64,000 nucleotides of DNA from Bacteroidota bacterium (GTDB lineage Bacteria > Bacteroidota > Bacteroidia > 2-12-FULL-35-15), in contig JAQZBR010000004.1 in the NCBI GenBank assembly GCA_029237775.1, positions 992,001-1,056,000 on the forward strand, written 5' to 3'. A program made the position numbers and the translations under genes. Each line of letters begins with the position of its first letter. Position 1 is the first letter of the stretch. Below the pieces are notes generated by a model. It made no database searches, was not told the DNA's origin, and saw nothing but the letters and a program-made list of their open reading frames with translations. Positions 1 through 64,000 of this stretch are shown here, in pieces.

Positions 1-129
1 GACAAACAGCCAGATTAAATTAACACCCCTTTTCATACAATGAATTTACCGTTCCTTACAAACTTAACAATGATAATTTAAAATACCAAGAAGTTAAGGA
101 AGCAGAAGGGCTTTTTGTTAACTAAAAAA

Positions 130-187
130 TGTTAAAGGTTTTAACACAGAGACCACAAAGAAGACAGAGGGCCACAGAAGAAGAGGT
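130..187. repeat. Intergenic palindrome plus CACAGAG-type repeat
   Basis: The first 247 bases hold no gene that I can support. They contain a perfect 7-base inverted repeat (TGTTAAA and TTTAACA, 130-146), followed by a purine-rich string of short units of the type ACCACAAAG, GACAGAG, CCACAGAAG up to about 187. Degenerate strings of this kind (accacaaag/cacagag units) are familiar as scattered intergenic repeats in Bacteroidetes genomes. The copy here is decayed and its function is unknown. Related strings lie at 9765-9791 and 27794-27885 in this window. Confidence 0.4.
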
Positions 188-247
188 TGAAAAGGAACAA
201 CCTTTAAATTCAGAAAGTAAAATATTTTTAAAAGCTAAGAAAAATTT

Positions 248-1675
248 CTAATACTTTTCCAGCACTTCTTTTGAAAAGGCCATCAGCTCAGCATCCGCGA
301 AAGCTTTTGCGGTTAACTGAACACCAAAGGGCATTCCGTTGGAGTGTTTTCCTGAAGGAATAGATATAGCGGGATGGCCCGTAATATTGGCAAGGACCGT
401 AAAGATATCTTCCAGGTACATCGCGATCGGATCCGCGCCTTTTTGTCCGAACTCAAATGCAGTTCCCGGGGTTGTAGGTGAAAGGATCATATCATAACCG
501 TTGAGGATCTCATTCACTTTGTTCTGAAGCATTTTACGAACACGTTGTCCTTTCGAATAATACGCATCGTAATATCCGGCACTAAGGACAAATGTTCCGA
601 GCATGATCCTGCGTTTCACTTCTTCTCCAAATCCTTCAGAACGCGATTTTTTATAGGTGGATTCGAGATCAAATGCATTCGGGCTTCTGTATCCATAGTT
701 GATTCCGTCAAAACGGGCAAGGTTAGATGAAGCTTCTGCCGTTGTTAAAACATAATATGTTGGAACAAGGTAGTCGAGGTAAGGAAAATCAACCGCTTCA
801 ACCGTGTGGCCATCGGCCTTAAGTTTTGTGATGATATCGGTGATCCTCGTTCTTATTTCAGAATTTAATCCCGGATTCATCAAACAATCCTTCAAATACG
901 CGATCCTGAATTTTTTGCCTTTTGTATTTAATTCTTTGGAGTAGGAGGGAACGGGCTTTTGTGAGGCAGTGCTATCGTAATTATCGGCTCCTGCCATTAC
1001 TTCCATGATCAGTGCCGCATCTTCGACATTCTTTGTCAACGGACCAATTTGATCAAACGATGATGCGTATGCAATTGCACCATATCGTGAAACCCTCCCG
1101 TATGTTGGCTTATAACCAACAACACCACAAAAAGATGCAGGCTGGCGAATTGAGCCACCGGTGTCTGTTCCAAGCGCAGCCAGACAAAGGTCTGCAGCTA
1201 CCGCGGCAGCAGATCCACCGGAAGATCCTCCCGGAACACATTTTATATTCAAAGGATTTTTAACAGTACCGAAGGCGGAATTCTCGTTAGAGCTTCCCAT
1301 CGCGAATTCATCACAATTGGTACGGCCAATGATCACAGCATCTTCAGCAAGTAAACGTTCAACGACAGTTGCGCTATAGAGTGATTCAAATTTTTCGAGG
1401 ATCTTGGATGAAGCAGAAACCTGGTGGCCTTTGTAGCAAATATTATCCTTCAACGCGATCACCATTCCGGCAAGTTTTCCTGCTGATTTATTTTTTATTT
1501 TCTCATCAACTTCCTTTGCCTTTTCAATAGCAGAGTTGCCGAAAACTTCAAGAAAAATGTTCAGCTCCCTGTTCACTTCTATTCGCCTGATGTATTCAGA
1601 TGTTAGCTCTGCACATGTAATAGTGCCGGAGTTAAGGTCTGCCTGAATTTCTGAAAGAGAGTTGTAGTTTTTCAC
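248..1675 (-). CDS. gatA: Glutamyl-tRNA(Gln)/aspartyl-tRNA(Asn) amidotransferase subunit A
   Basis: This is the amidase subunit of GatCAB, which releases ammonia from glutamine and uses it to convert Glu-tRNA(Gln) or Asp-tRNA(Asn) to the amidated form in the cytoplasm. The 475-residue length is normal for the family. The amidase signature is intact: the glycine/serine-rich stretch GGSSGGSAAAVA begins at residue 149, and the Ser-cisSer-Lys triad can be placed at K76, S151 and S175, a constant offset of three from the S. aureus enzyme (K79, S154, S178). The start used is GTG at 1675; no in-frame ATG fits better near it. gatB and gatC are not in this window. It follows tatA on the same strand but a terminator-like hairpin lies between them, so it is probably transcribed separately. 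The identification is secure. Confidence 0.96.
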   Translation of the reverse strand: MKNYNSLSEIQADLNSGTITCAELTSEYIRRIEVNRELNIFLEVFGNSAIEKAKEVDEKIKNKSAGKLAGMVIALKDNICYKGHQVSASSKILEKFESLYSATVVERLLAEDAVIIGRTNCDEFAMGSSNENSAFGTVKNPLNIKCVPGGSSGGSAAAVAADLCLAALGTDTGGSIRQPASFCGVVGYKPTYGRVSRYGAIAYASSFDQIGPLTKNVEDAALIMEVMAGADNYDSTASQKPVPSYSKELNTKGKKFRIAYLKDCLMNPGLNSEIRTRITDIITKLKADGHTVEAVDFPYLDYLVPTYYVLTTAEASSNLARFDGINYGYRSPNAFDLESTYKKSRSEGFGEEVKRRIMLGTFVLSAGYYDAYYSKGQRVRKMLQNKVNEILNGYDMILSPTTPGTAFEFGQKGADPIAMYLEDIFTVLANITGHPAISIPSGKHSNGMPFGVQLTAKAFADAELMAFSKEVLEKY

Positions 1676-1721
1676 AAAAAATAATTATCAGTTTGTTCGC
1701 TAAGAATATTGCCTGCAATAT

Positions 1722-1754
1722 AAAAAACAAAAACCCCCTTGTGCAGGAGGATTT
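1722..1754 (-). terminator. Rho-independent terminator after tatA
   Basis: Read on the minus strand, CCTCC and GGGGG (plus-strand 1746-1750 and 1734-1738, one G-T wobble) flank a seven-base loop and are followed by a run of T broken by one G. It lies 25 bases past the tatA stop codon and would separate tatA from gatA. Confidence 0.6.
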
Positions 1755-1774
1755 GCTGTATGTGAAAATGATGA

Positions 1775-1969
1775 TTAATCCTTTTTTTCTACCGGGGCGC
1801 TTTCGCCTTCAGCTTTGGAAGCATCTTTGAATTCCTTAACACCTTTTCCAAGGCCCTTCATTAATTCAGGAATTTTCTTGCCTCCGAAAAGTAATAATAC
1901 GATCACTAATATGATTATCATTTCTGAGCCACCTAAGCCCATGAAACCGATCAAGACACTGTTTAACAT
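1775..1969 (-). CDS. tatA: Sec-independent (Tat) translocase subunit TatA/E
   Basis: A 64-residue membrane protein that forms the pore-like component of the twin-arginine translocase, which exports folded proteins across the inner membrane. A short N-terminal segment with the glycine pair GG at 13-14 leads into one transmembrane helix (about 16-29, [11 protein letters not shown]), then the conserved hinge FGGKKIPEL and an amphipathic helix [12 protein letters not shown], ending in a charged tail. This layout is typical of Bacteroidetes TatA. tatC is not in the window. A -7-type element at 1997-2004 suggests its own promoter, and a hairpin follows the stop codon, so it is probably monocistronic. 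Confidence 0.93.
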
Positions 1970-1996
1970 TTTGTTCTGTTTTAATTAATTACGCTG

Positions 1997-2004
1997 CAAA
2001 GATA
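1997..2004 (-). promoter_or_regulatory. Bacteroidetes -7 element upstream of tatA
   Basis: On the minus strand the bases read TATCTTTG, a full match to the TAnnTTTG -7 consensus of Bacteroidetes. Transcription would begin about 20 bases upstream of the tatA ATG. The -33 element is weak: the nearest TTG is 16 bases away, shorter than the usual 18-20. Confidence 0.4.
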
Positions 2005-2036
2005 AGGAAAATATCGATTGCAATTTGCCACTTTTC

Positions 2037-3293
2037 CTAATTGCTTTTAAAAATCCAGCCCTCAGGGTCAAGTTTTGCCTGTCCTTTCCAGATCTGAAAC
2101 TGAAGCACTGTTTTGTTATCTTCTTCATCGTAAAGGATGGATCCGATATTTTGTTTCGTAGTGACAGCGTCACCGGTTTTCACATAAACATCTTTCAGGT
2201 TAGCGTAAATCGTCAAAAATTCACCGTGACGGATGATTACGAATTGCCCGGCCCCCGGCATGCTTCCTACGGCTGTGACCTCTCCGTTAAACACTGATCG
2301 AGCTAGAGCACCACTGTTCGTGGTAATGTCAACTCCATTGTTATTGATATCAATGTCAGGCATCAGCGGATGAGGATGAACCCCGAAACGTTCACTGATA
2401 ATTCCTTTCACAACGGGCCATGGAAGCTTTGCTTTGTTGCTTGCAAATGAATTAGAGAGCTTTTGTGTCTCAGGCGTAAGGACAATTTTCTGTGGCTTCG
2501 GTTTGTTTTTGGTAGCCGCTTCATTTTGAGCTTTTTCAAGCTCCTTCTGAATAGCACGCTGGATCGCCTGTTGAAGATTCTGAGCATCTTTTTTCTTTTT
2601 CTCGAGATCTTTCTTCAGCTTGCTTTCCTGTTCCTGAAGCTGCGTAAAGACCTGTTCTTTCTCGCCCTTTTCAGAGGTCAGGTTCTTCTTTTCGCTTTCT
2701 TCGCCTGTTAGCAGTACACGCTTATCGGTTTTTTTTGCTTCTAGCTCCTGCACTTTTTCATTCAAAGACTTTCTTGTGTTGGTGATCTTTTCTGCCTGAC
2801 GATGACGAAAATCGCTGTATTGCTGGAGATATTTAAGGCGCATGTAAGCCTGCTCGAAATCTTTGGAAGCAAAAATAAAAACCAGTCGGTTGTATCCATC
2901 CTGATTCTTGTATGCATAATAGATCATCTTCGCGTATTCCGCTTTGAGCTTTACGAGATCATTCTGCAAGCCTTTGATGGATTCGTTATTTTCTTTGATC
3001 TCTTTGTCAAGAAGGTAGATCTGGCTATTGATATTGGCAATCAGCTCTTCACGCTGGGAGATTTTTTTGTTAAGCGCGACAAGCTCAGTTAAAGAACGTT
3101 TTTTGTTCTTTTTAGTTTCTGCTAAAAGCTGATTGGTGTAATCAATTTCTTTCTGAATCTGTTTCTTTTTGTTCTCCAGATCTTTCTTGGTTTGTTTTTG
3201 GGCAAAGGAGTTCTGAGTGCCTAACAAAATCAGGAACGCAAAAAGAAGACATGAAAAGAAATTACTGTTTGCCTTTGTAGATGATCTGTTCAT
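2037..3293 (-). CDS. Murein hydrolase activator, EnvC-like, with degenerate M23/LytM domain
   Basis: A 418-residue exported protein. A signal peptide (about 1-31, ending near NSFAQ) is followed by a long charged coiled coil (about 33-265, rich in K, E and Q) and a C-terminal LytM/M23 domain (about 290-415). The domain keeps its fold-defining parts (GVDI, GQFVIIRHGEFLTIYANL, VKTGDAV) but not the zinc ligands: the histidine before GVD is asparagine, the YxHL histidine is asparagine (YANL), and the HxH pair is LQFQIW. It is therefore expected to be catalytically inactive. In E. coli EnvC the same combination of coiled coil and inactive LytM domain activates the AmiA/AmiB amidases; that role is inferred here. 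It overlaps the upstream DUF4292 gene by 32 bases and is the last gene of the envelope cluster. Confidence 0.88.
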   Translation of the reverse strand: MNRSSTKANSNFFSCLLFAFLILLGTQNSFAQKQTKKDLENKKKQIQKEIDYTNQLLAETKKNKKRSLTELVALNKKISQREELIANINSQIYLLDKEIKENNESIKGLQNDLVKLKAEYAKMIYYAYKNQDGYNRLVFIFASKDFEQAYMRLKYLQQYSDFRHRQAEKITNTRKSLNEKVQELEAKKTDKRVLLTGEESEKKNLTSEKGEKEQVFTQLQEQESKLKKDLEKKKKDAQNLQQAIQRAIQKELEKAQNEAATKNKPKPQKIVLTPETQKLSNSFASNKAKLPWPVVKGIISERFGVHPHPLMPDIDINNNGVDITTNSGALARSVFNGEVTAVGSMPGAGQFVIIRHGEFLTIYANLKDVYVKTGDAVTTKQNIGSILYDEEDNKTVLQFQIWKGQAKLDPEGWIFKSN

Positions 3294-4140
3294 AATTGTC
3301 CGGTATCTTGAACGGGAAACTTTGTTCTTCGTTCAGTGTAACCTTCGTGTAAATTAGATCGATATTAACGTTTTTCTCTGCCTTTATGTTGTAATTCATT
3401 TTCTGTGGGAACAACTGTCCATCCGCCTCAATTTTCATGAAATCGCCAAAGTGTGCATCAAAGCTTCTGTCAGGATTGAATTCGTAAAAAAGCACTCTTG
3501 CTATTTTAAAATTTTCCGGAACAAGGTAAATACTTTGTGCCGGTTCTTTTAATTCCTTACCACGTTCCACCCTGCGCATTTTAAATTTCCGCACTGTTCC
3601 TAAAGTGTAGGAGCAGTTATCTATTCCCGGTTTGATCTTTTCATCTTCATCGTAAAAAGCTACGCTGTTACCAACCAATAGCGACTGCAGCATTTCGAAA
3701 TCCAGCTCCGTATTCAACAGCTTGCTAATGTAAGCGTAATCGCCTTTGAAGTATTTATTCTGCAGTGTATTTGTAAATTTAACTGAGTCCTTCGTGATGT
3801 AAACTCGTGCCCCTTCTATGCCAAGCTTAGAGATCGACATCCAGATGACACTGTCTTTTTTGATCCTAAGATTGATGGTAAAAGAGTTGGATGAACTGTC
3901 GATGAGCGCTTCAGCATTTAGCTTCGCTTTCAGCCAGGTAAAGTTTAATTCGTTCGACTTCAGGTTTGTTGTAAGGGTTCTTGCGTTTTTAAAATCCAGG
4001 ATACATTTACCGTTGTTAAGGGTGATCTTTTTTTGATTTTTACAGGAAGAGAAGGAAAGCAGAACAGCCAGCATCAGAACGATTGCGGGCCCGAAGGAAT
4101 TGTATTTCTGTCCGATTTCTCCCGTCACAGCTTTATTCAT
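3262..4140 (-). CDS. DUF4292-family lipoprotein
   Basis: A protein of about 292 residues with a lipoprotein signal sequence: a hydrophobic stretch (AIVLMLAVLLSF) ending in the lipobox FSSC, so it is probably anchored in the outer membrane facing the periplasm. The rest looks like a beta-rich LolA/LolB-like fold, and the position between a TPR lipoprotein and an M23-like protein is the usual context of DUF4292 proteins in Bacteroidetes. I chose the ATG at 4140, which overlaps the TPR gene by eight bases; an in-frame ATG at 4158 would add six residues (MLIRNS). The function of the family is not established; an envelope-biogenesis role is inferred from the neighbours and from the resemblance to lipid-carrier folds. 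Confidence 0.82.
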   Translation of the reverse strand: MNKAVTGEIGQKYNSFGPAIVLMLAVLLSFSSCKNQKKITLNNGKCILDFKNARTLTTNLKSNELNFTWLKAKLNAEALIDSSSNSFTINLRIKKDSVIWMSISKLGIEGARVYITKDSVKFTNTLQNKYFKGDYAYISKLLNTELDFEMLQSLLVGNSVAFYDEDEKIKPGIDNCSYTLGTVRKFKMRRVERGKELKEPAQSIYLVPENFKIARVLFYEFNPDRSFDAHFGDFMKIEADGQLFPQKMNYNIKAEKNVNIDLIYTKVTLNEEQSFPFKIPDNYEQIIYKGKQ

Positions 4141-5965
4141 AGAGTTTCTTATCAGCAATTTTTTTATCGATCAGCTCAGAAGTTCCTCCGGCTTTTTTTG
4201 CATCCATCCAGTATTTAACGGCTTCCTCCTTGTTTCCCAGCTGATAAAGAATATCGCCATAATGCTCAAGAAGGGTTCCGTTTCCAAAGTAAGGCTTAAG
4301 CGGTTTCCCATCCGGGCCTACGCTGCTTGGATCTGGGTTTAGGTCCGGCCTTCCGCCATTATCAAGTGCTTTGCCTATCCAGATCTTCGCCTCTTCATAT
4401 TTTTTCATCTGGTAAAGGATCCAGCCGTATGTATCCTGATATGTACTGTTGTTTGGTTGAAGGTCGTTGCATTTTTTCGACATCGCTTCGGCTTTTTCAA
4501 GGTTCTTGTTGCGAAGCGATAAATAATATGCATAATTGTTAAGTACATAAGCGTTGTTGGGATCAAGCTCAAGTGCTTTATCATAAGCCGAATCAGAGGC
4601 ACCGTAATTTTTCAGGGAATTATGCGCATCACCGAGCGAAGCATAAAACTGTACCTGTAAAGCAGGATTATCGTAAACAAATTCTTTTCCTTCAGCAAGA
4701 GCTTCAACCGCTTTCCTATATCGTTTTAACTGAATGTTTGAAATACCGTTAAAAAAATAGGGAACAGGCTGGTTAGGAAAAAGCTCCATGGTTTGCTTGC
4801 TCTCTTTTTCAAGTGCATCAATATCGCCTAGTTCCGATTCTATGATAAGCAGTTGGTTCCAGATCGCATATTTTTCTTTGTCGAGCTCAATTGCTCTTCT
4901 ATATTGAGTTCTGGCCTCTTCCTGTTTTTTATCTCTGTAAAGGAAATCTCCATAAATTGAAAATGCTTTCGCATCGTTTGGATGAACCTCTACAAGGATC
5001 TTGCATAATTCATCTGCATCCGGTTTCAACTCCGTATAGGTTTCCGTTATTGAATAATACGAAAGAAGGATCTTCACTTTGGTGTCTATATCGAGATCTT
5101 TGCTTTTGAAAGCAAGCTTGATCTCTTCAAATGCCTTTTCGTTTTGTTTCTGGCTGCGGTAATAATCAGCGAGCGACAGATGAACATAGGCGTTGGAAGG
5201 GTCTATTCGAAGAAGTTCGTTATACGCTTCAAGGGCTTTTTCTCCCTGTCCCTTTTCCTGATAGATCTCTCCAAGCATCCCGTAATATTTTGCTTCTTTC
5301 GGATAAGCCTTGATGAGCTTTTGTGCTTCCTCCACTGATTTATCAAAATTATTCTGCGACTTATAGATCTTCATCTTCTGCATCGAAGCGTCTTCCGTCA
5401 CCCCAACCTGCTCTTCGATCTTATTATAAACTTTGATCGCATCATTCAGCTTGTTTATCATCAGATAAGAGTTCGCCAGCTCATAATAGAAATCGATGCG
5501 CTCCGGATTATCTTTTACAAGCTTTTCAAACACACCTACAACCTCAGACATTTGCTTGTTGTCCTTCAGGCTTTGTGCGTATAACAACTGATACCAGACA
5601 TTTTTTGGATCAGCGTTAGCAGCTTTTTTACTGTAGAAGAGCGCTTGGTTCTTGTTGTTTTGGAAGGCATAAATGTTTGCAAGCTCATACATGGCTGCAC
5701 TGCTTGTCGGATCAATCTTTAAGGCCTGCGAAAAATAGGTTTCGGCAAGATCATAGTTCCCAAGCATCTTCTCCTTGTTTGCATCAAAGAAGACGCGTTC
5801 GAAATCGATGCGCTGTTTTCCTTCAAGGCCGCCTTTTGCCGGAGCGCTCTTCTGTGTTACCGGAGAAGCAGAACTGCTCGCAGCCTTTTTCGTTTTACAC
5901 GAAGTCAGGGCCACAAGCAGTAAGCAGGGGTAAAGTATAAAAAGGTATGTGTTTTTAAATCTCAA
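4133..5965 (-). CDS. TPR-repeat lipoprotein
   Basis: A 610-residue protein made almost entirely of tetratricopeptide repeats. The N-terminus is a lipoprotein signal (hydrophobic YLFILYPCLLLVALTSC, lipobox LTSC at about 20-23) and a low-complexity linker. TPR units run from about residue 55 to 600, with canonical lines such as A.YELANIYAFQNNKNQAL, YGMLGEIYQEKGQGEKAL and VLNNYAYYLSLRNKNLEKA. TPR proteins act as scaffolds; no enzymatic motif is visible. The gene starts one base from the stop of the nucleotidyltransferase gene and overlaps DUF4292, so the three are surely co-transcribed. The arrangement TPR lipoprotein, DUF4292, M23-like is common in Bacteroidetes and suggests a periplasmic envelope-assembly role, which is an inference. 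Confidence 0.88.
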   Translation of the reverse strand: MRFKNTYLFILYPCLLLVALTSCKTKKAASSSASPVTQKSAPAKGGLEGKQRIDFERVFFDANKEKMLGNYDLAETYFSQALKIDPTSSAAMYELANIYAFQNNKNQALFYSKKAANADPKNVWYQLLYAQSLKDNKQMSEVVGVFEKLVKDNPERIDFYYELANSYLMINKLNDAIKVYNKIEEQVGVTEDASMQKMKIYKSQNNFDKSVEEAQKLIKAYPKEAKYYGMLGEIYQEKGQGEKALEAYNELLRIDPSNAYVHLSLADYYRSQKQNEKAFEEIKLAFKSKDLDIDTKVKILLSYYSITETYTELKPDADELCKILVEVHPNDAKAFSIYGDFLYRDKKQEEARTQYRRAIELDKEKYAIWNQLLIIESELGDIDALEKESKQTMELFPNQPVPYFFNGISNIQLKRYRKAVEALAEGKEFVYDNPALQVQFYASLGDAHNSLKNYGASDSAYDKALELDPNNAYVLNNYAYYLSLRNKNLEKAEAMSKKCNDLQPNNSTYQDTYGWILYQMKKYEEAKIWIGKALDNGGRPDLNPDPSSVGPDGKPLKPYFGNGTLLEHYGDILYQLGNKEEAVKYWMDAKKAGGTSELIDKKIADKKLYE

Positions 5966-6964
5966 TTATCGGATCGTACTGTAATCGCTGATGCTTGCAT
6001 CGCTGGATTTTCCTGTAAATTCAGAATAATTTCCAACCATTGAATTGCTAAGATCAGCGTTTTTAATTTTACTGTTTGTTTGAATGATACTGTTCTTAAC
6101 GATGGAATTCTCAATAATAGTGTTATCGCCAATTGATACGTGTGGGCCGATCTTAGCGTTGATCAGCTGCACCCCTTCACCAATAAAACAAGGCTCAGTA
6201 ATTACGGAATTGTTGTTTGTGAATTTCGTAGTTCTTTTCTCATCTTTAATGAACTCCAGAATACGAGAGTTAGTGTAAACCGTAGCATCCTTATTGCCGC
6301 AGTCAAGCCACTCGGTCACCTTGCCCGGACTGAATTTCGTTCCTTTCGCCTTCATATTCTCCAACGCGTTTGTCAGCTGAAATTCACCTTTATCAGTAAT
6401 GTTGTTATCTAAAAGATATTGTAACTCATCGCGCAGGTAATCGCCATCTTTAAAATAGTAAATACCGATGATCGCAAGATCAGAAATGAATTCTTGTGGC
6501 TTTTCAACGAAGTCGGTGATCACATTATTTGCATCGATCTTCACAACACCAAAAGGTTTTGGATCTTCCACTTTTTGAACCCAGATGATTCCTTCTTTTG
6601 AAGAATCAAGCTTGAAGTCGGCTTTGAAAAGCGTATCTGCGAAAGCAACAACCACTTTGCCTGTTACACATTCTTTTGCGCACATGATCGCGTGCGCAGT
6701 ACCCAATGGTTTATCCTGATAAAAGATGCTTCCTTTTGCACCAAGGCTTTCAGCAACTTTAACGAGATTATCTTCCGCTTCTTTCCCGAAACGGCCTACT
6801 ACGAAAGCGATTTCGTCAACTTTTTCATCACAAACTTTTGTAATGTCCTCAACAATGCGCTGCACCATTGGTTTTCCGGCAATTGGAATTAAAGGTTTAG
6901 GAGTTGTAAGTGTGTGCGGGCGCATACGTTTGCCCATTCCTGCCATTGGTATGATAATCTTCAT
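5966..6964 (-). CDS. Sugar-phosphate nucleotidyltransferase with left-handed beta-helix tail
   Basis: A 332-residue enzyme expected to join a nucleoside triphosphate and a sugar 1-phosphate to form an NDP-sugar. The N-terminal Rossmann-like domain (1 to about 235) starts with the signature MAGMGKRMRPHTLTTPKPLI, where GxGxRxxPxTxxxPK binds the nucleotide and phosphate; VVAFADTLF holds the metal-binding aspartate, and GVVKID and VEKP are further family motifs. Residues from about 255 to 332 are hexapeptide-like repeats (GEGVQL, IGPHVSIGDNTIIENSIV) forming a left-handed beta-helix, as in bifunctional or oligomeric members. The specificity (glucose/thymidylyl or mannose/guanylyl) cannot be read from sequence alone. 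It sits between dut and the TPR gene, downstream of a flippase, which suggests surface polysaccharide synthesis. Confidence 0.88.
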   Translation of the reverse strand: MKIIIPMAGMGKRMRPHTLTTPKPLIPIAGKPMVQRIVEDITKVCDEKVDEIAFVVGRFGKEAEDNLVKVAESLGAKGSIFYQDKPLGTAHAIMCAKECVTGKVVVAFADTLFKADFKLDSSKEGIIWVQKVEDPKPFGVVKIDANNVITDFVEKPQEFISDLAIIGIYYFKDGDYLRDELQYLLDNNITDKGEFQLTNALENMKAKGTKFSPGKVTEWLDCGNKDATVYTNSRILEFIKDEKRTTKFTNNNSVITEPCFIGEGVQLINAKIGPHVSIGDNTIIENSIVKNSIIQTNSKIKNADLSNSMVGNYSEFTGKSSDASISDYSTIR

Positions 6965-7006
6965 AAACGGTTTAAGTTTTTTAATTCCATCTTTTATAAT
7001 GGAGGG

Positions 7007-7441
7007 TTATTTTTTTCCTGTGCTTCCGAAACCGCCTTCACCTCTTGCGCTTTCTTCCAGCTGTTCAACTTCGATCCATTCGGCCTGCTCGTGCTTTGCG
7101 ATCACCATCTGTGCAACGCGCTCACCGTCATTGATTGTGAAATCCTCTTTTGATAAATTCACGAGGATCACTTTTATTTCGCCCCTGTAATCGGCATCAA
7201 TAGTGCCCGGTGAATTAAGCACTGTTAAGCCGTGTTTAAATGCCAACCCGCTTCGCGGACGGATCTGAGCTTCGTAACCGACAGGTATTTCAATGAAAAG
7301 GCCTGTCGCAACAAGTGTTCGCTCAAGCGACTTTAAAACGAGGGGTGCATCTAAATTTGCACGAAGATCCATGCCTGCTGCAGCAAGCGTAGCATATCCG
7401 GGCAATTCATGCTTTGATTTATTGATGATCTTAATTTTCAT
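7007..7441 (-). CDS. dut: dUTP diphosphatase (dUTPase)
   Basis: A 144-residue trimeric dUTPase that hydrolyses dUTP to dUMP and pyrophosphate, keeping uracil out of DNA and feeding thymidylate synthesis. All five motifs are present in order: AGMDLRA (I), RPRSGLA (II), [11 protein letters not shown] (III, with the catalytic aspartate and substrate-facing tyrosine), GERVAQMVI (IV) and the glycine-rich C-terminal arm [11 protein letters not shown] (V). The length is typical. The start codon overlaps the stop of the flippase gene by four bases (7438-7441), showing translational coupling within the cluster. Confidence 0.97.
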
Positions 7442-8910
7442 GCCAACTGCTTAAGGTTAGTTTTCTCGAGTTTCCATGCGATCAACACAAATACGAAAAG
7501 TATCAGATTGTTGACTATCAGCGAAATACCAACCGATTCGATCTGAATCAGGGTGCTCAGGAAATACAAAGTTAATGATAAACCAAGGTAACCAAGGATT
7601 CGTTTTAAATCATAATTAACAGGATAATGTTTATTACCCCAGAAATACGAAAGAACCATCATTGAAGCGTAACAGATCAGTGTTGCCCAAGCCGAACCCA
7701 TATAACCTATACGGGGGATCCAGTAAAAGTTTAACGTTATTGTGATAACCGCACCGAATATGGTAAGAATGGCGCCATAAGATGTTTGTCCGGTAAGCTT
7801 ATACCAGATCGACTGATTTATAAAAATGCCGAGAAACAGGTTTGCGAGCAAAAGAATAGGAACAACGCCAAGCCCTTCCCTGAAATGTTCCCCCACGAAA
7901 TACCTTATCCAGCTCATATTCATCATAGTTCCCAGAAAAATGACCGAGCAGATGATCACAAAGAACTTCATTATATCCGCGTAGGTTTTCTTCGCGTCCT
8001 TATCTTTCGAATGGCTGAAAAAGAATGGTTCGGCAGCAAACCGGAATGCCTGTATAAAAATGGTCATCAGGATTGCGATCTTATAGCAGGCACCGTAAAT
8101 ACCATTCTGACTTTTTCCCAATTCCCCGGGAATTAAATGAGGAATCAATGTTCTGTCGAGCGTTTCATTCGCCATACCCGCCAGGCCGGCAATCAGCAGA
8201 GGCAAACCGTAACGCATCATCTTTTTCCAAAGGATTCCGTCAAAGCTCCATTTAACTTTAATGATCTCGGGGCTTAATAAGACGACCGTAATAATACTAG
8301 CGACAAGGTTTGAGATGAAGATGTATCCTATCCCGATCTCCGGATCATAGATCTTTTCAACCAAAGGTTTTAAAACAGAATTCTCAGATTCGTATACACC
8401 TTTGCAAAACCAGATAAAAAAAAGATTGAGTCCTATATTGATAGCGATATTTAGTGATTTTATGACTGCAAACCTTTTCGCTTTATTCTGTTCACGGAGC
8501 TTTGCAAAGGGAACCGCAGAAAACGCATCAAAGGCGAGAATCAGGGCAAACCAGGTAACGTATTCAGAATGACCGGAAAATTTCAATTTCTCGGAAATAG
8601 GCGAAGCGAAGCTGCAGGCGACAATTACAAAAATTAAAGAACTGCCGAGTAATGAGAACAATGCTGTAGAGTAAACACTCTCCTTCTCGCTTTCTGTCTG
8701 TGAAAAACGGAACAATGTAGTTTCCATTCCGTAGGTAAGAAACACCAGGAGAAACGAGACATAAGCATACGCAGAAGTAACATCACCAAACTCGGTGGTG
8801 GAAAACATGTAAGTGTAAAGCGGTGTGAGGAAGTAATTAAGTAATCGCCCCACAATGGTTGGTAAGCCATAGATTGCGGTTTGTGAAGCGAGTTTCTTAA
8901 GAGGGTTCAA
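7438..8910 (-). CDS. Oligosaccharide flippase, Wzx/MOP family
   Basis: A 490-residue integral membrane protein with about 12-14 hydrophobic helices, fitting the polysaccharide_synt/MATE-like superfamily that flips lipid-linked oligosaccharides across the inner membrane. The N-terminus (LASQTAIYG, then [18 protein letters not shown]) is typical of the Bacteroidetes members. The start codon is TTG at 8910; an internal ATG would remove the conserved N-terminal helix, so I keep TTG. A match to the -7 consensus (minus-strand TACATTTG, 8908-8915) overlaps the start codon and would initiate inside the gene, so I do not call it a promoter. It heads the dut/nucleotidyltransferase/TPR/DUF4292/M23-like cluster, and the substrate could be O-antigen or a related glycan. 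Confidence 0.88.
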
Positions 8911-8923
8911 ATGTATCTTATTG

Positions 8924-8965
8924 GTTAAAGGTTAAAAGTTAAACGTGATACGATTAACATTTAAC
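8924..8965. repeat. Imperfect inverted repeat of GTTAAA units
   Basis: Between the flippase and enoyl-CoA hydratase genes lies a 15-base imperfect inverted repeat (GTTAAAAGTTAAACG at 8931-8945 against CGATTAACATTTAAC at 8951-8965, 13 of 15 positions pairing), preceded by a further GTTAAAG unit at 8924. No T-run follows, so it is not an obvious terminator. Strings of GTTAAAxGTTAAA are common intergenic repeats in this phylum. The palindrome at 130-146 uses the same hexamer. Confidence 0.5.
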
Positions 8966-8972
8966 ACATAAC

Positions 8973-9752
8973 TTATTTTCCCGTAAAGGCAGGTTTGCGT
9001 TTTTCAAGAAATGCTGATGTTCCTTCTTTAAAATCTTCCGTTGCAAAACATTTTCCAAACTCATCAATTTCGGCCTTAAAGCCATCCACTCCATTTTCAT
9101 AATAAGCGTTCACCGAATTGATAACACCTGTAATTGCTTTTGGCGATTTTGATTTTATTTTTTCAATGATCTCCGTACATTTTGCAATCAGCTGATCGGG
9201 GGAAACAACATAGTTAACAAGTCCAAGGTTCAAAGCTTGTTCAGCGTTCAGCATATCACCTGTCATGTGTAATTCTGCAGCTTTGGATTTCCCGATATAT
9301 TGGATCAGCCGCTGTGTTCCGCCATATCCTGCGATAAGACCGAGATTGACTTCCGGCTGACCGAATTTTGCATTGTCGCTCGCAATACGCAGATGACAAG
9401 CCATTGCAAGCTCACATCCTCCGCCTAAAGCAAAACCATTTACTGCTGCGATAATGGGCTTAGGACAAGTTTCAATTGATCGGAAAACATCCTGACCGGC
9501 TTGCGCCAGTGCTTTTCCCTGCTCGGTTGAAAGGCCAACAAATTCTGCAATGTCGGCACCCGCGACAAATGATTTTGGACCTGAACCGGTGATTACTATT
9601 GCTTTAACGGAATTATCCGATTTAGCGCCTTTAACAGCTTCGCCAATTTCTGAAACAGTTTTTTTATTCAATGCATTTAGCTTATCCGGACGATTAATGG
9701 TGATAGTAAAAATTCCGTTATCGTTTGAAGTGAGAAGGTTTTCGAATGTCAT
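8973..9752 (-). CDS. Enoyl-CoA hydratase/isomerase family protein
   Basis: A 259-residue crotonase-family enzyme that adds water across the double bond of 2-enoyl-CoA in fatty-acid or amino-acid breakdown. The CoA and oxyanion-hole motifs are present (FVAGADIAEF and NGFALGGGCELAM), and both catalytic glutamates of true hydratases are kept, one in GGCELAM and one in FGQPEVNLG, followed by GYGGTQRL. This argues for a real enoyl-CoA hydratase rather than a related isomerase or hydrolase. I start it at the ATG at 9752 (MTFENLL); an in-frame upstream start at 9779 lies in the repeat at 9765-9791 and is unlikely. It is preceded by a B12-binding protein, hinting at propionate, branched-chain or odd-chain acid breakdown. 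Confidence 0.92.
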   Translation of the reverse strand: MTFENLLTSNDNGIFTITINRPDKLNALNKKTVSEIGEAVKGAKSDNSVKAIVITGSGPKSFVAGADIAEFVGLSTEQGKALAQAGQDVFRSIETCPKPIIAAVNGFALGGGCELAMACHLRIASDNAKFGQPEVNLGLIAGYGGTQRLIQYIGKSKAAELHMTGDMLNAEQALNLGLVNYVVSPDQLIAKCTEIIEKIKSKSPKAITGVINSVNAYYENGVDGFKAEIDEFGKCFATEDFKEGTSAFLEKRKPAFTGK

Positions 9753-9764
9753 ATTAAAAGATTT

Positions 9765-9791
9765 ACCGCAAAGACGCAAAGGCGCAAAGCG
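9765..9791. repeat. GCAAAG triplicate intergenic repeat
   Basis: The 41-base gap between the B12-binding gene and the enoyl-CoA hydratase gene is almost filled by three closely spaced units (CGCAAAGA, CGCAAAGG, CGCAAAGC). Such GCAAAG strings occur as scattered intergenic repeats in Bacteroidetes. There is no nearby inverted partner in this copy. Confidence 0.5.
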
Positions 9792-9793
9792 TG

Positions 9794-10201
9794 TTAGAAA
9801 TTTCGGTGTTCTTTAACGTAGTTTGTGATATAATCAACAATGGTGGAGGTGTCTGTTCCCGGAGGAAACAAAGTTCCAACACCAAGTTCATTAAGCTTTT
9901 TGATGTCGTTGTCGGGAATGATTCCGCCACCGGTAAGAAGAACATCATCCATCTTCTTTTCTTTCATCAACGCCATTATTTTCGGGAACACGGTATTGTG
10001 TGCACCGGAAAGAATGCTGATACCGATAGCATCAACGTCTTCCTGTAAGGCAGCGTTAACGACCATTTCAGGAGTCTGCCGTAATCCGGTATAAATAACT
10101 TCCATACCGGCATCACGTAAAAAAGAGGCGATCACCTTTGCTCCTCTGTCATGTCCGTCAAGGCCAACTTTTGCAACCAAAACGCGTATGGGTCTGTTCA
10201 T
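9794..10201 (-). CDS. Cobalamin (B12)-binding domain protein, methylmalonyl-CoA mutase C-terminal type
   Basis: A 135-residue stand-alone B12-binding domain. The DxHxxG motif that supplies the lower-ligand histidine is present as [12 protein letters not shown] near residue 15, followed by the other two conserved stretches, SILSGAH and TGGGIIP. It matches the C-terminal domain of methylmalonyl-CoA mutase or the small subunits of split acyl-CoA mutases. No mutase catalytic subunit or MeaB-type chaperone is in this window, so it may pair with a large subunit elsewhere. It is the upstream neighbour of the enoyl-CoA hydratase gene on the same strand, consistent with acyl-CoA metabolism. Confidence 0.9.
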
Positions 10202-10261
10202 AAAAAAGATCCTTTTTGTTGGTCACGAATATACAAAAACAATTGATTACAAAAGGCGAAT

Positions 10262-13200
10262 TTATGATTCGTTAACAGCGGGAAGAGAAACATAGAAAGT
10301 AGTGCCGGCATTGCTTTTGGTTTCAAACCAGATGCGGCCATTGATCGTTTCAATGATGTTTTTTACCATCGCAAGGCCAAGTCCCATTCCACCTGTTTTG
10401 GTGGTAAAATTCGGGCGGAAGATCTTATCAAGAACATCTTCGGAGATGCCTGTTCCATTATCGCTAACGCTGACAAGATACACAGCATTTTCTTTTGTAA
10501 GTGTGATGCGGATCATCCCTTGTTGTTCTTCCGGAATTGCCTGAACAGCATTCTTGATCAGATTATTGAACACTCTGATCAATTGCTCCTTGTCCGCCAT
10601 AACAAACGGTTCTTCTTCAAACGCGCAGTTGAAAAGAATCTCTGCAGTTCCGGTATTTTTATAAAGATCAACTGTGTTAAGAATTGTGTGCTTCAGGTTG
10701 ACTGGTTCCAGGTTTGCCTTTGGCATTTTTGCAAAATTGGAGAATTCGGTCGCGATCGTTGAAAGTGTATCGATCTGCTCAATAATCGTTTTTGTAAGCC
10801 GCTCCATCTTTTCATCCATTCCGGGAGCATTGTCCTTATATGTGCGCTGCAAATGTTGGACGCTCAGTTTCATTGGCGTCAAAGGGTTTTTAATTTCGTG
10901 CGCAACCTGCTTCGCCATTTCCCGCCACGCACTCTCACGTTCCGATCTTGCCAGTAGTTCCGCGCTATTGGAAAGCTCTGCGATCATCCGGTTATATTCA
11001 CTTACGAGATTCCCGATCTCATCATTTTCTTTCCATTCGATCGGTTCGTTGGTCTTGCCTAGCCTGATATTGCTTAGTTTATCCTGAATCAGCTTCAAAG
11101 GCTTTGTTACATAATTCGAAATAAGGATTGCTGTGATGATGGATAGAGCAAACAGTAAAACGTAAATGTTTATAAGGGCAACAAGGAATCCGGATATCTC
11201 TTTTTCCAGTTCGCTTTGCTTAGCGAAGTATGGTAGATTAAGATATGCAAGGAGTTTTCCATCCTTGTTCTTAAACGGGATGTAGGCGGAAAGGTATTCA
11301 AGTCTGCCGATGCGCTCGTCATGAATGAATTCTGTTTTTCCTAAAACAGACATTTGCAGAAATGCTTCCGGATTCATTTTTTTAGAGATGAGCCCTTCGT
11401 CCGAAACCTTTGAACTTGAAGAAGAATAAAGGTTTCCATGTAGGTCGTAAAAATTGATATCAGTGAAGAATACAGAAGAAGACTTTTTTAAAATGAATGA
11501 TATATATTCAGAAAGATTAGCGGTGAGCCTGTTTTCAGCAACGAGCTTATCCTCTATATCAATAAGAACTGAATGGATCTTTTCACTGATGTTTTCTTTG
11601 TTCTTTGCTTCGAATTGCTGCTTGATATAATAAATGGTTCCTCCTCCGAAAAGAGCCAGGGATGAAAGAACAATAAACACCAGCAGCACCTGGATCCGGT
11701 ATTTGAAACTGAAATTTCCGGGTAGTTTTCCTAAAGAGATCTGTCTGAAAAACAAAACAGACAGTAACAGCAGACTGAAGAATGAAAACAGGTAAGAGAA
11801 TGTTGTGATCTGTCCAAGCAAGCCTTCATTCTTTTTACTGAGGACAATTAATGTCTGCTGATCAGCCTTGTATAACAAGTGGTTAAACCCTTCATAATTT
11901 AAAAATGAATATTCAGCCGGAGCTGAAAAATTAGAAGATGTAAGGTTATAAGGAAACTTTCCGTACTGATTTATAAGCTGGCCCTTTTTATACTTAGCAT
12001 ACGAATAGTTTGTTAATTCCTGCGATAGGCCGATGTTTCTGTCAAGAAGCAGCTCCGGGAATCCTATCTCATCTGAAATAAATTTTCCATCGAGCTCCAG
12101 ATAAAGAATACCATACTTTGACTTTGAACGTATGTCGCGGTAAAATGGTAATCGAGCGATATAGCTGATCTTTCCGGAATTGTTGTATAAAGAAAAGAGA
12201 TGCTCATCAGGTGTTTTCTTACCGGTATTTACGATCAATTCATCAAAATAAAGGAGGTTATCGGTAACCACATTTTGAGATCGTACCACAGGCACACACA
12301 TGCTGTCGAACAACGCAACACGAACATCGTACTTTTCCCAGAAGCCACTGAAATATTGTTGCTTTATCCGTTTCTCGAATTCATCAGGCTGTTTAACAGA
12401 AGAACTTATGTATGACGTCAAAAGTGTATCCTCATTCAGGTTTTTCTTTAGGTCATGAAAAAGCAATTCAGCTACCGGATCTTGTTCTGCAGCCAGTTTT
12501 TGAGCGTAGATCTTCCTGCTTTCTTTTTCTTTAGTCTCCGTATGGGTTATCAGAACATGAACTGCATACAGGGAAAAAAGAAACACAAGGAAGACAATGC
12601 CTGAAAATGGATATGTGCTTTGTTTCTGCCTGATAAGTGCGATTGAAAGCAGCAGTACAATTGGCCAGAAGATAATTATTGGATCCAGTGTCCCAAGAAA
12701 ATAGGAGATCAGAAAGTGGATCAGGGACGTACAAATAAAAAGTAATACATAAGTGGAAGTTGCCAGACTCAACTGTTTTAAGCTGTTCACCATTTTTTCC
12801 GCAAACAGGAAATAAACAAACAGCAACAGCCCGAAAATAATGATCCCGACATAGCTGTACTGATTAAGGCTGAAAAGATTATTGATGCTGAATGGTATGT
12901 TGGAATTCTGGATCAGACCCGAAAAAAGTTTGGTGATCAGCCAGGAAAACCAGAAAAAGCCAAGGAAGGTCAAGGCCGTGACGATCATTTTGGAGCTCTT
13001 TTTTAATCCGGATAAAAACAACTTAAAGTTTAATTCGCTGAACAGAACATAAGCGATATAAAAAAGCAGGATCATGTTAATCAGCAGATCACCGAGCGAT
13101 GAAAGCCAGATAGAATCTGAATCTGCGTAGATCTTCGGACTGAAGAGATCAAAAGAATAAAAGTTTTCCGGGAATGAAAACCGAATGCTTAAATACCGCA

Positions 13201-13969
13201 AGACGATCAGGATAAAGGCAAAACCTGCAAGCGCGGCATTTTTTCCGGTTTTTTGCTGAAACAGAAAAAGCATTCTCCTGATAAAAACAATGAGAAGACA
13301 AAAGCCGGTAAGATTTAGGATAAGTGAAACGTATGACCAGAAAGAAACACTGCTGTTTGCGGGGTCGAAGCGGAGAGAAAAAAGGTATTCGTTTTCAATG
13401 TTTTTAATTCCATTTCCTGCATCCGGATCGTCCGTTATCAAAGTGGTTTCAGCAGAAAGCGAAAAGTCTTTCTGGAATTCATTAACCAGGTACTTGTTCT
13501 GATAGGGATATTCGTTTTTGATCTTGACAAGGCCGACAATTGTTCGTGTGGTAGTGGAATTGGTATGTGGGTTACGAACCTCGAACCATCCGTTGCGAAG
13601 CTTAGCCATCCTGGAATCCAGACAGATTTCTTTCACCCAGTTTTCGACCGCAATGGAATTATCACTCCAGAATTTGAGCGTATCATTTTCGTAAATGAGT
13701 AAGGCAAGTCCATCATTCTGCATCAGATCATTGTAGTACGCAGGCTTTTGTGCAAAGAGTTGTTGATAGGGCAGAACTTCCGCCCGCTTTGCAAGAAGAA
13801 GCATTTCGGCATCCAGTTTTTTTTCTTTTGCGTGAAGCACTCTCTCAAAATTTTTAAGCGCAGGAGAAGGTCCGCCCGAAAAAGGATGATGCAAAAAATG
13901 GGCAAGCACGAAACACGCGATTGCCAGAACCGGAAGGATATATTTATTTTTTTTGTGTAGGGAACTCAA
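10262..13969 (-). CDS. Giant membrane sensor histidine kinase, NtrY-like
   Basis: A 1235-residue two-component sensor. The C-terminus holds a HAMP domain (about 930-985, YVTKPLKLIQDKL), a HisKA domain with phospho-acceptor H1024 in VAHEIKNPLTPMKLS, and an HATPase domain with N (NNLIKNAVQAI), G1 (VSDNGTGI) and G2 (GGMGLGLAMVKNII) boxes. The HEIKNPLTPMKLS form is typical of NtrY-like kinases. The N-terminal 900 or so residues are far larger than in ordinary NtrY: one N-terminal helix, an extracytoplasmic segment, a block of about seven or more hydrophobic helices (about 205-480), a second extracytoplasmic region (about 480-720) and two further helices flanking a third (about 760-915). The start appears to be TTG at 13969. 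No response regulator is adjacent. The stimulus is unknown. Confidence 0.88.
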   Translation of the reverse strand: MSSLHKKNKYILPVLAIACFVLAHFLHHPFSGGPSPALKNFERVLHAKEKKLDAEMLLLAKRAEVLPYQQLFAQKPAYYNDLMQNDGLALLIYENDTLKFWSDNSIAVENWVKEICLDSRMAKLRNGWFEVRNPHTNSTTTRTIVGLVKIKNEYPYQNKYLVNEFQKDFSLSAETTLITDDPDAGNGIKNIENEYLFSLRFDPANSSVSFWSYVSLILNLTGFCLLIVFIRRMLFLFQQKTGKNAALAGFAFILIVLRYLSIRFSFPENFYSFDLFSPKIYADSDSIWLSSLGDLLINMILLFYIAYVLFSELNFKLFLSGLKKSSKMIVTALTFLGFFWFSWLITKLFSGLIQNSNIPFSINNLFSLNQYSYVGIIIFGLLLFVYFLFAEKMVNSLKQLSLATSTYVLLFICTSLIHFLISYFLGTLDPIIIFWPIVLLLSIALIRQKQSTYPFSGIVFLVFLFSLYAVHVLITHTETKEKESRKIYAQKLAAEQDPVAELLFHDLKKNLNEDTLLTSYISSSVKQPDEFEKRIKQQYFSGFWEKYDVRVALFDSMCVPVVRSQNVVTDNLLYFDELIVNTGKKTPDEHLFSLYNNSGKISYIARLPFYRDIRSKSKYGILYLELDGKFISDEIGFPELLLDRNIGLSQELTNYSYAKYKKGQLINQYGKFPYNLTSSNFSAPAEYSFLNYEGFNHLLYKADQQTLIVLSKKNEGLLGQITTFSYLFSFFSLLLLSVLFFRQISLGKLPGNFSFKYRIQVLLVFIVLSSLALFGGGTIYYIKQQFEAKNKENISEKIHSVLIDIEDKLVAENRLTANLSEYISFILKKSSSVFFTDINFYDLHGNLYSSSSSKVSDEGLISKKMNPEAFLQMSVLGKTEFIHDERIGRLEYLSAYIPFKNKDGKLLAYLNLPYFAKQSELEKEISGFLVALINIYVLLFALSIITAILISNYVTKPLKLIQDKLSNIRLGKTNEPIEWKENDEIGNLVSEYNRMIAELSNSAELLARSERESAWREMAKQVAHEIKNPLTPMKLSVQHLQRTYKDNAPGMDEKMERLTKTIIEQIDTLSTIATEFSNFAKMPKANLEPVNLKHTILNTVDLYKNTGTAEILFNCAFEEEPFVMADKEQLIRVFNNLIKNAVQAIPEEQQGMIRITLTKENAVYLVSVSDNGTGISEDVLDKIFRPNFTTKTGGMGLGLAMVKNIIETINGRIWFETKSNAGTTFYVSLPAVNES

Positions 13970-13985
13970 GCAAATTATATATTTG
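13952..13985 (+). promoter_or_regulatory. Putative promoter for the GT-C/TPR gene
   Basis: TATATTTG at 13978-13985 is a full match to the Bacteroidetes -7 element, and TTTG at 13952-13955 is a possible -33 element with a 22-base spacer, somewhat long. The -33 overlaps the start of the divergent kinase gene. It would give a leader of about 85 bases containing the palindrome at 14023-14048. Confidence 0.35.
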
Positions 13986-14022
13986 AACGATAAAAGTAAG
14001 ATTTCTAAATCATCCGGGGGAA

Positions 14023-14048
14023 ACGTTTTCTTTTAATTAAGAAAACGT
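14023..14048. promoter_or_regulatory. Perfect 10-base palindrome upstream of the GT-C/TPR gene
   Basis: ACGTTTTCTT (14023-14032) and AAGAAAACGT (14039-14048) are exact inverted copies separated by six bases. It lies 28 bases before the chosen ATG at 14077 and between two divergent genes. It could be a regulator binding site or a 5' leader hairpin. There is no T-run after it, so it is not a terminator. Confidence 0.5.
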
Positions 14049-14076
14049 GTTGAAGCCTCATAAACCATACCAAGCA

Positions 14077-15966
14077 ATGGCCAGAAAGCAAACCAAAACC
14101 GCGCAAGTATCTTCAGCAGGTACAAAGGGTTTGTCTTTTTCTTTCGAAAGCTTCAACTTCAGGGCTATATTGTTGATCATCGTTGGATTCATATTCTATG
14201 CTAACACATTCACAAATGAATACGCGCTGGATGATGGGATCGTAATAGAAAAAAACGATTACGTGCAACAGGGTTTCAGAGGCATCCCAAAGATACTGAG
14301 TACAGATGCGTACGAAAGTTATTATCGCCAGATGAACGCAGCTCAGCAGCTTTCCGGAGGACGATATCGTCCGCTGTCGATAGTTACTTTCGCGATTGAA
14401 CAGCAGCTTTTTGGGAGCAAGGAAAAAACGAAATCACCGACAGAGCTTTCCGGATTAAGACATGTTTTAAATGTTCTTTTTTATATTTTATCAATCGTTG
14501 CGCTTTTTTACTTTCTTCTCTTTTTTGTTTTTAAAGCCAATCCGGATGCAGCATTTCTTGCCGCACTTATATTCCTTATTCACCCTATGCACACCGAAGT
14601 GGTGGCAAACGTAAAAAGCAGGGATGAGATCCTCTCATTTCTGTTTGTGATGCTGACATTTATTTCTGTTTTTAAATACAAGGAAACAAACCGCAAACGT
14701 AATTTAATAGTAGGGTTGTTATTCTACTTTCTAGCTTTGCTTTCGAAGGAATATGCGATCACTCTTGTGGTGCTGATTCCTATGCTTTTTTATATTTTGA
14801 GAAGAGATACTTTCGTAAAAAGCATAATATCCGCAGCACCGTTTTTTATTGTTGCATTTTTATATCTGCTTATAAGGTTTAAAATAGTTGGTAAGGGTGC
14901 AACGACCGAGAATACTGACGTGTTGAACAACCCGTATATGTTTGCAACACCCACCGAAAAGTGGGCGACTAAGATCGAGGTGCTGAACCATTATCTGCGA
15001 TTATTATTCTATCCTCATCCTTTATCAAGTGATTATTCATTCAGCACGATAGCATACACGAATTTTGGAAGCCCGCTCGTTTGGTTTTCTATTTTGTTTC
15101 ATCTCGGCTTGATCATTTCTACAGTAGTGTTGTTTTTCCGAAGGCACATTCTCGCTTTTGCTTTTGCATTTTATCTGTTGCACCTGGCACTGGTTTGTAA
15201 TTTATTTTTTGATGTGGGTGCAACAATGGGTGAAAGGCTTGTGTACCATTCTTCTTTAGGGTTTGCGATCAGTATCGCACTGATTATTTCATGGCTGATC
15301 AGAAAAACCGGGGAGGCTCAAAAACAAAAACTTGCCTTTATAACTGTTTGCATTTTACTCGCTGTGCCGGCTGCAATTGTTGCTATACCAAGAAATGCCG
15401 ATTGGAAGAATGATAACACTTTGTTCATTCACGATGCTGAGGTGGTTCCGAACAGTGCACTTGTCAATGGTAATGCGGGCAAAGCATACGTTGATCTCAG
15501 CGAATTGCCGGAGAATAAAGCCCGGGAAAAGGAGCTGCTCAACAAGGCGATCTATCATTTAAACAGGGCCGTTTCTATTCATAAAAACTACGTTAACGGC
15601 TATCTGAATCTGGGAGTTTGTTATTTCAAGCTGAAAGATTATGATAAATCAAAAGCGTATTGGGATAAAGTCAAAACAATATTCCCAAACAACCCATATT
15701 TAAAAAGAAATTTCCCTCTGCTTGGAACAGCATATATGAATGAGGCCTTGACGATAGGCGGTAAAGATCCTCAGAAGGCTATTGCTCTGCTTGAAAAAGC
15801 GGTGATATGCGATCCTTCCAATCCTGATCTGTGGTATAACCTGGGTGGCGCATCTTTCACAGTGCAAAATTATACACGCGCAAGAGAAGCCTGGATGCAG
15901 ACACTTTTGCTCAAACCCGACTATGAGCAGGCGAAGCAGGGTTTAGCTGCCATCCAAGGGAAATAG
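14077..15966 (+). CDS. GT-C-type membrane protein with C-terminal TPRs (TMTC/O-mannosyltransferase-like)
   Basis: A protein of about 629 residues. The first two thirds carry about 11 hydrophobic helices with the lumenal-loop motif YALDDGIVI after the first helix, where paired acidic residues are characteristic of GT-C glycosyltransferases; LIHPMHTEVVANVKSRDEIL is the conserved second block of the TMTC/bacterial TPR-glycosyltransferase group. The last 170 residues are TPR units (GYLNLGVCYFKLKDYDKS, WYNLGGASFTVQNYTRA). A transfer of sugar from a lipid donor to a protein or lipid is inferred, not shown. I start it at the ATG at 14077 (MARKQTK); an upstream in-frame GTG at 14047 lies inside the palindrome. 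It is divergent from the sensor kinase. Confidence 0.8.
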   Translation: MARKQTKTAQVSSAGTKGLSFSFESFNFRAILLIIVGFIFYANTFTNEYALDDGIVIEKNDYVQQGFRGIPKILSTDAYESYYRQMNAAQQLSGGRYRPLSIVTFAIEQQLFGSKEKTKSPTELSGLRHVLNVLFYILSIVALFYFLLFFVFKANPDAAFLAALIFLIHPMHTEVVANVKSRDEILSFLFVMLTFISVFKYKETNRKRNLIVGLLFYFLALLSKEYAITLVVLIPMLFYILRRDTFVKSIISAAPFFIVAFLYLLIRFKIVGKGATTENTDVLNNPYMFATPTEKWATKIEVLNHYLRLLFYPHPLSSDYSFSTIAYTNFGSPLVWFSILFHLGLIISTVVLFFRRHILAFAFAFYLLHLALVCNLFFDVGATMGERLVYHSSLGFAISIALIISWLIRKTGEAQKQKLAFITVCILLAVPAAIVAIPRNADWKNDNTLFIHDAEVVPNSALVNGNAGKAYVDLSELPENKAREKELLNKAIYHLNRAVSIHKNYVNGYLNLGVCYFKLKDYDKSKAYWDKVKTIFPNNPYLKRNFPLLGTAYMNEALTIGGKDPQKAIALLEKAVICDPSNPDLWYNLGGASFTVQNYTRAREAWMQTLLLKPDYEQAKQGLAAIQGK

Positions 15967-15967
15967 C

Positions 15968-15999
15968 ATTGACTTTCAGGCGAAAAAATTGTATTTTTG
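15968..15999 (+). promoter_or_regulatory. Putative promoter for the first giant propeller protein
   Basis: TATTTTTG at 15992-15999 matches TAnnTTTG fully. ATTG at 15968-15971 could be the -33 element with a 20-base spacer. Transcription would begin about 30 bases before the ATG at 16037. Confidence 0.4.
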
Positions 16000-16036
16000 A
16001 TACTATTGGCTTACGGGCCGGTATGAATTAAAAGAC

Positions 16037-19000
16037 ATGAAGCTCCGGGGAAAATATTTTTTTTTTCTGTTACTATTTTTGTGTTCGGCTGTTATCAGTT
16101 CGTACGGCATTGACGTGAAGCATCCCGAGCCTCAGAAAAAAGTAAAGTTCACAAAGAACAATTCTCAATGGGCGGCTAACATTCTTTATTCGGCACAACT
16201 TGACGGGGGTGCTCTTTTTCTGGAACGAAACTGTTTCACTTATAACTTTTATGATTCTGAAACCCTGAGAAAGAATCATGTTAACAAGAAGGGTAATACA
16301 AGCTCCAACGATAAGCTTAGGAGCCATGCATTCAGGGTTAGTTTTCTAAATAGTTTAGCGACCAATGATTTCATCGAGAAATCGATAACACCGGATCATT
16401 CCAATTATTTTATCGGGAAAGACAGATCACGCTGGGTAGGCAATGTGCCGAGCTACAGAGAAATCAATTACAAAAGCCTTTATGCCGGCATCGACCTTCA
16501 GATCCTAGGTGGAGAGAACAGCATGAAGTATAATTTCATTGTTGCACCCGGAGCCGAGCCTAATTCAATACAATTGTTTTATGAAGGGCTCGATGATCTT
16601 TCACTTTCAAAAGGAGCGTTGAGAATGAAGACAAGCCTGAACGAAATGATAGAGGAGAAGCCGGTTTCGTATCAGATGATCAACGGGAAGAAAGTAGATG
16701 TTCCATGTAAATTCGTTTTAAAAGATAACACCGTCAGCTTTGCTTTTCCAAGAGGATATAACCGGAATTACGAGTTGGTGATTGATCCGGTTCTTGTGTT
16801 CGCATGTAGTTCAGGCTCGCTCGCTGACAACTTCGGGATGTCTGCAACATACGATGATGACGGGAATTTATATGGAGGCGGCACTGTGTATGATGTTGGT
16901 TATCCGGTATCACTTGGAGCATATGATCCCACATGGAACGGAACGCCCTCTTACGGAAGGACAGATATTGTTATCACCAAGTATGATGCAAGCGGTACCT
17001 TTCTGCAATATTCCACATATTTGGGTGGTGCAAATGGTACGGAGGTGGTGAGTAGTTTGATAGTTAATTCACTGGACGAGCTGATGTTATTCGGGGCTAC
17101 GGGGTCAGATGACTTCCCTGTTACTCCGACTGCCTTTGATACGGTTTTCAGTGGAGGAACGTACGTCTTCTTTCCGGAGAACGGGACGAAGTATGATAAC
17201 GGTACAGATCTCTATCTTGCCAAATTAAGCAGTGACGGGAGCTCCTTGCTTGCCTCCACATATGTTGGTGGCTCGCAGAACGAAGGAACAAACAATAGCT
17301 CTACCTTGGTGTATAATTACGGAGATTATTATCGGGGAGAAATTCAGGTGGATAATGCCGGGAACTTTTATGTTGCAAGCTGCACCTACTCAAATGATTT
17401 TCCGGTGACCACAGGATGCTTACAACCCACAGCAGGTGGTGGGATGGACGGAGTGATTTTCCAGATGGATCCTTTGCTTACATCAATGTCCTGGTGTACC
17501 TATCTGGGTGGCACTCAGGATGATGGATGTTATGCGCTCGCGCTTGATAATCTCGATAATGTTTATACCACAGGAGGAACAAGCAGCGTTGATTTTCCTT
17601 CCACTGCAGGGTCCATTTCCACAGCATATGCCGGAGGCATTTCGGACGGCTTTATCACAAAAATAAAAAACGATGGTACAACAATTCTGAATTCGACATT
17701 CATTGGAACTCCGAATTATGATCAGACTTTTCTGATTCAACTTGATAATCTTTACAATGTTTATGTGATAGGTCAATCGCTTGGAAACATGCCTGTTTCA
17801 CCGGGAGTGTATTCAAATCCTAACAGCAAGCAGTTTATCTGGAAAATAAATAATACACTCAGTTCCACCTTATTCACCACGGTTTTCGGCAATGGGAATG
17901 GGCAGGTAAACATATCTCCGGCAGCATTTCTCGTTGACATTTGCGGGAATATTTATGTTTGCGGATGGGGAGGGCACATCCTTCTTGGCACTCCAACCTC
18001 CGGGATGCCTCTTACTTCCAACGCCTATCAGGCTTCTTCTTATAATGGATTTAATTTTCATCTGATGGTTCTCGCACCGGATGCAGCCTCTTTGTTATAC
18101 GGAACTTATTTTGGTGGTGCGCAAAGCGCAGAACATGTAGATGGCGGCACAAGTCGATTCGATAAGAAAGGCGTAGTGTATCAGGCTGTTTGTGCCGGAT
18201 GCGGAGGCAATGATGATTTTCCGGTAACTCCGGGTTCGTGGCCGTACACCGCACCTAATTACACTCCGTATAACCCGGCTGCTCCCACTCCTGAGCAGGG
18301 AATCAACATGAACAATAATTGCAATATGGGAACCTTTAAATTTGACTTCCAGGCTGCGGGCGTACAAGCGGATGCTGTCATTCTTCCAAATGATACGATC
18401 TGTCCGGGTGACCAGGTGGCTTTCAGCAATGAAAGTTCTAATGCATTCAATTATTTGTGGAACTTTGGTGATGGAAGTCCGGTGAGTACCATTGCTTCTC
18501 CAACACATGCTTACTCAGTACCAGGAACCTATAACGTAACATTAATAGCCATTGATTCAACAGGGTGCCTTTTTGCTGATACTTCCGATCTTACTATTGT
18601 AGTGGCTCCGATTCCTGTTGTTGAAATAGGCAATGACACTGTCCTTTGCCAGCAACCCAATCTGACTCTTAACGCAGGTACTTCTGCAACGATCTATAAC
18701 TGGTCGACCGGTGCAGCAACGCAGACAATAACGGCACAAACCGCGGGTAATTATTGGGTGGAGGTGAGCAACGGCCATTGCAGCGCTTCTGATAGCCTGA
18801 ATATTGCTGTGATCACACTCGATCCTTTTTTAGGAAATGATACTTCTTTGTGCGTAGGGCAAACAATCCTGCTGAATCCGAACGAACCCAATGCATCCAA
18901 TTATCTGTGGTCGACAGGAGCAAGCACTTCAACAATTACTGTCAGCGCTTCAGGAACATATTGGGTAACGGCCACATTGGGACCTTGCTCGGAATCGGAT

Positions 19001-20533
19001 ACAATTATTGTAAACTATATTCCTTACCCGGTGATCAATCTTCCTTCCAATATTTTAATTTGTCCGGGAGATTCTGTTGTGCTTAATGGTGGTGCACCCG
19101 CAACAAGTTTTCTATGGTCAACAGGCGATACTACAGCTAATTTAACTGTGTCTTCAAGTGGAACATACTCTGTGACAACAACCAATATCCAGTGCAGTAC
19201 CACCGCGTCAACTACAGCTCAAACAATCATACTGCCGGCACTTGGAACCGATACAACTTTATGCGATGGCCAGCCAATCACTTTAAACGTTGGTTTTCCG
19301 GGCGCATCTTATTTGTGGTCAACCGGTGCAACGGCATCTGAGATCACCGTGAGTACTTCAGGAACATACTGGGCTACCGTTACCTTTGCCGGTTGTCAGC
19401 AATCGGATACAATGACTGTAGCCTACGTTCCTTATCCTGTTATCGGCCTGCCGGTTTCATCAACAATTTGTCCCAACGATTCTGTCTTATTGAATCCGGG
19501 AGGGCCTGCACAAAACTATCTCTGGTCTACTGGTGCAACCACTCAAAATATTTATGCTTCATCAACGGGAACCTATTTTGTGAATGCTTCCAATGGGCAA
19601 TGCAGCATAAGTGCAAGCACGGTTGTAAATCAGATTATTTTTCCGCAATTGCCGCAGGATACTATTTTATGTGATGGCCAATCGATTATGCTATCAGCAG
19701 CTGTAGCAGGTGGAAGTTATTTGTGGTCAACCGGCCAGATGACCTCTGCAATTACTGTTAATTCATCCGGACAATATTGGGTAATCACAACCATAGGCGT
19801 GTGTCAGAAGAAGGATACGATCAACATCAGCTATGTTCCATATCCGGTGATCAGCCTCCCTTCGATTGTTGACCTTTGCCCTGATGGTTCAACCATACTG
19901 GACCCGGGTTCTTCAGCCTCAACATATATTTGGTCGACCGGTGCGCAAACGCAAACCATTAACGCTTCAATGAGCGGAACATATATTGTAACAGCCTCAA
20001 ACGCTCATTGCAGCGTTTACGATACAACAGTTGTGAATGTAGCGAAGCCAATTGCGTGGAGCAGCACGGAAACCATCTGTAATGTTAATGAATATACACT
20101 TGATGCAGGTATTGATGCACTTTCTTACACATGGTCCACAGGAGAATCGGGCAGAACAATCAATGTTACAGAATCAGGTGTTTATTGGGTTTCTGCGGTC
20201 ACAGCAAACTGTATCATCTCTGATACGATCACGATCAATGGTGATCTGGCAAGCGGGATATTATGGTTCCCGAATTCCTTTACTCCGGACAACAATGGGC
20301 TTAACGATAAATTCTTCGGCAAGGGAACAGATATAACTTTTTATCACCTGATGATTTTTGATCGTTGGGGAGAATTGATATTTGAAACACAGAAGCAGGA
20401 ACTTGGCTGGGATGGATTTTACAAAGGCAGACTGGCACAACAGGACGTTTATGTTTGGAAGATCAAATACAAAACAAGATGCACGGAAGATCTGATGAAT
20501 ACAAGGATAGGTCATGTAACTCTCGTGCGATAA
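16037..20533 (+). CDS. Giant T9SS type B cargo: beta-propeller (SBBP) domain, PKD, eight Ig-like repeats, CHU_C
   Basis: A 1498-residue exported protein. After a signal peptide (1 to about 25) comes an N-terminal module (about 35-240, starting FTKNNSQWAANILY), then a beta-propeller of SBBP-type repeats (about 255-750, with repeated STYLGG, FPVT and GG.DGFI motifs), a PKD domain (about 785-860, YLWNFGDGSPVSTI), eight Ig-like repeats each centred on WSTG and closing with a cysteine, and a C-terminal gliding-motility-type domain (about 1410-1498: FPNSFTPDNNGLNDKF, IFDRWGELIFET, GWDGFYKG, ending VTLVR). The C-terminus is the T9SS type B signal, so the protein should be exported across the outer membrane. 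A paralogue lies at 22410-26738. Its role is unknown; adhesion or matrix binding is the natural guess. Confidence 0.88.
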   Translation: MKLRGKYFFFLLLFLCSAVISSYGIDVKHPEPQKKVKFTKNNSQWAANILYSAQLDGGALFLERNCFTYNFYDSETLRKNHVNKKGNTSSNDKLRSHAFRVSFLNSLATNDFIEKSITPDHSNYFIGKDRSRWVGNVPSYREINYKSLYAGIDLQILGGENSMKYNFIVAPGAEPNSIQLFYEGLDDLSLSKGALRMKTSLNEMIEEKPVSYQMINGKKVDVPCKFVLKDNTVSFAFPRGYNRNYELVIDPVLVFACSSGSLADNFGMSATYDDDGNLYGGGTVYDVGYPVSLGAYDPTWNGTPSYGRTDIVITKYDASGTFLQYSTYLGGANGTEVVSSLIVNSLDELMLFGATGSDDFPVTPTAFDTVFSGGTYVFFPENGTKYDNGTDLYLAKLSSDGSSLLASTYVGGSQNEGTNNSSTLVYNYGDYYRGEIQVDNAGNFYVASCTYSNDFPVTTGCLQPTAGGGMDGVIFQMDPLLTSMSWCTYLGGTQDDGCYALALDNLDNVYTTGGTSSVDFPSTAGSISTAYAGGISDGFITKIKNDGTTILNSTFIGTPNYDQTFLIQLDNLYNVYVIGQSLGNMPVSPGVYSNPNSKQFIWKINNTLSSTLFTTVFGNGNGQVNISPAAFLVDICGNIYVCGWGGHILLGTPTSGMPLTSNAYQASSYNGFNFHLMVLAPDAASLLYGTYFGGAQSAEHVDGGTSRFDKKGVVYQAVCAGCGGNDDFPVTPGSWPYTAPNYTPYNPAAPTPEQGINMNNNCNMGTFKFDFQAAGVQADAVILPNDTICPGDQVAFSNESSNAFNYLWNFGDGSPVSTIASPTHAYSVPGTYNVTLIAIDSTGCLFADTSDLTIVVAPIPVVEIGNDTVLCQQPNLTLNAGTSATIYNWSTGAATQTITAQTAGNYWVEVSNGHCSASDSLNIAVITLDPFLGNDTSLCVGQTILLNPNEPNASNYLWSTGASTSTITVSASGTYWVTATLGPCSESDTIIVNYIPYPVINLPSNILICPGDSVVLNGGAPATSFLWSTGDTTANLTVSSSGTYSVTTTNIQCSTTASTTAQTIILPALGTDTTLCDGQPITLNVGFPGASYLWSTGATASEITVSTSGTYWATVTFAGCQQSDTMTVAYVPYPVIGLPVSSTICPNDSVLLNPGGPAQNYLWSTGATTQNIYASSTGTYFVNASNGQCSISASTVVNQIIFPQLPQDTILCDGQSIMLSAAVAGGSYLWSTGQMTSAITVNSSGQYWVITTIGVCQKKDTINISYVPYPVISLPSIVDLCPDGSTILDPGSSASTYIWSTGAQTQTINASMSGTYIVTASNAHCSVYDTTVVNVAKPIAWSSTETICNVNEYTLDAGIDALSYTWSTGESGRTINVTESGVYWVSAVTANCIISDTITINGDLASGILWFPNSFTPDNNGLNDKFFGKGTDITFYHLMIFDRWGELIFETQKQELGWDGFYKGRLAQQDVYVWKIKYKTRCTEDLMNTRIGHVTLVR

Positions 20534-20546
20534 CCACTATCTTAAT

Positions 20547-22334
20547 ATGAAGATTATATCATTAACCAGATCTTTGTTTATAATCCCACTCGTACTGCTT
20601 ACCTTGGTTTTACGCGGGCAAGTGATCCCTTCTTCAAGAACTGTCGATTGGAGCCTTGCCGGATTAAGTGATACACTTCCTGAACCATCAATAATAATAA
20701 ATGTTTCCGGCTTTGGGGCCGCGGGTGATGGGGTTACTATAAATGATCTTCCTGTGCAGAATGCAATATCATCAGCTGGAGGGAATCCTGCTGTGATCTT
20801 TTTCCCTGGCGGCACCTATCTTTTTAATTCATCTTTAACTATTCCTTCATACATAATCATAAGGGGTGATTCAAGCAGTCTGACAACGTTACGTTTCGAT
20901 CTTGCCGGTGCATCTTCTGATCTGTTCAGAATAAATGGAAGCATCTCGACATTATCGTATCCGCTGATTTCTGACGGTCAAAAAGGGAATGATTTTATAC
21001 TTGTCAATAATTCGGGTCTGACAACGGGTGACTATTTTAAGCTTTATCAGAACGACAGTTCAATTATTACATCCTCTTGGGCGCTTAATTGTGTTGCACA
21101 GATCATTCAGGTCAAAGGAATCAATGGAGATACACTTTTCCTGAAAAGCCCATTGAGAAAAGATTATTCACTAAGTGATTTTTCAAGGATCAAAAAAATT
21201 ATTCCAAAAGTTTTTGTAGGCTTTGAATGTTTTACTCTCGAAAGAATGGATTCGACAGCTGCGCAAACATCTAACTTCGATTTTGATCTTGCGGCAAATT
21301 GCTGGATAAAAGGTGTTGAAAGTAACCGGACAAACTTTGCACATGTGGCCGTTTCCAGGTCAACGAATTTACTTATCCGGGGAAATTATTTTCATCATGC
21401 CTTTGCCTATGGCGGAGGCGGACAGGCATATGGCGTGCTTCTGCAGTTTTCTTCAGGGGAGAGCCTGGTAGAAAACAATATTTTCAAAAACCTGAGACAC
21501 TCAATGCTGCTGCAGGCAGGAGCAAATGGAAATGTATTCGGATATAATTATTCATTAAATCCATTCTGGACTGAAGGTAGCTTTCCCGCTAACAGTGCGG
21601 GTGATATGGTATTACACGGCAATTATGTTTTTGCAAATCTGTTCGAAGGTAACATTTGTCAGAACATTGTAATTGACGACTCTCATGGGATTAATGGCCC
21701 GTTCAACACTTTTTTCCGGAATCGCGCAGCGTCTTACGGAATTATCATGAACAACAACCCGGCCTCGAATGATCAGAATTTTGTAGGGAATGAGATCACA
21801 AGTACAGGCTTCCTGATGGGTAATTATGCATTAAACGGAACAGGCCACTTTCAGTATGGGAATATAGTCAGAGGAAACTTAACACCAGCCGGAACTACAG
21901 GACTGAATACAACGTCCTATTACCGGGACTCCGCGCCAGGTTTCTTTGGTGCTTCATCATGGCCTTCTTTCGGTCCACCGTTGCCATACAACACAGGCAC
22001 GATTCCCGCACAATCGCGGTATAATTCCGGTGCGTATGTGGTATGTTCGGAGCCTGTTCTTGATATCCCGGTAAGTGAGCTATCAAATCAATTGAAAATA
22101 TTTCCTAATCCTAATTCAGGCGAATTCAGAATTCAGTGTGATCGTATTTCTAAAAGTTCGGTCATCGAGATACTTGATCTCGGTGGAAAAAAGGTCTTAA
22201 CGCGTGAAACCAATAATGTGAATAATTCTTTTATTTCATTGAAACCTGTTGAAAATGGTGTTTATCTTATCCTTATTAAAAATGAAGCGGGAATGATAAT
22301 GCAGCGTTCAAAACTGATCCTCGTAAACGAATAA
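20547..22334 (+). CDS. Secreted right-handed beta-helix protein with T9SS type A sorting domain
   Basis: A 595-residue exported protein. A hydrophobic N-terminal signal (about 8-25) is followed by the pectate-lyase-3-type opening NVSGFGAAGDGVTIND and FFPGGTYLFNSSLTIP, which start a parallel beta-helix running to about residue 500 with asparagine- and glycine-rich turns (VENNIFKNL, GNVFGYNYS, GNEITSTG). The last 80 residues are a type A T9SS domain (LKIFPNPNSGEF, EILDLGGKKV, GVYLILI). Beta-helix proteins of this kind are often polysaccharide lyases or hydrolases, but I cannot identify catalytic residues with confidence. It sits between two paralogous giant proteins, 13 bases after the first, suggesting co-transcription. 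Confidence 0.85.
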   Translation: MKIISLTRSLFIIPLVLLTLVLRGQVIPSSRTVDWSLAGLSDTLPEPSIIINVSGFGAAGDGVTINDLPVQNAISSAGGNPAVIFFPGGTYLFNSSLTIPSYIIIRGDSSSLTTLRFDLAGASSDLFRINGSISTLSYPLISDGQKGNDFILVNNSGLTTGDYFKLYQNDSSIITSSWALNCVAQIIQVKGINGDTLFLKSPLRKDYSLSDFSRIKKIIPKVFVGFECFTLERMDSTAAQTSNFDFDLAANCWIKGVESNRTNFAHVAVSRSTNLLIRGNYFHHAFAYGGGGQAYGVLLQFSSGESLVENNIFKNLRHSMLLQAGANGNVFGYNYSLNPFWTEGSFPANSAGDMVLHGNYVFANLFEGNICQNIVIDDSHGINGPFNTFFRNRAASYGIIMNNNPASNDQNFVGNEITSTGFLMGNYALNGTGHFQYGNIVRGNLTPAGTTGLNTTSYYRDSAPGFFGASSWPSFGPPLPYNTGTIPAQSRYNSGAYVVCSEPVLDIPVSELSNQLKIFPNPNSGEFRIQCDRISKSSVIEILDLGGKKVLTRETNNVNNSFISLKPVENGVYLILIKNEAGMIMQRSKLILVNE

Positions 22335-22409
22335 AGCTTAATATTAGTAAATTTCTTTACAAAGAATTTTTTGCCTATTTTTAATGCAGGCTCTCAGGCC
22401 AATGCTATC

Positions 22410-25400
22410 ATGCAGACAGTAAAGTCCGTTTTTCTTTTATTTATACTGTTTGGTATTTCATCCATAGCTTCTGCATCGGATATCAAAACTCCGCATGGCC
22501 ATACCGGAATAAGATTCACAGAGAACAAAAACCAATGGGGTTCAAATGTGCTTTACCGTGCTCAGCTGGATGGTGGCTTATTGTTCCTGGAAAAAAACGC
22601 ATTCACGTATAATTTTTACGACAAGGAAACTCTTCGCAAAAATCATCTCGGAAAAGATTACAGTTCCAACGGACTGATCAAGATGCACGCCTTTAAAATG
22701 TCATTTCTGAATGCATTAAAATCAGTAGGCTCAGAGTCAAAACAAGCCACTCCAGATTACTGTAATTTTTTCATCGGAAAAGACAAAAGCAAATGGGTTG
22801 GCGGTGTCAAAAATTATAAAGAGGTTATATATAAAGATCTTTACAGTGGGATCGATCTGCAGGTACTTGGGCTGGAAAATAATATCAAGTATAATTTTAT
22901 AGTTTCTAAAAACGCAAAATCAGAAGACATTCAGCTTTTTTATCAGGGATTAGATAAAATAAGCCTTTCAAATGGCAGCCTGATTCTAAAGACGAGCATC
23001 AATGAAATGGTGGAGCAGAAACCGTATGCTTATCAGGTCATAAATGGCAACAAGGTTGAAGTGCCTTGCAATTTCGTTTTGAAAAAAACAACGGTAAGCT
23101 TTGAATTTCCACAGGGTTACAATAAGGAATATGAGATTATAATTGATCCTGTTCTCATCTTTGCATGTTCTTCAGGATCCACTGCGGATAATTTTGGAAT
23201 GACAGCAACCTACGACTCGCTTGGAAATTTGTATTCCGGGGGAACCTGTTTTGATGCAGGTTTTCCAACAACTCTTGGCGCGTATGATAATTCATATAAC
23301 GGGGTTGTTCTATATGGAAGAACAGATGTAGTGATCACAAAATACAGCAGTGATGGAACTTCACTTGTTTATTCAACCTACCTTGGTGGTGCTGACGGTA
23401 CAGAAATAGTTACCAGCCTTATTGTTGATCTTCAGGATAATCTTTTACTATATGGCGCAACCGGATCTTATGATTTTCCTGTAACACAAACCGCATTTGA
23501 TACAACCTTTAATGGCGGCTTATATCTTCACTTTATTTCTAACGGATCGTTTTTCGATAACGGAACAGATATTTTTGTTGCAAAATTTAATTCAACAGGG
23601 ACATCTCTGATCGCTTCAACTTACATTGGTGGAACGATGAATGATGGGGTGAACATTAACAACGACAGCACACCTGTATCCGCTGGTTCCTCAGTATATG
23701 AGTTTCCTGCGGATTCACTTCAATATAATTATGGAGATCAATATCGAGGCGAAATTCAGGTTGATTCAAGCGGTAACTGTTATATCTCAAGTTCCACACG
23801 GTCAGGTAATTTTCCGATCGTGGGGGGATTTGATAATACCATGGGCGGTAAACAGGACGCAGTTGTTTTTAAGCTTAACGGTAATTTTTCTTCATTGATC
23901 TGGAGTACATATCTGGGAGGCACGGATAACGATGCAGGGTATGCTCTTATTCTGAATAACAATCGGGAGGTATATATTACCGGAGGAACCCGAAGCAGCA
24001 ACTTTCCTACAACGGCAGGTTCCTATAAACCAGTTTACGGTGGAGGCAAGTGCGATGGTTATATCACTCACATTAAGGCTGACGGTTCGGGTATCCTTCA
24101 TTCAACGTATATCGGAACAAATAATTACGACCAGACCTATTTCATTCAGGGTGATAATGAGCAGAATGTTTACGTTTTCGGCCAGTCACTGGGCGCCATG
24201 CCTGTAATTAATGCAGCCTACTCTAATCCAAACGCGAAGCAATTTGTTACCAAACTGGATAATAATTTGTCAGCGATAATTTTCTCTACCCGGGTGGGCC
24301 GCGGTGGCCCACAGGTGGACATATCTCCGTCCGCATTCCTCGTTGATTACTGCAAGAATATTTATTTATCCGGCTGGGGCGGTAGAATCGTTGGACAAAC
24401 TACAACCACGACAAATATGCCGCTGACTTCGGATGCTCTGCAATCAACAACAGACGGACATAATTTTTATTTAATGGTGCTTTCCACGAACGCATCTTCA
24501 TTAGTGTATGCAACCTATTTCGGTGGAGCTACCAGCTGGGAGCACGTAGATGGAGGAACCAGCCGTTTCGACAAAAAAGGCATTATTTATCAATCTGTTT
24601 GTGCGGGATGTGGTGGTAATGATGACTTTCCTGTCACTGCCGGGGCTTGGCCTTATACCTCTCCCGATTATGTACCTTATGTTCCCGGAAATTCAAGCAC
24701 GGGAATTAACATGTCATCAAACTGCAATAACGGTACATTCAAATTTGCGTTTCAGGTTCCTGTAATGGATGCAATGTTTACAATAGATACCGCAGAAGGC
24801 TGTGATCCGTTTGTGGTCACCTTTCAGAATCAAAGCTCTCCACAATCAGATTATCTATGGGACTTTGGAAATGGTGACACAAGCTCTGTAATTTTTAATC
24901 CGACAGTTACATATAATTCACCCGGGACATATGTAATACAACTGTTTGTGAAAGACCCGACCCGATGCAACGTGTGGGACACTGTTTCACAAGCGGTAAT
25001 TGTTAACCCCCACGCGAACACAAATTTCAGTGCGGCATCAATGCAATGCAGTAACCAAATGAATTTTACTGATCTTTCCACTTCGGGGGCAACCGGATGG
25101 CAGTGGTATTTTGGTGACGGAGATAGTGTTGGTTTGCAGAACCCGTCACATGTATTCGATTCTGCAGGAACATATAATGTTCAATTGGTTACTACCACTG
25201 CGAATGGCTGTAAGGACACATTGGCGATACCTACACTGGTAGATGGCTTGCCCAATATATCCATATCAACTTCAGATACAATTTGTGTCGGGAGTACATT
25301 TCAGCTCAATGCGTCAGGTGGCGTTTCCTATAGCTGGAGCCCTACGGCAAACCTAAACAACCCAAATATTGCGAATCCTATTGCGAGTCCGACAAGCCCT

Positions 25401-26738
25401 ACAACTTACACGGTCACTATTCAAACGGTGAATTCTATAAATGACACCTGTGTTCAGATCGACTCTACAACCATCTACTTAAAGCAGGATACAACGGCAT
25501 TTGCGTCAGACACTTTAGCCGGTTGCGCACCTGTAAATATTCAGTTTCTTAATTTAAATTCTCCTTCAACGGTTTATGTTTGGGATTTTGGTAACGGAGA
25601 TACATCTGTTGTTTTCAGCCCGAACCATACATATCCTAACCCGGGCGTTTATAACGTGCAACTTTTCTCTAAAGACACATCGAGCTGTGCAATATGGGAT
25701 ACCGCAAGTCTTTCAATTACGGTAAATCCGGGAATCACAGCAGATTTTGATTTTATTACAGTTCCGTGTTCCGATCAATTTACATTTTATGATTCATCTG
25801 CGCTCGCTCCTGTTGCATGGGCCTGGAACTTTGATGATGGTGGAAGCTCGACATCACAAAATCCAACCCATCTTTTTCCTGCTGCAGGTTCTTATGATGT
25901 GGAGTTAATATCTGCAAACACATTCGGATGCAGGGATACAACAACGGTCCAGCTGAATTACAATGGCGCGACAACTACAATAAGTGCTGATGATACTATT
26001 TGTATTAATGATCCGGGCGTTCAGCTTTTGGCTTCCGGTGGTTTCGCATACAGTTGGGCTCCGGGAGCTACTTTGAATTCCGCTGTGATCGCCAATCCTA
26101 TTGCCACTCCGTTAACCACGACCACTTATACGGTAAATATCAGCACGATAAATTCGCTTGGCGACACCTGTCTTCAAACGCAATCTACAACCGTCTATGT
26201 AATTGATCCTTCTCTTTATTCACTATCCGCGACTGCTGATGATGATACGATTCCTGAGGGAACATCCACTATCATTCATGCAATAACAGACACAAACTTT
26301 ACTGTACACTGGAGTCCTGTTGAAGCGGTAAGCAACCCTTTTGCATTGAACCCGACAGTATCTCCGGAAGAAACCACAACGTACACTGTTTCAATCCTCG
26401 ACTCCACAGGCTGTCCAAGAACAGCGTCCGTTACTGTTTACGTGGTTTCGATGCAATGCAAGCCCGACAATGTTTTCGTACCTAACACATTCACTCCGAA
26501 CAACGATGGGGTAAATGATGTGCTATACGTACGAAGCAATGATTTAATGGAATTGTATTTCGCAGTGTATAATCGCTGGGGACAAATGGTGTTTGAAACA
26601 ACAGATATCAAAAAAGGCTGGGATGGAATTTATAAAGGAATGTCAGCTGATCCTGCGGTGTTTGCATGGTATTTACGAGCGAAGTGTTTTAATGGAGATG
26701 AGCTTAGGAAAAAAGGAAATACAACGTTGATCAGGTAG
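22410..26738 (+). CDS. Giant T9SS type B cargo: SBBP beta-propeller, PKD and Ig-like domains, CHU_C
   Basis: A protein of about 1442 residues, paralogous to the one at 16037-20533 across its first 750 residues: the same N-terminal module (FTENKNQWGSNVLYRAQLDG), the same propeller blocks, and near-identical stretches such as DGGTSRFDKKG and AGCGGNDDFPVT. The second half differs. Instead of eight WSTG repeats it has four PKD domains (YLWDFGNGD, WQWYFGDGD, YVWDFGNGD, WAWNFDDGG) interleaved with SWSP-type Ig-like units (SYSWSPTANLNNPNIANPIA). It ends in a type B domain (VPNTFTPNNDGVNDV, VYNRWGQMVFET, GWDGIYKG, GNTTLIR). I start it at the ATG at 22410, giving a clean signal peptide; an upstream TTG at 22371 adds nothing signal-like. 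Its stop abuts the PorP/SprF ATG. Confidence 0.88.
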   Translation: MQTVKSVFLLFILFGISSIASASDIKTPHGHTGIRFTENKNQWGSNVLYRAQLDGGLLFLEKNAFTYNFYDKETLRKNHLGKDYSSNGLIKMHAFKMSFLNALKSVGSESKQATPDYCNFFIGKDKSKWVGGVKNYKEVIYKDLYSGIDLQVLGLENNIKYNFIVSKNAKSEDIQLFYQGLDKISLSNGSLILKTSINEMVEQKPYAYQVINGNKVEVPCNFVLKKTTVSFEFPQGYNKEYEIIIDPVLIFACSSGSTADNFGMTATYDSLGNLYSGGTCFDAGFPTTLGAYDNSYNGVVLYGRTDVVITKYSSDGTSLVYSTYLGGADGTEIVTSLIVDLQDNLLLYGATGSYDFPVTQTAFDTTFNGGLYLHFISNGSFFDNGTDIFVAKFNSTGTSLIASTYIGGTMNDGVNINNDSTPVSAGSSVYEFPADSLQYNYGDQYRGEIQVDSSGNCYISSSTRSGNFPIVGGFDNTMGGKQDAVVFKLNGNFSSLIWSTYLGGTDNDAGYALILNNNREVYITGGTRSSNFPTTAGSYKPVYGGGKCDGYITHIKADGSGILHSTYIGTNNYDQTYFIQGDNEQNVYVFGQSLGAMPVINAAYSNPNAKQFVTKLDNNLSAIIFSTRVGRGGPQVDISPSAFLVDYCKNIYLSGWGGRIVGQTTTTTNMPLTSDALQSTTDGHNFYLMVLSTNASSLVYATYFGGATSWEHVDGGTSRFDKKGIIYQSVCAGCGGNDDFPVTAGAWPYTSPDYVPYVPGNSSTGINMSSNCNNGTFKFAFQVPVMDAMFTIDTAEGCDPFVVTFQNQSSPQSDYLWDFGNGDTSSVIFNPTVTYNSPGTYVIQLFVKDPTRCNVWDTVSQAVIVNPHANTNFSAASMQCSNQMNFTDLSTSGATGWQWYFGDGDSVGLQNPSHVFDSAGTYNVQLVTTTANGCKDTLAIPTLVDGLPNISISTSDTICVGSTFQLNASGGVSYSWSPTANLNNPNIANPIASPTSPTTYTVTIQTVNSINDTCVQIDSTTIYLKQDTTAFASDTLAGCAPVNIQFLNLNSPSTVYVWDFGNGDTSVVFSPNHTYPNPGVYNVQLFSKDTSSCAIWDTASLSITVNPGITADFDFITVPCSDQFTFYDSSALAPVAWAWNFDDGGSSTSQNPTHLFPAAGSYDVELISANTFGCRDTTTVQLNYNGATTTISADDTICINDPGVQLLASGGFAYSWAPGATLNSAVIANPIATPLTTTTYTVNISTINSLGDTCLQTQSTTVYVIDPSLYSLSATADDDTIPEGTSTIIHAITDTNFTVHWSPVEAVSNPFALNPTVSPEETTTYTVSILDSTGCPRTASVTVYVVSMQCKPDNVFVPNTFTPNNDGVNDVLYVRSNDLMELYFAVYNRWGQMVFETTDIKKGWDGIYKGMSADPAVFAWYLRAKCFNGDELRKKGNTTLIR

Positions 26739-27773
26739 ATGAAAAAAATAAAGGACATATTGTTTTCTGTTTTGGGTGTGCTGCTTTTATTATACGGTGA
26801 GGCCGGACTATATGCCCAGGACATTCATTATTCCCAATACAACGCGACCACTCAGAATCTAAATCCCGCTCAAACCGGCTTATTTGATGGTGATTGGCGC
26901 TTCGTAGGAAACTTCAGGACTCAATGGTCTGCCATACCGGTTCCTTATAAAACATTTTCACTGGCAGGCGATACGCGTTTAAAAACAAAGCTGGAGAATG
27001 ATGTTCCTGCTGTTGGAATGCAAATAAATAATGATAAATCGGGAGATTCAAAATTCACTACAACGCAGGTTTTTCTGAGCGGATCGTATATTAAAAAGCT
27101 AACATCTGATTCCACCAACTTTGTTTCCGTTGCATTGCAACCCGGAATTTCCACAAAGGCATTCAACGTAAATGCTCTGACGTTCGATAATCAATACGAT
27201 GGAGACCAGTATGATCCTTCGATTGCAAGCGGAGAAAATTTTTCAAAAACGAGAATAACTTATCTGGACCTGGGTGGAGGTGTGGCTTATCTGTGGAGAA
27301 AGAACAACCGGATGAAAGTGAATGCGGGCTTCTCGGCATTTCACCTTAACAGGCCGAAACAATCATTCTTTAATAATGATGAAATAAAGCTCGATGTTAA
27401 AACGGTTTTTACAGGAATCGGTCAGATACCTGTCAGCACGAAGATCGATGTATTACCCAGCTTCATGTATCAGCGACAAGGGAAGTTCAATGAAACATTA
27501 TTGGGTCTGTTTGGCAAATATTATCTCGCTCCGGTTAACGGCCAGGAGGCCGCTTTTTCATTGGGCGCTTTCTATCGTGTGAAAGATGCCTTCATACTTG
27601 CAGCCAACATGGATTACCGTAGTTTTAATGTTGGGATCAGCTATGATGTGAACACTTCGAAGCTAAGGGAAGCAACCAACAGAAGAGGTGGATTTGAGAT
27701 CTCTGTTATCTATATATTTAAGAAGCTTGTACCTTTTGTTGCAAAGAAACGTGTCTGTCCAATTTATATGTAA
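26739..27773 (+). CDS. PorP/SprF family T9SS-associated outer membrane protein
   Basis: A 344-residue exported beta-barrel protein. A signal peptide (about 1-26, ending LYAQ) leads to the family signature DIHYSQYNATTQNLNPAQTG and RFVGNFRTQWSAIPVPYKTF, then alternating strands to an aromatic-poor C-terminus. PorP/SprF proteins sit in the outer membrane; SprF is needed for secretion of the SprB adhesin in Flavobacterium, and type B cargo genes are often followed by their own PorP/SprF partner. The ATG directly follows the stop of the 1442-residue type B cargo gene, and an OmpA/PD40 gene follows, which is the classic order. Confidence 0.93.
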   Translation: MKKIKDILFSVLGVLLLLYGEAGLYAQDIHYSQYNATTQNLNPAQTGLFDGDWRFVGNFRTQWSAIPVPYKTFSLAGDTRLKTKLENDVPAVGMQINNDKSGDSKFTTTQVFLSGSYIKKLTSDSTNFVSVALQPGISTKAFNVNALTFDNQYDGDQYDPSIASGENFSKTRITYLDLGGGVAYLWRKNNRMKVNAGFSAFHLNRPKQSFFNNDEIKLDVKTVFTGIGQIPVSTKIDVLPSFMYQRQGKFNETLLGLFGKYYLAPVNGQEAAFSLGAFYRVKDAFILAANMDYRSFNVGISYDVNTSKLREATNRRGGFEISVIYIFKKLVPFVAKKRVCPIYM

Positions 27774-27774
27774 T

Positions 27775-29838
27775 ATGATAAGGGGGAAAGGGTATTTAAT
27801 CACTAAGGCACAAAGCGCACCAAGGCTTGTTTATTCCGGCAATTGCTCCGTGCTCCTTAGTGCTCTCCGTTCCTTCGTGGTAAAGTTTTTTTTGGTCTTA
27901 ACATGTTTGTTTTTTGTCTCCCCGCTGCAGGCACAAAAAGTAAAAAAACAGCTGATCACAGATGGCGATAAAGCCTTCTCTGAAAATGATTTCTTCGCAG
28001 CTTCAATTTATTACAACAATGCTCTGAATATGGATTCATCCGACATTGTGATCCAGTATAAATATGCTGAAGCCTCCCGCCTCAATTACGATTATGACAT
28101 TGCAGACCACTGGTATGCAAAGGTGTTAAAGAAAGATCCTGGTGGAAAGCTCTATCCCGAATGCGTTTTCTGGCTGGCAACTATCAAGAAGAACAAAGGC
28201 AAATACAAGGATGCCAAGAAAATGTTCGATAAGTATGCGAAGAAAAACAAAAAGAAAAAAGATAACTATTATGTGAAGAAGGCTGTACAGGAAGTCGCAG
28301 CCTGTGATCTGGCTCAGCTGCTGGTTGCAAATCCTGATAAGTCGGTCACGATGATCCACCTCGACAGTGCGGTGAACAGCAAAGTTTCAGAATATGCTCC
28401 GATCGAAGTGGATAGTATCTTATATTTTTCTTCTTTGCGTGATAAGAAGGATCGCGATAAAAAGAACAATGTCAGCTATAATAAGATCTATACCGCGGTT
28501 CACGACAGCGTAAAATTTCATAAGGCTAATGAGCTTGATTCCCTTTTTAACAAGAATGGGATTCATAATGCAAACACGGCATTTAATTACGATCATACAA
28601 AAGTATACATCACGAGATGTATCCAGAAGGATGCACAATCCTTTAATTGTGAGATCTACACATCAGATTATAAAGAGGGGCATTGGTCGGCATTAACGCT
28701 GTTGCCCGAAGAGATCAATCAGAAAAATTCAAATAACACTCAGCCCGCAATCGGATATTTGGGTGAGCAGGAGGTTTTATTTTTTGCGTCAAACCGTCCC
28801 GGAGGTGTAGGTATGATGGACATCTGGTACAGTCCGATAAACATAGATGGTAGCTTCGGTAAAGCTGTCAACGCTGGAAAAAAAGTGAATACAATTGAAG
28901 ATGATATCACTCCATTCTATTGTAAACCGTGTCAGGAACTTTTCTTTTCTTCCACCTGGCACAAAGGATTGGGCGCATTTGATATTTTTAAGAGCGAGTT
29001 TAAGAATAGTGAATTTGAAGAGCCACGCAATCTGGGCTCGCCAATCAACACGAGCTATAACGATATTTATTTTAGTATTAATTCTAAGCGAACTGCGGCA
29101 TTTTTATCTTCCAACAGGATTGGATCTTACTTTGAGGAAAAAGAAAGCTGCTGCAACGATATCTATACGTTTAAGATTCCTCACATTGATGAGCCTCCTG
29201 TCAAGGTGGATAGCACAAAAATCTTCGTGACGCAAATGAAATTACTTGTTCCTCTCACGTTGTATTTTCACAATGATGAACCGGATAAAAAAACATTGGC
29301 AACCACAACCACAAAAAATTACCGGAAAACATATGAAGATTACTCTGCAATGCGTGAGCAGTATAAAAAAGAGTACACAAAAGGTGCTTCTCCCGAAAAT
29401 ATGGACCGTGCGATCGGAGAAATAGATAATCTTTTTGAAGACAGTGTAGATGCGGGGATGCAGGATCTTGACCGGTTTGCTCAACTCTTATTAAAAGTGT
29501 TGAAGGATAATGAGAAAGTGACGATTACAATGCAGGGCTTCTGCAGTCCACTCGCTTCCACCGATTATAACGTTAATCTGGCGAAGCGTAGGATCTCCAG
29601 CTTACGAAATTATTTCATGGAATATCAGAATGGCGTTTTCAAAAAGTATGTGGATAATCCAAATGCTTCTGAAGGCAACATTAAATTTGAAGACGTACAG
29701 ATCGGAGAATTGAAAGCCCGCCCGAATGTTAGTGATGACTATTATGATACGAAAAACTCTGTTTACAGTCCGGCAGCTGCGCTGGAACGGAAAATCCAGA
29801 TCATAGCGATCTCCACATTTTCGGAAGGAAGTAAGTAG
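27775..29838 (+). CDS. OmpA family protein with TPR and PD40 propeller (PorE-like)
   Basis: A protein of about 687 residues with a TPR-like N-terminal part (DGDKAFSENDFFAASIYYNNAL, YKYAEASRLNYDYDIA, about 65-180), a PD40/WD40-like propeller in the middle (SSLRDKKDRD, FFASNRPGGVGMMDIWYS, FSSTWHKGLGAFDIFKS, FLSSNRIGS) and an OmpA-type peptidoglycan-binding domain near the C-terminus (TMQGFCSPLASTDYNVNLAKRR). This domain order resembles PorE of the T9SS. The N-terminus is uncertain: an ATG at 27775 lies one base after the PorP/SprF stop, but a repeat-derived stretch (27794-27885) separates it from the hydrophobic signal segment VKFFLVLTCLFFVSPLQAQ. An in-frame GTG at 27877 would give a normal signal peptide. 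Confidence 0.88.
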   Translation: MIRGKGYLITKAQSAPRLVYSGNCSVLLSALRSFVVKFFLVLTCLFFVSPLQAQKVKKQLITDGDKAFSENDFFAASIYYNNALNMDSSDIVIQYKYAEASRLNYDYDIADHWYAKVLKKDPGGKLYPECVFWLATIKKNKGKYKDAKKMFDKYAKKNKKKKDNYYVKKAVQEVAACDLAQLLVANPDKSVTMIHLDSAVNSKVSEYAPIEVDSILYFSSLRDKKDRDKKNNVSYNKIYTAVHDSVKFHKANELDSLFNKNGIHNANTAFNYDHTKVYITRCIQKDAQSFNCEIYTSDYKEGHWSALTLLPEEINQKNSNNTQPAIGYLGEQEVLFFASNRPGGVGMMDIWYSPINIDGSFGKAVNAGKKVNTIEDDITPFYCKPCQELFFSSTWHKGLGAFDIFKSEFKNSEFEEPRNLGSPINTSYNDIYFSINSKRTAAFLSSNRIGSYFEEKESCCNDIYTFKIPHIDEPPVKVDSTKIFVTQMKLLVPLTLYFHNDEPDKKTLATTTTKNYRKTYEDYSAMREQYKKEYTKGASPENMDRAIGEIDNLFEDSVDAGMQDLDRFAQLLLKVLKDNEKVTITMQGFCSPLASTDYNVNLAKRRISSLRNYFMEYQNGVFKKYVDNPNASEGNIKFEDVQIGELKARPNVSDDYYDTKNSVYSPAAALERKIQIIAISTFSEGSK
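27794..27885. repeat. CACTAAGG-type inverted repeat inserted at the 5' end of the OmpA gene
   Basis: The left arm (about 27796-27825: CACTAAGGCACAAAGCGCAC and on) and the right arm (about 27851-27885, read as its complement ACCACGAAGGAACGGAGAGC and on) are related inverted copies around a short spacer. This is the well-known ccactaaggcacaaagg style of dispersed intergenic repeat in Bacteroidetes. Here it lies between the PorP/SprF stop and the signal-peptide core of the OmpA gene and stays open in frame. Confidence 0.65.
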
Positions 29839-29854
29839 TTAAAAAATCGATCAG

Positions 29855-30442
29855 ATGAAAATTGTTAAAGTCATTATTGTAATTTTTATTGCCCGGCTGC
29901 TCATTTCATTAACTGCATGCTGTAAAACCGTTTACAAATATTATTTCAACAATATTCAACTCGTTAATCTTGATAATAGCGGTAAATCACCGGTTGAAAC
30001 ATCAGAGAAAGTTCTTTCTGCTGCTTCGTTCGGAATAAGAGTTAAAATGAACAAGGTGATTGAATATTCACAAACGGGAGGTTTCGGGGTATCGGATGCA
30101 TATGCATTCAGTTGTGCACGGGAAGTAGTTCCAAAAAAAATTCTACGTGCTATTAGATTGTTTACGCTTACAGATTTTGATAGTACACACTTATCCGGCT
30201 CAGAAATAACAAATTATTTTCTCTCACGCAGATCCGACCAACCCGAAAAAAGCTATTCAGCCATGGACGATTTTGTAATACAAATTAATTCAGAAAAGAG
30301 TAGTTATCATGCCCAGGATCCTTACTACGATTTCTTTTTAACCGCATCCCCTAAACTCGATTCAGTGAATTTGTTCCGCGTTGAATTTAATTATCGGGAC
30401 ACAGCGTTAGTTGCAGTTTCTGATACGTTGATCTTAAGATGA
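29855..30442 (+). CDS. Hypothetical lipoprotein, possibly DUF5034-like
   Basis: A 195-residue protein with a lipoprotein signal (IVIFIARLLISLTAC, lipobox LTAC near residue 22). The mature part looks beta-rich, with lines such as FNNIQLVNLDNSG, SFGIRVKMNK and a C-terminal FRVEFNYRDTALVAVSDTLILR. It recalls DUF5034-type lipoproteins of Bacteroidetes, but I recognise this only by general resemblance. It begins 16 bases after the OmpA gene and overlaps the following barrel gene by four bases, so it is probably in the same operon as the PorP/SprF and OmpA genes. No function can be given. Confidence 0.7.
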   Translation: MKIVKVIIVIFIARLLISLTACCKTVYKYYFNNIQLVNLDNSGKSPVETSEKVLSAASFGIRVKMNKVIEYSQTGGFGVSDAYAFSCAREVVPKKILRAIRLFTLTDFDSTHLSGSEITNYFLSRRSDQPEKSYSAMDDFVIQINSEKSSYHAQDPYYDFFLTASPKLDSVNLFRVEFNYRDTALVAVSDTLILR

Positions 30443-31188
30443 TGCGTCAGGTACTGTACTTTTGCCTTTGTTTGCTTTCTCAGATTGCTTTTAGTCAAAC
30501 TGGAAAGCCCTTTTATATAAGCACTTCACTCGGTGGCACGGTGAAGAACCACAATAATTACAACAGTAATACACTTATCAATCCTTCAAATGAGAATACT
30601 GTGGCCGGTAATTTCGCATTGGGTTATATAACAAAAAACAATTTTGGATTACTGGTATCGCTTAATCTTTCTGAATACTGGATAGATTCTGCAACATATT
30701 ACAGGTTCGCCCGGGACAATTATCCCACCTGTTACACACTTTCCACGAACACCTCTCCATTCAAACAGTATAACTTAAAGCTTGGTGTGAGCTATTCTTA
30801 CAGGGTCAGTCGTTTTGAATTTGTACCTGCTATAATGGCTGGACGATATGTCAAGTTCGAACCTGTTAAAGGAGAAATAATTCTTAAAGAAGATGGTTCT
30901 AATAAGACGAGAGAGCTTATTTATGACCCTGTGAAGACGAAAAATTTAGTTAGTGTATCCGGGGCGCTTATCACTAAATTCAATTTTAAATTTGGCCTGG
31001 GCTTCCATGTAATGCTTGAGTATTCCGTTTCGAAGCCATTGATAGAATACACGGTGTATGAAAAGGAATATATGCAAACAGTAAATAAAGGCGAGTATCA
31101 TCGTAGGATAAATCTATCCAGGTTGGATTACCTATTCGGAATTCATTATAATTTCCGATTAAGGAACGCGGGAAAGGTTGCAGAATAA
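30439..31188 (+). CDS. Predicted outer membrane beta-barrel protein
   Basis: A 249-residue exported protein with a signal peptide (about 1-20, CLCLLSQIAFSQ) and alternating strand patterns typical of a small outer membrane barrel (GNFALGYITKNNFGLLVSLNL, YNLKLGVSYSYRVSRFEFVP, GLGFHVMLEYSVSKPL, YLFGIHYNFRL). The ATGA overlap with the preceding lipoprotein gene suggests the pair is translated together and may work together at the outer membrane. No further identification is possible. Confidence 0.72.
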   Translation: MMRQVLYFCLCLLSQIAFSQTGKPFYISTSLGGTVKNHNNYNSNTLINPSNENTVAGNFALGYITKNNFGLLVSLNLSEYWIDSATYYRFARDNYPTCYTLSTNTSPFKQYNLKLGVSYSYRVSRFEFVPAIMAGRYVKFEPVKGEIILKEDGSNKTRELIYDPVKTKNLVSVSGALITKFNFKFGLGFHVMLEYSVSKPLIEYTVYEKEYMQTVNKGEYHRRINLSRLDYLFGIHYNFRLRNAGKVAE

Positions 31189-31243
31189 ATGTGGCTGGTC
31201 TCTTAAACCTTTAAAGTTTAAATGATAGGAACCTTATATATGT

Positions 31244-32365
31244 TTATTGTATCACAAGCTTTCTAACTTCCCTTCTAGTTCCACTTTCCATACTTACAAA
31301 GTAGATCCCTGCTTCAAGCGAACCCACATTCAGTGAAACTGTGTGTTTTCCAATAGGAAAGTCTTGAGAACTTACAGATGAAGCTGTCTGCCCCAGTATG
31401 TTCAATATGCTGATCTTTACTTTAGCCGCCTTATTTAAAGAAAACTCAAGTGTTGCTTTTTCTGAAGCCGGATTTGGATAAAGTTGAAGGTCCGTAGCCG
31501 CTTCAAGTTCGCTGATCCCAACATACGGCACTTGACTTCTCAATGAATCCAGATAAGTGACATTTGTAACAACCGGTGCTCCTCCGATAATGTTTTCCTC
31601 AATTTGTAAAACAGGAACTTTCTTTCCAACAGCAAGCCATTTATATTCGATACGAAGTGGCCTTGGTGTTGCGAAACCCCCGATTGTTGAATCAAGATAC
31701 AATGTGTCGGTTTGCATAATAGTGGATTTCACCCTCAAAGTGTTAAAACTTCCGAAAGGTGTCGTGAGCATTCCCCAGCCGTCCACTTCATTGAAACGGG
31801 TTCCTGTTCCTCCATAATAAAACGGGAGAGTACCCGTTGGGATTAAATGATGCGGTTTGTACTGAAAGTTACAGGTATCAGCATCCTGATAGTTCAAGGG
31901 GAAATTATATACGACATCCGGAACGTTATATTCAAACGGCAACGGGAGTGAATCATTCAATGTGTAAGCTAATCCAACCTGCTTAAGATTTGTGGTAGAC
32001 TTTTTAAAAAAGTCGTAAGCTGCAGAAACCGTCAATCCCGGAATAGGGATCAGGCTGGCTGTGAAGTTAACTTTTCCGTATGTTGTTGGAATTCCTGTAA
32101 AAGGGTTATAAAGGGCATTGTAATATCCTGAATAGCTCCCTGCTGCGTCAAAGATCTCGTATCGCTGAAAAGAAGGAATAAGAGTAGAAAAATCCCAGGT
32201 GGTATTTGGTCCGGTCAGGCTAAGGTCCGCAGTTCCCGCTGTGAGCGCAACACTAGTGAGGATGTGGTCTCCTCCCGCAGGCAGGTCAAATGTAGTGATG
32301 GTGATCTGGCTGAAAGAGCAGGTGCAGCTTAATAGGAGAGCAGCTCCAAGGGTATTTTTAAACAT
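31244..32365 (-). CDS. Secreted protein with T9SS type A sorting domain
   Basis: A 373-residue exported protein. The signal peptide (about 1-19, AALLLSCTCSFSQ) precedes about 260 residues of beta-rich sequence without a recognised domain (motifs such as TTWDFSTL, RFNEVDGWGMLTTPFGSFNTLRVK and EYKWLAVGKKVPVLQI). The C-terminal 80 residues are a type A sorting domain: LQLYPNPASEKATLEF, VKISILNILGQ and GIYFVSM, ending in RKLVIQ. It is expected to be exported by the T9SS and attached to the surface or released. It converges on the barrel gene across a 55-base gap without a clear terminator. The function is unknown. Confidence 0.82.
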   Translation of the reverse strand: MFKNTLGAALLLSCTCSFSQITITTFDLPAGGDHILTSVALTAGTADLSLTGPNTTWDFSTLIPSFQRYEIFDAAGSYSGYYNALYNPFTGIPTTYGKVNFTASLIPIPGLTVSAAYDFFKKSTTNLKQVGLAYTLNDSLPLPFEYNVPDVVYNFPLNYQDADTCNFQYKPHHLIPTGTLPFYYGGTGTRFNEVDGWGMLTTPFGSFNTLRVKSTIMQTDTLYLDSTIGGFATPRPLRIEYKWLAVGKKVPVLQIEENIIGGAPVVTNVTYLDSLRSQVPYVGISELEAATDLQLYPNPASEKATLEFSLNKAAKVKISILNILGQTASSVSSQDFPIGKHTVSLNVGSLEAGIYFVSMESGTRREVRKLVIQ

Positions 32366-32473
32366 TGGTATATTGTTTTTTATAAAAGTATGACAATATT
32401 TCGAGATAGAACGATTTTTGGGGTGCAGCAGAAGGAGCGTTCCCGGTTAAAAATCAGATGGCAGCACCATTGT

Positions 32474-32503
32474 TTTGAAACTAGGGCATTTTGTTTAAAT
32501 TTG
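32474..32503 (+). promoter_or_regulatory. Bacteroidetes-type promoter for the MORN-repeat gene
   Basis: TTTG at 32474-32477 and TAAATTTG at 32496-32503 match the -33 and -7 consensus elements with an 18-base spacer. Transcription should start about 10 bases before the ATG at 32519. It probably serves the MORN gene and perhaps the kinase gene after it. Confidence 0.6.
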
Positions 32504-32518
32504 TATACAAGATTAAAT

Positions 32519-34081
32519 ATGAAAAATATTATCAGAATAATTTTAGTGCTTTGGCCCTCTTTAATTTTTGGGCAGACTCCTCAAAAAATTACCAACCCCA
32601 ACGGATATAATAAGTTTTATTACGATAACGGAATTGTTTCCAGCGAGGGAAATATGCGTGACGGTAAGCCGGATGGTTATTGGAAAACCTATTCGCTGGC
32701 AGGAAAAATAAAATCAGAAGGTAACCGCAAAAACTTTCTTCTCGACAGCACCTGGAGATTTTATAACGAACAGGGAAAACTTGCTTTTGAATTCAATTAT
32801 AAAGAAGGCAAGAAGAACGGATTGAAAAAATCATACGACACCAAGGAAGGTTTTCTTGTGACATCGGAAAATTATGTAAATGATGTTAAGCAGGGTAATA
32901 CAACCAACTACTATAAAGACGGGAAAGTAAAACAAACGATTCCTTTTGTTGATGGAAAGGAAGAAGGGCGTGGACAGGAATATGCACCTGACAGCACTAT
33001 CATAACCATCACCACATATAAGATGGGCTTCATTCAGAAAGAAGAGAAGATCAACAGGAAAGATGCTAACGGATGGAAGCAGGGCATGTGGAAGACTTTT
33101 TATCCATCGGGTATCGTTAAAACAGAAGTCAACTATACCGATGATAAGATGAACGGATATTTAAAAGAATATTCTGCTAACGGAAGTTTACAAAATACCA
33201 CCAAGTACGTTAATGGCAACATTGTGACCAACGCTCCCGAGCTTGCTAAGCTTGATGTCAAAACCACTTACCATGATAATGGTGCAGTCAAGTTCACTGC
33301 TACATACAAGGATGGTGTTGCCGAAGGAATTCAGCGTGAATTTTCTCCGGAAGGAAAAGTGATCGGGGCAAAAATGTTTTCCGAAGGTGTAATGGTTGGC
33401 GAAGGAATTCTGGATACTGCCGGCCGTCAACAAGGCCCATGGATAGAATACTATTCTAACGGACAGGTTAAATCCAAAGGAGAATACCTTAATGGCAAAC
33501 GAATAGGAGAGTGGATCTTTTATTATGCAAATGGCAAGGTTGAGCAGAAAGGAAAATACGATAAGAAAGGGAAAGCTCAGGGTCCATGGAAATGGTATTA
33601 TGAAAGCGGTAATCTATGGAGAGAAGAAAATTACAGAAATGACCTTCAGGATGGAATGATGACAGAATACAACGATGCAGGGCCGGACAGTGTAAAGGTT
33701 ATAACCAAGGGGGAATATATTGATGGGCAAAAGGAAGGACCCTGGACACTTGAGTTGCCGGATTACAGGGAAGAAGGAAATTATAAGGCAGACCACAGGG
33801 ATGGTGAATGGAAACATTATTACACTTCCACAGGGAATCTTAGATTCAGTGGAAAATTTATTGATGGTGTTCCCGATGGAATGCAAACGTTTTATTACCC
33901 GAACGGGAAAGAGCGCCAAACGGGGAAATATTCCGGTGGACTCAAAGAAGGTGAATGGAGGTTTTATGATGAGTCAGGATTTCTTTTTCTGACGATTTTA
34001 TTTAAGAATGACGTTGAAGTTCGTTTTGATGGAGTAAAAGTTGTCCCGGAAACACCGACCTCTGAACCAAGTATCAAATAA
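32519..34081 (+). CDS. Exported MORN-repeat protein (YwqK-like)
   Basis: A protein of about 520 residues with a signal peptide (about 1-20, IILVLWPSLIFGQ) followed by about 14 MORN_2-type repeats with the pattern G.W..YY..G....G.Y, for example GPWIEYYSNGQVKSKGEY, GEWIFYYANGKVEQKG and GEWRFYDESG. Proteins of this family are often labelled toxin-antitoxin YwqK antitoxin, but nothing toxin-like is adjacent and the signal peptide argues against a cytoplasmic antitoxin role. I start it at the ATG at 32519, which fits the signal peptide and the promoter; an ORF extension upstream is not signal-like. The next gene, a multi-PAS kinase, begins 14 bases after it, so the two may be co-transcribed. The molecular function is unknown. 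Confidence 0.85.
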   Translation: MKNIIRIILVLWPSLIFGQTPQKITNPNGYNKFYYDNGIVSSEGNMRDGKPDGYWKTYSLAGKIKSEGNRKNFLLDSTWRFYNEQGKLAFEFNYKEGKKNGLKKSYDTKEGFLVTSENYVNDVKQGNTTNYYKDGKVKQTIPFVDGKEEGRGQEYAPDSTIITITTYKMGFIQKEEKINRKDANGWKQGMWKTFYPSGIVKTEVNYTDDKMNGYLKEYSANGSLQNTTKYVNGNIVTNAPELAKLDVKTTYHDNGAVKFTATYKDGVAEGIQREFSPEGKVIGAKMFSEGVMVGEGILDTAGRQQGPWIEYYSNGQVKSKGEYLNGKRIGEWIFYYANGKVEQKGKYDKKGKAQGPWKWYYESGNLWREENYRNDLQDGMMTEYNDAGPDSVKVITKGEYIDGQKEGPWTLELPDYREEGNYKADHRDGEWKHYYTSTGNLRFSGKFIDGVPDGMQTFYYPNGKERQTGKYSGGLKEGEWRFYDESGFLFLTILFKNDVEVRFDGVKVVPETPTSEPSIK

Positions 34082-34095
34082 TTGTCAGAACCAGT

Positions 34096-37000
34096 ATGAC
34101 GCTCTCCTCAAAAACCAAAGCTGAACTGATTGCAGAAGTAAAAAAACTTCAGCGGCAGGTAAAGCAAAAGGAGAAAAAAAAAACCACTCCTCACGCAACC
34201 CGGAAGGAAGATTTGTGGACTGCCATCTTTAAACATTCTGGAAATATTGTTGCGGTTGTCGACCGTCAGCTGAATGTTCTGGATGTGAATATGGTTAGCA
34301 AAGGCAATAAAAAAGAGGCTGTTATCGGCAAAAAAGCTTTTGAGCTGGCTTTCCCTGAATCACACGCAATCATAAAAAAATCACTGAATTTAGTTTTTAA
34401 AACCGGGAGGCCCAGAACCTACACCATAAAGGCTTTTTCTACAAACGGGAAACCCGGGATCTATTCATGTAAAGCTACTCCGCTTTACGAAAATAAAAAA
34501 CGTATTGCTGCGATAGTTGAGGCAACTAATATTACAAAAGAAGTTGAAGCGCAGGAGCAGTTAAAGCAGGAAGAAGAAAAGTTCAGAATGCTTGCGCAGA
34601 ATGCAGCCGACATTGTTTACCGTTATCGTACCTATCCTGATTTTGCCTGCGAATTTATCAGCCCATCTGTTAAACAGATCACCGGGTATTCACAGGAGGA
34701 ATATTACAAGGACCCTGCTATAGGGATGAGGATCATTCATCCGGAAGACCGCCATATCGCAGAAGCGAACAATAAAAAAATAGCGGAAAGCAAAGGAAAG
34801 ACAAAATCTGACCCTGTGGTTTTCCGTAGCATCAGGAAAGATAAAAAGGTAGTCTGGATCGAAAGCGTTAATAAGCCGGTATGGGATAAAAAAGGCCACA
34901 TGATTGCCATCGAAGGCATCACGCGCGATATCACAGACAGGAAGAATGCCGAAGAGATTTTAAGACAAAGCCAGGAAAACCTGTCGCAGGTACTCAATAA
35001 TATTTATGAGCTGGTATATTACATTGAATTTTTACCGGATGGAAAAAAACGTGTTAAATACCTCAGCAAACAGATAAAAGAAATCCTTGATGTTAGCCAA
35101 AAGGAATACATCAACAGCAGCGAAAAGCTGATCTCACTTTGTCATCCGGATGACATTGATAAAATTAAAAAGATAGCCAGAGAATTACGAAGAACGAAGA
35201 AACCGCAGGAGTTCACCTATCGTTTTTATCATCGTTCCAAAAAAGAATATATCTGGATTGAGGAGCGGATTACTCCGCAGATCAATGAAGATGGTGAACA
35301 CATCGGCAACTTCGGTTTGGTGAGGGATGTAACAGCTCACATCAAGTCCGAGACCCAGTTAAAGGAAAGTGAAGAAAAATTCAGAATGCTTGCCGAAAAT
35401 GCTTCCGATGTTGTTTATCGTTTTGCATTAAAACCGGAGCCCCGCTATGAGTATGTAAGCCCTTCAGTTTACGACATTACCGGTTATACTCCGGAGGAAT
35501 TTTATGCCAACCCCAATTTAGGTTTCAAGCTGATTCACCCTGACGACCGGTATATTCTTGGAGATTCGGAAAAGATCATATTCGGAAAGCATAGGGTGAA
35601 TAATGTGAAGGAGCCGAATATCAAGCTTCGCTGGGTAAAAAAGGACGGAACTGTTGTATGGACCGAAACAGTTAATACACCGGTTAAGGACGCGAAAGGA
35701 AACGTGGTCGCAATTGAAGGGATCTCGCGTGATATAACGGAGCAGAAAGAAAGTGAAGAGCGTTTCAGGATATTATCCAATGCTACTTTTGAAGGAATTG
35801 TTTTTTCAGAAAACGGAAAGATCATAGATGCAAATGATCAATTCCTGAAAATGTACGGCTATCAATACGTAAGTGAGATCATTGGTAAAGATGTTGTCGA
35901 GGATTTCGTGATGAAGGATGAGCGTGCGATGGCGCGCAGATATATGAGGCTGCCAAAATCGGAACCGTATGAAGTGCAAACAGTAAGGAAAGACGGTAGT
36001 ATTATTACCGTAGAAACCAAAGCACAGAATATTCCATACTTCGGAAAAACGATCAGGGCAACAGTTATCTACAATATCACGGAAAGAAAACAATACGAAA
36101 CAAGCCTTCGTGAAAGCGAGCGTGCCATGTCTACCCTTATGAATAACCTTCCGGGGATGGCCTATCGTTGTAATTACGATGAAGCGTGGACAATGAGATT
36201 TGTGAGCAAGGGCTGCTATGATCTCACAGGGTACAGGCCGGGTGAGCTGATAGATAACAGAAAAGCTTCTTATAACGAGCTGATACTTCCAGAGGAAAGA
36301 AAAAAAATTAGAAGTCTTGTTGCAACTGCAGTTGAGAAAAAGAAACCTTATGTGCTTTCCTATAAGATCCGTTGTTCGAATGATGAGATAAAATGGGTTT
36401 GGGAAAAAGGTGAAGGTGTTTTTTCTGATGAAGGAAAGTTGTTGTTTCTCGAAGGGTTTATAATAGATGCGACTGAACGTCAGAAGTTCGAAGTAGAATT
36501 AAAAAGGAGCCGTGAGAATTATAAAAGCCTTGTAGATTATTCCCCGGACGGAGTGTTTATTCACATTGACGGGAAAGTGGTGTTCGCAAACCCGAGCGCC
36601 ACAAAACTTGTTGGCATCAAGAACCAGGAGGATGCTTTGAACTATTCGCTCTTCGATTTTCTATTACCGGAATACAGGGAACGAATAGTTGAAAGGATCA
36701 AAAAAGTGATAATGGGTGAACCCCAGGAATTTATCGAACTTAAAATAAAAACGCTTTCAGGTGAGATCAGAGAGGTGGAGACCAAACCGATCCTTATTCG
36801 CTTTAATGGCAAGAATGCCGTGTTAACTGTTGTGCATGATATATCCACTCAAAAGAAACTTGTGCAGGAGCAAACTCGCGCGCAAATTGCTGAAGAGACC
36901 AACGAGTTACTTGAACAGGAGATCACAAAAAGGAAAGTTATTCAGCTTCAGCTTCAGGAGTCGCAGAAGTACACGCGCTTATTGATTCAAAGCTCACTCG

Positions 37001-38355
37001 ATATGATCTGCGCATCAGATAAGGAAGGATATATAACAGAATTTAATGCAGCTGCGGAGCGGACATTTGGTTATAGTGCGAAGGAGATCATCGGAAAGCA
37101 TATGAGTATGTTGTATGCTGATTCGGACCAGCGTTCCCAGATCACGGAGGAAGAGCTTTATAAGAAAGGAGCTTATTCGGGAGAAGTGATTAATGTGAGA
37201 AAGAACGGAGAAAAGTTCATTGCATTTCTTTCAGCTTCTGTCCTTAAAAATGAGGCAGGCGAAATAGTCGGGGCCATGGGTGTATCGCGTGATATTTCTG
37301 AGCTGAAGCAGGCAGAAGAACAATTACGTGCGCAATCCGCCAAGCTTAATGCTGTTTTTGAAAGCAGTTCACATCTTATCTGGACACTCGACACTAATCT
37401 ATGCCTTACCTCTTTTAACCAGAATTACGCACGCTTTTTTAAGAATCATTATGGTAAGGAGGTGTATGTCGGGTTACAGATGGCTGCAGGGGAAATGATC
37501 AGTACGGAAGACTATAATTCTTTTTGGGTACAAAAGGACAAAGCAGTGCTTCGTGGTGAGCGGCAACATTTTGAAACCAAGCTGATCGATAAGCACGGCT
37601 ATGCTATCTGGCGCGAAATTTATTTGAATCCTATATTTGATGAGGATGGTAAAGTACGGGAGATCTCAGGAATCGGAAATGACATAACAGAGAAGAAAAT
37701 CGCTGAAGAGAAAATAAGACAGTCGCTGCAGGAAAAAGAAGTTCTTCTGAAGGAGGTGCATCACAGGGTAAAAAATAACCTTCAGGTTATTTCAAGTATT
37801 CTCAACTTGCAATCCTCTTATGTGAAGGATGTTGGAACGCTTAACATCCTGAAGGAAAGTCAGAACCGAATAAAGTCGATGGCATTTATTCATGAAAGTC
37901 TTTATCAGACAAAAGATTTTTCGAGCATAAATTTTTCTGAGTATGTGGTGAATCTTTCACATAATCTGATTCAGTCGTATTCAAATTTTGACAACGAAAT
38001 AAAATTAAATCTTGACATTCAAAATGTTTTTCTTAATTTAGACCTGGCTATTCCATGTGGATTAATCATAAATGAGATCATATCTAACGCTCTTAAATAT
38101 GCATTTGTCGACAAAAGTGCTGATTGTGAGATAGTAGTGAAGATGATCCTTGAGAACGAAGATTTAATACTTGTGGTTGGAGACAATGGAAGAGGCTTAC
38201 CTAAGGAGATTGATTACCGGAATACTCAGTCATTAGGATTACAATTAGTAGTAACTTTGACCGATCAGTTGAACGGAACCATTGAAATGGATTCCAAGAA
38301 TGGTACTAAATATACCATCATATTTAAACAGAATCAAGTAAAAAACCGAATATAA
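34096..38355 (+). CDS. Cytoplasmic sensor histidine kinase with about nine PAS domains (HisKA_2 type)
   Basis: A 1419-residue kinase without transmembrane helices. After a short coiled coil (about 1-35) come about nine PAS domains (about 45-150, 160-282, 290-412, 422-545, 555-670, 675-798, 805-925, 960-1080 and 1085-1208), several with PAC ends such as GITRDITDRKNAEE and GISRDITEQKESEE. The transmitter is of the HisKA_2 type: LLKEVHHRVKNNLQVISSIL with the acceptor at H1223, then an HATPase domain (NEIISNALKYAF, VVGDNGRGLP). Domains 2 and 4 are close copies (EEKFRMLAQNAADIVYRY and EEKFRMLAENASDVVYRF), showing internal duplication. The LytTR response regulator gene starts two bases after the stop codon and is the likely partner. 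Confidence 0.93.
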   Translation: MTLSSKTKAELIAEVKKLQRQVKQKEKKKTTPHATRKEDLWTAIFKHSGNIVAVVDRQLNVLDVNMVSKGNKKEAVIGKKAFELAFPESHAIIKKSLNLVFKTGRPRTYTIKAFSTNGKPGIYSCKATPLYENKKRIAAIVEATNITKEVEAQEQLKQEEEKFRMLAQNAADIVYRYRTYPDFACEFISPSVKQITGYSQEEYYKDPAIGMRIIHPEDRHIAEANNKKIAESKGKTKSDPVVFRSIRKDKKVVWIESVNKPVWDKKGHMIAIEGITRDITDRKNAEEILRQSQENLSQVLNNIYELVYYIEFLPDGKKRVKYLSKQIKEILDVSQKEYINSSEKLISLCHPDDIDKIKKIARELRRTKKPQEFTYRFYHRSKKEYIWIEERITPQINEDGEHIGNFGLVRDVTAHIKSETQLKESEEKFRMLAENASDVVYRFALKPEPRYEYVSPSVYDITGYTPEEFYANPNLGFKLIHPDDRYILGDSEKIIFGKHRVNNVKEPNIKLRWVKKDGTVVWTETVNTPVKDAKGNVVAIEGISRDITEQKESEERFRILSNATFEGIVFSENGKIIDANDQFLKMYGYQYVSEIIGKDVVEDFVMKDERAMARRYMRLPKSEPYEVQTVRKDGSIITVETKAQNIPYFGKTIRATVIYNITERKQYETSLRESERAMSTLMNNLPGMAYRCNYDEAWTMRFVSKGCYDLTGYRPGELIDNRKASYNELILPEERKKIRSLVATAVEKKKPYVLSYKIRCSNDEIKWVWEKGEGVFSDEGKLLFLEGFIIDATERQKFEVELKRSRENYKSLVDYSPDGVFIHIDGKVVFANPSATKLVGIKNQEDALNYSLFDFLLPEYRERIVERIKKVIMGEPQEFIELKIKTLSGEIREVETKPILIRFNGKNAVLTVVHDISTQKKLVQEQTRAQIAEETNELLEQEITKRKVIQLQLQESQKYTRLLIQSSLDMICASDKEGYITEFNAAAERTFGYSAKEIIGKHMSMLYADSDQRSQITEEELYKKGAYSGEVINVRKNGEKFIAFLSASVLKNEAGEIVGAMGVSRDISELKQAEEQLRAQSAKLNAVFESSSHLIWTLDTNLCLTSFNQNYARFFKNHYGKEVYVGLQMAAGEMISTEDYNSFWVQKDKAVLRGERQHFETKLIDKHGYAIWREIYLNPIFDEDGKVREISGIGNDITEKKIAEEKIRQSLQEKEVLLKEVHHRVKNNLQVISSILNLQSSYVKDVGTLNILKESQNRIKSMAFIHESLYQTKDFSSINFSEYVVNLSHNLIQSYSNFDNEIKLNLDIQNVFLNLDLAIPCGLIINEIISNALKYAFVDKSADCEIVVKMILENEDLILVVGDNGRGLPKEIDYRNTQSLGLQLVVTLTDQLNGTIEMDSKNGTKYTIIFKQNQVKNRI

Positions 38356-38356
38356 G

Positions 38357-39109
38357 ATGTCAAAAACAAATATTTTAATAGTTGAAGACGAGAGTATTGT
38401 TGCAAAAGATATTCAGCATAGTTTGAAAAAACTTGGTTACACTGTTGTTGGTATGTGCTCTACCGGTGAGGACGCTATACGGACAGCAGAAGAGGTGAAG
38501 CCGGATCTTGTGTTAATGGATATCATGCTTAAAGGCGATATGAGCGGGATAGACGCAGCCGGACAGATCCGCGAAAAATTCAATATTCCTGTGATCTATT
38601 TAACGGCTTATGCTGATGAAAGCACACTGAGCAAAGCAAAAGTTTCTGAGCCATACGGATACATCATTAAACCCTTCAAGGAAATAGATCTGCACACTTC
38701 TATTGAAATGGCGATCTATAAGCACGAAAAGGAAACTGATGTAAAAAAGGAAAGAGATTTTCTTTATTCTATCGTAGAGAACAAAGAATCAAAGGATATC
38801 ATTTTTGTTAAATCTAATTCACGTCTTGTTAAAGTGAAAACAAGTGATATCTACTTTGTTGAAGCCTTAAAGGATTACGTTGTGATCAATACAGCTAACG
38901 CACGTTATACAATCCACTCTACCATGAAAGACATAGAAAAGAAATTACCTACAAGTGATTTCATTCGTGTTCACAGATCTTTCATTGTGCGTATTGACAA
39001 GATCGTTGCAATTGAGCAGCCTAACCTGATCCTTGAAGAAGACAAAAAATTAATTCCTATCGGAGGTTCTTATAAAGATGATCTTTCTAAGAGGTTGAAT
39101 ATGGTTTAA
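38357..39109 (+). CDS. LytTR-family response regulator
   Basis: A 250-residue DNA-binding response regulator. The receiver domain (1-125) has the acidic pair E10/D11, phospho-acceptor D55 in LVLMDIML, T83 and K105 in YIIKPF. A linker leads to a LytTR DNA-binding domain (about 145-245: IFVKSNSRLVKVKTSDIYFV, RYTIHSTMKDIEKKLP, FIRVHRSFIVRIDKI). LytTR regulators bind direct repeats upstream of their targets. It is coupled to the nine-PAS kinase gene and is followed by a strong terminator, so the pair ends a transcription unit. Confidence 0.95.
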   Translation: MSKTNILIVEDESIVAKDIQHSLKKLGYTVVGMCSTGEDAIRTAEEVKPDLVLMDIMLKGDMSGIDAAGQIREKFNIPVIYLTAYADESTLSKAKVSEPYGYIIKPFKEIDLHTSIEMAIYKHEKETDVKKERDFLYSIVENKESKDIIFVKSNSRLVKVKTSDIYFVEALKDYVVINTANARYTIHSTMKDIEKKLPTSDFIRVHRSFIVRIDKIVAIEQPNLILEEDKKLIPIGGSYKDDLSKRLNMV

Positions 39110-39131
39110 TATTTAACGGACTCAATTAATT

Positions 39132-39159
39132 AAACGCCTTGCCGATCGCAGGGCGTTTT
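39132..39159 (+). terminator. Rho-independent terminator after the LytTR regulator gene
   Basis: AAACGCCTTGC (39132-39142) pairs with GCAGGGCGTTT (39148-39158), one G-T wobble, five-base loop, followed by TTC and ATTTT. It lies 23 bases after the regulator stop codon. Confidence 0.8.
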
Positions 39160-39221
39160 CATTTTACACACGCAGGAGCATTGGCATGAAATTGTCCACA
39201 TTGCTTAAAACTGCGATGAGA

Positions 39222-40763
39222 ATGAAGAAAGTTCTATTTATTATCTGTCTTTTTAACTACCAGCTATTCGGCCAGTCGTGGAATTGGGCAAAAAGTATTG
39301 ACCCATTTTCGGCTGGTCTTGCCTACTCGCGAACGCCTTTAACGGAGGATGACGATCAGAATGTTTATATAAGCACATATTCATGGCATTCAGATGGGAG
39401 CGGTTCTGCAGATAGCGCGTGCATAATAAAGCTGGACGTTTCCGGAACTGAATTATGGAGGAAATATATTTCGGGCGATCTGTTGATAAATGAAATTGCT
39501 TTTGCTGATAATCACTTATATGTCACCGGTCAATTTAGGAATACGTTAACAATGGAAAACAATACGGTCGTTAGTGCTGGCCTGTATGACGGATTTCTTG
39601 CAAAATATGATGGGAGCGGAAATTGTATTTGGCTCAGAAGATTTGGAGGAGGATCCGATGATGTTTCCAACTCACTTTGTTCCGACTCACAGAATAATAT
39701 TTGGGTGACGGGCGGATATTCGGATACGGCCGATTTTTCATCCGGGTCATTAATTTGCCAGGGCGATGTTAATATGTTTATCACCAAATATGACAGTGGG
39801 GGAAATTTGCTATACATAAAATCTGCAGGCAGCGCCTCCAATTCAGGAACGTCAAAAGGACGCAAGATACGTTGTGGCATTGATGATAATCTTTACATAC
39901 TGGGAGAGTGGAATGAAATGCTGCTGGATACTTTTTATCTACCGAATTGCAGCTGCTCACCGTATACCGAACCGGAGTTTTTAACAATGATCGATAAATA
40001 TGGTGTTGTTCATTGGTTGAACGGGGGCCTCAGGGAGGATATGACATATTTCACCAGTGATCTGTCAGTTGATGAAGCGGGGTTTGTATACACTGCCGGA
40101 GCATGGAACTGGACTTTTGATGCTCACTACTCAGTAAATAAATTTGGTTTAAACGGCCAAAAACTCTGGGCAAATACTATCGATAAGGGTTATGGTTACA
40201 GCTTGCGATCGGGACCTGTAGCAGTTAAGGACGATACAGTTTACTCAACTGTAGTTGAGGAAATGTCCGGAGGAAAATATTTGCTTCTGGAAAAAATAGA
40301 TTCTTCAGGAATATTAGTGAACATAGACACAATCCAAGTTGATGTCTACGCAGTTCCCCGTAACATTTATTACAACAAAAGTCATAATCATTTCATTTTA
40401 AACGGTATCTATGAGGGTGAACTTACATTCGGCAATAATTCTATCAATTCAATGGATGGAAAGATGTTCGTTGCGAAATACGCTGATGGTACATTGACCT
40501 CGGTTCCGGAGTCTTTTTTTTCTGAAGATTCTGAGCTTTTAATTTATCCAAATCCTACCGATTCAAGGCTTACAATAAAGTGCCGATCATTTTCGCCTAA
40601 CTATGAAATGAAAATATATAATACAATTGGTGAGTTGATTTCTTCAAGGGTTATTACTTCATCAATAATGGAAGTAGATCTTTCAGTTCAGAAGAAGGGG
40701 ATATATTTTTTACAGATTAATTCTGATAACGATAGGATTGTTAGGAAGGTCGTATTACAGTAG
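39222..40763 (+). CDS. Secreted propeller-like protein with T9SS type A sorting domain
   Basis: A protein of about 513 residues with a signal peptide (about 1-17, FIICLFNYQLFGQ). The body resembles SBBP/beta-propeller repeats (GLYDGFLAKYDGSGNCIWLRRFGG, NMFITKYDSGGNLLYIKSAG, KMFVAKYADG), usual in large surface proteins of this phylum. The C-terminus is a type A sorting domain: LLIYPNPTDSRLTI, MKIYNTIGELI, KGIYFLQI and the end VRKVVLQ. I start it at the ATG at 39222 because it gives a proper signal peptide; in-frame ATGs at 39186 and 39216 are alternatives. It is flanked by terminators on both sides and is therefore likely monocistronic. Function unknown. Confidence 0.83.
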   Translation: MKKVLFIICLFNYQLFGQSWNWAKSIDPFSAGLAYSRTPLTEDDDQNVYISTYSWHSDGSGSADSACIIKLDVSGTELWRKYISGDLLINEIAFADNHLYVTGQFRNTLTMENNTVVSAGLYDGFLAKYDGSGNCIWLRRFGGGSDDVSNSLCSDSQNNIWVTGGYSDTADFSSGSLICQGDVNMFITKYDSGGNLLYIKSAGSASNSGTSKGRKIRCGIDDNLYILGEWNEMLLDTFYLPNCSCSPYTEPEFLTMIDKYGVVHWLNGGLREDMTYFTSDLSVDEAGFVYTAGAWNWTFDAHYSVNKFGLNGQKLWANTIDKGYGYSLRSGPVAVKDDTVYSTVVEEMSGGKYLLLEKIDSSGILVNIDTIQVDVYAVPRNIYYNKSHNHFILNGIYEGELTFGNNSINSMDGKMFVAKYADGTLTSVPESFFSEDSELLIYPNPTDSRLTIKCRSFSPNYEMKIYNTIGELISSRVITSSIMEVDLSVQKKGIYFLQINSDNDRIVRKVVLQ

Positions 40764-40784
40764 CTATAAGATCAACTGTATGTT

Positions 40785-40817
40785 AAACGCCACAAGTTAT
40801 TTGTGGCGTTTGTTTTT
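40785..40817 (+). terminator. Rho-independent terminator after the type A cargo gene
   Basis: AAACGCCACAA (40785-40795) and TTGTGGCGTTT (40801-40811) are perfect inverted copies around a five-base loop, followed by GTTTTT. It is partly shared with the end of the small minus-strand gene at 40816-40965. Confidence 0.88.
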
Positions 40818-40965
40818 AAAATTTCTTTAATTCTGAAATGCTTTTCACCACACATCCCGGATAATTTATTTCAGCTTTAATATATGCCTCTGCATAAGAA
40901 GTTGCAGTGATCACTACTTCAATCGTTTTACTTTGGTATTCAATCTTAACTTTCCAGTTTTTCAT
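40816..40965 (-). CDS. Small protein of 49 residues, unrecognised
   Basis: A complete short gene running from ATG at 40965 to TAA at 40816. It reads MKNWKVKIEYQSKTIEVV, then ITATSYAEAYIKAEINYPG, then CVVKSISELKKF. The pattern suggests two beta strands, an alpha helix with AEAYIKAE and a final strand, a compact beta-beta-alpha-beta fold. The codons look ordinary for the window, the amino-acid composition is balanced, and the stop sits against a terminator hairpin that works on both strands; these support a real gene. It has no signal peptide or membrane segment. I do not recognise a family. It shares its intergenic region with a 115-residue reading frame at 41026-41373 on the same strand. Confidence 0.62.
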   Translation of the reverse strand: MKNWKVKIEYQSKTIEVVITATSYAEAYIKAEINYPGCVVKSISELKKF

Positions 40966-41025
40966 AATCTCGTATTGCCTTCAATTCCCTAATAGGAAAT
41001 GTATAAATAGTTTAAACAGTATTGT

Positions 41026-41373
41026 CTAAGCTAAGTAAGGCGGTCCCCTTTCACCGGAGTAGAGGAGAAGAGGTGAAGAAAAAACTCCGGGTAAGTCGTC
41101 CGTCTTAATAATAAGAGAACAACAGGAGGAAGCAGTTAAACTGGTTATAAATGAAGGGAAGTAATCGGACTTGCTATGTTTGTTTAACTCCAATTTCTTT
41201 TCACAGGAATGAAGAGCGGCATTACGTAATGCTAAAACACGCTTGGTAAGCCCCTTTTCGTAATTATGCGAAGTGTTTATTTGTTGGAAAGCGGTGAAAA
41301 AACGGCCGATTTGACAGCTATAGCCGCAAAGAAGAAAGGAAATAAAAAAGACTAACCGTAACGACTTTTTCAC
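41026..41373 (-). CDS. Hypothetical exported protein, 115 residues
   Basis: A reading frame of 115 residues from GTG at 41373. The N-terminus is a convincing export signal (KKSLRLVFFISFLLCGYSC, with a possible lipobox ending at C20). The rest is rich in serine, leucine and cysteine and ends SPLLLYSGERGPPYLA. On the minus strand TAGTTTTG (41379-41386) fits the -7 consensus but lies so close that the transcript would be nearly leaderless. The reading frame may be real or fortuitous; no family is recognised. Confidence 0.42.
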   Translation of the reverse strand: MKKSLRLVFFISFLLCGYSCQIGRFFTAFQQINTSHNYEKGLTKRVLALRNAALHSCEKKLELNKHSKSDYFPSFITSLTASSCCSLIIKTDDLPGVFSSPLLLYSGERGPPYLA

Positions 41374-41551
41374 GGAAACAAAACTAACAAAAGCTTTGTG
41401 AAATTAAAAATTCAATGATAATTTTTAAGGGGGTAAATATTCCCCAAAATCAGATATTTAATAACATTCTTTCCTAAGTGTTTTCTAAAGAAAAGATAAA
41501 TGATTAATATAGTAAATCGATCAATGTTTTCTATCCTTTGACAGCTTTCTG

Positions 41552-43012
41552 ATGACGATTAGATTTCAACTTTTTACAGGCTTTATTATACTTATTTTAA
41601 TTTTTGTAATTGACTTTTTTGTTAATCAGGGATTATCAAATCAGGTAATTAAGAACACAACTTACATCAGCAGTTCTGAGTCAGTTATCCGCAACTCAAA
41701 TATTCTTCATAAAGATATGATTGAAATGCAGAGTGGTTATCGCGGTTTTCTACTGACCGGCCAGATAGCGTTCCTGCAGCCGTATTATGAAGGCTTAAGA
41801 ACTGTCCCGCCTTTAATGAAGGAGCAGCGAAAGTTATTATCCACCCCGCAACAGAAATATATTCTTGATAGCATTAATCTTTTGCATTCGCAATGGGTTG
41901 AGTATTCAAACTCCTTAATCAAAAGCCGCCTTGATACGCTTGCGGGAAGCAAGAAATACATTGAACTGTTTAATGCCAAATTCAGAAAGCAAGTTGGTAA
42001 ACATTTGAATGACCGCATACATCAGGCATTTCTCGCTTTGGATAATTCTGAATATAAAATACGCAGGGAGAAAAGGGCTGCGCTGCAAAATGCACTTTAT
42101 AAGACACGGGTGCTAACTCTTTCATTGACGATCACTTCAATCATAGTTGCTTTGTTGTCAAGTTTTTACTTTATTCAGGTGATTACTTCCCGGATCTCAA
42201 AAATGGTCAGGCAGGCGCAGACAATTTCCAATGGTCAATTCGTGGTGATAGAAGACAAGAAGAAAGATGAATTAAATCAGCTGGCTATTTCGTTAAACAC
42301 AATGTCTGAAACCTTACAGAAAAATTTCAATGACCTTACAAAAAAAAATACGGAGCTTGATCAGTTTGCCTACGTTGTTTCCCATGATCTCAAGGCTCCG
42401 ATGAGAGGAATTGCCAATATCATTTCATGGATAGAAGAAGATCACAGCCATGAGTTGTCCACGGATCTATATAAAAATCTTATGCTGATTAAGGGAAGGA
42501 CGATACGACTTGAGAATATGATCAATGGATTGCTGGAATACGCAAGGGTTGATAAAGTGAGGCGTGGCGCAGAGATCACGAACATTAATCAGTTACTTAA
42601 AGAAATTATAGACCTGCATGTTCCGCCAGGGTACGGGATAAACATAATTGGTGAAATGCCTGTATTTAAAACTGAAAAAATTCATATTCAGCAAGTTTTC
42701 TCAAATCTGATAAGCAATGCTGTTAAATACAATAATAATCAGCAGCCGAAGATTGTTATTACCTGTGAAGAGAAAAAAGAGCATTACATTTTTTCGGTGA
42801 GTGATAACGGCCCGGGAATTGAAGAGCAATATTTTGATAAAATATTTGTTATTTTTCAAACACTGCAGGAGCGTGATGCTTTTGAAAGCACCGGGGTGGG
42901 TCTCGCGATAGTTAAGAAAATCATAGATGATTATAAAGGAACAATCAGTATTAAATCAGAACCGGACCATGGTTCAACATTTAGTTTTACATGGCCGAAA
43001 TCTATAGCTTAA
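41552..43012 (+). CDS. CHASE3-domain sensor histidine kinase
   Basis: A 486-residue membrane kinase. An N-terminal helix (about 8-26) is followed by a periplasmic CHASE3-like four-helix region (about 30-180, with MQSGYRGFLLTGQIAFLQPYY, its signature), a second helix (about 188-210), a HAMP domain (about 212-265), and a HisKA domain with acceptor H278 in VVSHDLKAPMRGIAN, then HATPase boxes (NLISNAVKYNN, VSDNGPGI, STGVGLAIVKKII). The HDLKAPMR form is that of the phytochrome-like kinase group. The downstream CheY-like regulator begins six bases after the stop, which marks it as the cognate partner. The stimulus is unknown. Confidence 0.93.
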   Translation: MTIRFQLFTGFIILILIFVIDFFVNQGLSNQVIKNTTYISSSESVIRNSNILHKDMIEMQSGYRGFLLTGQIAFLQPYYEGLRTVPPLMKEQRKLLSTPQQKYILDSINLLHSQWVEYSNSLIKSRLDTLAGSKKYIELFNAKFRKQVGKHLNDRIHQAFLALDNSEYKIRREKRAALQNALYKTRVLTLSLTITSIIVALLSSFYFIQVITSRISKMVRQAQTISNGQFVVIEDKKKDELNQLAISLNTMSETLQKNFNDLTKKNTELDQFAYVVSHDLKAPMRGIANIISWIEEDHSHELSTDLYKNLMLIKGRTIRLENMINGLLEYARVDKVRRGAEITNINQLLKEIIDLHVPPGYGINIIGEMPVFKTEKIHIQQVFSNLISNAVKYNNNQQPKIVITCEEKKEHYIFSVSDNGPGIEEQYFDKIFVIFQTLQERDAFESTGVGLAIVKKIIDDYKGTISIKSEPDHGSTFSFTWPKSIA

Positions 43013-43018
43013 AATAAA

Positions 43019-43420
43019 ATGAAACATACAGAAATATTATTAGTGGAAGACGATTATCTTGATGTTGAAAGTGTAAAAAGGACATTAAAAAAGAACAATG
43101 TATCGCATAAACTTCATGTTGCGCATAATGGAGTAGATGCAATAGAAATGCTTACCAAAGATGAGAAGCGTATTATTCCGAATGTAATACTTCTCGATAT
43201 AAATATGCCGAAAATGAATGGTATTGAGTTTCTTGGAATTATCAAAAGTTATTATAGCTTGAAAAATATCCAAATCTTTATAATAACCACTTCAGCGGAA
43301 GAATATGATAAAATGGCCACCAGTAATTTAGGGATCTCAGGATATATCCTTAAGCCCTTGGATCTTAAAAATAAAAAATCGGATGACACAGAGAAATTAC
43401 TTTCTTTGCTCACACAGTAA
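43019..43420 (+). CDS. CheY-like response regulator (Rcp1-like)
   Basis: A 133-residue stand-alone receiver domain with the acidic pair at D11/D12, phospho-acceptor D60 in NVILLDINMPKMNG, T90/T91 and K112 in YILKPLD. The DINMPKMNG form and the length fit the Rcp1-type regulators that pair with phytochrome-like kinases. There is no output domain, so it must act by protein contact or phosphotransfer. It is the partner of the CHASE3 kinase. Its stop codon lies five bases from the end of the converging rnr gene, with no hairpin between. Confidence 0.92.
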   Translation: MKHTEILLVEDDYLDVESVKRTLKKNNVSHKLHVAHNGVDAIEMLTKDEKRIIPNVILLDINMPKMNGIEFLGIIKSYYSLKNIQIFIITTSAEEYDKMATSNLGISGYILKPLDLKNKKSDDTEKLLSLLTQ

Positions 43421-43425
43421 AGGCA

Positions 43426-45789
43426 TCAGATCTCAAAACCCCATTCATCGTTAAAAGTTTTCCCTTCTGTAGGCTTCTTTTTACTTTCAGTTTTGGCAGA
43501 TGTTTTTTTCTGGAAACGCTCATTCCGAGGGCCCTCGTTAACAGGCGCCTCCTTTTTATTCATTTCCTTCTTATAATCTGATTTTTCTTTTCTTGGCTTG
43601 TTGTCAGCATCAACTCTTTTTCCGAGAACCTCTACAAGCGCAAAATCCAATTGCTTTTTAACAAGGTCGGCACGTTTAACCTCTATTCGCACTTCATCGC
43701 CAAGGGTTAATGTTTTGCCGTATTTTTTCCCGCGCATGCAGTAGTTGTCTTCATCAAAGAAATACTGGTCATCGCTCAAATCACGTGTGCGGATCATTCC
43801 TTCACAATGGTTTTCAATGATCTCCACAAAGATCCCCCACTCAGTAACACCCGATATTTTCCCATCGTATTCCTGGCCGATCTTGTCTTTCAGGAACTGC
43901 ACCTGTTTGTATTTGATAGATGAACGTTCCGCATCCGCAGCTAGCTTTTCCATATCGGATGAATGCTTGCAATCTTCTTCAAGCTCTTCGATATTCACGC
44001 TTTTTCCACCATCCAGATAATGTTGTAATAAACGATGAACCATTACATCCGGATACCTTCTGATAGGCGAAGTGAAATGCGTATAATACTCAAATCCTAA
44101 ACCGTAGTGGCCGATATTTTTTGTTGTATAGATTGCTTTTGCCATCGTACGGATCGCAAGTAATTCGATCACACCCGCCTCCTTTTTTTCATTTACTTCT
44201 TTAAGTAAATTGTTCATTGAATCAGCAACAGCTTTTTCGGTTTTGATATTCAGTTTATATCCGAATTTCCCTACAAACTCCGCAAAGCTTTGAAGCTTGT
44301 CAGGATTAGGTTTATCATGTACGCGATAAACAAAAGAACGCTGTCCTCTCTCCCTGAGTGCCTGTGTTGTTTCTTTTTTACTGTTTTGGTTTCCTATGAA
44401 CTCAGCTACTTTCCTGTTTGCCAGAAGCATGAAATCTTCAATGAGCTGATTCGCATCCTTTGCTATTTTAAAATATACCCCGGTAGGATTCCCTGCTTCG
44501 TCAAGATGGAATTTCACTTCCATTTTTTCAAAAGCGATACTTCCTTTTTTAAATCTGTTTGCTCTTAAGATCTTAGCAAGCCTGTCAAGCGTAAGGATCT
44601 CGTCCTTCAGCTCTCCTTCTTTTGTTTCTATAACCTGTTGCGCTTCTTCGTAAGTAAAGCGTTTATCTGAATTGATCACAGTTCTTCCAAACCACTCCTG
44701 GACAACTTCCGCTTCATCTGTGATTTCAAAAACCGCAGAGAAACAAAGCTTTTCTTCGTTAGGACGAAGCGAACAAACATTGTTCGATAAGATTTCAGGG
44801 AGCATCGGAACAACCCTGTCTACAAGGTAAACAGAGGTCGCACGGCTGATCGCTTCTTTATCGATCATAGATCCCGGTTTCACATAATGGCTTACATCAG
44901 CTATGTGAACACCGATCTCCCAGTTGCCGTTTTTTAGTTTTTGAATTGATAAAGCATCATCAAAATCTTTCGCATCATGCGGGTCAATGGTAAATGTGGT
45001 TATGTCGCGGAAATCACGCCTTTTTGCTATCTCTTCTTTGGTGATCTCAATCGGAATGAGGTCGGCAGCGCGTTCAACATCTTTCGGAAAGTGATAAGGG
45101 AGGCCGTATTCAGCTAAGATCGCGTGCATTTCGGTGTCGTTGTCACCAACATCCCCAAGAACTTCAAGAATCTCTCCTATTGGGTTCACTCCACCTTTCG
45201 GCCATTCGATGATCTTTGCGATAGCTTTTTGTCCATCCTTCGCCCCATTCAGTTTTTCCAGCGGGATGTAAATATCCACATGCATCTTGTTGTTGCTTGG
45301 TACAAGGAAAGCAAATTTTGGTGACAATTGAATTGTACCCACAAAATCTGTCTTTGCTCTTTCAATGATCTCAACGATCTCGCCTTCCTGTTTTCCCTTT
45401 CTTTTAGGATACAGAAGAACCCGCACCATATCTCCATGTAAAGCATTCAAGGTTTTACGAGGCATTACCATTACATCATCTTCCGATTCCTCGGAGATAA
45501 TGTATGCAGTTCCTGAGGCCGTCATGTCCACTTTTCCGCTTAAATAATGCTCAGTGGTCTTTATCCGGAATTTTCCGCGTTCTACCTGAGAAACAGCATC
45601 ATTTGCTTCAAGTTCGTCCAGGATGGAATTTATTAATAAGCGCTGGGAATGATCTGTTACATTCAGCTCGGCCGCGATCTGTTTATAGTTTAAACTTTTT
45701 GAGGGAGATTTGCTGAGAACATTTAAGATTTCTTCGAAAAAATGACTCTTTTTCTTACCCTGCTTTTTGCTTTTAAATTTCTTTCCCAT
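43426..45789 (-). CDS. rnr: Ribonuclease R
   Basis: A 787-residue processive 3'-to-5' exoribonuclease of the RNase II/RNB family, which degrades structured RNA. Order of domains: an N-terminal helix-turn-helix (about 12-75), two cold-shock/OB domains (about 80-225), the RNB catalytic domain (about 247-575) with the metal-binding motif DPHDAKDFDDAL (D269 to D278), an S1 domain (about 625-705: YDGKISGVTEWGIFVEI), and a basic, low-complexity tail (about 710-780, rich in K, N and E) as is usual for RNase R. The length is normal and the ATG start is clear. It is divergent from the ECF sigma gene and converges on the response regulator. Confidence 0.96.
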   Translation of the reverse strand: MGKKFKSKKQGKKKSHFFEEILNVLSKSPSKSLNYKQIAAELNVTDHSQRLLINSILDELEANDAVSQVERGKFRIKTTEHYLSGKVDMTASGTAYIISEESEDDVMVMPRKTLNALHGDMVRVLLYPKRKGKQEGEIVEIIERAKTDFVGTIQLSPKFAFLVPSNNKMHVDIYIPLEKLNGAKDGQKAIAKIIEWPKGGVNPIGEILEVLGDVGDNDTEMHAILAEYGLPYHFPKDVERAADLIPIEITKEEIAKRRDFRDITTFTIDPHDAKDFDDALSIQKLKNGNWEIGVHIADVSHYVKPGSMIDKEAISRATSVYLVDRVVPMLPEILSNNVCSLRPNEEKLCFSAVFEITDEAEVVQEWFGRTVINSDKRFTYEEAQQVIETKEGELKDEILTLDRLAKILRANRFKKGSIAFEKMEVKFHLDEAGNPTGVYFKIAKDANQLIEDFMLLANRKVAEFIGNQNSKKETTQALRERGQRSFVYRVHDKPNPDKLQSFAEFVGKFGYKLNIKTEKAVADSMNNLLKEVNEKKEAGVIELLAIRTMAKAIYTTKNIGHYGLGFEYYTHFTSPIRRYPDVMVHRLLQHYLDGGKSVNIEELEEDCKHSSDMEKLAADAERSSIKYKQVQFLKDKIGQEYDGKISGVTEWGIFVEIIENHCEGMIRTRDLSDDQYFFDEDNYCMRGKKYGKTLTLGDEVRIEVKRADLVKKQLDFALVEVLGKRVDADNKPRKEKSDYKKEMNKKEAPVNEGPRNERFQKKTSAKTESKKKPTEGKTFNDEWGFEI

Positions 45790-45852
45790 ACACCAAAAGT
45801 GCTATTGTTTATTGATTAAATTGACATTTGTTAATAAAAAGTAAAAATATCA

Positions 45853-45882
45853 TTTGCTGTGCAACCAAATGTTGCAACTTTG
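45853..45882 (+). promoter_or_regulatory. Bacteroidetes-type promoter for the ECF sigma gene
   Basis: TTTG at 45853-45856 and CAACTTTG at 45875-45882 match the -33 and -7 elements (seven of eight bases for the second) with an 18-base spacer. Transcription would begin about 17-20 bases before the ATG at 45906. The match is to the housekeeping-type consensus. Confidence 0.5.
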
Positions 45883-45905
45883 CGTCTGATCTACAGGAAA
45901 CCGTT

Positions 45906-46436
45906 ATGACCGATGAGCAAATAGTACAAGGTTGCATTAAAAAAGATGCCATAGCTCAACGGCATTTGTACGAACGGTTTTCGAGGAAGATGATGGGTGT
46001 TTGCCTTCGCTATTGCGATAATCATGAGGAGGCAGAGGATGTGGTGCAGAATGGCTTTGTAAGTGTGTTTCAAAACCTTGAATCTTTCAGGGGTTCGGGC
46101 TCACTGGAGGGTTGGATCAGAAGGATCATGGTGAACACAGCCTTAACAAACATCAGAAAGAATAAAAAACTGAAACTAAACATAGAATTGGAAAGTGTGG
46201 AATTTATGCTCCCTTCCGGCAACTACTTAAGCGAAAGCTATGCCGCGAAGGACCTTTTAAAGATCATCCAGACACTGCCAACCGGCTTCAGAACAGTATT
46301 TAATCTTTATGCTATTGAGGGATATTCCCACAAGGAGATAGGTGATATGCTGGGAATTTCGGAAGGAACATCCAAGTCTCAATACTCAAGGGCGAAAGCT
46401 CATTTGCAAAAAATTATCTCTGTAGACAGGGAATAG
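45906..46436 (+). CDS. ECF-type RNA polymerase sigma factor
   Basis: A 176-residue extracytoplasmic-function sigma factor. Region 2 (about 20-90: RHLYERFSRKMMGVCLRYCD, EEAEDVVQNGFVSVFQNL, GSLEGWIRRIMVNTALTNIRK) binds the core enzyme and the -10 element; region 4 (about 115-170: LPTGFRTVFNLYAIEGYSHK, EIGDMLGISEGTSKSQYSRAK) contacts the -35 element. I start it at the ATG at 45906 (MTDEQIV); the reading frame is open further upstream but only from a TTG inside the promoter. The next gene, four bases after the stop, encodes a membrane protein with an anti-sigma-like N-terminus, so the two are probably a sigma/anti-sigma pair. In P. gingivalis an ECF factor, SigP, controls T9SS genes; a similar role here is inferred from the neighbours. 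Confidence 0.95.
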   Translation: MTDEQIVQGCIKKDAIAQRHLYERFSRKMMGVCLRYCDNHEEAEDVVQNGFVSVFQNLESFRGSGSLEGWIRRIMVNTALTNIRKNKKLKLNIELESVEFMLPSGNYLSESYAAKDLLKIIQTLPTGFRTVFNLYAIEGYSHKEIGDMLGISEGTSKSQYSRAKAHLQKIISVDRE

Positions 46437-46440
46437 TATT

Positions 46441-47406
46441 ATGAAGAAAAATAACATTGAAGATCTTTTTAAAGACTCGTTTAAAGATTTTGAGGCGGAG
46501 GTAAGTCCCGGTGTGTGGTCAAATATTCAGACTGCTCTGAAAGGAGTTGGAATAGGTCTTCTTGGAAAGGCCCTTCTTAACAAAATTGGAACGAACACTA
46601 TTATTGCTCTTGTGTCATCTGCTGCTGCTGTTATCAGCACTGTGGTAATTATGAACTGGGGCGGTAAGAACCCGAATAAACAAACAACTCAAAGCAAACC
46701 ATTGCCGCATGCTGTTATAGAAAAACCGAAGCCTGTTCACCCTGAGGAGATCAAAGAATTTTTAGCGGAGGAAAAAAAGTCGGCTGCTGCAAAAACAGAA
46801 ATTAAAAAAGAAGAAAATAAAATTCATGATATTTCTCACGCAGTTAAGAAGGAGAAAATGAAGGAAGTGATCAGTCAATACTCAACGCTCCCAGTTGCTT
46901 CTATTTCTGCGAGTCCTGTAGGTGGAACTGTGCCTTTGGTGGTTAATATCAGCAACGTTGGGACCGGGAAGATCAATAAATGGAATTTTGGCGACAACAA
47001 AAAGGATTCAGGAAATAATCCTTTACATGTATACGATACCCCGGGAGTTTATACCATCACACTTGCTTCTACGGGTGAAGACGGGAAAACAGCTTACGAC
47101 AGCCTGAAGGTGGAGGTGTATGGTAATTCATCAATACTTTCTGCTCCGAAAGAATTTACACCTAACGGTGACGGAAACCATGATATTCTGCGTTTCAACA
47201 CGCAAAACATAACCAGCATGAGCGTAACTGTTTTTGATAAGAACGGTACAATATTCTATAAATCTGAGAGTCTGGATGCCAAGTGGGACGGAACAGATAT
47301 GAAAGGCCTTAAAGCAAAAGACGGGGTTTACTTCTTTATTCAAACAGCTCAGGGTGTGGATGGTAAAAAATATGAGCAAAAAGGAGCGATAAGCCTCAAG
47401 AGGTAA
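46441..47406 (+). CDS. Membrane anti-sigma-like protein with PKD and CHU_C-type domain
   Basis: A 321-residue protein without a signal peptide. Residues 1-50 (DLFKDSFKDFEAEVSPGVWSN) match the cytoplasmic opening of Bacteroidetes proteins encoded next to ECF sigma factors, and 52-72 is a membrane helix (TIIALVSSAAAVISTVVIMNW). A charged linker (about 75-145, K/E-rich) leads to a PKD domain (about 155-225, KINKWNFGDNKKDSGN) and a C-terminal domain like the type B sorting domain (about 230-321: APKEFTPNGDGNHDILRF, TVFDKNGTIFYKS, AKWDGTDMKG, GAISLKR). The helix would place PKD and CHU_C-like parts in the periplasm. Anti-sigma activity is inferred. It is followed by a terminator. Confidence 0.75.
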   Translation: MKKNNIEDLFKDSFKDFEAEVSPGVWSNIQTALKGVGIGLLGKALLNKIGTNTIIALVSSAAAVISTVVIMNWGGKNPNKQTTQSKPLPHAVIEKPKPVHPEEIKEFLAEEKKSAAAKTEIKKEENKIHDISHAVKKEKMKEVISQYSTLPVASISASPVGGTVPLVVNISNVGTGKINKWNFGDNKKDSGNNPLHVYDTPGVYTITLASTGEDGKTAYDSLKVEVYGNSSILSAPKEFTPNGDGNHDILRFNTQNITSMSVTVFDKNGTIFYKSESLDAKWDGTDMKGLKAKDGVYFFIQTAQGVDGKKYEQKGAISLKR

Positions 47407-47456
47407 GAAGCAGTTCGAATATTCACAATACACTTCAATTTCCCTTATTCAGGGTA

Positions 47457-47492
47457 GTACAAAAGCTTGCTAAAAGAGTAAGCTTTTTGTAC
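47457..47492 (+). terminator. Rho-independent terminator after the anti-sigma-like gene
   Basis: GTACAAAAGCTTGC (47457-47470) pairs with GTAAGCTTTTTGTAC (47478-47492, one base bulged), followed by TTTTAT. It separates the sigma/anti-sigma operon from the giant adhesin gene. Confidence 0.75.
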
Positions 47493-47516
47493 TTTTATAT
47501 TTCTAAATTTTTGTAA

Positions 47517-50500
47517 ATGAAAAGAATTCTACTCTTTTGCTCTGCTGCTTTTATAACAGGCAATTCCTTTGCACAGCTGATTGATGCGGAACCTGAAGTT
47601 TCGAATATATGTGCGGGCGGTTCTGCTACACTTACTGCAACAATAACACCCGCTGGCACTTCAGGCGCTCCGGGTAGTTTACCAACAAATTCATATGCTG
47701 TTTCAAGTATTCCTTATACCCCCAACTCTTATTCAGCGGGCACTCCTGTAACCTTTACGGGTGGATTGGCCGGAGATGACCAGGTAAGTGGTGCATTACC
47801 TATAGGATTCGACTTTTGTTTCTTCAGCGCCACTTACAATCAATTTTATGTGGGAAGCAACGGGTGGATAGGATTTTCACCGGGTGAGCCAAACAGTTTC
47901 ACTTCTGCTCCGATTCCCAATACCTCTGCTTCGGATGTTCCTTTCAACTGTATTATGGGCCCATGGCAGGACTGGCGTCCCGGTACAGGCGCAACGAACA
48001 TTCGTTATATTACTACGGGAACAGCGCCTAACCGAAAGCTTGTTGTTTCATGGGATAATGTTCCGTTTTACAGCTGTACAACAATAAGCGGAACTTTTCA
48101 GATAGTGATTTACGAAGGATCTAATGTCATTGAAAATTATATCGCTTCCAAACCGGGTACCTGTACCTGGGCGGGAGGAACTGCAGTTCAGGGAATTCAT
48201 AATGCTGCTGGAACAGTAGCTTTTACAGTCCCTGGACGAAACAGTACTGTATGGTCAGCAACTAATGACGCCTGGAGATATACCCCGAACGGAACAGTCA
48301 CCTACACTATTGAATGGTATATCTTACCTGCTAATACTCTCGTTGGCACAGGTAGCCCAATCACATTAACTCCTCCAACATCTCCACAATATTATTATTC
48401 TAAGGTGGTCGGCCCAGGTGGTTGCGGCCCCGGTTCAGGTAATACAGATACGGTTGTGGTAAATTCGATTCCAATGCCGGTTGATGCGGGATCGGATGTA
48501 ACAATTTGCCCCGGCTCTGCAACGATGTTAAGTGCAACAGGCGGCACAACATACTCCTGGTCACCTGCAACAGGTTTAAGTGATCCAAACATTGCCAACC
48601 CTATTGCGAATCCAACAACAACTACAGTTTATAGTGTTATGGCCACCGGTCCTTTTGGCTGTATGGGTTTTGATAATGTAACAGTGAATGTTCAACCGGT
48701 TCCTTTGGTGGATGCCGGTCCATCTTCTGTTATTTGTCCCGGAGAAAACATTCAGCTCAGCGGTAATGCCTCAGCAGGAACATATGCATGGAGCCCGGCC
48801 ACGACATTGGATGATCCGACAATACTAACACCTGTGGCAATGCCTTCAGTGACAACAACCTACACGCTGACGATCACTGATGCGAACGGATGTACGGCCT
48901 CTTCTGCAACAACTGTCTCAATTGGCAGTCCAGCGGTTGATGCCGGAGCAGACATTTCTATTTGTCCGGGTACTTCAACAACCTTGAATGCGAGTGGAGG
49001 TGATACATATACATGGTCTCCTGCGACAGGCTTAAGTGACCCTGCGGTTTCAAATCCTGTTGCGAATCCAACTATCACTACCACATATACTGTTATTGTT
49101 TCCTCAAGCAGCTCAGGCTGCAGCGGTACCGATTCTGTAACTATTACAGTCACGCCTGCAGTGATCGCGGATGCCGGAAATAACATTGCCATCTGTGCAG
49201 GTGATGACACAACACTTACTGCTTCAGGTGGCACATCATATTCCTGGACTCCGGCAGCAAGCCTGAGCAATTCAGGTATAAGTAATCCGATAGCCGAACC
49301 ACAATCAACAACCACATATACTGTTGTAGTAACGGATATTTCCGGATGTACTGGACTGGACTCGGTGACAGTTACTGTTAATCTATTACCAATTGTGAAT
49401 GCAGGCAGCGATATGAGTATTTGTGCCGGTGACAGTGCTAATCTTTCAGCAACTGGTGCTCTTAATTACTACTGGACTCCGGGCTCCGGCTTAAACAACG
49501 ATTCAATAGCAAATCCATCAGCTTCTCCACTGGTCCAGACAAATTATATTGTGACCGGTATTGATGTGAATGGTTGTATTGACACAGATACGGTAATGGT
49601 AAGTCTGAATGGCTTTACGATGAATACAGGGCTGAATGCAACGATATGCAATGGCGACAGTACTATGATAAACGCTTCGGGAGCGGTAACGTATGCATGG
49701 GTCCCGGCAGCCTCTTTAAATGATTCAACACTTGCGAGCCCATTTGCTAAACCTGCTTCTACAACAACCTATACTGTAGTGGGAACTTCTGCAAGCGGCT
49801 GCAAGGATACAGCCTTTGTGACGGTCACAGTAAACACTTTACCTCCTGTGAATGCCGGAACCTCCTTGTCTACCTGTGTTGGAGGGAATGCAAATCTATC
49901 AGTCACAGGCGCCAACTCTTATGTTTGGTCTCCTTCTGCTTCTCTGAACAATGCATTTATTCCGACACCTGTAGCGACCCCAACTGTAACAACATTATAT
50001 ACTGTAGTGGGCACAGATCTTAATGGTTGCAGTGCCAGTGATACAATCAGTGTTATTGTCCACCCACTGCCGAATGCGAATGCAGGAACTAACACAAGTA
50101 TTTGTCTGGGCTCTTCTATAACATTGAATGGTAGCGGAGGAGGATCCTATTCCTGGTCACCTTCCGGTTCTTTAAGCAGCAATAATGTTGCTGCCCCTGT
50201 TGCCACACCAACTTCCACTACAACGTACACCGTTACTGTAACGGGTGCCGGTTTCTGCACAGCATCTTCTCAGGTTACAATTACTGTGAATCCGGTGCCG
50301 GTGGCAAATGCCGGTTCTGATGCAAGCATTTGTAACGGGACTTCTGCAACGCTTAACGCCAGCGGAGGATCGGCATACTTCTGGTCGCCTTCAACAGGAC
50401 TAAGCAGTACAACATCAGCCAATCCTATTGCAAACCCCGGCACAACAACACAGTATACCGTTACCGTTTCAAACCCTTCGGGATGTACATCACAGGATTC

Positions 50501-51281
50501 AGTTGTTGTAAATGTGAGCAATGCAATTACCATAGCTCAATCGACAGTAATCAGTGAAACGTGTTCCAATGCTGACGGATCAATTACTTTAGGAGCTGTT
50601 TCCGGTGGAACATCGCCTTACCAGTATTCGCTTAACGGAGGCCCTAATCAAAACTCGGCAACCTTTACTGGTATTTCTCAGGGTAATTACGCAATAGTGG
50701 TTACTGATGCGGCAGGTTGCATTTCAGGTCAAACAGTCACTGTTGGACAGCTCACTAATGTAAATGCATCTTTTACTGCTGACCCATCCTTCGGCCCGAA
50801 TCCATTGAATGTTAACTTTACAAACACTTCTACGGGTGCAACAAGCTTCATTTGGGATCTCGGAAATGGAATAAGTACAATAGCTGCTGACCCTTCCACG
50901 ATCTATACCGAAACGGGTTCGTACAACGTAATGCTTATTGCATCAAATGGAGGATCTCCCTGCGTGGATACCGCAATATTTACAATTGAGGTTTACGAAG
51001 AATCAATGGTTATTATTCCTAATATTTTCACACCTAACGGAGATGGTAAAAATGATGTATTCATGATTCAGTCAACCGGTGTGAGCGAAGTGACCGGAAT
51101 AATATTTAACCGTTGGGGGAAAAAGATCTATAATTGGAGCGGTGCTGCGAATACAGGTTGGGATGGCAAGATAAACGGTAATACTGCTGCAGATGGCACT
51201 TATTACTATGTGTTGAAGATCAAAGGTGTTGATGGAAAGGAAAAAGAGGAAAAAGGCTATTTGCAATTACTTTCTGAATAA
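47517..51281 (+). CDS. Giant T9SS type B adhesin-like protein with nine Ig-like repeats and SprB repeat
   Basis: A 1254-residue exported protein. A signal peptide (1-19, FITGNSFAQ) is followed by a 300-residue N-terminal domain (FYVGSNGWIGFSPGEPNSF, FQIVIYEGSNVIENYI), then nine tandem Ig-like units of about 76 residues (about 322-1005; pattern DAG.D.SIC.G.S..L.ASGG..Y.WSP), an SprB-type repeat (about 1008-1080: ETCSNADGSITLGAVSGGTS, GNYAIVVTDAAGC), a PKD domain (about 1083-1162: SFIWDLGNGIS) and a type B sorting domain (VIIPNIFTPNGDGKNDVF, IFNRWGKKIYNW, GWDGKINGN, KGYLQLL). SprB repeats are named after the gliding adhesin of Flavobacterium johnsoniae. Surface adhesion is the likely role. Confidence 0.88.
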   Translation: MKRILLFCSAAFITGNSFAQLIDAEPEVSNICAGGSATLTATITPAGTSGAPGSLPTNSYAVSSIPYTPNSYSAGTPVTFTGGLAGDDQVSGALPIGFDFCFFSATYNQFYVGSNGWIGFSPGEPNSFTSAPIPNTSASDVPFNCIMGPWQDWRPGTGATNIRYITTGTAPNRKLVVSWDNVPFYSCTTISGTFQIVIYEGSNVIENYIASKPGTCTWAGGTAVQGIHNAAGTVAFTVPGRNSTVWSATNDAWRYTPNGTVTYTIEWYILPANTLVGTGSPITLTPPTSPQYYYSKVVGPGGCGPGSGNTDTVVVNSIPMPVDAGSDVTICPGSATMLSATGGTTYSWSPATGLSDPNIANPIANPTTTTVYSVMATGPFGCMGFDNVTVNVQPVPLVDAGPSSVICPGENIQLSGNASAGTYAWSPATTLDDPTILTPVAMPSVTTTYTLTITDANGCTASSATTVSIGSPAVDAGADISICPGTSTTLNASGGDTYTWSPATGLSDPAVSNPVANPTITTTYTVIVSSSSSGCSGTDSVTITVTPAVIADAGNNIAICAGDDTTLTASGGTSYSWTPAASLSNSGISNPIAEPQSTTTYTVVVTDISGCTGLDSVTVTVNLLPIVNAGSDMSICAGDSANLSATGALNYYWTPGSGLNNDSIANPSASPLVQTNYIVTGIDVNGCIDTDTVMVSLNGFTMNTGLNATICNGDSTMINASGAVTYAWVPAASLNDSTLASPFAKPASTTTYTVVGTSASGCKDTAFVTVTVNTLPPVNAGTSLSTCVGGNANLSVTGANSYVWSPSASLNNAFIPTPVATPTVTTLYTVVGTDLNGCSASDTISVIVHPLPNANAGTNTSICLGSSITLNGSGGGSYSWSPSGSLSSNNVAAPVATPTSTTTYTVTVTGAGFCTASSQVTITVNPVPVANAGSDASICNGTSATLNASGGSAYFWSPSTGLSSTTSANPIANPGTTTQYTVTVSNPSGCTSQDSVVVNVSNAITIAQSTVISETCSNADGSITLGAVSGGTSPYQYSLNGGPNQNSATFTGISQGNYAIVVTDAAGCISGQTVTVGQLTNVNASFTADPSFGPNPLNVNFTNTSTGATSFIWDLGNGISTIAADPSTIYTETGSYNVMLIASNGGSPCVDTAIFTIEVYEESMVIIPNIFTPNGDGKNDVFMIQSTGVSEVTGIIFNRWGKKIYNWSGAANTGWDGKINGNTAADGTYYYVLKIKGVDGKEKEEKGYLQLLSE

Positions 51282-51297
51282 TCAACAAATATCGGAA

Positions 51298-51340
51298 TAA
51301 AAACAAAGGCAGCAGAGAGTATCTGTTGCCTTTGTTTTTT
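51298..51340 (+). terminator. Rho-independent terminator after the nine-repeat adhesin gene
   Basis: AAACAAAGGCAGCA (51301-51314) pairs with TGTTGCCTTTGTTT (51324-51337) across a nine-base loop, 14 pairs with one wobble, followed by TTT. Confidence 0.9.
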
Positions 51341-51346
51341 AAATAA

Positions 51347-51376
51347 TTTGATTATTTTAGCAAAGTAGTATCTTTT
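51347..51376 (+). promoter_or_regulatory. Bacteroidetes-type promoter for the second adhesin gene
   Basis: TTTG at 51347-51350 and TATCTTTT at 51369-51376 (seven of eight to TAnnTTTG) are separated by 18 bases. It gives a leader of about 35 bases before the ATG at 51416. Confidence 0.45.
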
Positions 51377-51415
51377 CAATCAGTCAGTTGCATAAATCGC
51401 ATTTAACAGGTTCTC

Positions 51416-54400
51416 ATGAAAAAAACACTCCTTTCACTATTCGTTTTTTGTCTTTTAGTAGGATCACAGGCAAGGGCTTCCCACATTGCCGGTGGTGATC
51501 TTAGCTATGTGTGTCTTGGTAACAATCAATACCAGATCAACCTGAACCTGTTTGTGGATTGTCTTGGATTTGATCCGGGGAATGTTCAAACTGTGAATTT
51601 TAATAGTCCCTGCGGAGCAACAACTATTTCAGTCAATGCATTAAATCCGGGTGGTACAGAGATCTCACAGCTATGCCCTCAACAAATAAACAATAGTACA
51701 TGTAGTGGAGGCAATCTTCCGGGGATGTGGGTGTTTCATTATACGGGAACTGTTACCCTTGCTCCATGCAGTAGTTGGACAATGTCATGGGATGTTTGCT
51801 GCAGGAACAACGCAGTACTTAATCTTGTCACTCCTTTTTCCTTCGGAAGCTACATCGAAGCAACACTTAACAACATCACTTCAGCATGTGACAACTCTCC
51901 GTCTTTTACCGCACAGCCGATTCCTTATGTATGCCAGGGACAGCTTGTAAATTACAGTTATGGAGTTACTGAGACAGATGGTGATTCACTTTACTATTCA
52001 TTGATCAATGCAATGGATGCGGGAGGAGTATCTTTAGCTTATTCTGCCGGATATTCCGCTTCTTCACCAATTCCGGGAATTACGCTCAATCCTTTTACGG
52101 GGATGCTGACGTTCACTCCTGCAACGTTGGGGAACTTTGTGGTGGTTGTTCTTGTAGAAGAATATGACAGCAATGGAAACCTGATCGGGACGGTGATGAG
52201 GGATATTCAGTTTATTGTTCAGAACTGTTCCAATTCTGTTCCGGATCCCGCATCGGGACCGATAACAAGTTTGACGGGAACAGCAGCTCAAACAGGGCCA
52301 TTTTCAGTTGAATTATGCGAAGGGGCCAGCTTTACTTTCAATACCACGTATAGCGATCCTAATCCAGGTGATATCCTGACTCTAATTTCTAATTTATCGA
52401 CAGTCCTTCCGGGTGCAACAATAACTACAAGTGGAACTAACCCCATAACAGCTACGATCAGCTGGACTGCCCCTGCAGGTACTGCAAACACTAACACTAC
52501 CTTTAGCGTTACCGTTAATGATGGTTCTTGCCCGGTACCGGGACAACAGACCTTTGTGTACGACATTCAGGTAAACCCAAGAACATTAGCGGGTCCTGAT
52601 CAGATCATTTGTGGGCCACAAACAGCAACACTTGATGGAACAGGAGGAACAATCTTTAACTGGGTGGTTCTAAGCGGTCCGCCAATGGTAGTCGGAACAA
52701 ATTTCTCTTGTAATCCATGCGCTACGCCAATTGCATCACCGGCAAGCACAACCGTTTACGAGGTTACCAGCGATTTCAGCGGGACATGTGGAAATAAAGA
52801 TACCGTTACGATTACCGTAGTGCCAGATTATACGTTTAATATTTCCCAGAGCACCGCGACTCTTTGTATGGAGCAATCGGTACAATTCAGCAGCACGGAA
52901 AATCCTGCAGGTGCGTACACTTATTTATGGGGACCCTCAGTTAATCTTGATAATACATCAATTTATAATCCGACCGCAACACTGGACTCCGCAGGGACAT
53001 TTGAGTTCGACCTTACCATTACCAGTCCTCTTGGATGCGTAAAACATGATACAGTAAGTGCACTGGTACAACCTGCCATCAGGACAATTGCAACCGGTGA
53101 TAGTACTTTGTGCGGAAATCAATCTGCGAATCTGAGTGCAAGCGGAGGAACCACTTTTACCTGGGCTGTAATTTCAGGGCCTGCAATGGTAGTTGGAACA
53201 AACTTCTCCTGTAATCCATGCGCAAATCCTGTTGCCACACCATCGGCAACAACCACTTATTATGTAACAAGTGATCTGACCGGAACCTGTGTAAATACAG
53301 ATACTGTCACTGTGACTGTGGTTGCTGATTTTACACATTCAACTTCGCAGAGTGATACCACATCATGCCTGGGAACAACTATTCAGCTAAACAGTTTGGT
53401 TAATCCCGCAGGTTCGTATTCTTATACCTGGAGCCCTTCAAACTATCTTAACAATACAGCAATATCTAATCCTGTAGCAACTATAACCACTCCGGGAGCT
53501 TATGATTATGTAGTGAACATAGAAAGTTCATTAGGATGTTTTAAGCTTGATACGATCACCCTTAATATAGTTGGTTCATATGCACCTTCTCCTATTCTGA
53601 GCTATACTTCAAGTGCGTGTCTGGGCGATTCAATTCAGCTAAGCGCCACTTTTGGAACAGCGCCACCGGCAACGTGCGGAACGAATCCGGTGCCATGTAA
53701 CGCTTCACTTGCAGCAACTGTAGGAATTCAATCAGGCTCTAACTCGAGTACAACCTGGCCGGCTATATTTGGTAACTGGTATACATCCGAAAAACACCAG
53801 ATGTTATTCCGCGCTTCGGAATTAATTGCGGCCGGAATAACAGGGGGAAAAATTGATCAGATAGATATTCCGGTTTCGGCAATAAACGGAATTACTGTAT
53901 ATCATCAATTTACAATTAAAATGGGCTGCACCAACCTGAATGCCTTGGGAACGACCTGGGCATCCGGATTGTATCAGGTTTTCGGACCCGCTACTGTTAA
54001 TGTTGCAGTTGGCATGAACACGTGTTCATTTACAAATGCGTTCGAGTGGGACGGTATTTCCAATGTGATTGTTGAAATTTGCTCTTCCGAAGGTCCTGGC
54101 CCTGTTAGTTATTCAGATTATACCAATAGCTCTATAAGTCCGTATTCAACCACACCTTTTATGTCTTGTCTGTACAGTTATACGGATCAGTTTGATATGT
54201 GTCCCGATCAGTCTAACTTTACTAATCTAACTGCCGACAGGCCGGTTCTGAAATTCCACTATTGCGGAACCTCACCTGACACTTCAAATTATTCTTATGC
54301 TTGGTCGCCAAATCTTTATCTGGCCGATTCTACATCTCAATTCACAGGAGCATATATTCCGGGTGATACAACCTTTACTTTAATGGTTACAGATATGTTA

Positions 54401-55699
54401 AGCGGATGTGCGGATACCGCTTCCATCAGTGTTGTGGCATTACCTCCGACAACTTTTAACTTGACTGTAGGCAATGATGTTACAATTTGTCCGGGTACAC
54501 CAACCACCCTTAGCGCATCAGGGGCAACCACCTATTCCTGGAGTCCTGCAACGGGTCTTTCCAGTACCACGGCAGCCAATCCGGTTGCAAGTCCGACAGT
54601 TACTACAACCTACACCGTAATTGCATCAACGCCTTGCGCGCCAACGATTATCGACAGTGTAACCGTTTCTGCTGTAAACTCAGTGATATTGAATGTTAGC
54701 GCGGGTACGGATTTAAGTACATGTCCGGGAGCTCCTGTAACATTAAATGCAACGGGCGCGACTACATATACATGGACTCCTGCAACGGCATTGTCGAATG
54801 CGAACATCGCCAATCCGGTTTCAACGCTTCCATCAGTTGGAACAATTACATATACAGTAACCGGAAATGCACCATGTGCTAATCCGGTGTCAGACGTAGT
54901 TACAGTCACTGCAGTAAACTCTGTTATACTCAATGTGGATGCGGGAGATAACACTGTGGTTTGTCCGGGTGTACTAACTCAACTGACAGCAACAGGAGCC
55001 ACACAATATGTATGGAGTCCTGCAGCTACTTTGTCGAACGCCAATATAGATTCTCCATTGGCAAACCCATCAACAACAACAACCTATACTGTAATCGGGA
55101 CTGCGTATTGTGCTGATCCTGTTACAGATTCTGTTACAGTTAGTACAACAGCTTATAGCGGGCCGTTAACTACAGAGGCCGGTTCTCCGGGTTCAATTTG
55201 TGTTGGCGAACCATTTACTTTAAACGGTGCGTCAACAGGGGGATATGGTAATAATAACTATATGTGGAGTGTTGTGCAGGGCGAGTTTAATGATTCGGCA
55301 ACCAGTCCTACAAGTCTGAGTACACCGATCATCACCGCCTTCCCGGGAATGAACGTGTATGAACTTCAGGTAGTGGATCAGTGCGGATATATGAGCGCAG
55401 ACACTGTTATTGTTGATGTCCTGGCAGACTGTATGGTGATCATACCAAATATCTTCACACCGAACGGGGATGGTGATAATGATGAGTTCATCATTGCAGA
55501 TGAGCATGGGGGCATAAAAACATTCAGCATGGCTATTTTCAATCGTTGGGGTAAAAAAGTGTTTGAAACCAGCGATATAAGAAATGGATGGAATGGAGAT
55601 AATTCCCCTGATGGAACGTATTTCTATATTATAACGGCAGAAACAAGCAACGGACAGCCTTTCAATAAGCAAGGTTATTTCCAGCTATTAGGTAAGTAA
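51416..55699 (+). CDS. Giant T9SS type B surface protein with duplicated modules
   Basis: A 1427-residue exported protein. A signal peptide (about 1-22) is followed by a region typical of Bacteroidetes surface proteins (SHIAGGDLSYVCLGNNQYQI and a cysteine-rich SWDVCCRNN segment), an Ig-like region, then a two-fold tandem module of about 168 residues (about 387-555 and 556-723) in which the stretch MVVGTNFSCNPCA is identical, a unique block (about 750-960), three Ig-like repeats (about 1020-1250: GNDVTICPGTPTTLSASGAT and its copies), and a type B sorting domain (VIIPNIFTPNGDGDNDEF, IFNRWGKKVFET, GWNGDNSPDG, KQGYFQLLG). Strong terminators flank it, so it is probably transcribed alone from its own promoter. 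The function is unknown. Confidence 0.88.
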   Translation: MKKTLLSLFVFCLLVGSQARASHIAGGDLSYVCLGNNQYQINLNLFVDCLGFDPGNVQTVNFNSPCGATTISVNALNPGGTEISQLCPQQINNSTCSGGNLPGMWVFHYTGTVTLAPCSSWTMSWDVCCRNNAVLNLVTPFSFGSYIEATLNNITSACDNSPSFTAQPIPYVCQGQLVNYSYGVTETDGDSLYYSLINAMDAGGVSLAYSAGYSASSPIPGITLNPFTGMLTFTPATLGNFVVVVLVEEYDSNGNLIGTVMRDIQFIVQNCSNSVPDPASGPITSLTGTAAQTGPFSVELCEGASFTFNTTYSDPNPGDILTLISNLSTVLPGATITTSGTNPITATISWTAPAGTANTNTTFSVTVNDGSCPVPGQQTFVYDIQVNPRTLAGPDQIICGPQTATLDGTGGTIFNWVVLSGPPMVVGTNFSCNPCATPIASPASTTVYEVTSDFSGTCGNKDTVTITVVPDYTFNISQSTATLCMEQSVQFSSTENPAGAYTYLWGPSVNLDNTSIYNPTATLDSAGTFEFDLTITSPLGCVKHDTVSALVQPAIRTIATGDSTLCGNQSANLSASGGTTFTWAVISGPAMVVGTNFSCNPCANPVATPSATTTYYVTSDLTGTCVNTDTVTVTVVADFTHSTSQSDTTSCLGTTIQLNSLVNPAGSYSYTWSPSNYLNNTAISNPVATITTPGAYDYVVNIESSLGCFKLDTITLNIVGSYAPSPILSYTSSACLGDSIQLSATFGTAPPATCGTNPVPCNASLAATVGIQSGSNSSTTWPAIFGNWYTSEKHQMLFRASELIAAGITGGKIDQIDIPVSAINGITVYHQFTIKMGCTNLNALGTTWASGLYQVFGPATVNVAVGMNTCSFTNAFEWDGISNVIVEICSSEGPGPVSYSDYTNSSISPYSTTPFMSCLYSYTDQFDMCPDQSNFTNLTADRPVLKFHYCGTSPDTSNYSYAWSPNLYLADSTSQFTGAYIPGDTTFTLMVTDMLSGCADTASISVVALPPTTFNLTVGNDVTICPGTPTTLSASGATTYSWSPATGLSSTTAANPVASPTVTTTYTVIASTPCAPTIIDSVTVSAVNSVILNVSAGTDLSTCPGAPVTLNATGATTYTWTPATALSNANIANPVSTLPSVGTITYTVTGNAPCANPVSDVVTVTAVNSVILNVDAGDNTVVCPGVLTQLTATGATQYVWSPAATLSNANIDSPLANPSTTTTYTVIGTAYCADPVTDSVTVSTTAYSGPLTTEAGSPGSICVGEPFTLNGASTGGYGNNNYMWSVVQGEFNDSATSPTSLSTPIITAFPGMNVYELQVVDQCGYMSADTVIVDVLADCMVIIPNIFTPNGDGDNDEFIIADEHGGIKTFSMAIFNRWGKKVFETSDIRNGWNGDNSPDGTYFYIITAETSNGQPFNKQGYFQLLGK

Positions 55700-55702
55700 A
55701 TT

Positions 55703-55733
55703 AAATCCCTTTGCGATCGCAAAGGGATTTTTT
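55703..55733 (+). terminator. Rho-independent terminator after the second adhesin gene
   Basis: AAATCCCTTTGC (55703-55714) and GCAAAGGGATTT (55719-55730) are exact inverted copies around GATC, followed by TTT. It ends just before the operator-like region of the GbsR gene. Confidence 0.92.
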
Positions 55734-55750
55734 AAAAATATATATAAATA

Positions 55751-55780
55751 AACTTTCAGAAAGTTTTGAAAGTTCGGAAA
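55751..55780. promoter_or_regulatory. Operator-like palindrome and motif upstream of the GbsR gene
   Basis: AACTTTCAGAAAGTT (55751-55765) is a perfect palindrome with seven-base arms, and it runs into TTGAAAGTTCGGAAA (55766-55780). The second motif recurs with one mismatch at 56349-56363, before the next gene. The site covers the -33 element and the first half of the spacer of the promoter at 55765-55794, where a bound regulator would block polymerase. Binding by the GbsR/MarR protein is inferred. Confidence 0.55.
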
Positions 55781-55794
55781 ATGTAATACATTTG
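55765..55794 (+). promoter_or_regulatory. Bacteroidetes-type promoter for the GbsR gene
   Basis: TTTG at 55765-55768 and TACATTTG at 55787-55794 fit the -33 and -7 consensus elements fully, with an 18-base spacer. The start codon is at 55813. The operator-like motif overlaps it. Confidence 0.65.
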
Positions 55795-55812
55795 TACTGT
55801 AATTATTAAACA

Positions 55813-56319
55813 ATGAAGTTAACAGAGAGCAGAGAAAAGTTTATTAATGCCTGGGGAACACTCGGTACCAGCTGGGGCATTAACAGAACCATGGCCCAGG
55901 TTCATGCCCTGCTTCTCATTTCAGCTGATGCATTGACCACTGAAGAAATAATGGAAGAGTTGAATATTTCGCGTGGAAACACAAATATGAATGTGAGAAC
56001 TCTGATTGATTGGGGCCTGGTTCAAAAGGAGCTTAGGGCAGGTGAGCGCAAAGAGTATTTTGTAGCGGAGAAGGATATCTATAAAGTCTTTAAACAGATC
56101 GCAAAGGAAAGAAGGAAGCGTGAGCTTGAACCGATATTCAAAGTGCTGGATGAGGTGAAGAAGGTCGATGGGGATAAACGCGATAAGAATATTAAAGCCT
56201 TTGTAGACACAATTGAACAGATCGAACGTTTCACCACGAAAGCGGATAGAACCCTGGAAACCCTTATTAAAGCTGATGAGAACTGGCTTATGGGGTCTTT
56301 TATGAAATTGATGAAGTAA
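55813..56319 (+). CDS. GbsR/MarR family transcriptional regulator
   Basis: A 168-residue winged-helix regulator. The N-terminal part (INAWGTLGTSWGINRTMAQV, ALTTEEIMEELNISRGNTNM, NVRTLIDWGLVQKELRAGER, KEYFVAEKDIYKVFKQIAKE) is characteristic of the GbsR family, with recognition helix SRGNTNMNVRTL and a wing region near ELRAGERKEYF. The C-terminal half is a charged helical dimerisation or coiled-coil part. GbsR-type proteins usually repress neighbouring genes and respond to a ligand such as choline; the ligand here is unknown. It heads a module with two small membrane proteins and an SRPBCC protein. The operator-like motif before it, repeated before the next gene, suggests autoregulation plus control of the downstream genes. 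Confidence 0.9.
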   Translation: MKLTESREKFINAWGTLGTSWGINRTMAQVHALLLISADALTTEEIMEELNISRGNTNMNVRTLIDWGLVQKELRAGERKEYFVAEKDIYKVFKQIAKERRKRELEPIFKVLDEVKKVDGDKRDKNIKAFVDTIEQIERFTTKADRTLETLIKADENWLMGSFMKLMK

Positions 56320-56336
56320 AAAAATTTGCAATAATG

Positions 56337-56363
56337 TTTCAATTAATATTGAAAGTTCAGAAA
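56337..56363. promoter_or_regulatory. Second operator-like site, before the twin membrane genes
   Basis: TTTCAAT and ATTGAAA (56337-56354) form a palindrome with a four-base spacer. TTGAAAGTTCAGAAA (56349-56363) equals the motif at 55766-55780 in 14 of 15 positions and ends two bases before the ATG at 56366. A weak -7 candidate (TAATATTG, 56344-56351) overlaps it. Confidence 0.55.
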
Positions 56364-56365
56364 CT

Positions 56366-56731
56366 ATGAATTACAATATCTGCACATACAGCTTTTACCT
56401 CCTGATTACATTATACGTGGTATTCAGAGTCGGCCATCTTCTTTATAAATACGGACGTCCGTTTCTCATTTGCACTTTCAATGGAAATGCCTCAGTGGCT
56501 GATGCAATAAATAAAGTGCTTCTTGCCGGATACTATCTCGTCAATGCCGGATACTCTATCACGGTTCTTAAAGTGTGGCAGACAGTCGGCTCACTTGAAC
56601 AGATGTTGAATGTTCTGAGCTATAAGGCTGGTACGATCGTACTGACATTGGGGTTCATGCACCTGTTCAATGTTCTGGTGCTTTTACGAATCGGAAAAAT
56701 GAAAAAAACAATTAATAATACTAACCAATAA
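56366..56731 (+). CDS. Small membrane protein of the GbsR module (first of two paralogues)
   Basis: A 121-residue protein with three hydrophobic helices (about 7-24, 48-68 and 88-112). It resembles the following 142-residue protein: both start MNY with a helix containing YS.YL, both carry a short loop with F.G....A..S/V.....NK.LL..G.YL (here NGNASVADAINKVLLAGYYL) and both end with LSYK.G...L.LG.M....... The two lie in tandem 13 bases apart. No family is known to me. It is probably controlled by the GbsR regulator just upstream, whose motif is repeated right before this ATG. Confidence 0.75.
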   Translation: MNYNICTYSFYLLITLYVVFRVGHLLYKYGRPFLICTFNGNASVADAINKVLLAGYYLVNAGYSITVLKVWQTVGSLEQMLNVLSYKAGTIVLTLGFMHLFNVLVLLRIGKMKKTINNTNQ

Positions 56732-56744
56732 AAAACCAATTACC

Positions 56745-57173
56745 ATGAACTACATCGTATTAGCTTACAGCATCTATTTGCCAATTGCGGTAGCGCTGAC
56801 AATCTGGGTTGCAAGAACCCTCCACACAAATGGAAAAATATTTCTGGTTGATATTTTTCACGGGCAGAGTGAACTGGCGGTATCAGTGAATAAATTGTTG
56901 CAGGTAGGATTTTATCTGATCAGCCTTGGTTTTGCTATCATCAAGCTTGAGATCACTCCTCAATGGGAATATAACAGTGTTACAAGCACAAATATGTTAG
57001 TTGATATAAATAATGCACAAAGCATGATAGAGATCCTCAGTTATAAAATAGGCTCTTTCATCCTTATTCTTGGCTTGATGTTATTTATTAACCTCTTTCT
57101 TTTATTAATGCTCCGAAGCGGTTCTAAACCAAAACCGGTTACTGTGCAGCAGCCAATTGTAAGGCCGGTCTAG
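56745..57173 (+). CDS. Small membrane protein of the GbsR module (second paralogue)
   Basis: A 142-residue protein with three hydrophobic helices (about 5-25, 50-70 and 104-126) and a basic, proline-rich tail (RSGSKPKPVT). It shares the layout and several short motifs with its neighbour (MNYIVLAYSIYL, NKLLQVGFYLISLGFA, LSYKIGSFILILGLM), plus an insert of about 20 residues before the third helix. It follows the first paralogue by 13 bases, so the pair is co-transcribed and may act as a heteromeric membrane complex, an inference. Function unknown. Confidence 0.75.
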   Translation: MNYIVLAYSIYLPIAVALTIWVARTLHTNGKIFLVDIFHGQSELAVSVNKLLQVGFYLISLGFAIIKLEITPQWEYNSVTSTNMLVDINNAQSMIEILSYKIGSFILILGLMLFINLFLLLMLRSGSKPKPVTVQQPIVRPV

Positions 57174-57220
57174 TCTGCGGGATGTATTAGGGCAACGTAA
57201 TATTTTATCAGGGATAACAA

Positions 57221-57694
57221 ATGGAAACGATACAGCTGGAAACAAAAATAAATGCTCCGGTCACACGATGTTTTGATCTTGCAAGAAGCATTGATTTTCA
57301 TAAGCTAACTACTTCCAAAACGGATGAGAGAGCAATTGCAGGAACCGTTACCGGTCTTATAAATAAAGGCGAAACTGTTACATGGCGCGCGAAACATTTT
57401 GGAGTGTATCAGGAATTAAGCTCTGTTATCGCTGAAATGGAATCGCCTTTTTTCTTTGAAGACCGGATGTTGAAAGGTGCATTTAAAAGTATTCGTCACC
57501 GACATTATTTTGAAGAATATAATAATGTAACAACAATGAAAGATGTGTTCGAGTTCGAAGTTCCGTTCGGTTTCCCTGGTAGAATATTCGGTAAGCTCGT
57601 TTTGAAAAATTATTTACGAAAGTTTCTGATCGAAAGAAACAGAATGTTAAAAGTAGCTGCTGAGAGTGACCAATGGAAAGAATTCCTGACCTGA
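57221..57694 (+). CDS. SRPBCC-superfamily protein
   Basis: A 157-residue START/Bet v1-like protein, in which a long beta sheet wraps a C-terminal helix around a hydrophobic cavity for lipids, sterols or aromatic ligands. The opening IQLETKINAPVTRCFDLARSI and the segments VTWRAKHFGV, MLKGAFKSIRHRHYFEEY and DVFEFEVPFGFPGRIFGKLV are typical of bacterial SRPBCC proteins of this size. No catalytic motif is evident. It lies 47 bases after the second membrane gene and probably belongs to the same unit. Its stop codon abuts the stop of ppx on the other strand. Confidence 0.82.
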   Translation: METIQLETKINAPVTRCFDLARSIDFHKLTTSKTDERAIAGTVTGLINKGETVTWRAKHFGVYQELSSVIAEMESPFFFEDRMLKGAFKSIRHRHYFEEYNNVTTMKDVFEFEVPFGFPGRIFGKLVLKNYLRKFLIERNRMLKVAAESDQWKEFLT

Positions 57695-58594
57695 TCAGGC
57701 AGTTACAATAACTTTTTTTGAAGCATGTTTTTCATAAAGCTGATGAACTATTCCATCTGATAGTCCTATTTCAGGTACTATGATCTTATCTATCTCCGCT
57801 TTTTTAAGTGTGGTAAGCAGAATTTTCGATGCAGGAATAATAACATCGGCACGGTCCGGATTCATCCCCAAAAACGAAATACGCTCTTCATAGGTATAGG
57901 ATTCGATCATTTCACAAAGTGATCTGAGCTTACTTACTGCAAGTGGCTTGCCTGTTTTTTTCCTCAGCATCTTGGAAAGCTTGTTGATGTTCCCTCCGGA
58001 GCCGATGGCGATCAGCGGTTTATACCCAACAGTGATCTCTTTGATCCAGTTTTTGAAATAGTTCCAGTACTCTTTATCTATCTGGCCATGGAGCATTCTG
58101 ATCGTACCAACATTAAAAGACTGTGACGCGACAGGTTTGTTTTTCGAGAACAATGTAAGCTCGGTACTGCCGCCCCCTATATCGATGTAAAGATAGTTCT
58201 GATCTTTATCAAGGTGTTGTTCTAAATGATTTGAATAGATGATATCCGCCTCAGTCTTCCCATCAATTATTTCGATCTTAATTCCGGCTTCTTTTCTGAC
58301 GCGTTCAACAACTTCATATCTGTTATCGGCATCACGCATAGCAGATGTTGCGCAAGCGCGATAATCAACAGCATCATAAACATCAATGAGGTGTTTAAAA
58401 GCCTTCATCGCGCTGACAAGCTTATCGGCTTTTTTAACAGAGATTTTTTTATTCAGGAATGAGTCTTCACCTAATCGGATTGGAACGCGGATGAGTTCGG
58501 CTTTTTTAATTGAAGTCTTACCTTCATGCGTTTGAACGTTACAGAACAATAATCTGACTGCATTGGATCCTATGTCTATTGCTGCGAACTTCAA
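57695..58594 (-). CDS. ppx: Exopolyphosphatase, Ppx/GppA family
   Basis: A 299-residue enzyme of the actin-like ATPase superfamily that removes terminal phosphates from inorganic polyphosphate or acts on pppGpp. The three phosphate-binding loops are present: FAAIDIGSNAVRLL (1), YIDIGGGSTELTL (2) and IAIGSGGNINKL (3). The catalytic glutamate region is the conserved RACATSAMRDADNR segment. At about 300 residues it is the short form without the C-terminal HD-like domain of E. coli Ppx. The start overlaps the ppk1 stop by four bases, so polyphosphate synthesis and breakdown are encoded as one unit. Whether it prefers polyphosphate or pppGpp cannot be read from sequence. Confidence 0.93.
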   Translation of the reverse strand: MKFAAIDIGSNAVRLLFCNVQTHEGKTSIKKAELIRVPIRLGEDSFLNKKISVKKADKLVSAMKAFKHLIDVYDAVDYRACATSAMRDADNRYEVVERVRKEAGIKIEIIDGKTEADIIYSNHLEQHLDKDQNYLYIDIGGGSTELTLFSKNKPVASQSFNVGTIRMLHGQIDKEYWNYFKNWIKEITVGYKPLIAIGSGGNINKLSKMLRKKTGKPLAVSKLRSLCEMIESYTYEERISFLGMNPDRADVIIPASKILLTTLKKAEIDKIIVPEIGLSDGIVHQLYEKHASKKVIVTA

Positions 58595-60657
58595 TTGCTT
58601 CTTGTGTTTTTTTGTTTCAACTGTAAATAAATGTCTTCCTGGGCACGCACTCTTGACATTGAATCGTTTTTGCGGTACTCGTTATCCTGTTTACTACCCA
58701 AAATACGTGCCTTGGTATTGTCATCCCATAGGGTGTCTATAATTGCCCGAAGTTCTTTTTTGATTTTACTATCATAAATTGGCAGTGCAACTTCCGAACG
58801 GTGATCAAGGTTCCGTGTCATCCAGTCGGCCGAAGATATAAAGTATTTTTCGTCATTATTATTACAAAATATAAACACGCGGCTATGCTCAAGAAAACGA
58901 TCAATGATACTTATCGCCTCTATGTTGTCACTCAGGCCTTTTACTCCGGCCACAAGCGAGCAGATCCCTCTGACCATTAATTTTATTTGAACTCCGTGGG
59001 TGCTTGCTTCATACAGCTTTTTGATCATTAACGGGTCAACGAGGTTGTTAAGTTTTAAAATAATATAAGCAGGTTTTCCGGCTTTCGCATTTTTGATCTC
59101 CTGGTTGATGAAGGCAACAAGCCTTTTGCGCATGAAAAAAGGTGACACGAGCAAATGTCTGTAGGTTCCGGGCTTTGTATTGTCTTCATAAAATCCAAAA
59201 ACTCTTTCGACTTCTTCTGTAAGGTTTTTATTTGCCGTGAGCAGGGAATGGTCTGTGTATATTTTGGCGGTATCACCATTAAAGTTTCCTGTTCCTACGT
59301 GCGCATAGTGCGTTATTTTTTTACCCCCTTCTTTACGAGCGATAAGAAACATTTTCGAATGAACTTTCAGTCCGGGCACTCCAAAAATAACTTTAGCCCC
59401 TTCTTCCTCAAGTTTGCCAGCCCAATAAATATTGGCCTCTTCATCAAACCTTGCTTGTACTTCAATAATTGCAGTAACCTGTTTTCCGTTCTTAATGGCG
59501 TTGATAAGCGCTTTTACAATATTTGAATTTTTTGCAACCCGGTAAAGAGTGATCTTAATGCTCTGAACTTTCGGATCGATCGAGGCCTCCCGAAGAAGGT
59601 CAATTATGTGTTCGTACGACTGGTACGGGAAGGTTAGCATCACATCCTTTTTTTTCAGGACTTTAAAATAGTTGGCTTGTCCCTTCAGCTCGGGATGCGG
59701 AAGCGGAGCGATCTTCTTATAACTGAGCTCCTGGGCGCCAACATTCGGAAAGGAAATAAAGTCTTTGAAATTATGATACCTCCCTCCGGGGATAGGATTG
59801 TCTTCTTTCCGGAGTTTTATTTTTTTCATGATGAACGCAAGGATGTCTGGCGCGATTTGCGAGTCATACACCAAACGGACAGGCTGTCCTTTTTTTCGTT
59901 CTTTTAATCCTTTGGAAAGTTTTTCAACAAGGCTCTTTGAGAGATCATTATCAATATCGATCTCAGCATCGCGTGTAAGTTTTATGTTATACGCTTCAAT
60001 GTAGTCATGTTCGAAGTTCGGAAAGATCTCTTCCATGCACACGCGGATCACATCATCAAGCAGTATAATATAGTTTTTCTCATTCTCTTTTGGTAGAACT
60101 ACAAACCGCGAGATCTGATCTGTTGGAACTTCTATCAGTGCATATTTACTCTTCTTCTTATTCCTGCCAAGTTTAACTATCAGATAACCTGATTTATCTT
60201 TAAGATACGGGAAGCTCATGTTGTGTCCCAGCATCACTGGGAATAATGAAGGCATTACCTTTTCTCTGAAATATTCTTTTACAAAGTGTTCCTGGCGTGT
60301 ATCGAGTTGTGTTTCATTAACGATCGAAATGTTATGCTCTTCAAGGTCGCTGATGATCTGCTGGTAGATGTGTTCGAATTTAGTCTGCTGGGCAATTACG
60401 ATTTTCTGTATTGTTTCGAGCAATCGTTTTGGATGCTGGCCCATGATACCCTGAGCTTTTTTCTGATGTTTCTGCACCCGTTTGAGAGTGGCAACTCTTA
60501 CTCGGAAGAATTCGTCTCTGTTATTCGAATAGATCCCAAGAAATTTAATGCGCTCAATAAGAGGTACGCTTTCGTCCTCAGCTTCCTGCAACACCCGTTC
60601 GTTAAAAGAAAGCCAGCTGAGCTCCCTGTTAATCAGAACTATATTTTTCTTAGCCAT
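58591..60657 (-). CDS. ppk1: Polyphosphate kinase 1
   Basis: A 688-residue PPK1, the enzyme that polymerises the gamma phosphate of ATP into inorganic polyphosphate. The N-terminal domain (INRELSWLSFNERVL), the head domain, and the two catalytic phospholipase-D-like domains are all present; the phospho-acceptor histidine is H453 in HYAHVGTGNFNGDTAK, and the second catalytic segment holds SADWMTRNLDHRSE. The length agrees with E. coli PPK1. I start it at the ATG at 60657 (MAKKNIV); the in-frame ATG at 60669 is possible. It is followed by ppx with overlap. Upstream on the same strand lie a histone H1-like gene and a SixA-like gene. Confidence 0.96.
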   Translation of the reverse strand: MAKKNIVLINRELSWLSFNERVLQEAEDESVPLIERIKFLGIYSNNRDEFFRVRVATLKRVQKHQKKAQGIMGQHPKRLLETIQKIVIAQQTKFEHIYQQIISDLEEHNISIVNETQLDTRQEHFVKEYFREKVMPSLFPVMLGHNMSFPYLKDKSGYLIVKLGRNKKKSKYALIEVPTDQISRFVVLPKENEKNYIILLDDVIRVCMEEIFPNFEHDYIEAYNIKLTRDAEIDIDNDLSKSLVEKLSKGLKERKKGQPVRLVYDSQIAPDILAFIMKKIKLRKEDNPIPGGRYHNFKDFISFPNVGAQELSYKKIAPLPHPELKGQANYFKVLKKKDVMLTFPYQSYEHIIDLLREASIDPKVQSIKITLYRVAKNSNIVKALINAIKNGKQVTAIIEVQARFDEEANIYWAGKLEEEGAKVIFGVPGLKVHSKMFLIARKEGGKKITHYAHVGTGNFNGDTAKIYTDHSLLTANKNLTEEVERVFGFYEDNTKPGTYRHLLVSPFFMRKRLVAFINQEIKNAKAGKPAYIILKLNNLVDPLMIKKLYEASTHGVQIKLMVRGICSLVAGVKGLSDNIEAISIIDRFLEHSRVFIFCNNNDEKYFISSADWMTRNLDHRSEVALPIYDSKIKKELRAIIDTLWDDNTKARILGSKQDNEYRKNDSMSRVRAQEDIYLQLKQKNTRSN

Positions 60658-60691
60658 ATCCCAAACCAAATAATGAACTAAGATACATGAA

Positions 60692-60961
60692 TTATTTTTT
60701 CTTTTTTACTGGAACGGCTTTCTTCACAGCCTTTGCAACTTTTTTTATCGCTGTTTTCTTTGCGGGAGCTGAAAGCTTTGATGGCTCGGAGTTTTTTAAC
60801 TCTTTGATCGCCTTGTAAAATTTTTTCGCAACCAGCCTGGATGCTTCATTTACTTTTTTTCTGATCTGTTTGGCAACAATCGCATTACGTTTATTAAGAG
60901 TTTCTTCTATTGACTTAATAAGCGCCTGTTCCAATTCTTTACGAAGTGTCTTGTGATTCAT
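60692..60961 (-). CDS. Small basic, histone H1-like protein
   Basis: An 89-residue, strongly basic protein. The first 55 residues look helical (LRKELEQALIKSIEETLNKR, IRKKVNEASRLVAKKFYKAI); the tail is lysine, alanine and proline rich (SAPAKKTAIKKVAKAVKKAV, ending KKKK), like the C-terminus of bacterial histone H1-like proteins. Such proteins bind DNA and can compact the nucleoid; polyphosphate also binds lysine-rich proteins. It lies 34 bases upstream of the ppk1 start and is therefore likely to be co-transcribed with it. The role is inferred from composition only. Confidence 0.72.
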   Translation of the reverse strand: MNHKTLRKELEQALIKSIEETLNKRNAIVAKQIRKKVNEASRLVAKKFYKAIKELKNSEPSKLSAPAKKTAIKKVAKAVKKAVPVKKKK

Positions 60962-61032
60962 GTTTGTTTTTTATTTAAAGATGGTAAAAAAGGAATCTCA
61001 ATCAATTGCCTGGAATAAACCTTAACAATTTT

Positions 61033-61530
61033 TTAACCTTGGATATTCTTTGGAAAATCGAAGAGTACAAGCTTCCCCTGAGTCAATATAACTTCGGTCC
61101 AGGTATTAACAGGAAAAGAGATTGCGGTGACTGCACAGGTGGGAATGTGATCCGCAAACGGCTCTGTGAGTTTATTAACAAGCGTTGTAATTGTTGAGTT
61201 GTGTCCGAATATCATGGCTGTATCGATCTCATGGCTGATTCCGGCTATCACGTCCAGATATTCTTTAGTGCCGGTTTCATAGAGTGATTCATCAAGTATG
61301 ACTTTAGCAGAGTTGTATTTAAATGTCCTGGCAAATATAAGTGCAGTTGTAAGCGCGCGTACAGCAGGGCTCGAAATGATCAAATCAGGTTTTTTCCCGG
61401 TATCATTTATTTTAGTAGCCATTGCATGCGCATCAGTATATCCTCGTTGGTTGAGCGGTCTGTCGATATCTTCAAGTTTCGGATTGTCTTTGTCCGACTT
61501 TGCATGCCGCACTATGTATAATGTTTTCAT
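61033..61530 (-). CDS. SixA-like phosphohistidine phosphatase (histidine phosphatase family)
   Basis: A 165-residue enzyme of the histidine phosphatase (RHG) superfamily. The phosphohistidine-forming motif LYIVRHAKSD is at the very N-terminus; further conserved parts are DIDRPLNQRGYTDA, the second arginine in SSPAVRALTTA, and the second catalytic histidine in AMIFGHNSTITTL. This is the arrangement of SixA, which removes phosphate from histidine residues of phosphotransfer proteins in E. coli. The substrate here is unknown. It lies 71 bases upstream of the H1-like gene and ppk1 on the same strand and diverges from the nuclease gene across 36 bases. Confidence 0.88.
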   Translation of the reverse strand: MKTLYIVRHAKSDKDNPKLEDIDRPLNQRGYTDAHAMATKINDTGKKPDLIISSPAVRALTTALIFARTFKYNSAKVILDESLYETGTKEYLDVIAGISHEIDTAMIFGHNSTITTLVNKLTEPFADHIPTCAVTAISFPVNTWTEVILTQGKLVLFDFPKNIQG

Positions 61531-61566
61531 ATTTTCTGTATCTTTAAAAAGACCAATTTACATTAA

Positions 61567-62379
61567 TTGTCTTTGAGAAAGTTTTTTCCCCTTTTAATCT
61601 TTGTTTCTTTCGCCTGGAGTAATTCTCCACTGTTCTTGCGTAATAACGGTGGTGAGGCTTTTCGCGACAGCCTGAAGGCTTTTAAACAAAACTTTGTGCC
61701 AGGGTTTGCTATGTCCGATCAGGTCATTCATCACAAAGGCTACACACTCTGTTATGATGAAGGGTCTGAGCAGGCAAAGTGGGTGGCATATCGTCTTACT
61801 GCAGAAATGTGTGATAATAACGGGGAAGAAAGAACCGATAACTTCAGGACAGACAAAGCTGTTAAAACAGGTTCGGCATCGCCTAATGATTATAAAAAAT
61901 CGGGTTACGATCGCGGACATCTATGTCCCGCAGGTGATATGGGATGGAATGCTGAAACTATGAGTGAATCTTTTCTGATGAGTAATATGAGTCCTCAGGT
62001 TCCGGGCTTTAACCGAGGCATCTGGAAAAATCTTGAAACTGATGTTAGGAGATGGGCCAAAACAAACGGGGAGCTTTATGTTGTTACGGCCGGAGTTTTA
62101 AAAGACAGTTTGAAATGCATCGGAAATAATGTGGCTGTTCCTGAATATTATTTCAAAGTGCTTCTTGACCTTCAGGAGCCGGAGTTTAAAGCAATTGCGT
62201 TTGTTCTTCCAAACCGGTCATCAAAACTGTCAGTCTTTAAGTATGCTGTAAGTATTGATTCTGTTGAGCGTCTGACAGGGCTCGATTTTTTTCCGCTTCT
62301 TCCCGATTCACTTGAATCACAATTAGAGATGGGGGGAGATGTTTCAAAATGGAAACTAGGAAATGACCTGGAAAACTAG
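61567..62379 (+). CDS. Secreted DNA/RNA non-specific endonuclease
   Basis: A 270-residue beta-beta-alpha-metal nuclease of the NucA/NUC family. The DRGH motif is intact (YDRGHLCPAGDMGWN, with the general base histidine), followed by the helix NMSPQVPGFNRGIWKNLE, in which the asparagine that binds the metal is kept. A hydrophobic N-terminus (KFFPLLIFVSFAW) suggests export. There is no ATG near the start: TTG at 61567 or 61573 must be used, and the first ATG lies inside the mature part. Exported nucleases of this type degrade extracellular DNA for nutrition or during biofilm turnover. A strong terminator follows. Confidence 0.92.
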   Translation: MSLRKFFPLLIFVSFAWSNSPLFLRNNGGEAFRDSLKAFKQNFVPGFAMSDQVIHHKGYTLCYDEGSEQAKWVAYRLTAEMCDNNGEERTDNFRTDKAVKTGSASPNDYKKSGYDRGHLCPAGDMGWNAETMSESFLMSNMSPQVPGFNRGIWKNLETDVRRWAKTNGELYVVTAGVLKDSLKCIGNNVAVPEYYFKVLLDLQEPEFKAIAFVLPNRSSKLSVFKYAVSIDSVERLTGLDFFPLLPDSLESQLEMGGDVSKWKLGNDLEN

Positions 62380-62415
62380 TTAGTACTAGTTAGTGGTTTA
62401 GGTCAGATCTAAATA

Positions 62416-62445
62416 AAAAATCCTTTCGTTACGAAAGGACTTTTT
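62416..62445. terminator. Bidirectional terminator between nuclease and basic-protein genes
   Basis: TCCTTTCGT (62421-62429) pairs exactly with ACGAAAGGA (62431-62439), with AAAAA before and TTTTT after, so it can work for the plus-strand nuclease gene and the minus-strand gene ending at 62462. Confidence 0.88.
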
Positions 62446-62461
62446 ATAATTATACCTGAAT

Positions 62462-62752
62462 TTATTTTCTTCTTCTTCTTTTCTTTCCCTGGCTCGAGTT
62501 GCTGAAACCATCTCCGTCTACTTTATAACCGCTTTTGCTATTCTTCCTATAGCTTGTTCCGTTATGTCTCATTTTAGGATCTTTCTTTTGTTTGTCAAAG
62601 TGACGCATTTGTGCATGCGGGCTTTGTTCTTTGTGGAAGAGGCGATGAAAAAAACCACCGGACTTTTCACTGCTTCCTTTTCCTGCGGACTGAGCAAATG
62701 AAATTGAAGAGAGGCCCGCGAAAAACACAGTAAGGAGTAAGATTTTTTTCAT
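62462..62752 (-). CDS. Small basic exported protein, hypothetical
   Basis: A 96-residue protein with a signal peptide (1-20, ILLLTVFFAGLSSISFAQ) and a very basic, serine/glycine/lysine-rich mature part (GGFFHRLFHKEQSPHAQMRH, DKQKKDPKMRHNGTSYRK, ending KKRRRRK). I start it at the ATG at 62752 because it gives the signal peptide; an in-frame ATG lies further upstream at 62782. A -7 element lies just before it. Short basic exported proteins of this kind are frequent in Bacteroidetes and have no known function. Confidence 0.72.
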   Translation of the reverse strand: MKKILLLTVFFAGLSSISFAQSAGKGSSEKSGGFFHRLFHKEQSPHAQMRHFDKQKKDPKMRHNGTSYRKNSKSGYKVDGDGFSNSSQGKKRRRRK

Positions 62753-62779
62753 TCGTTTTATTTTTAATGCGATGAAACA

Positions 62780-62787
62780 CAAATATA
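62780..62787 (-). promoter_or_regulatory. -7 element for the small basic exported protein gene
   Basis: On the minus strand the bases read TATATTTG, a full match to TAnnTTTG. The leader would be about 20 bases to the ATG at 62752. No good -33 element is visible. This also supports the start at 62752, since the alternative ATG at 62782 would lie in the promoter. Confidence 0.45.
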
Positions 62788-62865
62788 AATATAAGTTTTA
62801 GAAAATTTCCCTTGTTAATAAATTTCTGTAAATTGGTGGTTAATAAACCCCAAACATTTCCTGAA

Positions 62866-63078
62866 ATGAAAAAACTAAGCTTAATATTGACCGCTTTACT
62901 TGTAACGATTTTATTTATGAATGGTTGCAGTGAAAGTGCAAAGCATTCAGAAACACCACCTGCAGAGCATGTTAAAGAAGAATATCAATGCCCTATGAAG
63001 TGTAATGATGCCAAGTACGATAAGCCTGGAACCTGCACTGTTTGCGGAATGGAGCTTGAAAAAATAACAAATGGCTGA
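62866..63078 (+). CDS. Heavy-metal-binding domain lipoprotein
   Basis: A 70-residue lipoprotein. The signal sequence (LILTALLVTILFMNGC, lipobox MNGC) is followed by a short linker and a heavy-metal-binding domain of the kind found in copper and heavy-metal efflux proteins: YQCPMKCNDAKYDKPGTCTVCGMELEKI, with cysteines placed as CPMxC and CxVCGM. The family name HMBD is from general knowledge; binding of copper or a similar metal is expected. I start it at the ATG at 62866 (MKKLSLI). No efflux pump gene is adjacent in this window. Confidence 0.85.
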   Translation: MKKLSLILTALLVTILFMNGCSESAKHSETPPAEHVKEEYQCPMKCNDAKYDKPGTCTVCGMELEKITNG

Positions 63079-63114
63079 TAGACAGCTTTAATTAATCAGA
63101 TAAAATGAAAACCG

Positions 63115-64000
63115 TATTTGTGGCGTTATCGCTAATCCTTACGCTTGGTGCTGCAGCTCAGGCAACTTACAACAGTCCCGAGAGTGTGGAGTTTGATTAT
63201 GCCAATAACAGATGGTTCATCGCTAATAACGGTGGAAACAATATCCTTGTAAGGAATAGCAGCAATGGTGCGCGGACTGTGTTTGCAACAGGCTTTGTAT
63301 CCGGCCCTCATGGGTTAGAAATCGTCAATGATACCTTGTATGCCTGTGATGGTGCAAGTTTGAAGGCATACAATATAAATACAGGTGCTTTGGTTTTCAA
63401 TAAAGCAATGGGAGCTTCTTTTCTGAACGGAATTACTCACGACAACAGCGGCAACTTATACATCACGGATTATTCTGCTAAGAAGATCTATCGTTTTGAT
63501 ATTACCACAAGGACCTCTTCCGTGTTTGTAGCTGCAACCGGTGCAGGCTCTCCTAATGGAATTATTTTTGACCAGCCGAATAACCGCTGTCTTTTTGTGA
63601 ACTTCAGTACTTCAGCAATAAAAGCGGTAGACCTCACAACAGCAGTTGTTTCAACCGTTTTATCCACGCCAACTCTCGGGAACTGTGACGGTATCACAAA
63701 GGACGGTGCCGGAAACTATTATGTTTCATCATGGGGTATCAACGGGATTGCCCGATTCAACAATACATTCACAACCGGACCTACAACTGTGGTTACAGGG
63801 CTTAGCAGTCCGGCTGACATTTTTTACAATGTTGTAACAGATACCTTGGGAAATCCGAATTCCGGAAGTGCAAACAATACTACCTATCATTACTTTGGCA
63901 GTGCAACAGGGATTGCAGAGGCTCAGAAAGCAGGAAAATTAAATTTCACTGTAACTCCGAATCCAATCATCAGATCAGCTGAGTTAAATTATGAATTGGC
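63115..64000 (+). CDS. Secreted NHL/SMP-30-like beta-propeller protein with T9SS type A domain (partial, runs off the end)
   Basis: A reading frame of at least 295 residues open to the window end. A signal peptide (about 1-20, ALSLILTLGAAAQ) is followed by repeated propeller blades of the NHL/SMP-30 kind (NNRWFIANNGGNNILV, GLEIVNDTLYACDG, GITHDNSGNLYITDYSAKKI, GNYYVSSWGINGIARF). The last visible residues (LNFTVTPNPIIRSAELNYEL) open a type A sorting domain, so the stop codon should lie about 70 residues further on. It starts 36 bases after the metal-binding lipoprotein. Function unknown. Confidence 0.82.

Follow-up and report, generated by a model that had tools for sequence, protein, structure and literature searches.

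The 64,000-nucleotide stretch of Bacteroidota DNA analyzed here (the window) carries a gene for a GbsR-type regulator followed by genes for two small membrane proteins and an SRPBCC-fold protein, and it raises the following question: are these genes a single unit governed by its own regulator, and if so through which sites and for what function? All four genes exist on the + strand, head to tail, as the initial annotation had reported, and with the two candidate operators the order is O1, regulator, O2, MP1, MP2, SRPBCC. The features are as follows:

55751..55774, unstranded: putative operator O1, AACTTTCA-GAAAGTTT-TGAAAGTT, an interrupted palindrome (16/16 match) that overlaps the -33 element
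55765..55768, + strand: predicted -33 promoter element TTTG, inside O1 (from sequence)
55787..55794, + strand: predicted -7 promoter element TACATTTG (from sequence)
55813..56319, + strand: GbsR-type MarR-family regulator, 168 aa (domain and structural-template similarity)
56334..56357, unstranded: putative operator O2, ATGTTTCA-ATTAATAT-TGAAAGTT (14/16 match), between the regulator and the structural genes and without a -7 box
56366..56731, + strand: MP1, small membrane protein, 121 aa, with an invariant His in helix 3 (alignment, tree, motif count)
56745..57173, + strand: MP2, paralogue of MP1, 142 aa, with Leu at the position of MP1's His and three predicted helices (alignment, model, tree)
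57221..57694, + strand: SRPBCC-fold protein, 157 aa (model pLDDT 92.3 and PDB structure matches)

A convergent ppx gene lies directly after the SRPBCC-fold gene, and ahead of the module (47517-55699) the window encodes two large, repeat-rich secreted-type proteins of 1254 and 1427 aa whose C-terminal ends are alike. We found no name for this module in the open-access papers searched. PADLOC gave no match for MP1, MP2 or the SRPBCC protein and weak matches for the regulator, and a defence-system reading was dropped because the matches were weak and confined to that one protein.

The regulator, which had been called a GbsR/MarR protein from the sequence alone, contains a MarR_2 domain (PF12802; 34.6 bits, Pfam cutoff 27), and its closest solved relative by sequence, over nearly its full length (residues 4-153, E = 9.7e-17), is MJ223 of Methanocaldococcus jannaschii (PDB 1ku9). 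It scores 59.7 bits against the CudC model NF047500, below the curated cutoff of 218, which makes it a relative of CudC but not CudC itself. It is the only copy found in its genome. Among GbsR-type proteins the aromatic cage, which accommodates choline or glycine betaine, belongs to the osmostress subgroup and is absent from the others, and a 2018 survey of the family found its Bacteroidetes members without a consistent neighbourhood (PMC6207618).

The two membrane proteins had been described as paralogous twins of three helices each. A search with MP1 finds MP2 with E = 3.8e-13 and 38% identity, and three helices are predicted for MP2 from its model (pLDDT 78.6); for MP1 they follow from alignment, as its hydropathy profile taken alone has two strong peaks. 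Neither sequence nor fold gave a convincing match of MP2 to a solved structure. In a quick tree (128 columns, with long branches) all 68 first-position proteins fall on one side of one branch (SH-aLRT 98), and a helix-3 motif carries His in 68/68 first-position proteins (MP1), Leu in 67/68 second-position proteins (MP2) and His in 12/13 single-copy ones. This order and the His/Leu split suggest an old duplication that gave rise to a fixed heteromer.

The last protein, which we take to be COG4276-like, had also been assigned to the SRPBCC proteins in advance, and its confident model agrees: it has the helix-grip fold, with 337 PDB matches at E<=0.001, and the top matches are START/SRPBCC structures (2d4r at E = 1.2e-8, PYL and TcmN). 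The fold of TTHA0849 (2d4r) and of other START/SRPBCC proteins matches the model at TM 0.70 and 18% identity, although the sequence has no Pfam match at E<=1, a kind of match that would support membership in the superfamily but does not define it. A relative of the protein gives a weak Polyketide_cyc match (E = 0.093), and a search of PDB chains with its sequence profile found none. From the model, it is plausible that the protein binds a hydrophobic ligand.

Where would the regulator bind? Aligned upstream regions of relatives contain a 24-bp interrupted palindrome, AACTTTCA-N8-TGAAAGTT, an inverted repeat of the kind looked for at genes under GbsR-type regulators, and it is present at the module genes as a putative binding site. 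A Markov control expects 0.1 sites of >=14/16 per window; this window has O1 and O2. The initial annotation had pointed to a motif, TTGAAAGTTCRGAAA, occurring twice, and exact copies do lie at 55766-55780 and 56349-56363 (with <=2 mismatches there are 3 sites in 64 kb, against 0.78 expected). Its duplicated operator stands, but the operator had been drawn incorrectly, in that the motif is only the right half of the 24-bp site. The 15-bp "perfect palindrome" noted beside the first copy is the left half plus the spacer, and was rejected as an operator because as such it is not conserved outside close relatives.

An MP2 alignment run against named genomes found at least 514 relatives, and 80 loci were analyzed. 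The GbsR gene lies within the locus in 66 of the 80 (two of the 14 others, L049 and L094, end at a contig end), and where a GbsR gene is present and the sites can be scored, O1 is found in 63/65 named-genome loci and O2 in 55/65, counts that are not independent because the loci are related and were gathered by MP2 similarity. In a second count, GbsR is present in 18/18 of the genomes that have the MP family, <=3 kb away. The neighbourhood and its upstream motif, whose presence in relatives the initial annotation had proposed as checks, are therefore both conserved. Among the loci are ones from Flavobacterium, Pedobacter, Maribacter and Chitinophagaceae, with a few in MAGs labelled Verrucomicrobia; a separate MP2 search found a single pair per genome, and the distribution is patchy, since only 5/36 genomes of the window's own genus have the pair. 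In two of the Verrucomicrobia-labelled MAGs (L104, L118) the MP gene is single-copy and is accompanied by GbsR and an operator of 15/16. A Limnohabitans-labelled contig (L111) with a Flavobacterium-like module is likely MAG contamination.

These counts connect the operator with the locus, but is it connected with GbsR itself? Among 296 evenly sampled Bacteroidota genomes, 104 have a GbsR homologue, and all 30 genomes that contain the exact 24-bp palindrome are among those 104 (Fisher 1e-15, a value inflated by genome kinship), while a reversed-pattern control was present in one of the 296. The MP pair is separated from GbsR in Chitinophaga-type genomes; 12 such loci nevertheless have an upstream operator at >=12/16 (9 of them at >=13), and in 9/10 of the separated-pair genomes searched a GbsR gene lies elsewhere, each preceded by a site of >=13/16. 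Finally, CydE of Alishewanella sp. WH16-1, a GbsR-type repressor, has a footprint, TATTTCAGAAATTTCTGAAAGTTCA, with the same TTTCA-N8-TGAAAGTT layout (PMC6096048). These three lines (co-occurrence, separated pairs and the CydE layout) suggest that AACTTTCA-N8-TGAAAGTT is probably the GbsR site. Two Flavobacterium genomes (G099, G100) have the module's own O1/O2 pair as their only sites with <=1 mismatch, and in a third, G101, there is one further site; the regulon in these three looks local because near-exact sites are almost confined to the module. Outside the main group the operator sits away from GbsR, at unrelated genes.

The explanation that we consider probable for the regulatory part is a self-regulated, inducible module. 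Dimeric GbsR would bind the palindrome; at O1 it would cover the -33 element of the sole recognisable promoter and so repress the whole operon, its own gene included, and at O2, about 570 bp downstream and just ahead of the first cargo gene, it could act as a roadblock to elongating polymerase or form a loop with O1, and either might leave the cargo under stricter repression than the regulator. GbsR would be released by a ligand or by a stress signal, upon which MP1 and MP2 would form a heteromeric membrane unit and the SRPBCC protein, joined in fuller copies by TIGR01777, desaturase or DUF2071 proteins, would handle a lipophilic molecule or modify a membrane lipid. We hold this cargo part only tentatively. 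The earlier proposal of one regulated unit fits with the module's own GbsR gene, its duplicated operator and its conservation, but O2 does not resemble a second promoter and the SRPBCC gene is variable.

That variability is part of a cargo content that differs between operons. Among 88 operons the MP pair occurs in 71, TIGR01777 in 50, SRPBCC in 27, DUF2071 in 15 and a fatty-acid desaturase in 8, and further members are DCC1-like, DUF4345-like, luciferase-domain and PEMT-like proteins. These counts rest on mechanical gene calls and contain three relatives that were each entered under two locus ids; some GbsR genes were masked by antisense ORFs, so GbsR presence is better taken from the count by locus (66/80). 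TIGR01777 is thus commoner than SRPBCC, and the window copy, which lacks it, is a short form; the window genome has one TIGR01777-type gene elsewhere (32% identity). The contents of the fuller operons (TIGR01777 oxidoreductase, desaturase, DUF2071, DCC1-like protein) suggest membrane or lipophile chemistry.

Could the cargo instead serve photobiology or photo-oxidative stress, and not general membrane upkeep? This idea comes from distant sites. In three genomes of one distant genus (L202, L203, L204) the exact operator precedes a bacteriorhodopsin-like gene whose neighbour encodes a retinal-forming beta-carotene dioxygenase, with GbsR elsewhere in the genome, and 2.0 Mb scanned of one such 3.5 Mb genome contained one exact site, the rest being chance-level matches. 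In three further genera (L205, L206, L209; Pfam run on one) it lies just upstream of a gene for a chorismate-binding enzyme followed by a MenD-like gene, that is, menF-menD-like genes. These sites are few, however, and in other classes, others precede an aldehyde dehydrogenase gene (in L207 and L208, with an alcohol-dehydrogenase-like gene and an adjoining bactofilin gene), and the identified operon members showed neither a photolyase nor a carotenoid gene; we regard a photobiological role for the cargo as unlikely. The distant sites point toward light or redox signals as a lead, not a conclusion. A broader conjecture, which we think distinctly unlikely, is that the Bacteroidota GbsR group senses a light-tied lipophilic or redox signal (retinal, carotenoid, quinone) and that the same operator serves, according to lineage, the MP1-MP2/SRPBCC/TIGR01777 module, rhodopsin plus retinal synthesis, or menF-menD.

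The remaining alternatives concern how the two sites would act, and here O1 and O2 differ sharply when scored with a published promoter consensus for the -33 and -7 elements (PMC6847099). TTTG stands at the -33 place in 49/64 O1 copies and in 1/56 O2 copies, and TAnnTTTG follows O1 at 21-24 nt in 60/64 loci (59 of them at 21-23) and O2 in 1/56. At operator position 16, 92% of O1 copies have T whereas 80% of O2 copies have C, as though O2 had been released from the constraint of a -33 box. The two sites are typically ~570 bp apart, and O2 is mostly 5-24 nt upstream of the next ATG. Such an arrangement is consistent with a regulator that occludes the promoter at O1 and, from O2, blocks elongation or closes a loop. 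Would O2 instead be a second operator-controlled promoter that drives the cargo apart from the regulator? It immediately precedes the first cargo gene, and 5-of-6 matches to the -7 element follow it in 10/56 copies where shuffles give 1.3, an excess that leaves room for a weak internal promoter. As a full promoter it was rejected, the -7 box being found in only one copy of the 56; the -33 TTTG is equally rare, the window's start codon is only 8 nt past O2, and the second-promoter reading is to our minds quite improbable.

Activation of the operon by the regulator, for which promoter-near sites can serve, is very unlikely: O1 covers the -33 element itself, O2 is within the presumed transcribed region, and the characterised GbsR-type proteins GbsR, OpcR, OpuAR and CydE are all repressors (PMC7396694, PMC6207618, PMC6096048). 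An RNA hairpin at O2 that controls how the cargo message is translated or processed would suit the short distance to the start codon and arms that could pair in RNA, but it is extremely improbable and was dropped, since clear covariation is absent among 30 distinct O2 sequences (positions 3-22 pair in 15/30 against 10.6 expected, with G-G commonest, and the other pairs are at expectation) and the O1 copy of the motif, being on the promoter, is not expected in the transcript.

The proposed mode of repression, with occlusion from O1 combined with a roadblock or loop through O2, has parallels in known systems. The CydE control region likewise has two binding sites (those of the module are predicted), but the second CydE footprint is an unrelated sequence, whereas the two sites of the module have a common sequence and lie on either side of the regulator gene; CydE also has cytochrome bd genes as targets and is released by sulfate (PMC6096048). 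The Bacillus subtilis MarR-type repressors GbsR and OpcR (PMC7396694) resemble the proposed arrangement in that GbsR is a roadblock downstream of the start site, as O2 would allow, and OpcR covers the -35 region, as at O1. There roadblock and occlusion belong to separate regulators, whereas here both geometries are found within one operon. B. subtilis GbsR differs further in its operator spacer (4 bp, against 8 bp in the module), and it senses choline and controls glycine betaine genes, to which the module cargo is unrelated.

The regulator family is already known; measured against the papers searched, the neighbourhood, the paired layout and, for Bacteroidota, the sequence of the operator appear to be new. 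In contrast to the 2018 survey (PMC6207618), a Bacteroidota GbsR subgroup now has a recurring neighbourhood and a defined operator, of which one copy is tied to a promoter and the other is free of one. In the transposed form the separated membrane pair still keeps the operator. Regulon prediction and simple tests thereby become possible in cultured Flavobacterium. The module also points to two unnamed membrane-protein families present in many environmental genomes. In Flammeovirga aprica two additional operator-like sites (15/16; L099:5506-5655) lie at an opposite-strand gene whose product is a predicted membrane protein of 658 aa.
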